DNA from: Bradyrhizobium sp. CB3481
Lineage (GTDB): Bacteria > Pseudomonadota > Alphaproteobacteria > Rhizobiales > Xanthobacteraceae
Assembly (NCBI RefSeq): GCF_029714305.1
Contig: NZ_CP121647.1
Span: forward strand, 3,368,501-3,432,500
Reading direction: 5' to 3'
DNA: 64,000 bases
This document shows, piece after piece, positions 1-64,000 of this stretch. The notes beneath the pieces are model-generated. The model saw only the letters and a list, made by a program, of their open reading frames with translations, ran no database searches and was not told where the DNA came from. How positions within the stretch are numbered: the stretch's first letter is position 1; the number at the start of each line of letters is the position of its first letter. Both the position numbers and the translations under genes were made by a program.

Positions 1-385
1 GAAAGGAAGGAAAATCCATCGTTTCGGTGGTGTGCGGCAGGGGTTTTTCGGCATGCCGAAGTGCCTCGATCCTGTCCGAGACTGCAGGCGCCCCAAGGGA
101 AATTTTGCATGGAAATGCAAGTTTCTTCAACGGCTTAATTTTACGGCCTGCATAGACGGGTGAAGACCGGATTTCGCCTGACGCCGCCTTCCGCGGCGCG
201 CTGGCTGATTTTTGGTTCGAACCTCGACACACCGCGCCATCTGGTTCGGGAGGGCAGGCTTTAAAGATGTCGTCTGCCCGGCGTGTCCTGAGGACTGGTG
301 TCTTGAGGTCAGGTTTTGGGTGAGACGATGGGTGCAACCCGGTGGTCTCGCTCGCGCGAAGGCCGCCAACCGGAGAGAGCTTGCT
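1..385 (+). promoter_or_regulatory. Upstream leader of rplJ, probable L10-binding leader
   Basis: No gene is visible here; rplA would be expected just upstream of the window. The sequence holds a perfect 14-base palindrome (47-60), a GC hairpin (182-187 with 193-198), and close to the gene a two-part stem: 322-326 pairs with 345-349, and inside it 330-333 pairs with 337-340 around a three-base loop, with an asymmetric internal loop between them. In bacteria the rplJL leader binds the L10(L12)4 complex through a kink-turn and represses translation. The stem nearest the start is compatible with that, but I cannot confirm the kink-turn consensus by eye. Confidence 0.5.
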
Positions 386-904
386 GTGGAAAGAGCGGCA
401 AAAAAGGACGCGGTCGATCAGCTCAACGGGGTCTTTAAGACCACGAGCGTCGCGATCGTCGCCCACTATTCCGGCCTCACCGTGGCCCAGATGCAGAAGC
501 TGCGCATGCAGATGAAGCAGGCGGGTGCGTCGGTGAAGGTCTCGAAAAACCGTCTCGCCAAAATTGCTCTTGAAGGCACTGACGTCGTTGCCATCGGCTC
601 CCTTCTGAAGGGGCCGACCGTGATCGCCACTTCGAACGATCCGGTAGCGGCGCCGAAGGTTGCCGTCGAATTCGCCAAGACGAACGGGCGGTTCGTCATT
701 CTCGGCGGCTCGATGGGTAAAACCGTCCTGGATGTGAACGGCGTGAAGGCGCTTGCCTCGCTGCCGTCGCTGGACGAACTGCGCGGCAAGCTTGTCGGCC
801 TCCTGGTGGCGCCGGCGACCAAGCTCGCTCAGCTCTCCAATGCGCCCGCAGCCAAGCTCGCGCGCGTCATTCAGGCTCATGCCTCAAAGGGCGAAGCGGC
901 CTGA
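386..904 (+). CDS. rplJ: 50S ribosomal protein L10
   Basis: L10 forms the base of the ribosomal stalk, holding L7/L12 dimers through its C-terminal helix and 23S rRNA through its N-terminal domain. The 172-residue product has the family's usual length, with the N-terminal segment containing [18 protein letters not shown] and the Ala/Lys-rich C-terminal helix. The frame stays open upstream to 212, but the GTG at 386 is chosen: GGAGAG lies 8 bases before it, the protein then begins [10 protein letters not shown] as in relatives, and the extra 58 residues look like translated leader. rplL follows after 54 bases. L10 probably represses this operon through the leader. Confidence 0.97.
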
Positions 905-958
905 CCCTTCGCTAATCTCAAACCTGGTTCGAAACCAAACGTTTAAGGAAAAAGATCA

Positions 959-1336
959 ATGGCTGACTTGCAGAAAATCGTCGACGACCTCTCGAGCCTC
1001 ACCGTGCTCGAAGCCGCCGAGCTCGCGAAGCTCCTCGAAGAAAAGTGGGGCGTTTCCGCCGCTGCCGCTGTTGCCGTTGCCGCCCCGGGCGGCGGTGGCG
1101 CTGCTGCTGCTCCGGCTGAAGAGAAGACCGACTTCACGGTCGTGCTGGCTGCCGCTGGCGACAAGAAGATCGAGGTCATCAAGGAAGTCCGCGCCATCAC
1201 CGGTCTCGGCCTGAAGGAAGCCAAGGACCTCGTCGAAGGCGCTCCGAAGCCGCTGAAGGAAGGCGTGAACAAGGAAGAAGCCGACAAGATCAAGGCCCAG
1301 CTCGAAAAGGCTGGCGCGAAGGTTGAGCTGAAGTAA
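959..1336 (+). CDS. rplL: 50S ribosomal protein L7/L12
   Basis: Stalk protein that recruits and stimulates the GTPase factors IF2, EF-Tu, EF-G and RF3. The 125-residue product has the three expected parts: an N-terminal dimerisation helix region (about 1-33, [20 protein letters not shown]), a flexible Ala/Gly hinge (about 34-53) and a globular C-terminal domain with [20 protein letters not shown], which contacts the factors. The start is the ATG at 959 following an AAGGAAAAAG purine stretch. It is followed by 458 bases of structured non-coding sequence before rpoB, so stalk and polymerase output can be separated. Confidence 0.98.
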
Positions 1337-1794
1337 CGCAAGTTACTTCGGCGAAATCCCGGGCAAGCGTCAGCGAGACCCGGGATCTGTCCAAAGTTGG
1401 TGCGATGGGGTAACCCAAAGCTCGGCGTACACAGAAAAGTGTGGGGATTCGCGGGGTTAGCCCCTCGAATCTCCACGATTCCGCCCCATATCGGGGAGGC
1501 AGCAGGAAAAATACGGCAGGCGGCGGGGACGGCAGGGTGTTCCTGATGTAAGCCGTTGGGAGACAGTCAGATTTCGGGCTTTTTCAGTCCGTGAAGCGAC
1601 CAGTTAGGACGGGCGGGTGCAGTCATGTGCCCCGCGCGTCGTTTTGCGTTTTGAAGGTCTAAAGCGCGGGTTCAGGATTAAATTCCTGAAATTGGGCTTT
1701 GTTCCTTTAGGCGATTCGACAATTCAACCCGGGGGCGATGGCAGTCGCGCTTCGGAAGGTTCGCCCCAAAGGGCGACGAAAATGAGAGGCCACG
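1337..1794 (+). promoter_or_regulatory. rplL-rpoB intergenic region with two strong hairpins
   Basis: 458 bases without a gene. Hairpin one: 1356-1363 pairs perfectly with 1379-1386 (atcccggg/cccgggat). Hairpin two: 1441-1451 pairs with 1466-1476, with one G-U pair, and continues as 1453-1456 with 1461-1464 around a four-base loop, giving about 15 pairs in 36 bases. Neither is followed by a T run, so a simple terminator is unlikely. In E. coli the same interval holds an attenuator and an RNase III processing site that set the stalk:polymerase ratio; the same role here is inference. The rest is a long rpoB leader ending in a GAGAGG ribosome site. Confidence 0.6.
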
Positions 1795-5913
<4,119 letters not shown>

Positions 5914-6060
5914 CGCAGAAGATTCCATGTCCGGCCCGGGCGCGAGGAACGCTTCGCACAAGGGCCGGACATTCGCGCTCCGCTCGGACGTTGAGCGGGT
6001 CGCGCCTGAGAAGAATTTCGAATTTGCTGCCGGTGACGATCGGCACGCGAGGAGAAGACG
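5914..6060 (+). promoter_or_regulatory. rpoB-rpoC spacer with inverted repeat
   Basis: A perfect 10-base inverted repeat, tgtccggccc at 5928-5937 and gggccggaca at 5962-5971, encloses 24 bases that contain a further short pairing (5942-5945 with 5954-5957). There is no T run. It could be a processing or stability hairpin in the rpoBC transcript. GAGGAGAAG precedes rpoC. Confidence 0.5.
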
Positions 6061-10260
<4,200 letters not shown>

Positions 10261-10281
10261 AAGTTCCGTCCAATCAACAAG

Positions 10282-10310
10282 AAAGCCGGCCGCGAGGCCG
10301 GCTTTTTCTT
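10282..10310 (+). terminator. Intrinsic terminator after rpoC
   Basis: Ten-pair perfect stem (10282-10291 with 10296-10305), GCGA tetraloop, then TTTTTCTT. It is the classic rho-independent shape and lies immediately downstream of rpoC, so the rpoBC transcript probably ends here and the following genes have their own promoters. Confidence 0.92.
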
Positions 10311-10397
10311 TTGCCGGGCATGGGTGGCGGGCTTCACCCGGTCGGGTGACGCCTGCTATCAAGTGAGCGAACGGCGTCCTGCCCGTAATGGTAATGT

Positions 10398-11507
10398 TTG
10401 CAAGTGCCCATCAGCGACTCGGCTCATCGTGAAGCTCTGATCGACCGCATCTACGAGGCGGGTCTCATTCCCTCCCTCTGGCCGGCCCTGCTCGGCGAGC
10501 TCGGCGCGGCGGTCGGCGGCAACGGCGGTTTTCTGTTCGGCGTGCGTGACGGATATGTCAGCGCGGTCAACTCAGTCGAATACGATCATATGATGCCGAT
10601 CTTCCTGAAGGAGGGATGGAGCGAGCGCGATCCGCTTCTGCCGCGCGCCATCGCCGTCAACCGTGCCGGCTTCGTCACGGATTATGATCTTCTCTCGGAA
10701 GAGGAAATCGCGACCAACGAGGTCTATTGCAATTTCTATCGCAAGCACGGCATCGGCTACCGGGCCGGGACGCTCATTCCGATGCCGATAGGCGATTCGA
10801 TCGCGATCGTGCTGCCCCGGCATCAGGATAAAGGCCCCGTGCCGCAGGAAGTCGTCAATCTGCTGGATGGCTTGCGGCCGCATCTGGCCCGCGCCTCGCT
10901 TGCCGCAAACCGCTTCGGCTTCGAGCGCGCGCGGGCGCAGGTCGACGCATTGCAGGCACTGGGCCTGCCGGGCGCGGTGCTGCGCGGCCCGGGGCGGCTG
11001 TTTGCCGCGAACGGCCTGTTCGATGCGCTGATTCCTTCGCTGTTTCAGGATCGCGCCCAGCGCGTGACGATCGCGGATGCCGCGGCCGATGCGCTGCTCG
11101 CCGAAGCGCTCGATACGCTGTCCCTTGCCGGCAGCCGCGCCGTGAAGTCGATCGCGGTCGCCGCCACAGCGGCGCACGTGCCGATGGTGCTGCATGTCGT
11201 TCCCGTACGCGGCTCGGCGCGGGATATCTTCACGCAGGCCAGCGCGTTGTTGGTGGTGACGCCGGTCGACCGTGCTGCGGTGCCGACCGCGGAAGTCCTG
11301 CAAGGCCTGTTCGACCTGACGCCGGCGGAAGCGCGGGTGGCCCGGGGCATCGGCCAGGCCGCAACCATCGATGCGCTCGCCGACGCAACCGGCGTCAATC
11401 GGGAAACGGTGCGCAGCCAGCTCAAGGCCGTGCTGTCGAAGACCGGCCTGTCGCGCCAGCAGGAACTGGTCAGCCTGCTTGCCGGCAAGGCGTTACCGGG
11501 CGGCTAA
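10398..11507 (+). CDS. LuxR-type helix-turn-helix transcriptional regulator
   Basis: 369 residues. The C-terminal part (about 305-365) is a LuxR/FixJ-type DNA-binding domain: FDLTPAEARVARGIGQ followed by IDALADATGVNRETVRSQLK, the recognition helix, then LSKTGLSRQQELVSLL. The N-terminal 300 residues show no receiver Asp pocket and no autoinducer-binding signature that I recognise, so the signal is unknown. There is no ATG: the frame can begin with TTG at 10398 or GTG at 10404, neither with a clear ribosome site. It is the first gene after the rpoC terminator and may control the genes that follow, which is inference from position only. Confidence 0.85.
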   Translation: MQVPISDSAHREALIDRIYEAGLIPSLWPALLGELGAAVGGNGGFLFGVRDGYVSAVNSVEYDHMMPIFLKEGWSERDPLLPRAIAVNRAGFVTDYDLLSEEEIATNEVYCNFYRKHGIGYRAGTLIPMPIGDSIAIVLPRHQDKGPVPQEVVNLLDGLRPHLARASLAANRFGFERARAQVDALQALGLPGAVLRGPGRLFAANGLFDALIPSLFQDRAQRVTIADAAADALLAEALDTLSLAGSRAVKSIAVAATAAHVPMVLHVVPVRGSARDIFTQASALLVVTPVDRAAVPTAEVLQGLFDLTPAEARVARGIGQAATIDALADATGVNRETVRSQLKAVLSKTGLSRQQELVSLLAGKALPGG

Positions 11508-11747
11508 ATGGCCCGCGCTTCGGTCGCGGCTGGCCAGTTCCTCGTGGGCGCATAAGGCTTCCGCAAGAATACGGTGGGAAGACAAATCGCTGGCACAAGC
11601 CGGCCTTTTTGCTGCTTTGTTTCATTGCTGCGTTGCGGGGGGCCTGCTTTGTTCATCTTCCCTTCAGGGTGAAAAGCGCTTTTGCTAATGCGGTTTAGAC
11701 CGGCTGATTTCCCATAGGCAGGGGGGCCGGAGGGCGACGGAAACGAC

Positions 11748-13805
11748 ATGTTGGACCTTGCAATTGTAGGCGGCGGCCCGGGCGGGCTGATGAGCGCTTG
11801 GTATTTGAAGAAAAAGCTCGGCGATCTCTGCCGCGTCACCATCTACGAGGCATCCGACCGGCTCGGGGGCAAGATCGTCTCGCGCAAGTTCGATTCCGCG
11901 CCGGCGATGTATGAGGCCGGCGTCGCCGAAATCTACGATTATTCGATGACCGGGCCGGATCCCCTGCGGGAACTGATCCAGCATTTCGGCCTGCAGACCA
12001 TCCCGATGGACGCCGAGCAGGTGCATCTCGACGGGGAGCTGCTCGGCGACGTGCCGGGCATGCGCCGCAAATATGGCGAGAAGACCGCGGCGGCGATCGA
12101 GGCGTTCCGCAAGCGCTGCACCGAGATGGTGTCGCCGGTTGAATATTACGAGGGCGTCGGTGCCCACGACAACGAGCACCCCTGGGCCTACATGACCTGC
12201 GAGGAGGTGCTGGACAAGGAAGTCGCTGATCCGACCGCCAAGCGCTTCTTCAAGGTGATGGCGCGCTCCGATATCGCGACCGAGAGCCACAATACCAATG
12301 GCCTGAATGCGCTGAAGAACTTCGTGATGGATATCGACGGCTATATCGGCCTGTACTCGATCCAGAACGGCAATGAGCAGTTGATCGACTGCCTGCGCTC
12401 GGAAGTCGATGCTGACATTCAGCTCAATCACCGCGTGCTCAAGGTCGGCAAGACTTCTGCCGGCCGCTATCAGCTCAGCATGATGAACGGGAAGGGGCCG
12501 GAGGTCAGGGATTTCGACCTCGTGCTGATGTGCCTGCCGCATTCCTGGCTCGCCACCATGCGCTGGGATGGCGAAGATCTGCGCAAGTCGATGGTCAAGC
12601 ACGTCGCCTATTTCGACCGTCCGGCGCACTATCTGCGAGTTTCGATCCTGTTCGACGAACCGTTCTGGGGCGAGAAGATCCCCGGCGCCTGGTTCATGTC
12701 GGAAGCGTTCGGCGGCTGCTGCGTCTACAATGAGGGCGCCCGCCACGACGTCGGCAAGCACGGCGTGCTGAACTGGCTGATCGCGGGCTCGGACGCGCTC
12801 GCCTTTGCCAATCTCAGCGACCAGGAACTGATCGACGCTGCGTTGAAGTCGCTGCCGCCCTCGCTCGGCAATGCGCGCGATCATTTCATGGAAGGCAAGA
12901 TCCACCGCTGGCTGTCGTCGGTGAACGCGCTGCCCGGCGGCCTGCCGGTGCGCGACGTCATGACCAACCACCGGCCCGAGCCGAAGGAGCATCCCGGGAT
13001 CGTCGTGGTCGGCGACTATCTGTTCGATTCGACGCTGAACGGCCTGCTCGATTCCTCCGATGCCGCCACCGACATCATCCTGACTGAGATGATGCGACTG
13101 CGCCGCGCCCGCGCGCAGCGGGGCGAGCCGTCGTCCGACAAGATCGACCGCGACTATTTCGAGAATTACCGAGGCGTCGGGCCCTACAGTGAGGTCTGGA
13201 GCCGGTTCACCGATCCGGACTATCTGACTGATTTGATCAAGATCGTCTGGAACAGGGCCAAGGGTTACAAGCTGCTCGTGGCCGGCTCCGCCAGCGGCGA
13301 ACTGGTCGGTGCGCTGCGCGAACGCGGCATCGATGCCTGGGGTATCGAGAACAACAAGGCGATCCACGCCAAAACGCCGAAGGCGCTCAAAAAGTTCAAC
13401 AAGCTCGGCTCGATCGTCGACATGCCGTTCAAGGACGATTCGTTCGATTTCGTTTTCGAGACCAGCCTGTGCCACGTGTCGGAGAAGCAGGTCCCGCGGG
13501 CGGTGCGCGAGCTCAACCGCGTCGTCAAGACCGGGCTGGTGTTCGGCTCGGTGACCTCGGACATGGCTCCCGCGCTGATCGACCGCTACGACCTGCTGCG
13601 CGGCGTCAAGAAGCTCGGTACCTGGTGGGAATGGTCCGAACTGTTCTTCGGCAACGGGTTCGACCTTGCGATGCACCGCCGCGACTGCACCGACGCGGTG
13701 TGGGCGGCGACGCTGGCGGCCAACAAGGGGCCGGGGCAGTGGTACGCCGACGCCGACAGCCTGCGCTATTCGTTCTTCGACAAGGTCGAATCCGAGGAAG
13801 ATTAA
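11748..13805 (+). CDS. Fusion protein: FAD-dependent amine-oxidase-like domain plus SAM methyltransferase-like domain
   Basis: 685 residues in one uninterrupted frame. Residues 1 to about 450 form a flavin oxidoreductase of the amine oxidase/protoporphyrinogen oxidase type: the dinucleotide loop GGGPGG at 8-13, then YEASDRLGGK at the second strand, and near 425-450 VVVGDYLFDSTLNGLLDSS, where the last FAD-binding segment lies. Residues from about 480 on resemble a class I methyltransferase: LLVAGSASGELV at about 508 in the motif I position (the usual Asp and first Gly are replaced), GIDAWGIENN, then DMPFKDDSFDFVFETSLCHV at about 558. Substrate unknown. GGAGGG precedes the ATG. An ABC exporter follows after 142 bases. 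Confidence 0.85.
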   Translation: MLDLAIVGGGPGGLMSAWYLKKKLGDLCRVTIYEASDRLGGKIVSRKFDSAPAMYEAGVAEIYDYSMTGPDPLRELIQHFGLQTIPMDAEQVHLDGELLGDVPGMRRKYGEKTAAAIEAFRKRCTEMVSPVEYYEGVGAHDNEHPWAYMTCEEVLDKEVADPTAKRFFKVMARSDIATESHNTNGLNALKNFVMDIDGYIGLYSIQNGNEQLIDCLRSEVDADIQLNHRVLKVGKTSAGRYQLSMMNGKGPEVRDFDLVLMCLPHSWLATMRWDGEDLRKSMVKHVAYFDRPAHYLRVSILFDEPFWGEKIPGAWFMSEAFGGCCVYNEGARHDVGKHGVLNWLIAGSDALAFANLSDQELIDAALKSLPPSLGNARDHFMEGKIHRWLSSVNALPGGLPVRDVMTNHRPEPKEHPGIVVVGDYLFDSTLNGLLDSSDAATDIILTEMMRLRRARAQRGEPSSDKIDRDYFENYRGVGPYSEVWSRFTDPDYLTDLIKIVWNRAKGYKLLVAGSASGELVGALRERGIDAWGIENNKAIHAKTPKALKKFNKLGSIVDMPFKDDSFDFVFETSLCHVSEKQVPRAVRELNRVVKTGLVFGSVTSDMAPALIDRYDLLRGVKKLGTWWEWSELFFGNGFDLAMHRRDCTDAVWAATLAANKGPGQWYADADSLRYSFFDKVESEED

Positions 13806-13811
13806 GCGGCT

Positions 13812-13843
13812 CGGCCGGTTCTGATCGGACCGGCCGTTCCATT
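13812..13843 (+). terminator. Possible weak terminator after the fusion gene
   Basis: Perfect 8-pair stem cggccggt (13812-13819) with accggccg (13829-13836), nine-base loop, followed by ttccattt rather than a clean T run. It may slow or partly stop transcription before the ABC gene. Confidence 0.4.
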
Positions 13844-13947
13844 TGTTTTGCCGAATTCATTCTGATCGCATAGAATCGGCGCGGTAGCGTTTTGCGCTGC
13901 CGCGTTCGATTTGCGGTCATGCCGGCCGTGCAGCATCGGTTGGTTTC

Positions 13948-15975
13948 ATGGCGCCCAAGCCTCCTTCCTCGGATGATCGGAATCCCGTTCCCGCGGACGA
14001 TCCTGAACTTGCGAAGAAACTTGCTGCCGAGGCGGCTGCCGCCCCCATTGCCGCCGGCAAGACGGCCGGCGCGCCTCCCGACGATGACAAGGACGAGGAA
14101 GACGACAAGCTGGAGCTCGACGACGATGATGATGACGAGGACCTCGTCGTCTTCACCGCCAAGGAAGCCGCCGGCGCAATGGCGACCATCGTCGGCTTTG
14201 TCAGGCCATATCTCGGCAACTATCGGAGGCTGTTCGCGTTCGTGACTTTCGGCGTCCTCGTCGAGACGCTGTTCAACGTCATCATGCCGCTGAGCCTGAA
14301 ATTTCTGATCGACGACGCGCTCGGCGAAGAGGATTTTCAGGCGCTTTACAAGATTCTCGGCGTGCTCGCGGTTGCCGGCATCATCACCTCGATCATTGCG
14401 GTCTGGTACGAGCGCTGGGATGCGCGGCTCGCCGCCTGCATCATTGCCGACGTGCGGACGCGGCTGTTCGAGCACGTCCAGAACCTGCCGTCGTCGTACT
14501 TTGCCCGCACCAAGCGCGGCGAGATTCTCTCGCGCTTCTCGATCGACCTGGCCGCCTTTGAAGGCTCGGTCAAGAGCTTCGCCAACAGCGCCGCTTTGCC
14601 GTTCTTCGAGCTGATCGCCGGCATCGTCCTGATGCTGTTCCTGAACTGGCAGCTCGCGGCAGTGGCGCTCCTGGTGTTTCCGATCACGCTGATCGGGCCA
14701 CGGATCCTCACGCCGAAAGCGGTGCAGGCGAATTACGAGCAGAAGCTGAACGAGGCGGCGCTGCTCGCCACGGTGCAGGAAAACGTGGCGGCGCAGGCGG
14801 TGGTCAAGGCATTCAGCCTGCAGCGCCGCACGCTCGGCTGGTTCACCATGCGCAACCAGGATGTGCGCATCAAGACGGCGTCCGCCGTGTTCCTGTCGAC
14901 CATGGTGGAGCGAACCGTCACGATTTCCGTGTTGTTGCTGCACCTCGTGGTGCTGGCGATCGGCGCCTATCTCGCCACCAAGGGCCAGATCACCATCGGC
15001 ACCTTCGTCACCTTCGAGAGCGCGTTCTGGGAGGTGTCCTACAACATCGCCCACCTGATGCATTTCATACCGGTGTCGATCCAGTCGGCGGCGGCCGTGC
15101 GGCATATCCAGGAACTGCTGGACGAGCCGACCCGCGGCGCCGATCGCCCGGGCGCGCCCGATTTGCCGCCGCTCACCAACGACATCTCCTTCGAGCGCGT
15201 CACCTTTGCCTATGAAGGCAGCGATACGCCGGTGCTCGACAATTTCAGCCTCAAGCTCAATGTCGGCAAGCGCATCGCAATCGTCGGTCCGAGCGGTTCC
15301 GGCAAGAGCACGCTGCTCAACCTGATCCTGCGCCTTTACACGCCGGACGAGGGCAGGGTAGCGATCGACGGCGTCGACATCCGCCGCGTCACCCGCGAAT
15401 CGCTGCGCCGGGGCATGGCGATCGTTTTCCAGGAGAACATGCTGTTCAACATGTCGCTCCGCGAAAACATCCGGCTCGGCAAGGAAGGCGCGACCGACGA
15501 AGAGGTCGAGGAAGCCGCGCGCAAGGCCGAGATCCACCGCTACATCATGAGCCTGCCGCAGAAATACGACACGCCGGTCGGCGAGCGCGGCGACACGCTG
15601 TCGGGCGGCCAGCGCCAACGCATCGCGATCGCGCGCGCCATCATCCGCAATCCCTCGCTGCTGCTGCTGGATGAGGCGACCTCGGCGCTGGACCAGACCA
15701 CGGAAGCCGCGATCAACCGCACGCTTCTGAACGTGGCGGAGGGGCGCACCATGATCTGGTCGACCCACCGCCTGACCTCGGTGGTCGAGATGGACGAGAT
15801 CATCGTGATCTCAGGCGGCAAGGCGATCGAGCGCGGCTCGCATGCCCAGTTGCTGGCGGCGGGCGGCGTCTATCGCAAGCTCTGGGATGACCAGGGCCAC
15901 ACCCCGCACAACGCCGCGTCTCACGCCGACGACGACAATGGGGATGATGACGACGAGGATGATGACGAGGAGTAG
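13948..15975 (+). CDS. ABC exporter, fused membrane and ATPase domains, acidic termini
   Basis: 675 residues with the MsbA/multidrug half-transporter layout. A six-helix membrane domain lies at about 85-400, followed by an ATPase domain with Walker A GPSGSGKST near 447, signature LSGGQRQR near 551, Walker B LLLLDEATSALD near 571 and the switch histidine in STHRL. It would work as a homodimer in the inner membrane; the cargo cannot be told. Both ends are unusual: residues 45-65 are almost all Asp/Glu, and the last 14 residues are again an Asp/Glu run. The preceding flavoenzyme-methyltransferase may make or modify the cargo, which is inference. Confidence 0.93.
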   Translation: MAPKPPSSDDRNPVPADDPELAKKLAAEAAAAPIAAGKTAGAPPDDDKDEEDDKLELDDDDDDEDLVVFTAKEAAGAMATIVGFVRPYLGNYRRLFAFVTFGVLVETLFNVIMPLSLKFLIDDALGEEDFQALYKILGVLAVAGIITSIIAVWYERWDARLAACIIADVRTRLFEHVQNLPSSYFARTKRGEILSRFSIDLAAFEGSVKSFANSAALPFFELIAGIVLMLFLNWQLAAVALLVFPITLIGPRILTPKAVQANYEQKLNEAALLATVQENVAAQAVVKAFSLQRRTLGWFTMRNQDVRIKTASAVFLSTMVERTVTISVLLLHLVVLAIGAYLATKGQITIGTFVTFESAFWEVSYNIAHLMHFIPVSIQSAAAVRHIQELLDEPTRGADRPGAPDLPPLTNDISFERVTFAYEGSDTPVLDNFSLKLNVGKRIAIVGPSGSGKSTLLNLILRLYTPDEGRVAIDGVDIRRVTRESLRRGMAIVFQENMLFNMSLRENIRLGKEGATDEEVEEAARKAEIHRYIMSLPQKYDTPVGERGDTLSGGQRQRIAIARAIIRNPSLLLLDEATSALDQTTEAAINRTLLNVAEGRTMIWSTHRLTSVVEMDEIIVISGGKAIERGSHAQLLAAGGVYRKLWDDQGHTPHNAASHADDDNGDDDDEDDDEE

Positions 15976-16016
15976 TCCAGGCTGCCGCGACCAGGAAATG
16001 TCAGGCGAGAATCGTA

Positions 16017-16808
16017 ATGAAGGTTGTGGGGCAGATTGAGAGCGTTTGGCGCTACCCGGTAAAGAGCATGCCGGGCGAATCGCTGACCGAGGCTTATGTC
16101 AGCTTTGCCGGCGTGCTCGGCGATCGGCTCTACGCTGTCCATCACGCGACCGCGCCCGAGGCTTTTCCATTCCTCACCGCACGCAGCAGGAAGGAGATGC
16201 TGCGCTTTCGCCCGAAGTTTCGCCATCCCGAGCGGACGCTTGCACCGGGCAATCTGACCGCCGCGGAAACCCGTGGTCCCGGCCTGACACCGCTATTTCC
16301 TTCCAGTGACGATCTGGCGCTCGAGATCGAAGCGCCGAACGGAAAGACCCTGTCAGCGTCCGATCCGGCGCTGCCGGGTCTGATCGGCGGCGATCAACTC
16401 AACGCTTCCGACCTGACCGTCATACGCTCGGACCGCGCTATAACGGACTGTCGCCCGCTGTCGCTACTTGCGACCCAGACAATTGATGGAATAGGCCGAG
16501 CGGTGGGCCTGACGCTCGACAAGCGCCGCTTCCGCGAAAACCTCTATGTCGATCTCATTTCCGGTGAAAGCTTTGGCGAAGACGAATTCGTCGGCCGGCA
16601 ACTGCGGATCGGTCCGAAACTGACGGTCCACATTCTGGAGCGCGATATCCGCTGTCGCATGATCAGCATTGATCCTGACACGCTCGACGAGAACCCCGAT
16701 ATTTTGCGCCATGTCGCAAAGCATCATGACGGGACCGCCGGCGTCTACGCCGCCGTGCTGGTGGAGGGGCTCGTTCGTCCGGGTGACGAGATCGTCCTTC
16801 TGGACTAG
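16017..16808 (+). CDS. MOSC domain protein (YcbX/MOSC N-terminal beta-barrel type)
   Basis: 263 residues. The N-terminal barrel begins VVGQIESVWRYPVKSMPGES and contains GVLGDRLYAVH, typical of the MOSC-N domain. The C-terminal MOSC domain contains LDKRRFRENLYVDL and the conserved cysteine in ERDIRCRMISIDPDT, the residue thought to bind the sulfur or molybdenum cofactor in mARC/YcbX relatives. Such proteins reduce N-hydroxylated compounds or handle sulfur for the molybdenum cofactor. Its start is the ATG at 16017, 41 bases after the ABC gene. Sequence resembling the ABC gene's 3' end reappears just after it, so it may be an insertion. Confidence 0.9.
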   Translation: MKVVGQIESVWRYPVKSMPGESLTEAYVSFAGVLGDRLYAVHHATAPEAFPFLTARSRKEMLRFRPKFRHPERTLAPGNLTAAETRGPGLTPLFPSSDDLALEIEAPNGKTLSASDPALPGLIGGDQLNASDLTVIRSDRAITDCRPLSLLATQTIDGIGRAVGLTLDKRRFRENLYVDLISGESFGEDEFVGRQLRIGPKLTVHILERDIRCRMISIDPDTLDENPDILRHVAKHHDGTAGVYAAVLVEGLVRPGDEIVLLD

Positions 16809-16857
16809 CTCGGCATCTGCGACACGCGCAACGGCATGTGCTGCACGCCGCAGCCGG

Positions 16858-18060
16858 TCAGGCCGACGACGACAATGAGGACGAGGAGGAGTGAGCAGGG
16901 CGGTTTGAGCCCGTGCTGATCCTGCTACGCATCCGCCGAAGAGCGCCTTCGCCGAACCAGGCCAGGAAACGCGCCCAGCGCTGCGCCTGCCAGTACAGCC
17001 CGTTCTCGACCGTGACCTTGCGGAAGCTGATCGCTTTTCCCATCGACCAGGCATCGCAGGCCTGCTTGACCGGATCGTCGTAATAGGAGGCGATCTTGTC
17101 CTCGCCCATGCCCTCGCTCGCAAGCCAGGCCGGGATGTGGACGTTGCAGAGCTGCGCGACGTCGGTGAATACCTTGTCGGTGCCGGTGCCGGTTACCGGG
17201 CAGGTCGCCGCAAAGGCGTCGCCGACCAGGACGATCCCGGGCCGGCGGTAGCCGGTGGATACATAGAGGTCGGCCGGCCGGATCTTGACGTCGCCCGCAA
17301 CGGCATATTCGCCGGTGATCCGCCGCAGCCGGGGCAGCGCGGCGTTCATCGTCTCGACCGGACGACGCCGCATCTCGCGCAGCCAGGGATCGTCGACCTC
17401 GCGGTAGACGAACAGGTTGGCCCGCATCCGGTTCTCAATAGGGAACAGCGTCACATAGGCGACGCGCCTCTTTGCCCGTTCGGAAAAGTAGGTCAGGGCG
17501 GGAAACGCGAAGGCCGGCCGGCCGACTGGCACGACATCAAACCCGACCGAGATGGAATGGCTGGCGCTGATCACCTGGCGCTCGATGCCGAGATTGCGGC
17601 GCAGCCCGATACTGAGCCCGTTGGCCAGCACCACCAGCCGCGCCGAGATCACCTCGCCGGTGGACAACGTCACCTTCTGGCGCTCGGCGCTGGTCGAGAC
17701 GTCGACCGCCTTGGCGAAAATGAGCTCGGCGGGAGGGGGGATTTCGGCCCTGATCGCGGCGATCAGCGCATCGTACATGATGCCGTATTGGCGGCTCGGC
17801 TTCTTGTCGAGCAGGTAGCCGAATCGCGCGATCCAGTTTTCGCCGTCATGGGTGGCCGAGCGCAGCACCGAATCGGCGATTCCGGTCGCATAGAAGCGGT
17901 CGACCTGCTCCTCGCCGCTGATTTTTTCGACGCGAAAGTCAAAGGGATAGGTCTGGTGCGGGTCGATCAGAACCGTCGCAATTCCCGCGCGTCCGAGCAT
18001 GGCGGCGGCGGTCGAGCCGGCGAGGCCGCCCCCGATGATCGCAATGTCGGTGTATCTCAT
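16858..18060 (-). CDS. FAD-dependent oxidoreductase (geranylgeranyl reductase/halogenase-like fold)
   Basis: 400 residues. The N-terminal MRYTDIAIIGGGLAGS gives the FAD GxGxxG loop (G10, G12, G15). VLVGDAFAATCPVTGTGTDK near residues 290-310 is the second FAD contact (GD motif) of the p-hydroxybenzoate hydroxylase/geranylgeranyl reductase superfamily. Substrate unknown. The ATG at 18060 is chosen although the frame extends to 18105, because GTGAGATTCC precedes it and the FAD motif should be near the N-terminus. The last 11 residues are a Ser-rich run that is simply the antisense of acidic codons, so the true C-terminus may once have been earlier. A perfect inverted repeat sits just upstream of the start. 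Confidence 0.85.
   Translation of the reverse strand: MRYTDIAIIGGGLAGSTAAAMLGRAGIATVLIDPHQTYPFDFRVEKISGEEQVDRFYATGIADSVLRSATHDGENWIARFGYLLDKKPSRQYGIMYDALIAAIRAEIPPPAELIFAKAVDVSTSAERQKVTLSTGEVISARLVVLANGLSIGLRRNLGIERQVISASHSISVGFDVVPVGRPAFAFPALTYFSERAKRRVAYVTLFPIENRMRANLFVYREVDDPWLREMRRRPVETMNAALPRLRRITGEYAVAGDVKIRPADLYVSTGYRRPGIVLVGDAFAATCPVTGTGTDKVFTDVAQLCNVHIPAWLASEGMGEDKIASYYDDPVKQACDAWSMGKAISFRKVTVENGLYWQAQRWARFLAWFGEGALRRMRSRISTGSNRPAHSSSSSLSSSA
16862..16894 (+). repeat. Possible duplicate of the ABC exporter 3' end
   Basis: Bases 16862-16877 are identical to 15925-15940 (gccgacgacgacaatg). The same frame continues with acidic codons to a TGA at 16892-16894, reading ADDDNEDEEE against ADDDNGDDDD in the exporter. 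The codons before it also give HAAAGQ against HNAASH. This looks like a remnant of the exporter's 3' end separated from it by the MOSC gene. The GAC repeats make chance similarity possible. Confidence 0.5.
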
Positions 18061-18072
18061 CTGGAATCTCAC

Positions 18073-18097
18073 CCGGGTGCGACACTTTTGCACCCGG
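18073..18097 (-). promoter_or_regulatory. Inverted repeat just upstream of the FAD oxidoreductase
   Basis: Perfect 8-base arms ccgggtgc and gcacccgg separated by nine bases, 13 bases before the start codon. It could be an operator or a 5' hairpin that affects ribosome access. Confidence 0.45.
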
Positions 18098-18286
18098 AAA
18101 GGCAAACAAATGCTTAGCTGGGAAAAACTGGAACCAATATTGCCGGTTTGGACGTATATTTATCCGGGTAAAATAACTTGATCCGGGGTGCTGCGGTGGG
18201 TGGCACGATGTTGTTTCGGACTTTCCGAATTTGCGGCAAGCACTGAATCCGCAGGCGGCATAGGCATTTCCAGCGTTCTCCTTTTG

Positions 18287-18314
18287 CTTGACTTAGCTAT
18301 CCACCGCTTATAGA
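18287..18314 (+). promoter_or_regulatory. Candidate sigma-70 promoter for the rpsL operon
   Basis: CTTGAC at 18287-18292 and TATAGA at 18309-18314 with a 16-base spacer resemble the alphaproteobacterial housekeeping consensus (CTTGAC, about 17, CTATAT-like). They lie 410 bases before rpsL, which would leave a long leader. Confidence 0.45.
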
Positions 18315-18723
18315 AGACGGCCACTTAACGACAGGCGGTGAGCAACGCCAGCGTCGGAACGGAACACCCATCAAATCCTTATTGGACTGAGACGGGCACC
18401 AACCTCGACGAATGCCGCTCAAACGCTGTCGATCATACTGCTAGGCAATGCCAGGACGATTTTAGTTCTCTTGAGCACGTCCTCTTGAGAGTGAACTCGG
18501 ATGCATGATCTCGATGGCGGGCCGGACAGCGAAAGCTGATCGGCCTTCAATTGCGGTCCTCTGTGGCGTCGAAGCGCTTTCCGCTCAGCAAATGGGTGGT
18601 TGGCGCGATTTCGTTTTGCGTGAATGTTTTTTCGCGCGAGGCGGGCCGAACGGAACGGCTAGTTCCGAGAAGAATTTGCGAAAGCCATTCAAGGTTTCGC
18701 GTGAACTAAAGGGTGAAGGCTAC

Positions 18724-19095
18724 ATGCCGACGATCAACCAGCTGATCGCAAATCCGCGTACGGTACAGAAGTCGCGCAAGAAGGTGCCGGCGCTGCAGCA
18801 GTCGCCGCAAAAGCGCGGCGTTTGCACGCGCGTCTACACCACGACCCCGAAGAAGCCGAACTCGGCGCTTCGTAAGGTCGCCAAGGTGCGCCTGACCAAC
18901 GGCTTCGAGGTGATCGGCTACATCCCGGGTGAAGGCCATAACCTGCAGGAGCACTCGGTGGTCATGATCCGCGGCGGCCGCGTCAAGGACTTGCCGGGCG
19001 TGCGCTACCACATCCTCCGCGGCGTCCTCGATACCCAGGGCGTCAAGAACCGTAAGCAGCGCCGTTCGAAGTACGGCGCGAAGCGTCCGAAGTAA
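18724..19095 (+). CDS. rpsL: 30S ribosomal protein S12
   Basis: Decoding-centre protein that monitors codon-anticodon pairing. The 123-residue product begins [20 protein letters not shown] and carries [16 protein letters not shown] and [13 protein letters not shown], the two loops where streptomycin-resistance substitutions arise; both lysines are wild type. The Asp in DLPG is the usual methylthiolation site of RimO. The ATG at 18724 is chosen over the upstream extension because it gives the family N-terminus and follows GGGTGAAGG. rpsG follows after 15 bases. Confidence 0.98.
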
Positions 19096-19581
<486 letters not shown>

Positions 19582-19610
19582 CGGCGAAGACCGGATTTAA
19601 GGAACAACCC

Positions 19611-21683
<2,073 letters not shown>

Positions 21684-21722
21684 TTGTCGTTGGTTGCAAC
21701 TAACGACTGAACGGAGAGTCAA

Positions 21723-22913
<1,191 letters not shown>

Positions 22914-22916
22914 AAG

Positions 22917-22985
22917 CGAATAGGGAATAGCGAGTAGCGAGTGGACCTGATCCATTCGCTGCTTGCCGCTCACCACTCGCACTAC
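22917..22985. repeat. Intergenic palindromic element between tuf and rpsJ
   Basis: Begins with a GCGAATAGGGAATAGCGAGTAGC-type run and folds through gcgagtgg (22937-22944) with ccactcgc (22973-22980). The same word family appears at 35585-35653. Elements of this look are familiar from Bradyrhizobium intergenic DNA. Confidence 0.75.
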
Positions 22986-23008
22986 GCGACAAAGAAAGAC
23001 AAACGGCA

Positions 23009-23317
23009 ATGAACGGCCAAAATATTCGCATCCGTCTCAAGGCGTTCGACCATCGTATCCTCGATACGTCGACCCGCGAGATCGTGAACACGGCGAAACG
23101 TACCGGTGCCCAGGTTCGCGGACCGATTCCGCTGCCCACCCGCATCGAGAAGTTCACCGTCAACCGTTCGCCGCACGTCGACAAGAAGAGCCGTGAGCAA
23201 TTCGAGATGCGCACCCACAAGCGCCTGCTCGACATTGTCGACCCGACCCCGCAGACCGTCGATGCGCTGATGAAGCTCGACCTGGCCGCCGGTGTCGACG
23301 TCGAGATCAAGCTCTAA
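23009..23317 (+). CDS. rpsJ: 30S ribosomal protein S10 (NusE)
   Basis: Head protein of the 30S subunit, also the NusE partner of NusB/NusG in antitermination. The 102-residue product begins [19 protein letters not shown] and contains [20 protein letters not shown], the extended loop, and [19 protein letters not shown]. It is the first gene of the S10 cluster but follows tuf after only 95 bases, with a palindromic repeat between, so read-through from the str genes is likely. Confidence 0.98.
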
Positions 23318-23367
23318 TTTTCAGAAGCGTCCGACGTTAGCGGACAGAAAGAACAGGAAGCACGCCG

Positions 23368-24087
23368 ATGCGCTCCGGAGTGATCGCACAAAAGGTCGGG
23401 ATGACGCGGGTCTTTACGGAGACCGGCGAACATATCCCCGTGACCGTGCTCAAGCTGGGCAATTGCCAGGTGCTGGGCCACCGCACGACCGAGAAGAACG
23501 GTTACGTTGCGCTGCAGCTCGGTGCGGGTACCCGCAAGACCGTCTATTTGCCGAAGGCAGAACGCGGCCAGTTCGCGGTCGCCAAGGTCGAGCCGAAGCG
23601 GAAGGTCACCGAGTTTCGCGTGTCGGAAGACGCGCTGATCCCGGTCGGCGCCGAGATTCAGGCCGACCATTTCGTCGTCGGCCAGTTCGTCGACGTCACC
23701 GGCACCTCGGTCGGTAAGGGATTTGCCGGCGGCATGAAGCGCTGGAATTTCGGCGGTCTGCGCGCCACCCACGGCGTCTCGATCTCGCACCGTTCGATCG
23801 GTTCGACCGGCGGCCGTCAGGATCCCGGCAAGACCTTCAAGAACAAGAAGATGCCCGGTCATATGGGCGTCGACCGCATCACCACGCTGAACCTGCGCGT
23901 GGTGCAGACCGATGTCGAGCGCGGCCTGATCCTCGTCGAAGGCGCCGTTCCCGGCTCCAAGGGCGGCTGGATCGCGGTGCGCGACGCCATCAAGAAGCCG
24001 TTGCCGAAGGACGCTCCGAAGCCCGGCAAGTTCAAGGTCGCCGGCGGCGAGCAGGCTCAGGCTCCGGCCGAGCAGGAGGGCGCGTGA
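23368..24087 (+). CDS. rplC: 50S ribosomal protein L3
   Basis: Early-assembly 23S rRNA-binding protein close to the peptidyl transferase centre. The 239-residue product begins [16 protein letters not shown] and has the long central loop [20 protein letters not shown]...[11 protein letters not shown], where PrmB methylates a Gln, followed by MPGHMG. The C-terminus has an Ala/Gln/Pro/Glu-rich extension of about 15 residues beyond the usual end. AGGAAG lies before the ATG. rplD begins one base after its stop codon, implying translational coupling. Confidence 0.98.
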
Positions 24088-24088
24088 G

Positions 24089-24709
24089 ATGGAACTGAAA
24101 GTCACGACCCTTGAAGGCAAGGAAGCCGGATCGGTCCAGCTCTCGGACGCGATCTTCGGTCTTGAGCCGCGCGCCGACATCATCCAGCGTTGCGTGCAGT
24201 GGCAGCTCAACAAGCGCCAGGCCGGAACGCACAAGGCGCAGGGCCGCGCCGACGTCTGGCGCACCGGCAAGAAGATGTACAAGCAGAAGGGCACCGGCGG
24301 TGCCCGTCACGGCTCGGCCCGCGTGCCGCAGTTCCGCGGCGGTGGCCGTGCGTTCGGTCCCGTCGTTCGCTCGCACGCGACCGACCTGCCGAAGAAGGTG
24401 CGGGCGCTCGCGCTCAAGCACGCTTTGTCGGCAAAGGCCAAGGACGGCGGGCTGATCGTGATCGACAACGCCCAGGTCAAGGAAGCCAAGACCAAGGCTT
24501 TGGTCGGCCACTTCTCCGGCCTCGGCCTGACCAATGCGCTGATCATCGACGGCGCCGAGCTGAACGCCGGTTTCGCGACCGCGGCCCGCAACATTCCGAA
24601 TATCGACGTGCTGCCGATCCAGGGCATCAACGTCTATGACATTCTGCGTCGTCAGAAGCTGGTGCTGACGAAGGCGGCAGTCGATGCGCTGGAGGCGCGC
24701 TTCAAATGA
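24089..24709 (+). CDS. rplD: 50S ribosomal protein L4
   Basis: Lines the nascent-peptide tunnel with its extended loop and in Enterobacteria autoregulates the S10 operon. The 206-residue product has the tunnel loop rich in basic and Gly residues ([20 protein letters not shown]) and the globular part ending [15 protein letters not shown]. Its start lies one base past the rplC stop, and its last four bases overlap rplW (ATGA), consistent with coupled translation. The S10 leader hairpins used by E. coli L4 could not be identified upstream. Confidence 0.98.
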
Positions 24710-25005
24710 AGAATATCGATCCGCGCCATTACGACGTGATCGTCGCACCCGTCATCACCGAAAAGGCGACGGTGGCGTCCGAGCACAACAAGGTCGTGTT
24801 CAAGGTCGCCAACAAGGCGACCAAGCCGCAAATCAAGGAAGCCGTCGAGAAGCTGTTCGACGTCAAGGTGAAGAGCGTGAACACGCTGGTCCGCAAGGGC
24901 AAGACCAAGGTGTTCCGCGGCAATTTCGGTTCGCAGTCGGACGTGAAGCGGGCGGTCGTCACCCTCGAAGAGGGCCACCGCATCGATGTCACCACCGGAC
25001 TATAA
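24706..25005 (+). CDS. rplW: 50S ribosomal protein L23
   Basis: Tunnel-exit protein and docking site for trigger factor and SRP. The 99-residue product includes [14 protein letters not shown] at the start, the hydrophobic/basic core [21 protein letters not shown] and [15 protein letters not shown]. Start overlaps the rplD stop by four bases; rplB follows after 12 bases. Confidence 0.98.
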
Positions 25006-25017
25006 GGCGACTTAGCG

Positions 25018-25851
25018 ATGGCATTGAAAACATACAATCCGACGACGCCGGGCCAGCGCCAGCTGGTGATGGTCGACCGTTCGGCCCTCTACAAGGGCAA
25101 GCCGGTGAAGGCGCTGACCGAGGGCAAGCTCGGCAATGGCGGCCGCAACAACACCGGCCGCATCACCGTGCGCTTCCGCGGCGGCGGCCACAAGAAGGCC
25201 TATCGCCTGGTCGACTTCAAGCGCGACAAGGTCGATGTCCCCGCCGTCGTCGAGCGGCTGGAGTACGATCCGAACCGCACCGCGTTCATCGCGCTGATCA
25301 AGTATCAGGACGGCGAGCAGGCCTATATCCTCGCGCCGCAGCGGCTCGCTGCGGGCGATACCGTCGTCGCCGGCAACCATGTCGACGTGAAGCCGGGCAA
25401 TGTCATGCCGCTCGGCAACATGCCGGTCGGCACCATCGTCCACAACATCGAGATGAAGATCGGCAAGGGCGGCCAGATCGCGCGTTCGGCCGGTACTTAC
25501 GCCCAGATCGTCGGCCGCGACCAGGACTACGTCATTCTGCGCCTGAACTCGGGCGAGCAGCGCCTGGTGCACGGCCGCTGCCGCGGCACCATCGGCGCGG
25601 TGTCGAACCCCGATCACATGAACATCTCGATCGGCAAGGCCGGCCGCACCCGCTGGCTCGGCTGGCGTCCGCATAACCGCGGCGTCGTCATGAACCCGAT
25701 CGATCACCCGCATGGCGGCGGCGAAGGCCGCACCTCGGGCGGCCGTCACCCGGTCACCCCGTGGGGCAAGCCGACCAAGGGCAAGAAGACGCGGTCGAAC
25801 AAGTCGACCAACCGATTCATCCTCCTAAGCCGCCACAAGCGGAAGAAGTAA
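25018..25851 (+). CDS. rplB: 50S ribosomal protein L2
   Basis: Highly conserved protein needed for subunit association and peptidyl transferase assembly. The 277-residue product shows [17 protein letters not shown] in the OB-like domain, the SH3-like [13 protein letters not shown], and the C-terminal [26 protein letters not shown], which contains the invariant histidine (HPHGGGEG). The tail is Lys/Arg-rich as in the family. Confidence 0.99.
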
Positions 25852-25863
25852 GGAACGCCGGAC

Positions 25864-26142
25864 ATGGTTCGTTCAGTCTGGAAAGGCCCGTTCGTGGAAG
25901 CCTCTGTGCTCAAGAAGGCAGATGCTGCACGCGCGTCCGGCCGTCACGACGTCATCAAGATCTGGAGCCGCCGCTCGACCATCCTGCCGCAGTTCGTCGG
26001 CCTGACGTTCGGCGTCTACAACGGCCAGAAGCACGTGCCGGTCTCGGTCAACGAGGAAATGGTGGGTCACAAGTTCGGCGAGTTCTCGCCGACCCGTACC
26101 TTCCATGGCCACTCGGGCGACAAGAAAGCCAAGAAGGCTTGA
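25864..26142 (+). CDS. rpsS: 30S ribosomal protein S19
   Basis: Head protein that pairs with S13 and contacts the A-site tRNA. 92 residues, full length: [18 protein letters not shown], the [21 protein letters not shown] core, and [21 protein letters not shown] with the basic tail. Twelve bases after rplB, ten before rplV. Confidence 0.98.
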
Positions 26143-26152
26143 GGAATAGACG

Positions 26153-26539
26153 ATGAGCAAACCAAAGCGCGAACGTAGCCTCGCGGACAACGAGGCCAAG
26201 GCGGTTGCCCGGATGCTGCGCGTCAGCCCGCAGAAGCTCAATCTTGTCGCGCAGCTGATCCGCGGCCGGAAGGCGTCGGCGGCGCTGGCCGACCTGCAGT
26301 TCTCGCGCAAGCGGATCGCGGTCGACGTCAAGAAGTGCCTGGAATCGGCGATCGCGAACGCCGAGAACAACCATGACCTCGAGGTCGACGATCTCGTCGT
26401 CGCCGAGGCCCATGTCGGCAACGGCATCGTCATGAAGCGCTTTTCGCCGCGCGGCCGTGGCCGCTCGGGCCGTATCTATAAACCGTTCTCGCACCTGACC
26501 ATCGTGGTTCGTCAGGTCGAGGCCGAGGCAAGCGCTTAA
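26153..26539 (+). CDS. rplV: 50S ribosomal protein L22
   Basis: Its long beta-hairpin lines the exit tunnel beside L4 and is a site of macrolide-resistance changes. The 128-residue product has the globular [19 protein letters not shown] region and the hairpin ending [25 protein letters not shown], with no visible insertion or deletion in the loop. The C-terminus is EAEASA. Confidence 0.98.
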
Positions 26540-26557
26540 AGCGCGCAGGAGAAAACG

Positions 26558-27268
26558 ATGGGTCAAAAGATCAATCCAATCGGGCTGCGTCTCGGCATCA
26601 ACCGCACCTGGGATTCGCGCTGGTTCGCCGGCAAGAGCGAGTACGGCAAGCTGCTGCATGAGGACGTCAAGATCCGCGAGATCCTGCACAAGGAGCTCAA
26701 GCAGGCGGCCGTCGCCCGCATCGTGATCGAGCGCCCGCACAAGAAGTGCCGCGTGACGATCCACTCGGCGCGTCCCGGCGTCGTGATCGGCAAGAAGGGC
26801 GCAGACATCGACAAGCTGCGCAAGCGCGTTGCCGACATCACGGCTTCCGACGTCGTCATCAACATCGTCGAAATCCGCAAGCCGGAGCTCGACGCCACGC
26901 TGGTCGCCGAATCGATCGCCCAGCAGCTCGAGCGCCGCGTCGCGTTCCGCCGCGCCATGAAGCGGGCGGTGCAGTCGGCGATGCGCCTCGGCGCCGAGGG
27001 CATCCGCATCAACTGCTCGGGCCGTCTCGGCGGCGCTGAAATCGCGCGCATGGAGTGGTACCGCGAGGGCCGCGTGCCGCTGCACACGCTGCGCGCCGAC
27101 GTCGATTACGGTGTGGCGACCGCGTTCACGACCTTCGGCACCTGCGGCGTCAAGGTCTGGATCTTCAAGGGCGAGATCCTCGAGCACGATCCGATGGCCC
27201 AGGACAAGAAGATGGCCGAGGGCGAGGGCGGTGGCTCGCGTCCGCGCCGTGACGCTGCCGCAGCGTGA
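26558..27268 (+). CDS. rpsC: 30S ribosomal protein S3
   Basis: mRNA-entry protein with helicase activity at the 30S neck. The 236-residue product begins [20 protein letters not shown] and has the KH domain with [18 protein letters not shown] (GxxG loop), then the C-terminal domain with [32 protein letters not shown]. The C-terminus is a Gly/Arg/Ala-rich tail. CAGGAG precedes the start. Confidence 0.98.
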
Positions 27269-27298
27269 GAAATAGAGAAGGTTTGAGGGCTTAAAGCC

Positions 27299-27712
27299 AT
27301 GATGCAACCAAAGAAAACGAAGTTCCGGAAGGCGCATAAGGGCCGTATCCACGGCGTTGCGTCTTCGGGTGCGACGTTGTCGTTCGGTCAGTTCGGCCTG
27401 AAGGCGATGGCGCCCGAGCGCGTCACCGCCCGTCAGATCGAAGCCGCGCGCCGCGCGCTGACCCGTCACATGAAGCGCGCCGGCCGTGTCTGGATCCGCG
27501 TATTTCCCGACGTGCCGGTGTCGAAGAAGCCCGCCGAAGTCCGCATGGGCTCGGGCAAGGGCACGCCGGAATTGTGGGTGGCGCGGGTCAAGCCGGGCCG
27601 CGTGATCTTCGAGATCGACGGCGTCAACGTGCAGACCGCGAAGGAAGCGCTGACGCTCGCCGCCGCCAAGCTGCCGATCAAGACGCGCTTCGTCGCGCGC
27701 ATTGCGGAGTAA
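27299..27712 (+). CDS. rplP: 50S ribosomal protein L16
   Basis: Binds near the A site and helps position aminoacyl-tRNA. The 137-residue product begins [17 protein letters not shown] and carries [18 protein letters not shown] and the loop [20 protein letters not shown], whose Arg is the YcfD hydroxylation site in E. coli. Either ATG of the pair at 27299/27302 could start. rpmC begins four bases after its stop. Confidence 0.97.
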
Positions 27713-27716
27713 CGTC

Positions 27717-27923
27717 ATGGCCCCGATGAAAGTGGAAGACATCCGCGCGATGAGCGACGACCAGAGGGAGGACGCGGTCCTCAATCTGAAGAAGGAGCGC
27801 TTCAATCTGCGTTTCCAGCGCGCCACCGGGCAGCTGGAGAACACCTCGCGCTTGCGCGAAGCGCGCCGCGATATCGCCCGTATCAAGACCATCGCCGCGC
27901 AGCTTCGCGCGAAGAAGAAGTAA
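27717..27923 (+). CDS. rpmC: 50S ribosomal protein L29
   Basis: Small helical-hairpin protein at the tunnel exit beside L23. The 68-residue product contains [20 protein letters not shown] and the conserved [19 protein letters not shown]. The start is the ATG at 27717; the frame runs back to 27702 inside rplP but gives a non-family N-terminus. The ATG at 27726 is a less likely alternative. A Lys-rich tail ends the protein. Confidence 0.95.
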
Positions 27924-27933
27924 GAGGCCGCCA

Positions 27934-28182
27934 ATGCCGAAACGTACCCTTCAGGGCGTTGTCGTGAGCGACAAGCAAGCCAAGACGGTGGTGGTGCGCG
28001 TCGATCGCCGCTTCACCCATCCGATCTACAAGAAGACGATCCGCCGCTCCAAGAACTACCACGCGCACGACGAGAACAACGAGTTCAAGCCGGGCGACAT
28101 GGTGTGGATCGAGGAAAGCAAGCCGATCTCGAAGTTGAAGCGCTGGACCGTGGTCCGGGGCGAGCAGAAGAAAACCGCCTGA
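27934..28182 (+). CDS. rpsQ: 30S ribosomal protein S17
   Basis: Primary 16S rRNA-binding OB-fold protein. 82 residues: [21 protein letters not shown], the [23 protein letters not shown] loop and [18 protein letters not shown]. It is the last gene of the S10 cluster; 76 bases separate it from rplN. Confidence 0.98.
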
Positions 28183-28258
28183 TAATTTCGGCTTGGCCGA
28201 GATCATTCAGGAAAAATTTTGAGCGCGATAGAGCGCAGAAAGAGGACGAGGTGCATCA

Positions 28259-28627
28259 ATGATTCAGATGCAGACCAACCTCGACGTGGCCGACAATTCA
28301 GGCGCACGCCGTGTCATGTGCATCAAGGTGCTGGGGGGCTCCAAGCGCCGCTATGCCACCGTGGGCGACGTTATCGTCGTTTCGATCAAGGAAGCGATCC
28401 CGCGCGGTAAGGTGAAGAAGGGCGACGTGATGAAGGCCGTCGTGGTGCGGGTCCGGAAGGACATCCGCCGCGCCGACGGCTCGGTCATCCGCTTCGACCG
28501 CAACGCCGCCGTCCTGATCAACAACCAGTCGGAGCCGGTCGGCACCCGCATCTTCGGGCCGGTGCCGCGCGAGCTGCGCGCCAAGAACCACATGAAGATC
28601 ATCTCGCTTGCGCCGGAGGTGCTGTGA
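28259..28627 (+). CDS. rplN: 50S ribosomal protein L14
   Basis: Intersubunit-bridge protein and RsfS binding site. The 122-residue product begins [20 protein letters not shown] and has [22 protein letters not shown] and the C-terminal [24 protein letters not shown]. First gene of the spc group. The TGA overlaps the rplX ATG by one base. No S8-type control stem was recognised in the 76-base upstream spacer. Confidence 0.98.
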
Positions 28628-28941
28628 TGGCTGCCAAGATCCGCAAGGGTGACAAGGTCATGGTGCTGACCGGCCGCGACAAGGGCCGGACCGGCGAAGT
28701 CTATGAGGTCCGCCCCGCCGACAACACGGCGCTGGTGCGTGGCATCAACATGGTGAAGCGTCACCAGAAGCAGACCCAGAACCAGGAAGGCGGCATCATC
28801 TCCAAGGAGTCGCCGATCCACCTGTCCAACATCGCCTATGTCGGCAAGGACGGAAAGCCGACCCGCGTGGGCTTCAAGATTCAGGCTGATGGCAAGAAGG
28901 TACGCATTGCCAAGAGCTCGGGAGCAGAGATCGATGGCTGA
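28627..28941 (+). CDS. rplX: 50S ribosomal protein L24
   Basis: Assembly initiator near the tunnel exit. The 104-residue product opens [20 protein letters not shown], a KOW motif, and includes [19 protein letters not shown] and a C-terminal basic segment. The ATG at 28627 is preferred over the GTG one codon earlier because it gives the family N-terminus and overlaps the rplN stop. Its last eight bases overlap rplE. Confidence 0.97.
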
Positions 28942-29491
28942 TACCGCTTACGTGCCGCGCCTGCGCGCGGAGTATGACCGGACGATTCGTGGCCAGCTGA
29001 CTGAGAAGTTCGGCTACGCCAACGTCATGCAGGTGCCGCGGCTGGACAAGGTCGTGCTCAACATGGGCGTCGGCGACGCGGTCAATGACCGCAAGAAGGC
29101 CGAGGTCGCCGCCGGCGAGCTGTCGATGATCGCCGGCCAGAAGGCCGTCGTGACTTATTCGCGGATCGCGATCTCGACCTTTAAGCTGCGCGAGAACCAG
29201 CCGATCGGCTGCAAGGTCACGCTGCGCAAGGCGCGGATGTACGAGTTCATCGACCGCCTGGTGACGGTGGCGCTGCCGCGCGTGCGGGACTTCCGTGGCC
29301 TCAACCCGAAGAGCTTCGACGGCCGCGGCAACTATTCGCTCGGCATCAAGGAGCACATCATTTTCCCCGAAATCGATTTCGACAAGGTTTCGGAAGCCCG
29401 CGGCATGGACATCACGGTCTGTACCACGGCCAAGACCGACGACGAGGCGCGCGCCTTGTTGACCGCTTTCAATTTCCCGTTCCGGCAGTGA
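28934..29491 (+). CDS. rplE: 50S ribosomal protein L5
   Basis: Central protuberance protein that binds 5S rRNA and contacts the P-site tRNA. The 185-residue product includes [28 protein letters not shown]-like sequence (here [14 protein letters not shown]), and the C-terminal [16 protein letters not shown]. The start at 28934 gives [15 protein letters not shown]; the open frame back to 28838 lies inside rplX and is rejected. Confidence 0.98.
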
Positions 29492-29535
29492 GACGCCCGT
29501 AAAGCCTCTCAAACGCGGAAACCCAGGAGCCAAGC

Positions 29536-29841
29536 ATGGCAAAGAAGAGTTCGATCGAGAAGAACAACCGGCGCAAGCGGATGGCCAAGAACGCCGCGCC
29601 TGCGCGCGCGAAGCTGAAGGCGATCATCGCCGACAAGACCAAGCCGATGGAAGAGCGGTTCGCGGCGACGCTGAAGCTCGCCCAGCTGCCGCGCAACTCG
29701 TCGACGACCCGGATCCGCAACCGCTGCGAGCTGACCGGCCGTCCGCGCTCGAACTACCGCAAGAACAAGCTCTCGCGCATCGCGCTGCGTGAACTCGGCT
29801 CCAAGGGCCTGGTTCCCGGGCTCGTGAAGTCGAGCTGGTAA
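29536..29841 (+). CDS. rpsN: 30S ribosomal protein S14, zinc-free form
   Basis: Head protein near the decoding site. The 101-residue product is the long form: only one cysteine remains in [20 protein letters not shown], so it cannot bind zinc, in contrast to the short four-cysteine type. [18 protein letters not shown] begins it and [10 protein letters not shown] ends it. Confidence 0.98.
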
Positions 29842-29855
29842 GGAGGGTCGGCAAG

Positions 29856-30254
29856 ATGTCAACGCACGATCCAATCTCCGATCTGATCACCCGCATCCGC
29901 AACGCGCAGATGCGCTCGAAGTCCAAGGTCTCCAGCCCGGGCTCGAAGATGCGCGCCAGCGTGCTCGAGGTGCTGAAGAGCGAAGGCTATATTCGCGGCT
30001 ATGCCAGCGTCGAGCACGCTTCGGGCCGCAGCGAGCTCGAGATCGAGCTGAAGTATTTCGACGGCGAGCCGGTCATCCGCGAGATCGAGCGGGTGTCCAA
30101 GCCGGGCCGCCGGGTTTACGCCTCGGTGAAGAACCTGCCGCGGGTGAACAACGGTCTCGGCATTTCGGTGTTGTCGACGCCGAAGGGAATCATGGCTGAC
30201 CACGACGCGCGCGACGCGAATGTGGGCGGCGAAGTTCTCTTCACGGTGTTCTGA
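29856..30254 (+). CDS. rpsH: 30S ribosomal protein S8
   Basis: Central-domain 16S rRNA-binding protein, in E. coli the repressor of the spc operon. The 132-residue product contains [19 protein letters not shown] and the C-terminal [20 protein letters not shown] block, followed by [16 protein letters not shown] lies just upstream. rplF follows after 16 bases. Confidence 0.98.
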
Positions 30255-30270
30255 GGAAGGATTTTTAGCC

Positions 30271-30804
30271 ATGTCACGTGTTGGCAAGCGGCCTGTGGCG
30301 ATCCCGTCCGGTGTGACGGCGACCGTCGAAGGGCAGACCGTCAAGGTGAAGGGCCCGAAGGGCCAGCTTCAGTTCGTCGTGCATGACGACGTCGAGGTGA
30401 AGTTCGAGAGCGGTGCGGTCAAGGTCGCGCCGAAGTTCAAGACCAACCGCGCCCAGGCCATGTACGGCACCGCGCGCGCCCAGGTCGCGAACCTCGTCGA
30501 GGGCGTCACCAAGGGTTTTGAGAAGAAGCTCGAGATCACCGGCGTCGGCTACCGCGCTGCGATGCAGGGCAAGAATCTGCAGCTTGCGCTCGGCTACAGC
30601 CACGACGTCGTCTACGCGATCCCGGAAGGCATCACCATCGCGGTGCCGAAGCCGACGGAGATCACGATCACGGGCACCGATTCCCAGCGCGTCGGGCAGG
30701 TTGCCGCCGAGATCCGCGCCTACCGTCCGCCGGAGCCCTACAAGGGCAAGGGCGTGAAGTACGCCAACGAATTCATCTTCCGCAAGGAAGGCAAGAAGAA
30801 GTAA
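30271..30804 (+). CDS. rplF: 50S ribosomal protein L6
   Basis: Sits beside the sarcin-ricin loop and the factor-binding site. The 177-residue product begins [20 protein letters not shown] and ends with [20 protein letters not shown] and a Lys tail, with the duplicated domain fold typical of L6. The ATG at 30271 is chosen; the frame extends upstream into rpsH but does not match the family. Confidence 0.98.
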
Positions 30805-30815
30805 CGGAGCCGGTC

Positions 30816-31175
30816 ATGTCACTGAAGGTCACGAATGCCCGGCGCAAGCAGCGCGTGCGCAACGCGCTGCGCCGGTCCGCCAATGGACGCCCGCGTCTGT
30901 CGGTGTTCCGTTCGTCGAAGCACATCTACGCCCAGGTCATCGACGACCTGAAGGGCGAAACGCTGGCTTCCGCCTCGTCGCTGGAAAAGACCATGCGCGA
31001 GAGCGGCAACACGGGCGCCAACATCGATGCGGCCAAGGCCGTCGGCAAGCTGCTGGCGGAACGCGCCGTGAAGAACGGCGTCAAGGAAGTGATTTTCGAT
31101 CGCGGTCAGTATCTCTATCACGGGCGCGTCAAGGCGCTTGCCGATGCGGCCCGCGAGAGCGGATTGAGCTTCTAA
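30816..31175 (+). CDS. rplR: 50S ribosomal protein L18
   Basis: Binds 5S rRNA with L5. The 119-residue product contains [38 protein letters not shown] and the end [20 protein letters not shown]. The basic N-terminus ([15 protein letters not shown]) contacts RNA. Confidence 0.98.
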
Positions 31176-31232
31176 CGGTTTTGGACATTTACGAGGACAG
31201 GGGCTTTCTTCCCCTAAAGATTGGAAAACACC

Positions 31233-31808
31233 ATGGCAGGTGAACGCGAACGCGGCGGACGCGAACGGAGCAGGGATCGCGAGGAGCGCGACAGCGAGTT
31301 CGTCGACAAGCTCGTCCACATCAATCGCGTGGCGAAGGTCGTCAAGGGCGGCAAGCGCTTCGGCTTTGCGGCGCTGGTCGTGATCGGCGACCAGAAGGGC
31401 CGGGTCGGTTTCGGCCACGGCAAGGCGCGCGAAGTGCCCGAGGCGATCCGCAAGGCGACCGAATCGGCGAAGCGCAACCTGACGCGAGTGGCGTTGCGCG
31501 AAGGCCGTACGCTGCATCACGACATCGCCGGCCGCCACGGCGCCGGCCGCGTCTATCTGCGCGCCGCTCCGGCCGGTACCGGCATCATCGCTGGCGGCCC
31601 GATGCGCGCGGTGTTCGAAACGCTCGGCATCCAGGATGTGGTGGCGAAGTCGATCGGCTCGTCGAATCCCTACAACATGGTTCGCGCGACCTTCGACGCG
31701 CTGAAGCATCAGGATTCGCCGCGTTCGGTGGCGGCGCGCCGCAATATCAAGGTGTCCACGCTGCAGTCGCGCCGCGTCGGCGGCGACGCTGAAGCGGTGG
31801 CTGAATAA
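31233..31808 (+). CDS. rpsE: 30S ribosomal protein S5
   Basis: Fidelity protein at the mRNA entry site, altered in some spectinomycin-resistant and ram mutants. The 191-residue product has the double-stranded RNA-binding-like domain with [20 protein letters not shown], the loop [20 protein letters not shown], and [20 protein letters not shown]. The N-terminal 20 residues are an Arg/Glu-rich extension. The ATG at 31233 is preferred to the TTG at 31221. The 57-base spacer upstream holds no obvious signal. Confidence 0.98.
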
Positions 31809-31843
31809 CCGGCGCTTCCAAAGCGCTTTTTGGAGTTAAGACG

Positions 31844-32038
31844 ATGGCCAAGGCCGCAAAGACGATCAAGGTCGAGCAGACCGGCAGCGCGATCCGCCGC
31901 CACCACTCGCAGCGTTCCACGCTGATCGGCCTCAAGCTCAACAAGATCGGCCGTGTTGCCGAGCTTCCGGATACGCCGGAAGTTCGCGGCATGATCACCA
32001 AGGTCCAGCATCTCGTCCGCGTGGTCGGCGAGAAGTAA
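31844..32038 (+). CDS. rpmD: 50S ribosomal protein L30
   Basis: Small large-subunit protein, 64 residues. [20 protein letters not shown] and [20 protein letters not shown] match the L30 fold; the end [15 protein letters not shown] is typical. An 81-base spacer with a palindromic repeat separates it from rplO. Confidence 0.97.
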
Positions 32039-32050
32039 GTCAGACAGAGA

Positions 32051-32099
32051 GGGCATGATCCCGAACAGCGGGGACCGGGTTCCGGTCAAGATCATGCTC
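32051..32099. repeat. GCATGATC...GATCATGC palindromic repeat
   Basis: Perfect arms gcatgatc (32053-32060) and gatcatgc (32090-32097) around about 29 bases that contain an accgggttccggt-type core. Sequences of this design, ending in the GATCATGCTC word, are a common intergenic repeat in Bradyrhizobium and relatives. It lies between rpmD and rplO inside the spc cluster. Confidence 0.8.
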
Positions 32100-32119
32100 A
32101 AAGGATAAGGACGCTAACG

Positions 32120-32605
32120 ATGAAGCTCAGCGATATCGCCGACAATCCGGGCTCGCGCAAGAAGCGCATGCGCGTCGGCCGCGGCATCGGTTCCGGCAAG
32201 GGCAAGCAGTCCGGCCGCGGCGGCAAGGGCCAGACCGCGCGTTCGGGCGTGCGCATCAAGGGTTTTGAGGGCGGCCAGATGCCGATGCATCGCCGCCTGC
32301 CGAAGCGCGGCTTTAACAACATCTTCCGGCTCGAATTCGCCGAGATCAATCTCGATCGCCTGCAGGACGCGATCGACGCCAAGCTGATCGACACCAAGGA
32401 AACCGTGACCGCCGAATCGCTGGTCAAGGCCGGCGTGATCCGCCGCGCCAAGGACGGCGTGCGGCTGCTCGGCCGCGGCGAACTCAAGGCCAAGCTCGCG
32501 ATCGAGGTGTACGGCGCCTCGAAGTCCGCGGTTGCGGCGGTCGAGAAGGCCGGCGGCACGGTGAAGATCCTGGCCCCGGCCAAGGAAGAAGGCGAGGCGG
32601 CGTAA
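32120..32605 (+). CDS. rplO: 50S ribosomal protein L15
   Basis: Late-assembly protein of the large subunit. The 161-residue product begins [20 protein letters not shown] and carries the Gly/Lys/Arg-rich stretch [38 protein letters not shown] and the C-terminal globular part. secY follows after 146 bases. Confidence 0.98.
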
Positions 32606-32751
32606 CATCTGCGTCATTGCCCGCAAATGGGCAGACGATCCGCACCGCGGAATGATGGACTTATCGAAGCCGAGCACCAAATAATGTCCGGCGTCTGCCG
32701 ATGGCCCCGGAGCGGGCCTCGGCCTCGGAGGCGACGGGAGAAAGCCTGAAC

Positions 32752-34083
32752 ATGGTCTCAGCAGCAGAACAACTTGCCGCCAACCTCAATTTCGGCGCTC
32801 TGGCGAAGGCCGACGAACTGAAGAAGCGCATCTGGTTTACGCTGGGTGCGCTGCTTGTTTATCGGCTGGGCACCTATATCCCGCTGCCCGGCATCGATCC
32901 CGCGATCTGGGAACAGGTGTTCAAGTCGCAGGCCGGCGGTATTCTCGGCATGTTCAACATGTTCGCCGGCGGTGGCATCCACCGCATGGCGATCTTTGCG
33001 CTGAACATCATGCCGTACATCTCGGCATCGATCATCATCCAGCTCCTCACCACGGTTTCGCCGCAACTCGAAGCGCTGAAGAAGGAAGGCGAGGCCGGCC
33101 GCAAGACGCTGAACCAGTACACGCGCTATTTGACGGTGATCCTCGCCGCGTTTCAGTCCTACGGCATCGCCGTCGGCCTGCAGGGCGCCGGCAACGTGGT
33201 CAGCGACCCCGGCATCTTCTTCCTGCTCTCCACCACGATCACGCTGACCGGCGGCACCATGTTCCTGATGTGGCTCGGCGAGCAGATCACCTCGCGCGGC
33301 ATCGGCAACGGCATCTCGCTGATCATCTTGGCCGGCATCGTGGCCGAATTGCCCTCGGCGCTCGCCAACATGCTGGAACTGGGCCGCCAGGGCGCGCTGT
33401 CGACCGGCCTGATCCTGATCGTCATCGTGATGGCGGTCGCCGTGATCGCCTTCATCGTGTTCATGGAGCGCGCGCAGCGCCGGCTCTTGATCCAGTATCC
33501 GAAGCGCCAGGTCGGCAACAAGATGTTCGAGGGCCAGTCCTCGCATCTGCCGCTCAAGCTCAACACCTCGGGCGTGATTCCGCCGATCTTCGCCTCGTCG
33601 CTGCTGCTGCTGCCGGCGACGGTCGCGAACTTCAACGCCGGCAAGGGACCGGAATGGTTCCAGTGGCTCAACACGCAGCTCAGCCACGGTCGCCCGCTGT
33701 TCCTGTTCCTTTATCTGGCGCTGATCGTGTTCTTCGCCTTCTTCTATACGGCGATCGTATTCAACCCGACCGAGACCGCCGACAATCTGAAGAAGCATGG
33801 TGGCTTCATTCCCGGCATCCGCCCGGGCGAGCGCACCGCCGAATATATCGACTACGTGCTGTCCCGCGTCACCGTGCTCGGTGCGATCTATCTTGCGATC
33901 GTCTGTCTGATTCCCGAGATCCTGATTTCCTATGCGTCGGTGCCGTTCTATTTCGGCGGCACCTCGCTTCTGATCGTCGTCAGCGTGACCATGGATACGG
34001 TGGCGCAGGTGCAGGGTTATCTGCTCGCCCATCAGTATGAAGGGCTGATCAGGAAGTCCAAGCTGCGGGGCCGTCGCCGCTGA
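32752..34083 (+). CDS. secY: Preprotein translocase subunit SecY
   Basis: Forms the protein-conducting channel of the Sec translocon with SecE and SecG. The 443-residue product has about ten hydrophobic segments; GTYIPLPGIDP marks the plug region after helix 1, and ALNIMPYISASIIIQLL and GGTSLLIVVSVTMDTVAQV are conserved helices 2 and 10. The ATG at 32752 follows GGGAGAAAG; the frame is open from 32701 but MVSAAEQLAANLNFG is the family start. Adk follows after 76 bases. Confidence 0.98.
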   Translation: MVSAAEQLAANLNFGALAKADELKKRIWFTLGALLVYRLGTYIPLPGIDPAIWEQVFKSQAGGILGMFNMFAGGGIHRMAIFALNIMPYISASIIIQLLTTVSPQLEALKKEGEAGRKTLNQYTRYLTVILAAFQSYGIAVGLQGAGNVVSDPGIFFLLSTTITLTGGTMFLMWLGEQITSRGIGNGISLIILAGIVAELPSALANMLELGRQGALSTGLILIVIVMAVAVIAFIVFMERAQRRLLIQYPKRQVGNKMFEGQSSHLPLKLNTSGVIPPIFASSLLLLPATVANFNAGKGPEWFQWLNTQLSHGRPLFLFLYLALIVFFAFFYTAIVFNPTETADNLKKHGGFIPGIRPGERTAEYIDYVLSRVTVLGAIYLAIVCLIPEILISYASVPFYFGGTSLLIVVSVTMDTVAQVQGYLLAHQYEGLIRKSKLRGRRR

Positions 34084-34159
34084 TCAGCGGCCACGCATGG
34101 TCTGAAATTTCAATAAAGGTGTGCGGGGTTTCGCTCACCAAGCCGGGGGGCGAATAGTC

Positions 34160-35005
34160 ATGAGATTGATCCTTTTGGGGCCGCCGGGGTCGGGGAAGGG
34201 TACCCAGGCGCAGCGGCTGGTGCATCGCTACGGGATCGTGCAGCTCTCGACCGGCGAGATGCTGCGCGCGGCGGTAGCCGCCGAGACGCCGGTCGGGCTG
34301 AAGGCCAAGGACCTTATGGCCAATGGCCAGCTGGTGCCTGATGAGATCGTGGTCGGAATCATTTCCGACCGCATCGACCAGCCCGATGCCGCCAAAGGTT
34401 TTGTTCTTGACGGCTTCCCGCGGACGGTGCCGCAGGCCGAGGCACTCGATGAACTCCTGAAGAAGAAGCATCTGCGCCTCGACGCGGTGGTCGAGCTGCG
34501 CGTCAACGAGAGCGCGCTGCTGCAGCGCGTCGAAACCCGCGTCGCCGAGATGCGCGCGCGCGGCGAGGAGGTCCGTGTTGACGACACGCCGGAAGTGCTG
34601 ACCAAGCGATTGGCCGCCTACCGGTCGCAGACCGAGCCGCTGATCCACTACTATTCGGAGCGGCGCAAGCTCGCCACCGTCGACGGCATGATGTCCATCG
34701 AGCAGGTGACCCGCGAGGTTAACCGGATCCTGTCCGCCGTCGGTGCGCTGGAACCCAAGGCGGCGCCGGCCCGGAAGGCCAAGGGAGCCGCCAGGAAGAG
34801 CGCCAAGCCAGCCGCTAGATTGGCGGCCAAACCAGCCAAAAAGGCCCGTAAGGTCGCCAAAACGGCCTCGAAGGGGGGCAAGAAAGCCGGCCGGAAGGCT
34901 GCTGCGGCGGTCAAGGGGCGGGGAGCTGGCAAGGCCAGGAAGGCGGCCAAAAGGGCTGTCCCGAAGGCGGCCAAGAAAGTCACGAAAAAGCGAGCTAAAC
35001 GCTAG
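34160..35005 (+). CDS. adk: Adenylate kinase with histone H1-like C-terminal tail
   Basis: Catalyses ATP + AMP to 2 ADP. The catalytic part (1 to about 197) has the P-loop GPPGSGKGT at 8-16, the AMP segment STGEMLRA, the DGFPRT motif at 84-89 and a short LID without zinc ligands. From residue 200 to 281 follows a tail of 82 residues with 24 Lys, 10 Arg, many Ala and no Asp or Glu, in the AxKKA style of histone H1/AlgP-like proteins. The frame is continuous, so this is not a frameshift. Family length is about 190-215. The tail could bind nucleic acid or ribosomal RNA; that is inference. Start at 34160 follows a run of Gs. Confidence 0.95.
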   Translation: MRLILLGPPGSGKGTQAQRLVHRYGIVQLSTGEMLRAAVAAETPVGLKAKDLMANGQLVPDEIVVGIISDRIDQPDAAKGFVLDGFPRTVPQAEALDELLKKKHLRLDAVVELRVNESALLQRVETRVAEMRARGEEVRVDDTPEVLTKRLAAYRSQTEPLIHYYSERRKLATVDGMMSIEQVTREVNRILSAVGALEPKAAPARKAKGAARKSAKPAARLAAKPAKKARKVAKTASKGGKKAGRKAAAAVKGRGAGKARKAAKRAVPKAAKKVTKKRAKR

Positions 35006-35211
35006 AATCGGTTGACGAAACCCGTTTGAATCCCTTAATAAGCCCCGCATCCAGATCGGATAGTTTTCAGACGATGCCGGGCCCCGGGAAACCAAGGGGT
35101 TAGGGCGTCGTGTTCGCGTTTGTGGACACCTGCCCGAGCGAAGCAAGACAAGGCGCGCGAGCGTCTTAACCGAAATGTCCGGCCCGGTGGCCGGCGACAG
35201 GAGAGAATTCC

Positions 35212-35580
35212 GTGGCCCGTATTGCCGGCGTCAATATCCCGACCAACAAGCGCGTCCTGATCGCGCTCCAGTACATCCATGGCATCGGCCAGAAGAACGC
35301 CGCCGACATCATGGATAAGGTGAAGATCCCGCTGGATCGTCGTGTCAGCCAGCTGAGCGACCAGGAAGTCCTGCAAATCCGCGAAGTGATCGACCGCGAT
35401 TATCTCGTCGAAGGCGACCTTCGCCGTGAGACCGGCATCAACATCAAGCGCCTGATGGACCTCGGCTGCTATCGCGGCTTGCGTCATCGCCGCGGCCTGC
35501 CGGTGCGCGGCCAGCGCACCCACACCAATGCGCGCACGCGCAAGGGCCCGGCCAAGGCGATCGCCGGCAAGAAGAAGTAA
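35212..35580 (+). CDS. rpsM: 30S ribosomal protein S13
   Basis: Head protein forming intersubunit bridges. The 122-residue product starts with GTG at 35212 ([20 protein letters not shown]) after AGGAGAG, and contains TYIHGIG-like [10 protein letters not shown], then [26 protein letters not shown], the basic tail that reaches the A/P sites. First gene of the alpha group. A 16-base hairpin (35179-35194) lies directly upstream of the ribosome site and could affect initiation. Confidence 0.98.
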
Positions 35581-35584
35581 GTTT

Positions 35585-35653
35585 CGCGAATAGCGAAATA
35601 GGGAGTGGCGAATAGTTCTGTTCGCTACTGGCCATTCGCCACTCGCTTTTTTT
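35585..35653 (+). repeat. Palindromic element with terminator-like hairpin between rpsM and rpsK
   Basis: Shares the GCGAATAGCGAAATAGGGAG-type words with the element at 22917. Arms gagtggcgaat (35603-35613) and attcgccactc (35634-35644) are perfectly complementary over 11 bases, and seven Ts follow at 35647-35653. By shape this could act as a partial terminator inside the alpha operon. Confidence 0.75.
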
Positions 35654-35709
35654 CGGTGTAGCCGCTGGCAGTACGGCGGCGTTTGAGATCACAGGAAGGT
35701 TTTAGGATA

Positions 35710-36099
35710 ATGGGCAAGGAAGCCACCCGCGTACGCCGCCGCGAACGCAAGAACATCGCCTCCGGCATCGCGCACGTGAATTCGTCGTTCAACAACACGA
35801 CCATCACCATCACCGACGCGCAGGGCAACACCATCGCCTGGTCGTCGGCCGGCACGATGGGCTTCAAGGGCTCGCGCAAGTCGACCCCCTATGCCGCACA
35901 GGTCGCGGCGGAAGACGTTTCCAAGAAGGCGCAGGAACACGGCATGCGCACGCTGGAAGTGGAAGTTGCCGGCCCCGGTTCGGGCCGCGAATCGGCGCTT
36001 CGCGCGCTGCAGGCTGCGGGCTTCACCGTGACGTCGATCCGCGACGTCACCACGATCCCGCACAATGGTTGCCGTCCGCGCAAGCGCCGGCGGGTTTGA
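35710..36099 (+). CDS. rpsK: 30S ribosomal protein S11
   Basis: Platform protein that binds the 3' region of 16S rRNA. The 129-residue product contains [19 protein letters not shown], the conserved core [14 protein letters not shown], and the end [15 protein letters not shown]. Start at 35710 ([15 protein letters not shown]) after AGGTTTTAGGATA; the open frame back to 35683 is not family-like. A strong terminator-shaped hairpin follows directly. Confidence 0.98.
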
Positions 36100-36105
36100 T
36101 GTTCG

Positions 36106-36139
36106 ATTGCGGGCGGTTCTGCCGCCCGCAATTGTTTTT
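36106..36139 (+). terminator. Terminator-like hairpin between rpsK and rpoA
   Basis: Eleven-pair perfect stem attgcgggcgg (36106-36116) with ccgcccgcaat (36122-36132), five-base loop, then TGTTTTT ending at 36139. It has the full intrinsic-terminator shape but precedes rpoA by only 64 bases. A second hairpin (36149-36154 with 36159-36164) follows. It is probably an attenuator or partial terminator rather than an operon end. Confidence 0.8.
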
Positions 36140-36203
36140 GGAATTTTCCGCGGACTGATCCGCGATCTCCAACGCCAGTGATCGGATTACCATCGACTGG
36201 CCC

Positions 36204-37235
36204 ATGGGTGACAAAGTGACGATCCAGAAAAATTGGCAAGAACTGATTCGACCGAACAAGCTGCAGGTGACGGCGGGCTCCGACGCGAGCCGGTTTGCCA
36301 CCGTCGTCGCCGAGCCGCTCGAGCGCGGTTTCGGCCAGACGCTCGGTAACGCGCTGCGCCGCATCCTGCTGTCGTCGCTGCAGGGCGCCGCCGTGCAGTC
36401 GGTGCACATCGACGGCGTGCTGCACGAGTTCTCCTCGATCGCGGGCGTTCGCGAGGATGTCACCGACATCGTGCTCAATATCAAGGACATCTCGATCAAG
36501 ATGCAGGGCGAAGGCCCCAAGCGCATGGTCGTGAAGAAGTCGGGCCCGGGTGTCGTCACCGCCGGCGACATCCAGACCGTCGGCGACATCGTCGTGCTCA
36601 ACCCCGACCTGCAGCTCTGCACGCTGGACGAGGGCGCGGAAATCCGCATGGAGTTCACGGTCGCCGCCGGCAAGGGCTATGTCGCCGCCGAGCGCAACCG
36701 TCCCGAGGACGCGCCGATCGGCCTGATCCCGGTCGACAGCCTGTTCTCGCCCGTGCGCAAGGTCTCCTACAAGGTCGAGAACACCCGCGAGGGCCAGATC
36801 CTCGACTACGACAAGCTGACCATGACGATCGAGACCAACGGCGCGATCACGCCGGAGGACGCGGTGGCCTATGCCGCTCGCATCCTGCAGGATCAGCTCA
36901 ACGTGTTCGTGAACTTCGAAGAGCCGCGCAAGGAAGTCGCGCAGGAGATCATCCCGGATCTCGCCTTCAATCCGGCCTTCCTCAAGAAGGTGGACGAGCT
37001 CGAGCTGTCGGTGCGTTCGGCCAACTGCCTGAAGAACGACAACATCGTCTATATCGGCGACCTCGTGCAGAAGAGCGAAGCGGAAATGCTCCGCACCCCG
37101 AACTTCGGCCGCAAGTCGCTGAACGAGATCAAGGAAGTGCTGGCCCAGATGGGTCTGCATCTTGGCATGGAAGTGCCGGGCTGGCCGCCGGAGAACATCG
37201 ACGAGCTGGCCAAGCGCTTCGAGGATCACTACTGA
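36204..37235 (+). CDS. rpoA: RNA polymerase alpha subunit
   Basis: Dimerises to start RNA polymerase assembly and contacts activators and UP elements. The 343-residue product has the N-terminal domain with [20 protein letters not shown] (the dimer interface) and the C-terminal domain with [20 protein letters not shown], which includes the DNA- and activator-contacting Arg, then [19 protein letters not shown]. The start ATG at 36204 lacks a strong ribosome site. It lies downstream of a terminator-like hairpin, which may set its level relative to the ribosomal proteins. Confidence 0.98.
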
Positions 37236-37241
37236 GTTTTC

Positions 37242-37318
37242 GTCATTCCGGGGCGCGCGAAAGCGCGAACCCGGAATCTCGAGATTCCGGATCGCCGCTT
37301 CGCGACGTCCGGAATGAC
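37242..37318. repeat. GTCATTCCGG palindromic repeat between rpoA and rplQ
   Basis: Outer arms gtcattccgg (37242-37251) and ccggaatgac (37309-37318) are perfectly complementary; the centre contains a perfect 20-base palindrome at 37271-37290. This is the widespread Bradyrhizobium type of repeat that pairs GTCATTCCGG with CCGGAATGAC. It interrupts the spacer before rplQ. Confidence 0.85.
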
Positions 37319-37394
37319 TGGGGCGAACGCAGGAAGCCCACCTGAGAAACTTGTCGCTGAACCACCGCGACAGAATTGAAGAAGGAATAGTCCA

Positions 37395-37814
37395 ATGCGT
37401 CACGGCAAGGTTCACCGCAAGCTCAACCGCACCGCCGAGCATCGCCGCGCGATGTTCGCCAATATGTGCGCCGCGCTGATCAAGCACGAGCAGATCGTCA
37501 CCACGCTGCCCAAGGCCAAGGAGCTCCGCCCGATCGTGGAGAAGCTCGTCACCCTCGGCAAGAAGGGTGGTCTCTCCATGCGCCGCCAGGCGATCTCCGA
37601 GATGCGTGACAAGGACCAGGTCAAGAAGCTGTTCGACACGCTGGCGCCCCGCTACAAGGACCGCCAGGGCGGCTACACCCGCATCATCAAGGCCGGCTTC
37701 CGCTACGGCGACAATGCCCCGATGGCTGTGATCGAGTTCGTCGACCGCGACGTCGACGCCAAGGGCCAGGATTCCGGCCCGGTGCAGGAAAAGGCGGCCG
37801 ACGAAGCGGCGTAA
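37395..37814 (+). CDS. rplQ: 50S ribosomal protein L17
   Basis: Large-subunit protein beside the tunnel exit. The 139-residue product begins [20 protein letters not shown] and contains [19 protein letters not shown] and [20 protein letters not shown], with a short Ala/Glu-rich tail. AAGAAGGAA precedes the ATG. It is the last gene of the alpha group; a strong terminator follows 21 bases after the stop. Confidence 0.98.
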
Positions 37815-37835
37815 GCCTTTCGGACCGGTTCAGTC

Positions 37836-37863
37836 AAAAGCGGCGCTTCGGCGCCGCTTTTTT
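37836..37863 (+). terminator. Intrinsic terminator after rplQ
   Basis: Stem aaaagcggcgc (37836-37846) with gcgccgctttt (37851-37861), TTCG tetraloop and a run of Ts to 37863. The end of the long ribosomal protein transcript. Confidence 0.93.
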
Positions 37864-37941
37864 GTTGGCTGGCGCACCCCGCGCCGTCATCACTGCGTGA
37901 TGACATAGGAACCGCGCCGGGCCACCAAGCGTTGACGTCCC

Positions 37942-38400
37942 ATGAGTAGAGCTTTCGTCAAGGAAACTGCGGACGTCGAGGATCTGCCTGACCGGCCGAT
38001 CTCCGATCTTCCGAATGACGTCACGGCTGAAGGTCTGGACCGGATCGAGCAGGCGTTGGCCGCTGCCGAGGCGAACCAGGCTGCGGCGCAATCCGCCGGT
38101 GATAGCGCGGCCTTGGCCAGCGCGCGCCGCGATCTCCGCTACTGGAGTGCGCGCCGCGCCACCGCGAAGGTCGCCCCTGAACCCGCGGACAATTCGGTCG
38201 TGCGGCTCGGCCACACCGTCACCATCGTGCGCGAGGATGACCGCCGGCAGACCTTCCGTATTGTCGGGGAAGACGAAGCGGATCCCGCGCACGGCACGAT
38301 CTCGCACGCCGCGCCGCTGGCGCGCGCGCTGTTCGGCAAGGCGATCGGCGATGTCGTCGCCATCGCCGGAGGCGAGGCGGAGATCCTGGAAATCCGGTGA
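37942..38400 (+). CDS. GreA/GreB-family transcript elongation factor-like protein
   Basis: 152 residues. It begins MSRAFVKE as GreB does; residues about 30-75 form a charged helical region (EGLDRIEQALAAAEANQAAA) and the C-terminal part (SVVRLGHTVTIVREDDRRQT, then FRIVGEDEADPAHGTISHAAPLARALFGKAIGD) matches the FKBP-like GreA/GreB C-terminal domain that binds the secondary channel of RNA polymerase. The acidic tip pair of the coiled coil is not obvious, so cleavage activity is uncertain; a Rnk-like regulatory role is the alternative. It lies just past the rplQ terminator with 26 bases to the next start. Confidence 0.85.
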   Translation: MSRAFVKETADVEDLPDRPISDLPNDVTAEGLDRIEQALAAAEANQAAAQSAGDSAALASARRDLRYWSARRATAKVAPEPADNSVVRLGHTVTIVREDDRRQTFRIVGEDEADPAHGTISHAAPLARALFGKAIGDVVAIAGGEAEILEIR

Positions 38401-38426
38401 TCTGCAAAACCATCCGGCGAGTGAAG

Positions 38427-38726
38427 ATGTCAGCCTATGTCATTTCTGAAGTCGGCGAGGTGCGCGACGCGGCAGCATTCGAGGCCTATCGAACCATCGC
38501 GGCGAAAGCGATCGCGGCCTATGGCGGGCGCTATCTGATCCGTGGCGGCGCGGCAAATGTGGTCGAAGGCGTCCCGCCGCCGAAGACTATTATTGTCGTC
38601 GAATTTGCGACGATGAATCGATTGCGCGAATGGTACGCCTCGCCGGAATATGCCGAAGCATTGAAGCTGCGGCAGGATGCGTTCGATCGGCGACTGATCT
38701 TTGTCGAGGGCCTGTCGCCGGCGTGA
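38427..38726 (+). CDS. DUF1330 family protein
   Basis: 99 residues with the DUF1330 dimeric alpha-beta barrel signature: YVISEVGEVRDAAAFEAYRT, GGRYLIRGG, VVEFATMNRLREWYASPEYAEA, LKLRQDAFDRRLIFVEG. Function unknown; relatives are small cytoplasmic dimers resembling EthD/ABM folds. The start at 38427 is chosen over the longer frame from 38397, which would overlap the Gre-like gene by four bases and gives a non-family N-terminus. Confidence 0.9.
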   Translation: MSAYVISEVGEVRDAAAFEAYRTIAAKAIAAYGGRYLIRGGAANVVEGVPPPKTIIVVEFATMNRLREWYASPEYAEALKLRQDAFDRRLIFVEGLSPA

Positions 38727-38877
38727 GGTGAATTGCGGCTGGCGGCTCCGATGCCGTACGGCCAGTGCCATATCGTTGCATATTCAACGCGTTGCGGCGC
38801 CGAATTCTTGCCGGAACAACACGCTGGAAAATCTGTTTCCTCGAAAGCCGCGCTGATGCGGTTTGAGGAGGAACTAG

Positions 38878-39225
38878 ATGAAGAAGCTGTTCATACTTGC
38901 GGCGGCAGCGTCGCTGGTTGCGACGATGGCCAATGCGCAGACGACCATCACCACCGAGACCACGACCGGTACCGCCGGCGCGGCAGTTCGGATCGAGCCG
39001 GAATACCGCACGAGGATCAAGAGCTACGTGACGGAGCACAAGATCCGTCCGGTCGAAACGCGCGAGCGGATTGTGGTTGGCGCCCAGGTGCCGACAGATG
39101 TCGAGCTAGCGCCGGTGCCTTCGGACTGGGGTCCGTCGGTGACGAAGTATCGCTACGTCTATTCGAACAACCGCGTGATGCTGGTCGATCCGGCCACGCG
39201 TACCGTGGTGCATGAGATCGATTGA
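38878..39225 (+). CDS. Secreted DUF1236-like protein
   Basis: 115 residues. MKKLFILAAAASLVATMANA is a Sec signal peptide, followed by a Thr-rich linker and the region EYRTRIKSYVTEHKIRPVET, typical of DUF1236, ending YSNNRVMLVDPATRTVVHEID, the usual C-terminal signature. Predicted periplasmic; function unknown. GAGGAGGAAC lies directly before the ATG. A bidirectional terminator separates it from the convergent gene. Confidence 0.88.
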   Translation: MKKLFILAAAASLVATMANAQTTITTETTTGTAGAAVRIEPEYRTRIKSYVTEHKIRPVETRERIVVGAQVPTDVELAPVPSDWGPSVTKYRYVYSNNRVMLVDPATRTVVHEID

Positions 39226-39247
39226 GGCAGTCTCGTCGCTCCATGCA

Positions 39248-39277
39248 AAAAGGGCCGCCATTTTCGGCGGCCCTTTT
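39248..39277. terminator. Bidirectional intrinsic terminator
   Basis: Twelve-pair stem aaaagggccgcc (39248-39259) with ggcggccctttt (39266-39277), six-base loop. A-rich on one side and T-rich on the other, it can serve both convergent genes. Confidence 0.9.
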
Positions 39278-39288
39278 CATTTGGTGCG

Positions 39289-39672
39289 TCACCAGTGATG
39301 CCAGTGACGTCGATGGTAGAAACGCGGACCGTAGAACCGCGGGCCGCCATAGTAAGCGTAAGCGGGCCGAATCACGCGGCGGTAGCGAACGACGGGATAG
39401 TAGGGTTCGCTGTAATAACCACCGTAATAGGCCGGCGCATAGCCGCCGTAATAGCCGGGGTAGTAGCCGTCATAGTAGCCGTAGCCGGGACCATAGGCGT
39501 AGGCGTTCGAAGCCAACCCGCCGATCACGGCGCCCGCGATCAGTCCGCCAGCCAAAGCGCCGCCCCAGCCCCAGCCCCCTCCGCGCCAGTGGGCTTCCGC
39601 TGGCGAAGGTGCCGTTACCGCCGTCAAGCCCAGGACCGCTGCTGCGGCCAAAGCCAAAGGTGCCTTCCTCAT
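39289..39672 (-). CDS. Secreted Gly/Tyr/His-rich protein
   Basis: 127 residues. The N-terminal MRKAPLALAAAAVLGLTAVT... ending AEA is a signal peptide. A Gly/Ala glycine-zipper-like stretch (GWGGALAGGLIAGAVIGGLA) could insert in or lie on a membrane. The rest is a run of Tyr-Gly-Pro repeats (PGYGYYDGYYPGYYGGY...) ending in the aromatic/His-rich FYHRRHWHHW. No enzyme motif. Such proteins are frequent in Bradyrhizobium and unassigned. The ATG at 39672 follows AAGGAG; the frame continues to 39678 but has no better start. Confidence 0.88.
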   Translation of the reverse strand: MRKAPLALAAAAVLGLTAVTAPSPAEAHWRGGGWGWGGALAGGLIAGAVIGGLASNAYAYGPGYGYYDGYYPGYYGGYAPAYYGGYYSEPYYPVVRYRRVIRPAYAYYGGPRFYGPRFYHRRHWHHW

Positions 39673-39973
39673 GACCAACTCCTTTCCGTAGTCTGACAGT
39701 CGCTAAACACTTTCGGGTGAAGTTCGTTTCTCAGGGCGCTCGTCGCCAATGCGCTACTGCCAAATTTAACTTTGATGAACATGCGTTCAGGGCGACGCGG
39801 GCCATCTGCCGACAAGAATCGTCAAGATCCGAGCCGTTTGGAACTCAAGGCTGCGTGAGCCGGCCCGATCTGGCTGCGGCGAAATCGCCGGGCACTGCTA
39901 ATGCCGGTCACCGTGTTTTTGGATTTACTAGGAAAGGTTGCGTTCAATCCATAGAGGCCGAATCCTCGCCGTC
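39673..39973. other. Intergenic region upstream of the Gly/Tyr-rich gene
   Basis: 301 bases between two genes on the minus strand. It presumably carries the promoter of the Gly/Tyr-rich gene; no repeat, stem of note or convincing coding frame is seen. Confidence 0.6.
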
Positions 39974-41467
39974 TTAATCAAAAGCGCGAAAACCCGGCCG
40001 AGAGGCCATCGGCGGCTGGCGGCCGAGCCACGCGATATCGGGGATGGGGCGGGCCGTCTCCGGATTAGCGCCGAGCAGCGCCTCGATCTCGCGGGCGACC
40101 GCGAGCGTCGCGGCATCGCCGCCGCGCGGGCCGACGATCTGGATGCCGAACGGCAGTCCGGCGCCGTCGCGGCCAGCCGGTATCGCCACCGCCGGATGCC
40201 CGGCATTGGTCACTGCATAGGCCATCGCCAGCCAGTGGAAATAGGTTTTCGTCGCTACGCCGTCGATCATGGCCGGGTAGAGCTCCGACCACGGCCGCGG
40301 GGAGATCGTGACCGCCGGGGCGATGACGAAATCGTGCTGGCCGAAGAACTGCTGCCAGTTTCGATAGAGCGTCGTTTGCAGCGAGAGCGCGCGCGCGACA
40401 TCAAGGGCGGAATATCCCAGGCCCTCGGCGACGTTGTCGCGAATATTGGGACCGACCTTGTCGGGGTGTTTCTCGACGAGGTCGCGGTGGCGACCAAGGA
40501 ACGCGACGGCGCGCAAGACCCGGAACACTTCGTCGGCATGGCTGCAGTCCGGATGCGTCCATTCGAGGCTGCGGAACGTCGATCCGAAGGTAGCGATCTT
40601 CTTCCTGAACGTCTCGGCGATGGCGCGCTCGGTCGGCGCAAAGCCGAAATCGGTCGTCGCCGCGATCCGCAAGGTGGCGAGATCGACCGGAGGCGGATTG
40701 CGATAGGCCGTGGTCACCGGCGTGCCGCCGGCATGCAGGATCGCCGACAGCGGATCGCGTGCGTCACGGTCCAGCATGCAGGACAGCATCAGGCAGGCGT
40801 CCGACACGTTTCTCGCCATCGGGCCGAGCTGCGAGATCTGCAGCCAGGCCATGTTGCGGCTGTTGCTGGCGATCAGCCCGGGCGAGGGGCGGAAGCCAAC
40901 GACGCCGCAGAACGCGGCGGGATTTCTGACCGAACCGCCGGTGTCCGAGCCGGTCGCCAGCGGCACCATGCCCGCGGCGAGCGCCACCGCCGATCCGCCG
41001 GACGAGCCGGCGGCGGAGCGTTCGGGATCGAACGGATTGCCGGTCGCGCCATGAAGCGCGTTGCGGGTGTTGCCGCCCGCGCCCCATTCGGGGACGTTGG
41101 TCTTGCCGACGACGATGGCGCCGGCCCGTTTGAGCATCGCGACGATCGCCTCGTCGGCCGCCGCGATATTGTCGGCGAACAGCACGCTGCCGAAACTGGT
41201 CGGCAGCCCCTTGGCGTCGATCAGGTCCTTCACGCCGAGCGCTAGCCCGTGCAGGGGCCCGAGCTCGTCGCCGCGCATCACCGCGGCCTCGCTTTCCCGC
41301 GCCGCCACGCGCGCCGTATCGAACGCGCGCGCGATGATCGCATTGACGGCAGGATCGACCTTCTCGATCCGACCGATGCAACTGTCCATGAGTTCGACCG
41401 GCGAAAGCTTGCGCTCGCCGATCAGCGCCCGCGCCGTGACGGCGGGCAGATCGCACGGCTCCGTCAT
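39974..41467 (-). CDS. Amidase (amidase signature family)
   Basis: 497 residues. The Ser-cisSer-Lys triad is complete: K80 in LGVKDLIDAKG, S155 in AAGSSGGSA and the nucleophile S179 in SDTGGSVR. Family members hydrolyse amides of varied substrates, including arylamides and amino-acid amides; the substrate here cannot be predicted and a GatA role is unlikely without gatC/gatB. Its start is 7 bases after the stop of the Bug-type binding protein, so the two are one transcription unit and the binding protein may sense or capture the amide or its product. Confidence 0.93.
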   Translation of the reverse strand: MTEPCDLPAVTARALIGERKLSPVELMDSCIGRIEKVDPAVNAIIARAFDTARVAARESEAAVMRGDELGPLHGLALGVKDLIDAKGLPTSFGSVLFADNIAAADEAIVAMLKRAGAIVVGKTNVPEWGAGGNTRNALHGATGNPFDPERSAAGSSGGSAVALAAGMVPLATGSDTGGSVRNPAAFCGVVGFRPSPGLIASNSRNMAWLQISQLGPMARNVSDACLMLSCMLDRDARDPLSAILHAGGTPVTTAYRNPPPVDLATLRIAATTDFGFAPTERAIAETFRKKIATFGSTFRSLEWTHPDCSHADEVFRVLRAVAFLGRHRDLVEKHPDKVGPNIRDNVAEGLGYSALDVARALSLQTTLYRNWQQFFGQHDFVIAPAVTISPRPWSELYPAMIDGVATKTYFHWLAMAYAVTNAGHPAVAIPAGRDGAGLPFGIQIVGPRGGDAATLAVAREIEALLGANPETARPIPDIAWLGRQPPMASRPGFRAFD

Positions 41468-41474
41468 CTCAGAA

Positions 41475-42452
41475 CTACTCTTCCTTGATGCCGCCCTGGC
41501 GGGCCAGCTCCTTCATCTCGGCGGTTTCCTTGGCGATAAATCCCGGCCAGTCCGAATAGCGCTTGAAGCCGGGCTCATAGCCGACCTTCTGGAAGCGCTC
41601 GATCACCGAAGGGCTCGCGATCGCCTCTTCCAGCGTCGAGGCCAGCCGGTCGCGAATGGCCGGCGGCGTCCCCTTGGGCACCACGACAGTGCCCCATGAG
41701 ACAAGGTCGATATTGGAATAACCGAGCTCAGCGAGCGTCGGAACATCAGGGAGGAACTGCGAGCGCTTGGCGGAGAACACCGCCAGCGGGCGAACCGTGC
41801 CGGCTTCGATCTGCGGCCTGATCGCGATCACGGTATCGACGTGGTACTCGATGTGCTTGCCGATCAAATCGTTCATCGCTGGCGCGCTGCCGCGATAGGG
41901 CAGGTGCACCATCTTGATGCCGGCACTCGACTTGAACAGCTCGCCGGCAAAATGCGAAATGGTCGCCACGCCAAACGACGCCAGCGACAGCTTGTCGGGA
42001 TTGGCCTTGGCGGCCGCGACCAGCGCCGCAACGTCCTTGATCGGATTGTCGCGATGGGTGACCAGCACCATCGTGATGGTGCCGGTCTGGGCGATCGGCT
42101 CGAAATCCTTCGCGCTGTCATACGGCACGTTCTCCTTCACCGCATTCTGCAAGGTGAAGGTCGAATTCGAGCTGGAGAACAGGGTGTATCCATCGGGAGC
42201 CGCGATGGCGACCTCCTTGGCGGCGATCGTGGTGCCGCCGCCGGGGCGATTGATCACGATCACGGGCTTGCCGAGGCGCGTCTCGAGCTCGCCGGCAATG
42301 ATCCGCCCGACGACATCGGAGGCCCCGCCCGCCGGGAAGGGCACGATCAGCTGCAGCGGCTTTTCGGGATAGTTGGCTTGCGCCATTGCGATCGACGGAC
42401 ACACCGCCACACAGGCCGACGCAATCGCGGCCGCCAGAAACTTACGCACCAT
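41475..42452 (-). CDS. Tripartite tricarboxylate transporter (Bug-type) substrate-binding protein
   Basis: 325 residues. Signal peptide about 1-24 (FLAAAIASACVAVCPSIAMA), then YPEKPLQLIVPFPAGGASDVVGR, the Bug-family ligand-binding start with its PFPAGG signature, and VINRPGGGTTIAAKEVA. Periplasmic solute-binding protein for small carboxylates or aromatic compounds. The membrane partners TctA/TctB are not adjacent; solitary Bug proteins are common in this group. It leads a two-gene unit with the amidase. Confidence 0.94.
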   Translation of the reverse strand: MVRKFLAAAIASACVAVCPSIAMAQANYPEKPLQLIVPFPAGGASDVVGRIIAGELETRLGKPVIVINRPGGGTTIAAKEVAIAAPDGYTLFSSSNSTFTLQNAVKENVPYDSAKDFEPIAQTGTITMVLVTHRDNPIKDVAALVAAAKANPDKLSLASFGVATISHFAGELFKSSAGIKMVHLPYRGSAPAMNDLIGKHIEYHVDTVIAIRPQIEAGTVRPLAVFSAKRSQFLPDVPTLAELGYSNIDLVSWGTVVVPKGTPPAIRDRLASTLEEAIASPSVIERFQKVGYEPGFKRYSDWPGFIAKETAEMKELARQGGIKEE

Positions 42453-42481
42453 GTCGAAACAGGCCTCCTGTCTTGCTTAAC

Positions 42482-42507
42482 CCCCGGCAATTCGCGCCGG
42501 GGTTTTT
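42482..42507 (+). terminator. Terminator-shaped hairpin, plus-strand orientation
   Basis: Stem ccccggc (42482-42488) with gccgggg (42496-42502), loop of seven, then TTTTT to 42507. The T run is on the plus strand, but both flanking genes are on the minus strand, so it does not end an annotated transcript. Confidence 0.55.
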
Positions 42508-42582
42508 GCCGACAGGCCATCCCGGATCGATGGCAACAGCGTTCCCTAAATCGATTTCTCGATCAACCCTGTTGTTTGGTCG

Positions 42583-43596
42583 CTACCATCCCTCCAGCAC
42601 GATCTTGCCGCGCGACTTGCCGCTTTCCAAAAGCGCATGTGCCCGTTTCAGGTTAGCTGCGTTGATGGTACCGAAAGTCTGATCGAGCGTGGTGCGCAGC
42701 ACGCCTTTGTCGAGCAGATCTGCCACATCGTTGAGCAGATGATGCTGGGCGATCATATCAGGCGTCTGGAACGAGGAGCGCGTGAACATCGATTCCCAGT
42801 GCACCGAGATCGCCTTGCCCTTGAAGGCGGACATGGTGAATTCCGGGGGATCGTCGATCAGGCCGAACTTGCCCTGCGGCGCCATGAACTCGGCGATGCT
42901 CTTATAGTGCTGATCGGTGAAGGTGAGGCTCGCGACGAGCGCGACCGGCGGCAGCTTCAGCTTCTCGATCTGCTCCTTCATCGGCTTGCCATGATCGATC
43001 ACGGCATGGGCGCCGAGATCGAGGCACCATTTTTGCGATTCGGGCCGTGTGGCGGTGGCGACGACGGTGAGGCCGGTGAGGCGGCGCGCAAGCTGGATCA
43101 GGATCGAGCCGACGCCCCCGGCGCCGCCGATGATCAGCAGCGTGCGCGGATCGAGGCTCTTGCCCGGCACGGCGCCGAGCCGGTCGAACAGCAATTCCCA
43201 GGCGGTGATCGAGGTCAGCGGCAGCGCCGCGGCCTGTGCGAACGACAGCGATTTCGGCTTGCGGCCGACGATGCGCTCGTCGACCAGATGATATTCCGCA
43301 TTGGTGCCCTGACGCAGGATTGAGCCGGCGTAAAACACTTCGTCGCCCGGCTTGAACAGGGTGACGTCGGGACCGACGGCATCGACGATGCCGGCTGCGT
43401 CATAGCCCAAAATTTTGGTCTCGCCCTCCGGCGGGGCGGCGCGCTTGCGCACCTTGTAATCGACCGGGTTGGCGGAGATCGCTCTTATGGCGACGCGGAT
43501 GTCGCGGCCAGCCGGTTCCGGCTTGGCGGCCTCGAAATCGATCAGCGCATTGGCATCCTCGATGGGGAGCGATTTGCGGTATCCGACGGCTTTCAT
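42583..43596 (-). CDS. Zinc-type alcohol dehydrogenase-like/quinone oxidoreductase family protein
   Basis: 337 residues of the MDR superfamily. MKAVGYRKSLPIEDANALID and GYDAAGIVDAVGPDVTLFKPGDEV form the catalytic domain, LLIIGGAGGVGSILIQLAR the NADPH-binding loop (GGAGGVGS). The classical zinc ligands are not evident, so a zinc-free quinone or enone reductase is more likely than an alcohol dehydrogenase. The start at 43596 follows AAGGAGAC; the frame is open to 43647. It is divergent from an HxlR regulator 127 bases away, a pairing usual for electrophile- or quinone-induced reductases. Confidence 0.92.
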   Translation of the reverse strand: MKAVGYRKSLPIEDANALIDFEAAKPEPAGRDIRVAIRAISANPVDYKVRKRAAPPEGETKILGYDAAGIVDAVGPDVTLFKPGDEVFYAGSILRQGTNAEYHLVDERIVGRKPKSLSFAQAAALPLTSITAWELLFDRLGAVPGKSLDPRTLLIIGGAGGVGSILIQLARRLTGLTVVATATRPESQKWCLDLGAHAVIDHGKPMKEQIEKLKLPPVALVASLTFTDQHYKSIAEFMAPQGKFGLIDDPPEFTMSAFKGKAISVHWESMFTRSSFQTPDMIAQHHLLNDVADLLDKGVLRTTLDQTFGTINAANLKRAHALLESGKSRGKIVLEGW

Positions 43597-43671
43597 GTCC
43601 GTGTCTCCTTGTTGGAAGTGTTGGTTTCCTACCTGTCGTGCTGGCATCCAATTGGCAAGTACTGTAAATTC

Positions 43672-43685
43672 GGGGAACTAGTCCC
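43672..43685. promoter_or_regulatory. Candidate HxlR operator
   Basis: ggggaactagtccc contains the palindrome ACTAGT flanked by GGG and CCC with one extra base, about midway between the divergent dehydrogenase and HxlR genes. HxlR dimers often bind such a site and control both genes. The symmetry is imperfect. Confidence 0.4.
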
Positions 43686-43723
43686 TGTTTGGATACTATT
43701 GGAAAAAATCCCGGGAAAACCTC

Positions 43724-44101
43724 ATGAAGCGGCGAGATTTTGCCCGACGGCCGGGCTGTGCGGTGGAAGCCACGCTCGACCTGATCGACGGCAAGTGGAA
43801 GGGCGTGATCCTGTTTCATCTCCTGGCCGGCACCCAGCGCTTTGGGGAGTTGCGGCGGCGGATGCCTGGGATTACCCAGCGCATGCTGACCAAGCAGCTC
43901 CGCGCGCTCGAGGAGGACGGGCTGGTGATCCGAAAAGTCTACGCCGAGGTGCCGCCGCGGGTCGAATATACGCTGTCCGAGATCGGCGAGAGCCTGCGTC
44001 CCGTCATCGAGACGCTCAGGGCCTGGGGCGAGAGCCACCAGCAACGGCTATCCTGTGGGCCCGCGCCCGACGCCGTCAAAGCATCCGATCGCGCCGCGTA
44101 G
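43724..44101 (+). CDS. HxlR-family transcriptional regulator
   Basis: 125 residues. The winged helix-turn-helix is intact: GCAVEATLDLIDGKWKGVIL, LAGTQRFGELRRRMPGITQR (recognition helix), MLTKQLRALEEDGLVIRKVY and PRVEYTLSEIGESLRPVIETL, the hallmark HxlR segments. Cys11 lies just after the basic N-terminus, where YodB/HypR-type regulators place their redox or quinone sensor cysteine. It is likely to regulate the divergent reductase and itself. Confidence 0.92.
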   Translation: MKRRDFARRPGCAVEATLDLIDGKWKGVILFHLLAGTQRFGELRRRMPGITQRMLTKQLRALEEDGLVIRKVYAEVPPRVEYTLSEIGESLRPVIETLRAWGESHQQRLSCGPAPDAVKASDRAA

Positions 44102-44184
44102 AAGCCGTTATTGTGTACCGCTTTATCTTCTATCGTTGCCGCCCCGCATCTATATGTGTGGCGCTCATTCCCAGGGTTTTCGAG

Positions 44185-45575
<1,391 letters not shown>

Positions 45576-45579
<4 letters not shown>

Positions 45580-46913
45580 GTCCGAAGCAGCCCCGCGAAG
45601 CACCGAACCTCTTTGCCGCGGCAGGGATGGAAGAGGATGCGCCGCGTCCGCTTCCCGACCGGCTGCGCCCGCGTTCGCTCGCTGATGTCGTCGGGCAGGA
45701 CCACATCCTCGGCCCCGACGGTGCGCTGACGCGCATGCTGGAGACGCGCACGCTCGGCTCGCTGGTGTTCTGGGGACCGCCCGGCACCGGCAAGACTACG
45801 GTGGCGCGGCTTCTGGCTGACGCCACCGAATTGCATTTCGAGCAGATTTCCGCGGTATTTTCCGGTGTCGCGGACCTCAAGAAGGTATTCGACGCGGCGC
45901 GGGCCCGGCGCGAGATGGGCAAGGGCACGCTGCTGTTCGTCGACGAGGTGCATCGCTTTAACCGCGCGCAGCAGGATTCGTTTCTGCCCGTGATGGAAGA
46001 CGGCACTGTGGTGCTGGTCGGCGCCACCACGGAAAACCCGTCCTTCGAGCTCAACGCGGCGCTTCTGTCGCGGGCTCGGGTGCTGGTGTTCCATTCGCTT
46101 GACGCTGCCGCGATCGAAAAGCTCTATGCCCATGCCGAGAAGGTCGAGGGCCGCAAACTGCCGCTCGATGCCGAGGCGCGCGCCGTGCTGGTGCGGATGG
46201 CCGATGGCGACGGCCGCGCCGCGCTGACCTTGGCCGAAGAAGTCTGGCGCGCCGCGCGCAAGAACGAAATCTTCAACGCGGCGCAGTTGCAGGAAATCCT
46301 GCAGCGCCGTGCGCCGATCTACGACAAGTCCGCCGATGGCCATTACAACCTGATCTCGGCGCTGCATAAATCGGTGCGCGGCTCCGATCCGGATGCCGCG
46401 CTATACTATCTCGCGCGGATGCTGGATGCCGGCGAGGACCCGCTGTTCCTGGCGCGGCGCGTGGTGCGCATGGCGGTCGAGGACATCGGGCTTGCCGATC
46501 CGCAGGCGCTCGTCATCTGCAACGCCGCCAAGGATGCGTTTGACTTCCTCGGCCATCCCGAGGGCGAGCTCGCGATCGCGCAGGCCGTGATCTATCTCGC
46601 CACCGCGCCGAAATCGAATGCCGCCTACAAGGCCTTTGGCGCGGCGATGCGCACGGCGAAGGAGGGCGGTTCGCTGCTGCCGCCAAAGCATATTCTGAAC
46701 TCGCCGACCAAGCTGATGAAGTCGGAAGGCTATGGCGCGGGCTACGAATATGATCACGACGCGCCGGATGCCTTTTCCGGACAAGACTATTTTCCGGAAG
46801 CGCTCGGACGGCAGACCTTCTACGATCCACCGGACCGCGGTTTTGAGCGGGAAATCCGCAAGCGGCTGGATTACTGGGCCAAGCTGCGCAGGGAACGAGG
46901 CCAGCAAGAATGA
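45576..46913 (+). CDS. rarA: Replication-associated recombination protein A (MgsA/RarA AAA+ ATPase)
   Basis: 445 residues, length typical. Walker A GPPGTGKTT at about 68, Walker B LLFVDEVHRF near 120, sensor ATTENPSFELN, and the C-terminal tetramerisation part with NLISALHKSVRGSDPDAALYYL and SNAAYKAFGAAM. It acts at stalled replication forks with SSB and polymerase. The start overlaps the protease stop codon and its own stop overlaps the next gene, forming a three-gene coupled unit. Confidence 0.97.
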
Positions 46914-47620
46914 AATGTCTAGTGAAGCATTTTGGCCGGATCACCGGAGCAGCCGCCTTCGTTGTGGCAATGGCGCTGCCTGCCGCTGCCGAGACCGTCG
47001 AGGTGGCGCCCGGCGTGCAGGTGACGAAGCGGAGCTATTCCGCGCCGACCAACGAGCAGCCGTTCTTTGGATTTGCCGACAAGAACGCGGAAGAGAAGGC
47101 GGGCGACGAGAAATTCGTCAGCGCCATCGTCGCCGCGACTGGCACCCGCGAGAAGGCGTTCCAGGAAATCACCATGCGCGCATGGCGGGCGCTCAACACC
47201 GGCAAGATCCACGAGGCCGCGCTGCGATTCAATCAGGCGTTCCTGATCTCTCCGGCGGAGAGCGCCGTCTATCACGGCTTTGCCGTGGTCGCGCAATTTC
47301 GCTTCAACGACTTCGAAGCATCGGATGAATTGTTCAAGATCGCGCTCAAGCAGCCAGATCCGGTGAAGGCGTTGCGCGCCGATTATGGTCGCATGCTCTT
47401 GATCGCCAAGCGCCCGCGCGACGCCGAGCCGGTGCTGGAGCAGGCGGTCAAGGATGCGCCTGACTTCGGCGATGCCTGGACCAATCTAGCCGTAGCGCGT
47501 TTCCAGAACGGCAATGCCCCGGCGGCCTGCGCGGCGGTGGAGGAGGCGCTGAAGCGTCGTCCAACCAACAATTCCAGCCAGGACCTGATGACGGTGAAGA
47601 ATCTCGCGCAGTGTAAGTAG
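46910..47620 (+). CDS. Secreted tetratricopeptide-repeat protein
   Basis: 236 residues. MKCLVKHFGRITGAAAFVVA... is a signal peptide ending near AAA. From about 85 to 220 the protein is helical with TPR-like units (NTGKIHEAALRFNQAFLISP, and DAEPVLEQAVKDAPDFGDAW). The start overlaps the rarA stop by four bases. Likely periplasmic; a link to the DegP-like protease in the same unit is possible but unproven. Confidence 0.85.
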   Translation: MKCLVKHFGRITGAAAFVVAMALPAAAETVEVAPGVQVTKRSYSAPTNEQPFFGFADKNAEEKAGDEKFVSAIVAATGTREKAFQEITMRAWRALNTGKIHEAALRFNQAFLISPAESAVYHGFAVVAQFRFNDFEASDELFKIALKQPDPVKALRADYGRMLLIAKRPRDAEPVLEQAVKDAPDFGDAWTNLAVARFQNGNAPAACAAVEEALKRRPTNNSSQDLMTVKNLAQCK

Positions 47621-47638
47621 CTGTTGCAGTGTCGCCGT

Positions 47639-48472
47639 CTACTTGTTCGCTACTATCCGGACTCCGCCGAGCTTGCGCTGTTGAACGAGGTCGACAAATC
47701 GAATGTAGGACTCGTGAAATGCATCGTGTCCCACGGGTGTTCCGGACTGCCTCGCTTCCTCGCGCAGCCGTTGGTACATGGCGAGCCGTTCTTTGAGTAT
47801 CGGCCTCCATTCCTCCGTCAAGTCAGTGACCGAAAGCACCGTCAAGCCGACGCCCTCGACCAGGTGCCGGTAGTCCGGAATCGAACGGAGCGGCTGAATT
47901 GCCATCCCGTCCCACATCAGTTGCACGTCGGCGGCTGCGAGCGGTTGGTTGGCTACCCAGTCTGTGAAGGCCAATCGGCCGCCAGGCTTCAGAATGCGTC
48001 TGGCTTCTGCCAGTGCCTTCTTCACATCCGGGACGTGACAGAATGATTCCTGGCTGACGACCGCATCGACGCTCGCATCGGCCAGCGGAGCGTCCATCAC
48101 GTTGCCCTCAACGATCCGCGCCGTCTCCTGAAGGCCCACCATTTGGGTCAGCTCTTGCGCGCCTGCAGCGCGCACAGGCGTGAATTCGACACCAGTAACG
48201 TCGGCTCCGTATTTGTGTGCGAGATAGCGTACGGTCCCGCCAAGGCCGGCGCAAAAGTCGGCGGCGGCCGTTCCGGGACCGATCTGCGCCGCTCGCGCCA
48301 GTTCGTCCGTGGCGTTGAGACCACCATAGTGGTCCTGATCGTGCGCATATAGGTCCTCAGGGCGCAGGTTGTCGAGATGACCGTGGCTTGCGCGCAGTTT
48401 GGCGACGATGATATCGCGCGAGATCGGATGACGATTATAGAAATAAAACAATTGCGAGGAGGTGTCGTTCAT
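47639..48472 (-). CDS. SAM-dependent methyltransferase
   Basis: 277 residues, class I fold. Motif I is ADFCAGLGGTVRYLA at about 71, then VTGVEF, motif post I, and VDAVVSQESFCHVPDVKKAL followed by RRILKPGGRLAFTDW, the standard motifs II and III. The N-terminal LYAHDQDHYGG resembles the substrate region of sarcosine/dimethylglycine methyltransferases and related enzymes, but the substrate is not secure. The ATG at 48472 is taken over the TTG at 48475. Convergent with the TPR gene, 18 bases apart. Confidence 0.9.
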   Translation of the reverse strand: MNDTSSQLFYFYNRHPISRDIIVAKLRASHGHLDNLRPEDLYAHDQDHYGGLNATDELARAAQIGPGTAAADFCAGLGGTVRYLAHKYGADVTGVEFTPVRAAGAQELTQMVGLQETARIVEGNVMDAPLADASVDAVVSQESFCHVPDVKKALAEARRILKPGGRLAFTDWVANQPLAAADVQLMWDGMAIQPLRSIPDYRHLVEGVGLTVLSVTDLTEEWRPILKERLAMYQRLREEARQSGTPVGHDAFHESYIRFVDLVQQRKLGGVRIVANK

Positions 48473-48617
48473 CAAGCCCGCTCCAAAGTTTCAGATAAAC
48501 GGCCTGGAGATGACGCCGCTTCGAAGCGCCAATGCCAGATCAATAAATAGATTCCTGTGACCTCAGGCTAAACTCCGAAGATCATATCAAGTCAGAGGAG
48601 GGCGATGCTAGGGTCCG

Positions 48618-49217
48618 CTAGCGACTATCCTCGCCGAGCACGAGATCGATCGTGTGCCCGGCGATCTTGCGCAACTGGGCCTCGTCGCCGAATGCGCGTT
48701 CGAGCACGGCTAGGCCGCGCGTAACCGTCGCGATGTGGAGCGCCGCCGTCGCGGGCACCCCGCTAAACTCGCCGCGCTTTTTGCCCTCAGCAAAAGCTTC
48801 CTCGATGAGACTGGTGGCGCGCGCCACCAGATCCGCAAAAGCCTGGCGCGCATTCTCATCCAGCCCTTCACCGTCACCCGATGCGAGCTCCATCAGCCCG
48901 CGCGTGGTCGGACATCCGCGGGGCGGGGAGCCGGAACGAAAATTCTTGATCGTGACGTCGAAGAATGCCGTGAGCCGCTCGCGCAACGTACCCGAGCCGA
49001 GCGCCTTTTGCAGCGTGGCGAGATATTTTCTCGCGTAACGCTCATAGGCGCAGAGAAACAGCGCCTCCTTGCTGCCGAAGGCATTGTAAAGACTGCCGCG
49101 CTGGACGCCCGCGTCGCGCGCGATGTCCGACAACGACGTGCCGCGCACGCCCTTGCGCCAGAACTGCTCAAACGCGATCCGCAGGACGTCGTCATGGTCA
49201 AACTCGCGCGGCCTCAA
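48618..49217 (-). CDS. TetR/AcrR-family transcriptional regulator
   Basis: 199 residues. The helix-turn-helix is VLRIAFEQFWRKGVRGTSLS and DIARDAGVQRGSLYNAFGSK, closest to the TetR/AcrR consensus; the remaining helical domain should bind the ligand. The frame is open from 49307, but a TTG at 49217 is chosen because AAAGGAG lies five bases before it, giving MRPREFDHDDV. Divergent from the tautomerase gene, with two TTGA-N7-TCAA sites between. Confidence 0.92.
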   Translation of the reverse strand: MRPREFDHDDVLRIAFEQFWRKGVRGTSLSDIARDAGVQRGSLYNAFGSKEALFLCAYERYARKYLATLQKALGSGTLRERLTAFFDVTIKNFRSGSPPRGCPTTRGLMELASGDGEGLDENARQAFADLVARATSLIEEAFAEGKKRGEFSGVPATAALHIATVTRGLAVLERAFGDEAQLRKIAGHTIDLVLGEDSR

Positions 49218-49267
49218 ATCTAGCTCCTTTGTCTCAACGTGCGGGTGCCTTTGCTGCCAGATAGTAT

Positions 49268-49307
49268 TTGACGCGTCGTCAACAATGTGTTTTTGATATC
49301 GTGTCAA
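49268..49307. promoter_or_regulatory. Two candidate TetR operators (TTGA-N7-TCAA)
   Basis: ttgacgcgtcgtcaa at 49268-49282 has perfect 6-base arms around three bases; ttgatatcgtgtcaa at 49293-49307 has 4-base arms. Both fit TTGA-N7-TCAA and are 25 bases apart, start to start, consistent with cooperative dimer binding between the divergent genes. Confidence 0.6.
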
Positions 49308-49386
49308 AAACTACTGATAGTTCATTTCGCCCATGAAGTGAACCACCCGCGCCGGGATCGCCGCGCGGGATGCGAAAGGATTTGCG

Positions 49387-49764
49387 ATGCCTCTCATTCA
49401 CATCTCGCTACGCGCCGGCAAGCCGGAGGCCTACCGGCAGGCAATCTTCGACAGCCTCTACCGCGCGATGCGCGAGGCGCTCCACGTGCCCGAAGACGAT
49501 CAGTTCATGACCATCACCGAGCACGATGCGGCGAACTTCCGCTATGGCAATGCCTTCGGCATCAAGCGTAGCGACGATCTCGTCTACATCCAGATCACCG
49601 TGTTCGACGCGCGTACATCAGAGCAGAAACACGCGCTGTTCCAGCGGATCGCGCAACTGCTCGGCGACCGTCCCGGCATCCGGCCGGAGGACATATTCGT
49701 GAACATCCTCGCTTCAGCGAAAGAGAACTGGTCCGTAGGCCACGGCCTCGCGCAATTCGCGTGA
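49387..49764 (+). CDS. Tautomerase-family protein
   Basis: 125 residues. After removal of Met1 the N-terminal Pro (MPLIHISLRAGKPEAYRQAI) is the catalytic base of the 4-oxalocrotonate tautomerase superfamily. EHDAANFRYG and VYIQITVFDARTSEQKHALF, then GIRPEDIFVNILASAKENWS fit the two-unit tautomerase subfamily. Likely handles an enol or keto intermediate of aromatic or aldehyde degradation; divergent control by the TetR gene suggests induction by its substrate. GAAAGGATTTGCG precedes the ATG. Confidence 0.92.
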   Translation: MPLIHISLRAGKPEAYRQAIFDSLYRAMREALHVPEDDQFMTITEHDAANFRYGNAFGIKRSDDLVYIQITVFDARTSEQKHALFQRIAQLLGDRPGIRPEDIFVNILASAKENWSVGHGLAQFA

Positions 49765-49772
49765 GGCGGCTT

Positions 49773-49892
49773 GTCGTCCCCCCGCGCAGGCGGGGGACCC
49801 AATACGCCGCGGCTTCTCAATTAATCACGGCTGTCTCTGGAATACTGGGTCACCCGCCCCAGTGCGCAATTGCGCACAAGGCGGGTGACGAC
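49773..49892. repeat. Large palindromic intergenic repeat
   Basis: Outer words gtcgtc (49773-49778) and gacgac (49887-49892). The right half is a strong hairpin: gtcacccgcc (49849-49858) with ggcgggtgac (49880-49889) enclosing a perfect 16-base palindrome (49862-49877). The left half folds as cccccgc/gcggggg. It lies between convergent genes and may help end their transcripts. Of a Bradyrhizobium repeat type. Confidence 0.8.
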
Positions 49893-49912
49893 GAACGTCG
49901 GCCGCCGGCGGT

Positions 49913-50854
49913 CTACTTCCCCGTCTTCACGAATTCCAGAATCTCGTCGGCAAGACGGCCTTCCACCGCATTGATCGCATACACTTCCGACATATGGCTG
50001 TGCTGCTGAAGCATGGTTGCGCGGGCGCAGCCGTTCGGCCCCTTGCAGCTTGCCTGCTTTAGGAGATTGAACTGCTCGACGAAGCGCGGCGGGTCGAGTT
50101 CGGCGGCGGCGATCATCAGCGGGATCTTTGTCGCGAGCAGGCCCTGCAGCGAGGAGCGTTCCGCATAGCGCGACGGGTCGGAGCCGAAATAGGCGATCTC
50201 GCCGTCGCCCATCGGCGAGGCGCCCATTTCATAAAGTCCCGACACCATCACGGCGCCGGCAAGACCGCCGTCCTGCACCTTGTGGAATTCGGGGTGCGAG
50301 ACGTAATTCGCGACATGGATCGCGCCGGCCGAGTGCCCCATCAGATAGATGCGCGCGGGATCGCCGCCGCGCTCGCCGATCTTGGCGGCAACCCAGGCCA
50401 CGATCGCGGCGATATCTTCGGCGCCGGCCGGGTAGGGCGATTGCGGCGCCAGGCGGTAGGTGGCATTGACGCCGACGAAGCCGTTATTGACGGCCCACAG
50501 CATGATGTTGTCGTAGAACGGGCTGCCGGGTGTGCGCTTGTTGCCGGCAATAAAACCGCCGCCATGGATGAAGATCAGCACCGGCCGTGCCGATGAACCG
50601 GTCTCCTGCGTGAAGACATCGAGCAGATGGCGGTCGGCCTGGCCGTATTGGATGTCCCGCTCGATCTTGATGCCCTGATAGGGTTCCTTCTGCTGCAGCG
50701 GTGCGAAGATCGCAGCCGTCTTCGGCGGGTCGATGACGCGGCCGAGTTCGAGCAGTTTCCAGGCGAGATCTTCCGACATCGGGACTTGCTGAGCGGAGGC
50801 TGCGCTTGCGAGGAGGGCTGCAACCGCCGTCAATGCGGTTCTCGAAAAGGCCAT
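49913..50854 (-). CDS. Secreted alpha/beta hydrolase (esterase/lipase, HSL-like)
   Basis: 313 residues. Signal peptide MAFSRTALTAVAALLASAASA. HGGGF is the oxyanion motif and GHSAG holds the nucleophile serine; the acid is probably the Asp of AAAELDPPRF, and the histidine lies in QQHSHMSEVY near the C-terminus. Substrate unknown, likely a short-chain ester. The ATG at 50854 follows AAGGGAG; the frame extends to 50893. Confidence 0.92.
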   Translation of the reverse strand: MAFSRTALTAVAALLASAASAQQVPMSEDLAWKLLELGRVIDPPKTAAIFAPLQQKEPYQGIKIERDIQYGQADRHLLDVFTQETGSSARPVLIFIHGGGFIAGNKRTPGSPFYDNIMLWAVNNGFVGVNATYRLAPQSPYPAGAEDIAAIVAWVAAKIGERGGDPARIYLMGHSAGAIHVANYVSHPEFHKVQDGGLAGAVMVSGLYEMGASPMGDGEIAYFGSDPSRYAERSSLQGLLATKIPLMIAAAELDPPRFVEQFNLLKQASCKGPNGCARATMLQQHSHMSEVYAINAVEGRLADEILEFVKTGK

Positions 50855-50997
50855 CGGGGAAACTCCCTTCGTCGTCCGTGTCGGGCGGAACATGGCCGAT
50901 CTTGGGACGGATTTGTAGTAGTTTCGCTGCGACGATCCGTTGCGTTGCGGACCGTAACGAAAAGCGAGATGAAATGCCCGCGATCGGATATTTACTA

Positions 50998-51014
50998 TTT
51001 ACGTAACTCGTAAA
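50998..51014. promoter_or_regulatory. Candidate HigA operator
   Basis: Perfect arms tttacg and cgtaaa around taact, 20 bases before higB. The TACTATT just before it (about 50993-50999) could be the -10 of the toxin-antitoxin promoter. Confidence 0.55.
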
Positions 51015-51034
51015 TCCTGTTACCTTGCTTGGCG

Positions 51035-51319
51035 ATGATCGTCAGCTATCGGGACAAGCGCACGGAGCGGTTTGCCTCAGGACGTCACGTCAAGGAGTTC
51101 TCCGGCTTCGCGCGACAGGCCGAGATGCGGCTTGATCGACTGGACGCAGCGACCAGCCTGGCTGATTTGGCTGCGCTGCCCGGCAACCGTCTGGAAGCAC
51201 TCAGAGGCGATCGCGCTGGATTGTATTCGATCCGCATCAATGATCAGTGGCGAATATGCTTTGCCTGGCCGGAAGGATCATCCGGTCCGATAGAGGTAGA
51301 GATCGTCGATTATCACTAG
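51035..51319 (+). CDS. higB: HigB-type toxin (RelE/ParE family)
   Basis: 94 residues. SYRDKRTERFASGRHVKEFS starts the fold and the core LEALRGDRAGLYSIRINDQWR, then ICFAWPEG and VEIVDYH are the HigB/RelE signature: NDQWR with the catalytic basic residues and the terminal DYH. An mRNA interferase that cuts translated messages on the ribosome. The ATG at 51035 is preferred to TTG at 51029. The antitoxin gene follows after 12 bases, toxin first as usual for hig. Confidence 0.93.
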   Translation: MIVSYRDKRTERFASGRHVKEFSGFARQAEMRLDRLDAATSLADLAALPGNRLEALRGDRAGLYSIRINDQWRICFAWPEGSSGPIEVEIVDYH

Positions 51320-51331
51320 GGAAAGACCATA

Positions 51332-51643
51332 ATGCCTCGCTCACCCATTCATCCCGGCGAACATCTCGCTGAAGAGCTGAACGAGCTTGGAATCACCGCT
51401 GCGGAACTGTCGCGTCAGATCGACGTGCCGGTAAACCGGATTACCGGCATCATTCACGGTCAGCGCGGCATCACCGCCGACACCGCACTGCGCCTGGGGC
51501 ACTGGTTTGGCAACAGCCCGCAATTCTGGATGAACCTGCAGCAGCTCTACGAATTGCGTCTTGCTGAAAATGAAGTTGGTGCGGAAATCGCAGCGTTGCC
51601 GCGCCGCGCCGGTCGAACGGCGTCGCGCCAGGGCAGGAGCTAG
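51332..51643 (+). CDS. higA: HigA-type antitoxin
   Basis: 103 residues. HPGEHLAEELNELGITAAEL is the HigA N-terminal motif, then a Cro-type helix-turn-helix SRQIDVPVNRITGIIHGQRG and DTALRLGHWFGNSPQFWMNL, the classical HigA C-terminus. It neutralises HigB and represses the operon. The last 12 residues are Arg/Ala-rich. A pseudouridine synthase begins seven bases later and may share the transcript. Confidence 0.95.
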   Translation: MPRSPIHPGEHLAEELNELGITAAELSRQIDVPVNRITGIIHGQRGITADTALRLGHWFGNSPQFWMNLQQLYELRLAENEVGAEIAALPRRAGRTASRQGRS

Positions 51644-51649
51644 ATCGTC

Positions 51650-52867
51650 ATGAGCCGTCGCGTCAAAAGACCTCTCGCGAAATCCCATGCGCCGGGCGAT
51701 CGTCCCAAGGGGGATCGCCTCAAGGGCGCGCGCCCGTTTCGCGGAGCGCAGAGCGATCGCCCAGCGCCGCATCGTCAGGGCGCTAAATCGCAGCGCTTTG
51801 CCGAGCCGCGGCGGGACAAGCCGTCCCATGCACCGGCCGAGCCCGAGGCGGCAAAAGCCGAGCCGCCACCGCTGCCGACAAAAGTCCAGACGGTCGTCGT
51901 CACACCGGACGAAAACAACATGCGCGTCGACCGCTTCCTCGAGGCGCGCTTCCCCGGCCTGTCGTTCTCCCACATCCAGCGCATCGTCCGGAAGGGCGAG
52001 CTGCGCGTCAACGGCAAGCGCGCCGACAGCAAGGACCGGCTGGAGGAAGGCCAGAGCGTGCGCATTCCGCCGCTGCGGCTTGACGCGCCGAGGGGCGCGG
52101 GCCCGCTCTCGGAGGCCGCAACCAAGACGCTGCAGGCGCTGAAGGAGATGACGATTTACGAGGACGCCGACGTTCTCGTCTTGAACAAGCCTGCCGGGCT
52201 CGCCGTCCAGGGTGGCTCGGGCATCACGCGCAATGTCGACCAGATGCTGGAGGTAATGCGCGATGCCAAGGGGCAGAAGCCGCGGCTGGTGCACCGGCTG
52301 GATCGCGAGACATCCGGCTGCCTTCTGATCGCAAAGACCCGCTTTGCCGCCACCGCGCTGACCGGTTCGTTCCGCCACCGCTCGGCGCGAAAAATCTACT
52401 GGGCGCTGGTCGCCGGTGTGCCGAAGCCGAAGCAGGGTCGCATCTCGACCTACCTCGCCAAGGAAGAGAGCGAAGAAGACAGCATCATGCGGATCGCCAG
52501 GCATGGCGAGGAGGGTGCCAGCCACGCGGTGACTTATTATGCCGTGGTCGAGACCTCGGCGCAAAAACTGGCCTGGGTGTCGCTGAAGCCGGTCACCGGG
52601 CGCACCCATCAATTGCGTGCCCACATGGCGCATATCGACCACGCCATCATCGGCGACCCCAAATATTTCAACAAGGAGAACTGGGATCTGCCGGGCGGCC
52701 TGCAAAACCGGCTGCATCTGCTTGCGCGCCGGCTGGTGATTCCGCACCCGCGCGGCGGCGTGATCGACGTCAGCGCGCCACTGCCGCCGCACATGCTGCA
52801 ATCCTGGAATCTGCTCGGGCTCGAGGCCGACCGCTTCGATCCGATCGAGAACGCGCCGGAGGAATAG
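51650..52867 (+). CDS. RluC/RluD-family 23S rRNA pseudouridine synthase
   Basis: 405 residues. About 75 residues of basic, Pro-rich, probably disordered sequence precede an S4 domain (DENNMRVDRFLEARFPGLSF...IVRKGELRVNG). The catalytic motif is HRLDRETSG with D218 as nucleophile, then GRTHQLRAHMAHIDHAIIGD and RLHLLARRL. It should isomerise uridines in 23S rRNA; RluC (955, 2504, 2580) is the better match, RluD possible. Upstream HigBA ends only seven bases before. Confidence 0.94.
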   Translation: MSRRVKRPLAKSHAPGDRPKGDRLKGARPFRGAQSDRPAPHRQGAKSQRFAEPRRDKPSHAPAEPEAAKAEPPPLPTKVQTVVVTPDENNMRVDRFLEARFPGLSFSHIQRIVRKGELRVNGKRADSKDRLEEGQSVRIPPLRLDAPRGAGPLSEAATKTLQALKEMTIYEDADVLVLNKPAGLAVQGGSGITRNVDQMLEVMRDAKGQKPRLVHRLDRETSGCLLIAKTRFAATALTGSFRHRSARKIYWALVAGVPKPKQGRISTYLAKEESEEDSIMRIARHGEEGASHAVTYYAVVETSAQKLAWVSLKPVTGRTHQLRAHMAHIDHAIIGDPKYFNKENWDLPGGLQNRLHLLARRLVIPHPRGGVIDVSAPLPPHMLQSWNLLGLEADRFDPIENAPEE

Positions 52868-52964
52868 GACCGCCTTCATCGTTGGCGTGCAGCAATATCG
52901 ATCAAAGCGGCGTCGCGCGGTTCCGCTAGTCTGCGCGATGCAGCTGTTCGGAAAGGCTTTGCTC

Positions 52965-54179
52965 ATGACCCGCCATTGGCTCGGCGCGGCGCTTCTCGCC
53001 TGTGTTCTTGTTATCTCGACGGGCGCGGAAGCCCAAACGCTGGTCCTGAACGGAGGCAGCGTCTACGCCTCGCCAGAAGCCGCGCCGATCTCCAACGCCG
53101 TCATCGTGACATCGGCGGGCGTCATCACGGCCGTCGGACGAGCCGGTGAGATTCAGGTTCCGCCCGACGCGCGTGTGATCGACTGCACCGGCAAGACCGT
53201 CGTCGCCGGCTTCTGGAACAGCCACGTCCATTTCACCGAAGCCGTGTGGCGGAACGCCAGCAGCGCGCCGGCGGCGCCGCTTACGGCGCACATGCAGGCA
53301 ATGCTGACGCGCTGGGGTTTTACCACCGTCTGGGACATCGGCTCCAACACCGACGACTCGCTGGCGCTGCGCCGCCGCGTCCATGCGGACGAAATCCCCG
53401 GTCCCAACATTTTTCTTGCCGGCAACATTTTTCCCAAAGACGGCCATCCGGCCTATCTGCCGGCCAGCGTTCAGCTACCCGAGGCGGCGACGCCGGAGCA
53501 GGCGGCGGAAATGGCGCGGAACTACCTGCGGATGGGCCTCGACGGCATCAAGCTGTTCACCGGATCCTACAAGGGCGAAGACAAGCCTGTCGTGAACATG
53601 GACGCGGCCATTGCCAAGGCCGCGGTCGATGTCGCGCATGTGCAGGGCAAACCGGTATTCGCGCATCCGCAGAACACAGCCGGTATCGAGGTCGTGATTG
53701 CCGCAGGCGTCGACGTGATGGCACACACGGTTGCGAGGCAGCCGGGCTATCCTGCCGAGCAACTCGCGCGCTTCAAACAGCAGGGGATCGCGCTGACCCC
53801 GACATTGTCGCTGTTTGCAAAACTGCCCGTGCCGCCCGAGATCGCCGCGCGCATCGTCGACAACATTGTCGGCCAGCTCAGGAGCTTTTCGGAAAACGGC
53901 AGCACGGTGCTGTTCGGCACTGATGTCGGCTACATCCAGCTCTACGACACCACGCTGGAATACAAACTAATGCGCCGGGCGCTGTCGGAGCGGCAGGTGC
54001 TGGCGTCGCTGACGACCAACCCGGCGAGCTATTTCAAGGCGGCGAAGAAGGGGCGGATCGAGAAGGAGTTCGATGCCGATCTCGTCGTGCTCGACGGCGA
54101 TCCGATCGCCGATGTCCGGAACCTCGCCAAAGTCGCCACCACGATCCGGGCCGGCAAGGTGATCTATCAGAAGCCCTGA
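52965..54179 (+). CDS. Secreted amidohydrolase
   Basis: 404 residues. Signal peptide MTRHWLGAALLACVLVISTG ending AEA. The metal-binding NSHVHF gives the HxH pair (H87, H89), and later GIKLFTGSY (possible carboxylated Lys), AHPQNT and GTDVGY (the terminal Asp of the barrel) complete the imidazolonepropionase/dihydroorotase-like family pattern. Substrate unknown, perhaps a cyclic amide or a peptide. Upstream ATG at 52938 is possible but would lose a clean signal peptide; GGAAAGG fits 52965. Confidence 0.9.
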   Translation: MTRHWLGAALLACVLVISTGAEAQTLVLNGGSVYASPEAAPISNAVIVTSAGVITAVGRAGEIQVPPDARVIDCTGKTVVAGFWNSHVHFTEAVWRNASSAPAAPLTAHMQAMLTRWGFTTVWDIGSNTDDSLALRRRVHADEIPGPNIFLAGNIFPKDGHPAYLPASVQLPEAATPEQAAEMARNYLRMGLDGIKLFTGSYKGEDKPVVNMDAAIAKAAVDVAHVQGKPVFAHPQNTAGIEVVIAAGVDVMAHTVARQPGYPAEQLARFKQQGIALTPTLSLFAKLPVPPEIAARIVDNIVGQLRSFSENGSTVLFGTDVGYIQLYDTTLEYKLMRRALSERQVLASLTTNPASYFKAAKKGRIEKEFDADLVVLDGDPIADVRNLAKVATTIRAGKVIYQKP

Positions 54180-54337
54180 GGCATCACCCCCAAATCAAGA
54201 CCCCAAGTCGAGGGAACCTAGCCAAACCAATCTCACGATTGATCGTTGCAACGGCCTCATCAGCTTTATTTGCGTCCACCGTTATCGTATTGTCAGCGCT
54301 GAATTTTCCCTCGATATTGGCAAGCTGAAATCACGAC

Positions 54338-55111
54338 ATGCGTGAATTATTCGATGAAGTCGCCGGACAGTCGCCGCTCGACCCGCAGGAGGCGGTGCGT
54401 CGCGCCACGCGCGCGCCGCAGCGCAAGCGGTTCTACAAAGAGGCTGATATCGCTGAGGCCGATGGCGGCTTTGCCGTGACGCTGGATGGCAGGCCGATCC
54501 GCACGCCGTCCGGCCGCCAGGTCGTTGCGCCGACCAGTAGCATTGCCGAAGCAATCGCGGCCGAATGGAACGCGCAGGGCGAGACCATCGATCCCCTGAC
54601 CATGCCGCTGACGCGTTTTGCCAACTCGGTCGGCGAGGTCACCGATCGCGTCGATGCCGTGGCCGACGATGTCGAAAAATATCTCGGCACCGATCTGCTG
54701 TTCTACCGCGCCGGCCATCCCGAGGCGCTGGTCGCCCGCGAGGCCGCCTATTGGGATCCGGTGCTGGCCTGGGCCGCAAGCCAACTCGGCGCCCACTTCA
54801 TCCTGTCCGAGGGGATCGTGCATGTGACGCAGCCGGAGCAGGCGATCAAGGCCGCGCGGAGTGTCTTCCCGGCCGACCCTTGGTCGGTGGCGGCACTGCA
54901 CGTGGTGACGACGGTGACGGGCTCGGCCTTGTTGGCGCTGGCGCTATTTCGTGGCGCCATGGACTCCGACGAGGTCTGGGCGGCCGCTCATGTCGACGAT
55001 GACTGGAACGTCGAGAAATGGGGCGTCGACGAGGAGGTCGCCGCCCGCCGGGCGGCCAGATTCATCGATTTCCGGGCTGCGGTGACCATTTTGGACGCCC
55101 TGAAGGCCTGA
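54338..55111 (+). CDS. ATP12-family F1-ATPase assembly chaperone
   Basis: 257 residues. RKRFYKEADIAEADGGFAVT and LDGRPIRTPSGRQVVAPT begin the ATP12 fold; MPLTRFANSVGEVTDRVDAV, GTDLLFYRAGHPEALVARE and the LALFRGAMDSDEVWAAAHVDD end are family blocks. ATP12 binds the F1 alpha subunit during ATP synthase assembly and is restricted to mitochondria and alphaproteobacteria, which fits the assignment of the organism. 158 bases upstream hold nothing recognisable. Confidence 0.95.
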   Translation: MRELFDEVAGQSPLDPQEAVRRATRAPQRKRFYKEADIAEADGGFAVTLDGRPIRTPSGRQVVAPTSSIAEAIAAEWNAQGETIDPLTMPLTRFANSVGEVTDRVDAVADDVEKYLGTDLLFYRAGHPEALVAREAAYWDPVLAWAASQLGAHFILSEGIVHVTQPEQAIKAARSVFPADPWSVAALHVVTTVTGSALLALALFRGAMDSDEVWAAAHVDDDWNVEKWGVDEEVAARRAARFIDFRAAVTILDALKA

Positions 55112-55194
55112 TCGCCCCGGGCCGGTTCGAGCCGGTTAAGGAGAGGTTTACGGCGCCGGGTTAGCCTTCCTGACCCTGGCCGAGACCTCAAACT

Positions 55195-56796
55195 ATGGCG
55201 ATTTCGATCAATCCCGTTTTGCCGGTGCTGGCGGCCCAAGAGGCCGGCAGCATTGCGCCCGAGCTCGTGCTGCAGCCGGGCAGCGTCGTCAACGCCCAGG
55301 TCCTGAAAGTGCTGTCTGCCGATCTGGTGCGGATTGCGATCGCCAGCCTCTCAATCGATGTCGCTACCGAAATTCCGCTGCAGCAGGGCCAGAGCCTGCA
55401 GCTTGCGGTCACGCAAACCAAGGACGGCATTCGCCTCGCGGTGGTCGGGCAGGGCGGCGATGCGCACGATGCGGTCACGCTGTCGCCCGACGCGCTGGCC
55501 GATCTCCCCGTCAATCAGCCGGCCGTTGCGGCCCCGAAGATCGTGCTGACGCCGGCGGAGCGCGCCGCCGTCTTCGCCGCGGCGCAGGCTGCCGTCAGCG
55601 AACAGGACAGCCTGGCCCCCTTGTTTGCCAATCTCGGCGCCGCCGTCTCCTCCAGCAGCCTGCCACCAAAACTGCGCGAGGCGATCGCGCAGGTGCTGGC
55701 GCAACAAACCAGTCTCGATCAGAACCTCGACGGCGGCGACATCAAGACGGCGTTCCAGAAGTCCGGAATTTTTCTCGAGGCGTCGCTCGCGGCGGGGACG
55801 GTCCCGCAGAATGGCGTGCCCGATCTGAAGGCCGCGCTGATCGTGCTGCGCCAGACGCTGCAGTCGGCGCTCGGGCTCAATGCGACGCCGGCATCGCCCG
55901 CCGTACCGGCAGCGCCAACCGGGGCGCATCCAACCGCACAGCCCCAGGCGCTGCCCCAGGTCTCCACCGCGACTTCTGCGCCGCCTTTGGCGCCTAACAT
56001 CGACGCGTCGGAAATTCTGCCGCCACAGGCGCGATTGCCCGCCGGAGACGCGCTGGCGCCGCAGGCCGCGAGAGGCGCCCTGGCGCCGGGTGCCGAACAT
56101 TCGGCAGGGGCGACGCTGAACCTGCTGCGGGAAGCGCTGCATGAACTCGGCATTCCCATGCGGACAGCCGCTGCCGTGCCGCGGGACATGCGCGGTGGCG
56201 ATGTGACCTTCCAGACCAACACACCGCCGCCACCGGTCCGTGGCGCGCCGCCGGCCGTGCAGCCGATCGCTACCCCGACACTTCAGCCGCAAGCGCCGCT
56301 CGAAGCGACCGCGCATCATCTGCTCGACGATACCGATGCCGCGATTGCACGGCAGACCTTGCTGCAGGTCGCATCCCTCCCGGACCGCGTCGACACATCC
56401 TCGCCTCGGCTGGACGCAACGGCGCCGCGCTGGCATTTCGAAATCCCGTTCGCAACGCCGCAAGGCACGGCGATGGCGCAGTTCGAGATCTCGCGCGACG
56501 GCGGCCACGAGGACGTCGAGGCGGCCAAACGGGTCTGGCGCGCGCGCTTTTCGCTCGACGTCGAGCCGGCAGGGCCGGTGCACGCGCTGATCTCGCTCAG
56601 CGGCGACAAGACATCGGTGCGGCTCTGGGCGGAACGGCCAGCAACGGCAGAACAGTTGCGCGCGGGATCGTCTCAGCTCAGCCAGGCGCTCAGCCGCGCC
56701 GAATTGCAACCCGGCGATATCGTGATCCGCGACGGCGCGCCGCCGCAGGCCGCGCCTGCCGCGCGTGCCGGCCATTTCCTGGACCGCGCGCTATGA
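55195..56796 (+). CDS. FliK-like hook-length control protein
   Basis: 533 residues. Long Ala/Pro/Gln-rich, low-complexity middle (about 230-400), typical of the FliK ruler region. The conserved C-terminal domain begins about 415: RWHFEIPFATPQGTAMAQFE, then RARFSLDVEPAGPVHALISL, as in Flg_hook. No flagellar structural gene is adjacent. Its stop overlaps the start of a FlhB C-terminal-domain gene (ATGA), the ylqG-ylqH arrangement of Bacillus, so a secretion-switch role is likely. Confidence 0.8.
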   Translation: MAISINPVLPVLAAQEAGSIAPELVLQPGSVVNAQVLKVLSADLVRIAIASLSIDVATEIPLQQGQSLQLAVTQTKDGIRLAVVGQGGDAHDAVTLSPDALADLPVNQPAVAAPKIVLTPAERAAVFAAAQAAVSEQDSLAPLFANLGAAVSSSSLPPKLREAIAQVLAQQTSLDQNLDGGDIKTAFQKSGIFLEASLAAGTVPQNGVPDLKAALIVLRQTLQSALGLNATPASPAVPAAPTGAHPTAQPQALPQVSTATSAPPLAPNIDASEILPPQARLPAGDALAPQAARGALAPGAEHSAGATLNLLREALHELGIPMRTAAAVPRDMRGGDVTFQTNTPPPPVRGAPPAVQPIATPTLQPQAPLEATAHHLLDDTDAAIARQTLLQVASLPDRVDTSSPRLDATAPRWHFEIPFATPQGTAMAQFEISRDGGHEDVEAAKRVWRARFSLDVEPAGPVHALISLSGDKTSVRLWAERPATAEQLRAGSSQLSQALSRAELQPGDIVIRDGAPPQAAPAARAGHFLDRAL

Positions 56797-57059
56797 GTGT
56801 CGACACCAAGAACAAGCTTGCGGTCGCGCTGCATTACGACAAGACGGGTGCGCCGCGCGTCGTCGCCAAGGGCAAGGGCACGATCGGCGCCAGGATCGTC
56901 GATCTCGCCAAGGAGCATGACATTCCGATCGAGGAGAACGAGGTGCTGGCGGCCGCGCTGTCGCATGTCGAGATCGGCGACGAAATTCCTCCCGAGCTCT
57001 ACAAGGCGGTCGCCGAAGTCCTGATCTTCGTGCTGCGGCTGTCGGGGCGGATCCGCTAG
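56793..57059 (+). CDS. FlhB C-terminal-domain homologue (FlhX/YlqH type)
   Basis: 88 residues matching only the cytoplasmic domain of FlhB: KLAVALHYDKTGAPRVVAKG, DLAKEHDIPIEENEVLAAAL and VEIGDEIPPELYKAVAEVLI. The NPTH autocleavage motif that normally precedes AVAL is absent, so it corresponds to the post-cleavage half. In other bacteria this small protein can replace that half of FlhB and interact with the FliK-like partner. It overlaps the FliK-like gene by four bases. Confidence 0.92.
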   Translation: MSVDTKNKLAVALHYDKTGAPRVVAKGKGTIGARIVDLAKEHDIPIEENEVLAAALSHVEIGDEIPPELYKAVAEVLIFVLRLSGRIR

Positions 57060-57219
57060 GCCTGTACCCAAAAGAGCGATGTCGGATTCCGAGGACCGGC
57101 CGCGCTTTCGGCGAGGCGGTGGCCGTACCATCTCACGGGATTATGACGGAACGTAGCTCGAAAACCTGCATTTACCGTCGCCGAAGCAATCCGCTTTGGC
57201 ACCAAACGAGGAAACGCCC

Positions 57220-57645
57220 ATGAGGAAAACCGTTCGCGTCGTGGGAGTTACGATATCTGCTCTCGTGCTGGCATATGGCGCCGTCAGCGCGATGGCACAG
57301 GCCCAGCCAAGCCAACAGGCTCAACCCCATAGCATGGATCAGCAAGAAGTCGGTACGACGGGGCAAGGTGGTATGGGGCAAGGCGGTATGATGTCTGGAG
57401 GCATGATGGGTCGCGGCATGATGGGCCGTGGAATGATGGGTGGCCACATGGGGTCTCCGATGATGTTCCGCATGATGTTCGCTCTGATGGACGATGGCGA
57501 CGGGCAGATCTCATTGCAGGAGTTTCAAGCGGCCCATGAGAGGATTTTCAAAGCGATGGACAGCAACAAGGACGGCCAAGTGACGATGGAGGAGATGCAA
57601 GCCTTCATGCACGGGCAGCCCAGGACATCAGCTTCGCACCAGTAG
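57220..57645 (+). CDS. Secreted Met/Gly-rich EF-hand protein
   Basis: 141 residues. Signal peptide about 1-27 (RVVGVTISALVLAYGAVSAM...AQA). Residues 52-90 contain 15 Met among Gly, Arg and His (GMMGRGMMGRGMMGGHMGS), a pattern that suggests binding of Cu(I) or another soft metal. Two EF hands follow: DDGDGQISLQEF (91-102) and DSNKDGQVTMEE (114-125), both with near-canonical calcium ligands. Start at 57220 follows GAGGAAA. No partner genes. Confidence 0.9.
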   Translation: MRKTVRVVGVTISALVLAYGAVSAMAQAQPSQQAQPHSMDQQEVGTTGQGGMGQGGMMSGGMMGRGMMGRGMMGGHMGSPMMFRMMFALMDDGDGQISLQEFQAAHERIFKAMDSNKDGQVTMEEMQAFMHGQPRTSASHQ

Positions 57646-57833
57646 TGCCGGCTCAGGACGTGGATGCTGTACCTCAGCGGCGTAAGGCTGGTCTGAATGA
57701 TCATTCGCCTTTTGGCGCCTAGACGACCCTCAGGCGATGCCGCTTTTGCGCTGCTGTTGAGCCTAAAACCAAGCGCTTGATACAGAGGTACACGCCCTGG
57801 ATCGGTTCCTGCTATTGTCATAGTTTCTCCACG

Positions 57834-58697
57834 ATGCCATCAGCATCGTCGCGCCGTTTCCTCAACCAGCGTCGGACATTCCTCGTGATCAATCGCCGCT
57901 ATGCGCTCGGTCTTCTTGCCGCGACCCCGCTCATGCCCGCGCGTGCCCTTGCCAACGTCTCCTATCAGCGCAGCGAGTTTCGCGACGATCTCTCCCGGCG
58001 CTTCTTCGATCTCGGCACGGTCGGAACCTTCGTGGCCTACAAGGTGGACGACTACCTGATCATCGCCAGCGACAAGGTTCGCTCGGGCGAGGGGAGGCCG
58101 CCGGCTTCGACCTTCAAGATTCCGAACTCGGTCATCGCACTCGAGACCGGCGTGGTCGAGGACCCCGACAAGGACGTCTTCAAATGGGATGGCGTGACGC
58201 GCAGCATCGAGGCCTGGAACAAGGACCATACACTGCGCTCGGCGATCGCGGTCTCCGCCGTGCCGGTCTATCAGGAAATCGCCCGCCGCATCGGCGCGGA
58301 GCGCATGCAGAAATATCTCGACCTGTTCGACTACGGCAACCATGACATCGGCGGCGGCATCGATCAGTTTTGGCTATCAGGCAATCTGCGCATCGATCCG
58401 ATCCAGCAGATCGATTTCGTCGACCGGCTGCGGCGCGGCGTGCTGCCGATCGGCAAGCGCAGCCAGGAGCTGACGCGCGACATCCTGCCGGTGACGAAAA
58501 TCAATGATGCCACCATCCGCGCCAAGAGCGGATTGCTCGGCGCGGAGCAGGGATCACTGGGCTGGATGGTCGGCTGGGCCGAGAAGGGCAGCCAGCAGAC
58601 CGTGTTCGCGATGAACATGGACTGCAAGGAGCCAAGCCACGTCGCGGCGCGCATGACGGTCGTGCAGCAATGCCTCGCCGATCTCGTGGCGATCTGA
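57834..58697 (+). CDS. Class D (OXA-type) beta-lactamase
   Basis: 287 residues. The OXA motifs are present: S92-T-F-K95 with the lysine that is carboxylated, S141-A-V143, Y167-G-N169, the tryptophan near W180, and K231-S-G233 where most enzymes have KTG. The N-terminus has a twin-arginine-like run (NRRYALGLLAATPLMPARAL) for export. Spectrum cannot be told from sequence; chromosomal, single gene, no nearby mobile element. The ATG at 57834 is used; a GTG at 57885 is possible. Confidence 0.93.
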   Translation: MPSASSRRFLNQRRTFLVINRRYALGLLAATPLMPARALANVSYQRSEFRDDLSRRFFDLGTVGTFVAYKVDDYLIIASDKVRSGEGRPPASTFKIPNSVIALETGVVEDPDKDVFKWDGVTRSIEAWNKDHTLRSAIAVSAVPVYQEIARRIGAERMQKYLDLFDYGNHDIGGGIDQFWLSGNLRIDPIQQIDFVDRLRRGVLPIGKRSQELTRDILPVTKINDATIRAKSGLLGAEQGSLGWMVGWAEKGSQQTVFAMNMDCKEPSHVAARMTVVQQCLADLVAI

Positions 58698-58705
58698 TCC
58701 GCCGG

Positions 58706-59194
58706 TTAGCGCCGGTTCAGCGTGAGCGAGACGGCCGTAATGTTGGCGCCCTGCGGCTGGATCGAGACCGTCTGACGGCCGCCACGCGTGGTCAATGACA
58801 GGTTGGCCGAGAAGCTGTCGCCTCTGGCCGCCGCCTCGACATGATCACCGGACGCCCGTCCGGAAAGCGTCCCGGAGGCGTTGCGGCTTGCTTCGCTCCA
58901 TGATCCCGAGATCGCACCGCCGCGATATTCGACCTCGCTTGCGAGATCGAAATTGTAGCTCGGGCTGGCGCATCTCAGATTGAGCCGGAGCTGCTCGCCG
59001 CTGCCGGCGACATCATATGCCGCGCGGCAACGCAATTCTTCGCGCTGTCCGTCGCTGGTGCTGAGCACGCCGCCGCCGGACCATGAACCCGCCATGGCGA
59101 GGAAAGGCGAGGCCGGCACGGCCAGCGCGACGCCGCTGGGCAGGCTGAGCGACGCCAGGAGCAGCGCTGTTCGCGTGAGATTGGATCGATACAT
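58706..59194 (-). CDS. Secreted protein of unknown function
   Basis: 162 residues. Signal peptide (NLTRTALLLASLSLPSGVALA), then SPFLAMAGSWSGGGVLSTSD, EELRCRAAYDVAGSGEQLRL, and GGAISGSWSEASRNASGTLS. Ser/Gly-rich, predicted beta-rich, with two cysteines that may form one disulfide. Many Bradyrhizobium genomes have such a protein; I know no function. Start at 59194 follows CGGAGG. Convergent with the beta-lactamase, eight bases apart. Confidence 0.85.
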   Translation of the reverse strand: MYRSNLTRTALLLASLSLPSGVALAVPASPFLAMAGSWSGGGVLSTSDGQREELRCRAAYDVAGSGEQLRLNLRCASPSYNFDLASEVEYRGGAISGSWSEASRNASGTLSGRASGDHVEAAARGDSFSANLSLTTRGGRQTVSIQPQGANITAVSLTLNRR

Positions 59195-59302
59195 CGGATG
59201 GCCTCCGTTTCGGTTTGGGCAATCAACGTCCCAAGCCATCCGCGGCTCTATGGTTCCACTGCCGCCACACGTTTGTGAAGCAAGGTTCCGCCTGCAGACG
59301 AA

Positions 59303-60304
59303 TTAGCCGAGCTTGAGCAGCGCCTGCAAAAATTCGCTCACCGCCTTCTGCGCTTCCTTTGCTGTGGCCGGATTGCCGCCGACATGCGGGTTGAGCGCGA
59401 TGCATTCATCCTTGTAGGTGAAGGGCGCTTTCGTATCATCGTTCATCAACACGCCGCCTTCGCCTTCCCGGATGCGGCAGTTGCGCGCCGACTGCGCGTT
59501 GGCTGAGATGGCGACGGTGCTGACGCCGAGCAGGCCGGAATCGAAGCCATGTGCGGAATCCGGATATTCGGTCAGCGCGACATCGCGATTGGCTTCCTGC
59601 AGGCGGGCGAGATAGGCCTTGCAGGTGGCGACCGGGTTATAGTCGTCGGGTGTGCCGTGAAAGATCCGGATCGGCCGTGCGACGGTCTCGGTGTCGGTGG
59701 CGTAGGTGGTCGAGCAATCCGGATAGAACGGAATGTAAGCGGCGAACTGCGCGCCTGATCTGTTCCACGTCTTGTGGAAGCGTTCGAGGCTGGCATAGAG
59801 CGCGGCCTGTCCGCCGCGCGAAAATCCCATCAGCACGATGCGATCGGCGTCGACGCGCGGATGTTTGGCGAGGATTTCCAGCGCGCGATAGATGTCGATG
59901 ATGAAATTGAGCCGGCCGAGCAGGGCCTGATTGGGGCCGACTGCCGTGAGCCCGCGGCCGCTGAAGCCGTCGATCACAAAGGTCGAGACTCCCATCGCAT
60001 TGAAGTGGCGCACCCAAGGATCCATTCCGGCGCCGACGCCGCTGGAGCCATGCATCAGCACGATCGCGGGGAGCCTGCCCGTTCCTTGCGCGATGCGGAA
60101 TTCGCCGGCAACGGTGACCTGCTTGCCGCTGGCATCGCCGCTCAGAAACTGCTGATCGGAAATCGTCAGCGAAGGGATCGCGTAGATCTCGGTGCGAACA
60201 GCAACGTCCTTCGGCAAGGATTGCGCCGACGTTTCGATGCAGGTGACCAACAATCCCGTGCAGAACGCCGCAGCCGCAGCGGTGAAGCGCCAGTTCGCCA
60301 GCAT
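59303..60304 (-). CDS. Secreted dienelactone-hydrolase-like alpha/beta hydrolase
   Basis: 333 residues. Signal peptide MLANWRFTAAAAAFCTGLLV..., then GTGRLPAIVLMHGSSGVGAG, GFSRGGQAALYASL (the nucleophile Ser), and HGTPDDYNP with SAHGFD near the C-terminus, the Asp and His of the triad. Cysteines in the C-terminal part (SARNCRIREGEG, KDECIA) could form a disulfide. Substrate unknown. The ATG at 60304 follows a GGGGGGAC ribosome site. A DUF4260 gene lies 71 bases upstream on the same strand. Confidence 0.9.
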   Translation of the reverse strand: MLANWRFTAAAAAFCTGLLVTCIETSAQSLPKDVAVRTEIYAIPSLTISDQQFLSGDASGKQVTVAGEFRIAQGTGRLPAIVLMHGSSGVGAGMDPWVRHFNAMGVSTFVIDGFSGRGLTAVGPNQALLGRLNFIIDIYRALEILAKHPRVDADRIVLMGFSRGGQAALYASLERFHKTWNRSGAQFAAYIPFYPDCSTTYATDTETVARPIRIFHGTPDDYNPVATCKAYLARLQEANRDVALTEYPDSAHGFDSGLLGVSTVAISANAQSARNCRIREGEGGVLMNDDTKAPFTYKDECIALNPHVGGNPATAKEAQKAVSEFLQALLKLG

Positions 60305-60375
60305 AAAGTCCCCCCATATTTTGTCGCCGTCATGCGACGGCTTTGGAGGGACTACAACAAGCCAACAATAGGCTG

Positions 60376-60783
60376 TCAATTCGTTGGCTTGCCGATCCGC
60401 CCGAGATGCGTGAGGGAAAAGCCGGCTGCATATTTCAGCCCATAGCCGAGCGCGCGGTCGAAGCCGATATGGGCCAGCCAGATCATCGCGATCGAAAGGA
60501 TCAGCGGCGAGGCGGTGGCAAAGCCTGTTGTCATCATCGCCATCGGCGCCAGGTAGCTGTGGACGGCGTTGTAGATCATGGCGCCGAACCGCGGTCCGCT
60601 CAGATAGCCAGCAAAGCTCAGATCAGGAACGAAGAACAGGGACGCGTAGACCCACCAGTCGCCGTCCCAGACATAGTAAAGCAGCGTCATTCCGATAAAG
60701 AGCGCTAATCCTTCCAGCCGAAGCACCGTTCGCACGCCCCCCGTGGCGGCGCCCGAGGCGTCGGCGCTAGCAATTTCGGTCAT
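60376..60783 (-). CDS. DUF4260 family membrane protein
   Basis: 135 residues. About four hydrophobic helices: LEGLALFIGMTLLYYVW, WWVYASLFFVPDLSFAGYLS, APMAMMTTGFATASPLILSI and IWLAHIGFDRALGYGLKY. The GLKYAAGFSLTHLGRIG end is the DUF4260 signature. Inner-membrane, function unknown. The ATG at 60783 is preferred over the one at 60795 and over the very long frame back to 61230, which runs antisense into the next gene. Confidence 0.88.
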   Translation of the reverse strand: MTEIASADASGAATGGVRTVLRLEGLALFIGMTLLYYVWDGDWWVYASLFFVPDLSFAGYLSGPRFGAMIYNAVHSYLAPMAMMTTGFATASPLILSIAMIWLAHIGFDRALGYGLKYAAGFSLTHLGRIGKPTN

Positions 60784-60918
60784 TCCGATCCCCATGGTCA
60801 GGATGCGCATATAGGGGCCGCGCCACGGCGGTACCAGAGGCGGGAAGGGGTGTTTCCTGTCTCGAAAATGCCGTGTTAGAAGGCCTCTCAAAGTGGCACC
60901 TGAGCGGGCGGAAGCAGC

Positions 60919-62451
60919 ATGAAGGATATTCTGGACACCCTCGAGGCACGGCGCGCCGGCGCCAAGCTTGGCGGCGGCGAAAAGCGCATCGAGGCGCAGC
61001 ACGCCCGCGGAAAATTGACCGCGCGGGAGCGCATCGAGCTGCTGCTGGACAAGGGCTCGTTCGAGGAATTCGACATGTTCGTCGAGCACCGCTCGACCGA
61101 ATTCGGCATGGAAAAGACCAAAGTGCCGGGCGACGGCGTCGTCACCGGCTGGGGTACGGTGAACGGCCGCAAGACCTTTGTCTTCGCCAAGGATTTTACC
61201 GTGTTCGGCGGCTCGCTGTCGGAAACCCACGCGCTGAAAATCACAAAGCTGCAGGACATGGCGATGAAGGCGCGGGCGCCGATCATCGGCCTCTATGACG
61301 CCGGCGGCGCGCGCATCCAGGAGGGCGTCGCCGCGCTTGCGGGCTATTCCTATGTATTCCGCCGCAACGTCATCGCCTCGGGCGTGATCCCGCAGATCTC
61401 CGTCATCATGGGTCCCTGCGCCGGCGGCGACGTCTATTCGCCGGCGATGACTGACTTCATCTTCATGGTGAAGAACACCAGCTACATGTTCGTCACCGGT
61501 CCCGACGTGGTGAAGACCGTGACCAACGAGGTGGTGACGGCGGAAGAGCTCGGCGGCGCCTCAGTGCACGCGGCGCGCTCTTCGATTGCGGACGGCGCGT
61601 TCGAGAACGACGTCGAGACGCTCTTGCAGATGCGCCGCCTGATCGACTTCCTGCCCTCCAACAACACCGACGGTGTGCCGGAATGGCCGAGCTTTGACGA
61701 CGTCGGCCGGGTCGATATGTCCCTGGACACGCTGATCCCCGACAATCCGAACAAGCCTTACGACATGAAGGAGTTGATCTTTAAGGTCGTGGACGAGGGC
61801 GACTTCTTCGAGATCTCGGAAGCTTTTGCCAAGAACATCGTCACCGGCTTCGGCCGCATTGCGGGGCGCACTGTGGGTTTCGTCGCCAACCAGCCGATGG
61901 TGCTGGCGGGCGTGCTCGATAGTGACGCCTCGCGCAAGGCGGCGCGCTTTGTCCGCTTCTGCGACGCTTTCAACATCCCGATCGTGACGTTCGTGGACGT
62001 GCCGGGCTTTTTGCCGGGCACCGCGCAGGAATATGGCGGCCTGATCAAGCACGGCGCGAAACTGCTGTTCGCCTATTCGCAGTGCACGGTGCCGCTCGTC
62101 ACCGTCATCACCCGCAAAGCCTATGGCGGCGCCTTCGACGTCATGGCGTCAAAGGAAATCGGCGCCGATATGAACTACGCCTGGCCGACCGCGCAGATCG
62201 CGGTGATGGGCGCCAAGGGCGCGGTGGAAATCATCTTCCGCAGCGACATGAACGATCCCGAGGCGATCGCCAAGCGCACCAAGGAATACGAGGACCGCTT
62301 CCTGTCACCCTTCATCGCGGCCGAGCGCGGCTACATCGACGACGTCATCATGCCGCATTCGACCCGGCGCCGCATCGCGCGGGCGCTGGCGATGCTGAGA
62401 GACAAGAAGGTGGAAATGCCAGCGAAGAAGCACGACAATTTGCCGTTGTAG
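60919..62451 (+). CDS. pccB: Propionyl-CoA carboxylase beta subunit (acyl-CoA carboxyltransferase)
   Basis: 510 residues, usual length for PccB. N- and C-terminal crotonase-like carboxyltransferase halves: [56 protein letters not shown] and the C-terminal [13 protein letters not shown], which form the two oxyanion holes. It transfers carboxyl from biotin to propionyl-CoA, entering the methylmalonyl-CoA route. The biotin-carrying alpha subunit is not in the window. A broad acyl-CoA carboxylase is the alternative. Confidence 0.95.
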
Positions 62452-62459
62452 GCACATGG

Positions 62460-62553
62460 GTAGGGTGGGTTAGTTAGGCGAAGCCGTAACCCACCAAAGT
62501 CTCGACGCGGTCGGTTCGGCTGGTGGGTTACGCCTTCGGCTAACCCACCCTAC
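62460..62553. repeat. GTAGGGTGGGTTAG palindromic repeat
   Basis: Outer arms gtagggtgggttag (62460-62473) and ctaacccaccctac (62540-62553) are perfectly complementary over 14 bases; inside, gtaacccacca pairs with tggtgggttac. Typical Bradyrhizobium intergenic element, here between convergent pccB and the VOC gene, where it can act as a terminator. Confidence 0.88.
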
Positions 62554-62565
62554 GAAGCTTCGGCG

Positions 62566-63024
62566 CTACGCCGCCTTCTGCTTCTTGAACGCTTCCTCTG
62601 CGCGCTTCTTCAGCTCCGCCGGCGACACGTCCTCGATATGCGTGCCGAAGAACCAGCTGTTGCCGGCGGCATCCTTCACGCCGCCGCTGCGATCGCCGTA
62701 GAATTGATCCGCCGGCTCCATGATCGAGGTGGCGCCGGCTTTGATCGCGCGCTGATAGGCGGCATCGACGTCGGGCACGTAGAGATACAGCATCACGGGC
62801 ATGGCTTTGACCTGCTCGGAGGCGTCGGAGATCATCACCATGGAATCTCCGACCTTGAGCGTCGCATGCATCACCGTGCCGTCGGGCCGCAAGGTCGGCT
62901 CATGATCATGCTGGGCGCCGAGTGCCTGTTCCATGAAGCTGATGGTCTTCTTCGCGCCCTCGACGATGAGGTAGGGGGTCACGGTGTGAAACCCTTTCGG
63001 GATCGGTTTTACTTTCGCAGCCAT
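62566..63024 (-). CDS. VOC (glyoxalase/bleomycin-resistance, PhnB-like) family protein
   Basis: 152 residues. GFHTVTPYLIVEGAKKTISFMEQ is the PhnB-like start, GTVMHATLKVGDSMVMISD and DVDAAYQRAIKAGATSIMEP, GDRSGGVKDAAGNSWFFGTH the second half. The paired beta-alpha-beta-beta-beta units are typical; metal binding and reaction are unknown. The Lys/Glu-rich C-terminal tail is about 20 residues. Start at 63024 follows AGGAG. Confidence 0.93.
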   Translation of the reverse strand: MAAKVKPIPKGFHTVTPYLIVEGAKKTISFMEQALGAQHDHEPTLRPDGTVMHATLKVGDSMVMISDASEQVKAMPVMLYLYVPDVDAAYQRAIKAGATSIMEPADQFYGDRSGGVKDAAGNSWFFGTHIEDVSPAELKKRAEEAFKKQKAA

Positions 63025-63180
63025 GGGCAGTCTCCTGTGGCGTTGAACGAACCGGAAATAACGCGGGGCGAGCAGATCGGTTTGCTGCAACCGATGGCTA
63101 AATTATCCGTTCGAAATGGCTCTGCGCCGATGGATCTGGCAAGGGTTCCGCATGTGTCTGCACGCCTGACCCAGCTGCGA

Positions 63181-63816
63181 TCAGCGTGATCGATCCGCCG
63201 CCGCGAAATGCGCCAATTGGTCTGCGTGCGCCTTCACGAAAGCCGGTCGGGCCGTGGCGCGTGCCATGTAGTCACGGCAGGCGGGATGGCCCGCCAGGCC
63301 GTCGAAGCGGTCGATGGGGCGCAGCACGTCGGACATGAGGATGTCGGCGACGGAGAAGGACCCCGCCAGCCATTCGCGTCGTGCCAGCACCGGTTCCAGG
63401 TACTTGAGCCGGATCTTGAGGAACTCGTCCAAAAACTTCGATGCCGGCTCGCCCATGAACTTGAACATGACCCAGGGCAGGCCCGCCATCTCGACCGAAT
63501 TCAGCGCAGCGAACACCCATTTGGTCACCTCGCTGCGGCCACGCGGGTCGGCTGGCATCAGCGCCGAACTCAGTTCGCCCAGATGGAGCAGGATCGCGCC
63601 GCTCTCGAAGATCGAGATGTCGCCATCGGTCAGCCACGGGACTTGCCCGAACGGCTGGTGCGCGAAATGCTCTGGCCCCCGGTCGCCGAATGGAACGCTG
63701 TTGACGCGGTAGGGCAGGCGCGCCTCTTCCAGCGCCCAGCGCACGCGAAGGTCGCGCACAAGACCCCGCGGCATCTCGGGAACCCAATCGAAGGTGGTCA
63801 GCGTCAGGTCGGCCAT
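63181..63816 (-). CDS. Glutathione S-transferase family protein
   Basis: 211 residues. Thioredoxin-like N-terminal domain with GQVPWLTDGDISIFESGAIL (the cis-Pro loop and the ES that binds the gamma-glutamyl group), followed by the helical domain LNSVEMAGLPWVMFKFMG and WLAGSFSVADILMSDVLRPI with the N-capping/hydrophobic staple (SVADI). Likely conjugates or reduces electrophiles. The ATG at 63816 follows GGAG; another at 63840 is possible. The start region runs toward the end of the window with no gene beyond. Confidence 0.92.
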   Translation of the reverse strand: MADLTLTTFDWVPEMPRGLVRDLRVRWALEEARLPYRVNSVPFGDRGPEHFAHQPFGQVPWLTDGDISIFESGAILLHLGELSSALMPADPRGRSEVTKWVFAALNSVEMAGLPWVMFKFMGEPASKFLDEFLKIRLKYLEPVLARREWLAGSFSVADILMSDVLRPIDRFDGLAGHPACRDYMARATARPAFVKAHADQLAHFAAADRSR

Positions 63817-64000
63817 TCGGTGTCTCCATGTCTTGTTCATGCATAGGACGGGCTAAGGGCTCGCCTTCCGACAGCGGCGACAGGTTTTTTCGCCGCGCCG
63901 TAGGATGGATGGAGGCGATGCGACGGTCGCAGTGTCGGCGTTTGAACGTGGAAAGTACCGACGAGAGAGGGGCAACAGCCTTCCGCCCGTTGTCAATCTT
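63817..64000. other. Sequence beyond the GST gene
   Basis: 184 bases. A 7-pair stem (63874-63880 with 63890-63896) is the only structure seen; the rest of the region carries no gene I can support before the window ends. Confidence 0.5.

Follow-up and report, generated by a model that had tools for sequence, protein, structure and literature searches.

The adk gene in a stretch of 64,000 nucleotides from Bradyrhizobium sp. CB3481 (the whole stretch analysed, hereafter called the window) encodes a short-form adenylate kinase (Adk) that carries a polycationic arm of ~88 residues, probably an anchor, with a promoter-like element at the end of the gene. The arm is predicted to be unstructured and is kept for its net positive charge, against acidic residues. 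It would bind polyanions electrostatically and regardless of sequence, with RNA or ribosomes, the DNA of the nucleoid and perhaps polyphosphate as partners. The AMP-recycling Adk would thereby dwell where the cell is rich in nucleic acids. In addition, the last codons of adk and the first ~35 nt beyond them make up a conserved promoter-like element in front of rpsM. Polyanion binding, Adk localisation and promoter activity are inferred.

The adk gene and its C-terminal tail

The adk open reading frame runs on the forward strand from the ATG at 34160 to the TAG at 35003-35005 and encodes 281 residues in one frame (Table 1). A longer version starting from a GTG at 34121 is possible on paper; relatives were aligned from the ATG. 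The Pfam ADK model PF00406 matched residues 5-168 (E 9.3e-56), and AlphaFold2, run on 38 aligned sequences, gave a confident core with ten-residue block means of 81-95 over residues 1-190. Invariant in the 38 aligned Adk sequences are GPPGxGKGT, R36, R88, R123, D141-D142 and R150, and to these residues and the P-loop we presumptively assign the catalytic roles. The last predicted helix covers residues 180-193 and the mean pLDDT is down to 48 in residues 201-210; hence the initial annotation, which let the catalytic domain end near residue 197, had the right region, but the exact site lies nearer 193. It had also described the adjacent genes as ribosomal, which agrees with the downstream gene, starting at 35212 and taken by us to be rpsM (ribosomal protein S13), but not with the upstream one, which we take to be secY.

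Table 1. Positions of adk, its neighbours and the conserved DNA elements in the window
Feature	Position	Strand	Basis
Upstream neighbour of adk, presumably secY	32701..34083	+	ORF and translation
Adenylate kinase catalytic core, residues 1-193, without long LID insert (short form)	34160..34738	+	PF00406, AlphaFold2, invariant residues
Lys/Ala/Arg-rich C-terminal tail, residues 194-281, predicted unstructured	34739..35002	+	Composition, pLDDT, relatives
GTCACGAAAAAGCGAGC, block in the last tail codons, conserved as DNA	34979..34995	+	Silent sites, untranslated survival
adk stop codon TAG	35003..35005	+	
TTGACG, -35-like hexamer	35012..35017	+	Conservation near adk stop
TTAATA, conserved -10-like hexamer, spaced 17 nt from TTGACG; putative promoter of rpsM and following genes	35035..35040	+	Column conservation
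Downstream neighbour of adk, presumably rpsM	35212..35580	+	ORF and translation

The genome of the window holds one strong match to adk and a second at E 5.9e-4. The solved structures closest in sequence are those of standard adenylate kinases, and among the best 60 of 94 matches at E<=1e-10 none extended past query residue 207. The NCBIfam model NF010381 (PRK13808.1, 335 positions) aligned to residues 1-280 with 464.4 bits (cutoff 426); like the window protein it covers both core and tail. The fused form is thus already a curated model, named 'adenylate kinase' alone, and its description states no function for the tail. The best reading of the window Adk is an ordinary short-form kinase, with predicted activity, to which a basic tail is attached.

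Residues 200-281 (34757-35002) contain 24 Lys, 10 Arg and 28 Ala and neither Asp nor Glu, so that the earlier count of basic and acidic residues proved exact; from residue 196 to 281 there are 34 K/R and 1 E. Compared with the composition of the protein's own core, the chance of at least 34 K/R in 82 residues is 2.8e-9 and that of no D/E is 4e-6, values that serve as a guide only for a stretch selected post hoc. AlphaFold2 gave block means of 47-57 from residue 201 on and no secondary structure. The tail is therefore of the H1-like or AlgP type in being predicted unstructured, Lys/Ala-rich and acid-poor, and the likeness to histone H1 and AlgP that had been proposed holds for the composition but not for regular repeats, since the AxKKA-like units are irregular and regular KPAA repeats were not found. 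No tandem array was detectable in the window copy of the tail, and with E values of up to 1 allowed, no histone model was present among the 9 Pfam matches or the best 25 of 26 from NCBIfam.

Loci were collected by similarity to the window protein, a procedure that favours near relatives; 74 loci came from scanning named genomes and the others from additional genome searches. The 206 loci gathered hold an Adk in 205 cases (L002 is without one), and removal of identical proteins and of incomplete copies such as L170 left 192 Adk proteins, all distinct and complete. As many as 133 of these, the window's included, have at least 245 residues, and all 133 carry a comparable basic tail; 59 are shorter, a number that includes a frame-shifted copy discussed below. 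Counted from residue 194 the tails are 52-238 residues long, with a K+R fraction of 0.28-0.50 (mean 0.381, sd 0.037), a mean D+E fraction of 0.015 and a mean proline content of 5%; 76 of the 133 are free of acidic residues beyond residue 199. Among the named genomes, Bradyrhizobium, Afipia and Rhodopseudomonas are examples of carriers; both Ancylobacter copies are without a tail. Among copies placed on the tree, with 1-3 copies for most genera, the tail was present in 30 of 47 sampled genera of family f1 (28 with it in all copies, and the two mixed genera g20 and g34) and absent from 17. This corresponds to 50 of 74 tree rows of family f1 and 0 of 12 rows of other families. The 25 other-family loci from the order search (L181-L206 without L191) showed no tail. 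Among the matches listed in a class-wide full-length search, none outside the window's genome passed query residue 202 without a stop, and four reached query residues 233-250 across stops. Among the papers listed by the literature searches, none deals with this tail.

Selection on the tail and its possible roles

Selection was analysed in 41 nearest-neighbour pairs (core identity 0.863-0.982), leaving out the last 11 residues of the tail. The dN/dS was 0.324 in the tail interior and 0.068 in the core; uncertainty in the alignment may have raised the dN of the tail, which could also reflect weak constraint. Single-base codon differences in the tail were K-R in 71 cases, K-E in 3, A-E in 1 and A-D in 0. 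Both K-R and K-E take one A/G transition, therefore a ratio of about 1:1 is expected under drift. In an identity-only alignment, which does not favour K/R, the counts were 63 K-R and 3 K-E (binomial P 6.5e-16 under 1:1) and D or E was involved in 7 of 433 tail differences, and in the 20 closest pairs the tail had 28 K-R and 0 K-E. The folded core gave a similar result (14 K-R, 0 K-E); therefore the test shows that the tail is not drifting freely and does not identify a binding partner. Net charge increased with tail length (Spearman 0.84, n=133), and none of the 133 tails fell below a net charge of 0.2 per residue. Judged from the sequences, what selection on the tail keeps is positive charge, and not a particular sequence or length.

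The main rival of the anchor reading is a neutral, tolerated expansion, where GCC/AAG-type slippage between the core and the promoter-like element would have produced a functionless tail from which only harmful (acidic or hydrophobic) variants are purged. Tail length varies from 52 to 238 aa, in part through repeats, of which a Rhodopseudomonas copy contains a clear tandem array (9.6 copies of a 15-base unit), relatives without a tail exist and the dN/dS of the tail is ~5 times that of the core, all of which would fit such an expansion. However, a dN/dS of 0.32 is well under 1, the K+R density stays narrow (0.381, sd 0.037) over a 4.6-fold range in length, the window copy is free of detectable tandem repeats and the charge never drops below the limit given above. 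We consider a purely tolerated tail rather unlikely on this evidence.

An anchor arm has parallels in known systems. In Pseudomonas, AlgP (and PhaF) has, like the Adk tail, a long disordered Lys/Ala-rich H1-like C-terminal region, and in AlgP a fragment of the KPAA domain is reported to bind DNA, while polyphosphate granules depend on this domain for their positioning (PMC9239181). AlgP is described there as a DNA-binding protein and not an enzyme, and it differs further from the Adk tails, which have few prolines and, in the window, no tandem array. The lysine repeats of actinobacterial TopA (also HupB, Ku and HrdB) form an H1-like basic C-terminal extension, and according to PMC7398561 TopA resembles Adk in that a Lys-rich C-terminal extension is attached to an enzyme in GC-rich bacteria. 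TopA, HupB, Ku and HrdB already work on DNA, whereas Adk acts on free nucleotides.

Two more specific destinations of the arm can be considered. First, the tail could specifically bring Adk to polyphosphate granules for the exchange of AMP and ADP with polyphosphate kinases. This is in line with the association of AlgP with such granules, for whose positioning its H1-like repeat domain is needed (PMC9239181), and with the regeneration of ATP in vitro by polyphosphate:AMP phosphotransferase together with adenylate kinase, as given in a title cited in PMC8776046. The main text on AlgP, however, makes no mention of adenylate kinase, and we regard the granule as improbable as the specific destination. 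Second, the tail could seat Adk on the ribosome, or on the assembling ribosome, similar to Fap7/AK6 (hCINAP), whose adenylate kinase activity is tied to ribosome biogenesis; Fap7 binds Rps14 and has adenylate kinase activity in the passages seen of PMC4019466. In the same passages Fap7 contacts Rps14 by its substrate cavity and domains and not by a basic tail, a basic tail is not described, and Fap7/AK6 belongs to another subfamily than the window Adk. An AK6/Fap7 model was absent among the best 25 of 26 NCBIfam matches, where the strong ones are standard adenylate kinases. The position of adk next to rpsM would fit a ribosomal seat, but carries little weight because rpsM follows adk also in the tail-less loci listed.

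An isoleucyl-tRNA synthetase (IleRS) with a tail of its own bears on the same question. IleRS of the window's genome (L239:476-3979, minus strand; G000:C1 ~1285975-1289478; TIGR00392, 787.1 bits) has 1167 aa and a Lys/Ala-rich C-terminal extension of ~168 residues that also holds acidic residues. A tail on IleRS would suit a shared translation site, but it was present in 1 of 30 IleRS loci read, from 30 of the 61 genomes searched, and absent in the 29 others. A 'translation hub' shared by Adk and IleRS was rejected for this lack of co-occurrence, and a ribosomal seat of Adk seems to us a poor prospect. Unlike the Adk tail, the IleRS tail looks recent or local.

When the Adk tail was used as query against the genome it returned itself and one insignificant match (E 0.455). 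A pattern search allowing at most 1 mismatch gave 103 forward and 84 reverse matches, compared with 51 and 54 for the reversed pattern. At least the following were seen when 30 loci of pattern matches were read in one frame each, and more may exist. At G000:C1 ~1232650-1232840 (L210) there is a stand-alone histone-H1-like ORF of 123 aa (MAKKSKKAKKAKK...) that carries acidic residues towards its C-terminus, and small ORFs ending in, or made of, MAKKAKKAKK-type Lys/Ala-rich peptides were found at G000:C1 ~3706112, 5031650 and 5081978. The window Adk also matched weakly to a valine--tRNA ligase model (PRK14900, NF011492), with residues 81-279 aligned to 860-1038 of 1044 (12.7 bits, E 0.021). This is far under the cutoff of 1783 bits and hints that another housekeeping enzyme may have a comparable basic tail; the match probably reflects composition only.

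A promoter-like DNA element at the end of adk

The tails end in conserved residues, and we compared silent sites in 74 copies picked for a KRAK-type ending. Silent-site identity was 0.89-1.0 at codons -10 to -4, counted from the end, where the core has a median of 0.65 and a 95th percentile of 0.94. Elsewhere it was 0.33-0.87 (codons -11 to -30, with 0.38 at -11 and 0.33 at -12) and 0.40-0.69 (codons -3 to -1). The Arg codon CGA was used at codon -4 in 73 of the 74 copies, as compared to 19 of 381 Arg codons in tail interiors. Moreover, GTCACGAAAAAGCGAGC is present as untranslated DNA in four species of genus g20 (L110, L111, L112 and L177), exact in two and with one change in two, and TTGACG now lies 81-163 nt after their stop codon. 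The conserved C-terminal motif is thus best read as a DNA constraint, because silent sites are near-fixed and the block is kept without translation, and on the same grounds we set aside the view that the peptide motif signals a protein function. This constraint appears to set most of the terminal residues (KKVTKKRAK, RLTKRR), and the block at the end of the tail probably belongs to the rpsM promoter region.

TTGAC was found between -40 and +60 relative to the adk stop in 131 of the 133 copies with a tail and in 42 of the 59 short ones, compared with 14 of 133 and 1 of 59 in a control stretch; it was absent from the scanned stretch in 17 of the 59 short copies. TTGAC starts 9 nt after the beginning of the stop codon in 77 of the 133 tailed copies. 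In 27 it starts 15 nt before the stop, with TTGACG read as L-T of an RLTKRR-type end, and in 6 the TTGACG hexamer itself supplies a TGA stop. The stop codon of the tail lies, depending on lineage, before or inside the promoter-like element. In 23 representatives aligned on TTGAC, which is fixed by this anchoring and was chosen with help of AAT.C-like text, the columns of GAATCC and TTAATA reached 1.2-2.0 bits. The spacing TTGACG-17-TTAATA is conserved, and a strict sigma-70 scan scored 0 sites; therefore we call the element promoter-like only, and it is a promoter that we infer.

Conservation of the 3' end as DNA might suggest that all of the DNA coding for the tail serves as a spacer that regulates the expression of rpsM, with the protein as a by-product. 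The silent-site identity falls upstream of codon -10, to the values of 0.38 and 0.33 given above (single codons reach up to 0.87), the length of the interior varies widely and the interior is selected for charge, all of which make such a spacer very improbable.

Gain and loss of the tail

On a tree of Adk core and RpsM (86 rows, with 37 of 83 inner branches weak) the tail trait requires at least 12 changes, as compared to 21-33 (mean 27.4) in 200 label shuffles. The three g20 rows without a tail group together with a support of 96 within a genus whose other two rows are tailed, and four tail-less g20 copies have remnants of the tail's end 3' of the stop. Tail loss in g20 is clear because of this nested group and these remnants. 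In the four g20 species named above, where the tail is lost, Adk ends in SGVPMSKFGVRRW or a close variant of it. A similar nesting is seen for three g34 rows without a tail, which lack tail remnants beyond promoter-like text; apparently, the tail was lost in g34 species as well. The tail has been lost in some close relatives, therefore the kinase does not need it everywhere. Since it is absent in 17 of 47 sampled genera, lost in g20 and apparently in g34, any benefit of the tail must be conditional. The main text of a Tn-seq paper on B. diazoefficiens (PMC8225791) mentions neither adk nor adenylate kinase.

One congener of the window looked at first sight tail-less: genome G285 (L106/L107) has a one-base insertion at adk codon ~183, a sequencing error or a recent mutation, and was ruled out as a tail-less relative, as the +1 frame still encodes the intact tail. 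The frame change in G285 would also fit a tail produced by a sequencing or frame artefact, an explanation that we reject as next to impossible, since 132 further distinct proteins, from many separate assemblies, are read through in this frame. The fusion is in frame, as had been stated at the outset, with one open frame from ATG to TAG and relatives that read through in the same frame; tail-less relatives combined with a frame error near residue 198, named in the initial annotation as grounds against it, were not what we found.

Taken together, our results suggest that a charged Adk tail is kept by selection in numerous genera, with Bradyrhizobium, Rhodopseudomonas and Afipia among them. In the systems that we compared, H1-like tails sit on DNA-handling proteins; here such a tail sits on a metabolic enzyme of free nucleotides. 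A broader picture, which we offer tentatively and as one that may well not hold, is that Adk is kept on a polycationic leash across much of the family, with adenylate exchange at the nucleoid, ribosomes or polyphosphate and a gene end of dual use. If so, one stretch of DNA would serve both as the coding end of the tail and as the promoter region of downstream ribosomal genes. The overlap of the tail's end with the promoter-like element is also a caution that conservation of a C-terminal peptide may in fact come from a signal in the DNA. If the arm is indeed an anchor, exchange between ADP, AMP and ATP would be held locally and the adenylate charge would be set locally. Local adenylate setting in bacteria could then be tested by removing one tail, and the related species without a tail would provide natural controls.
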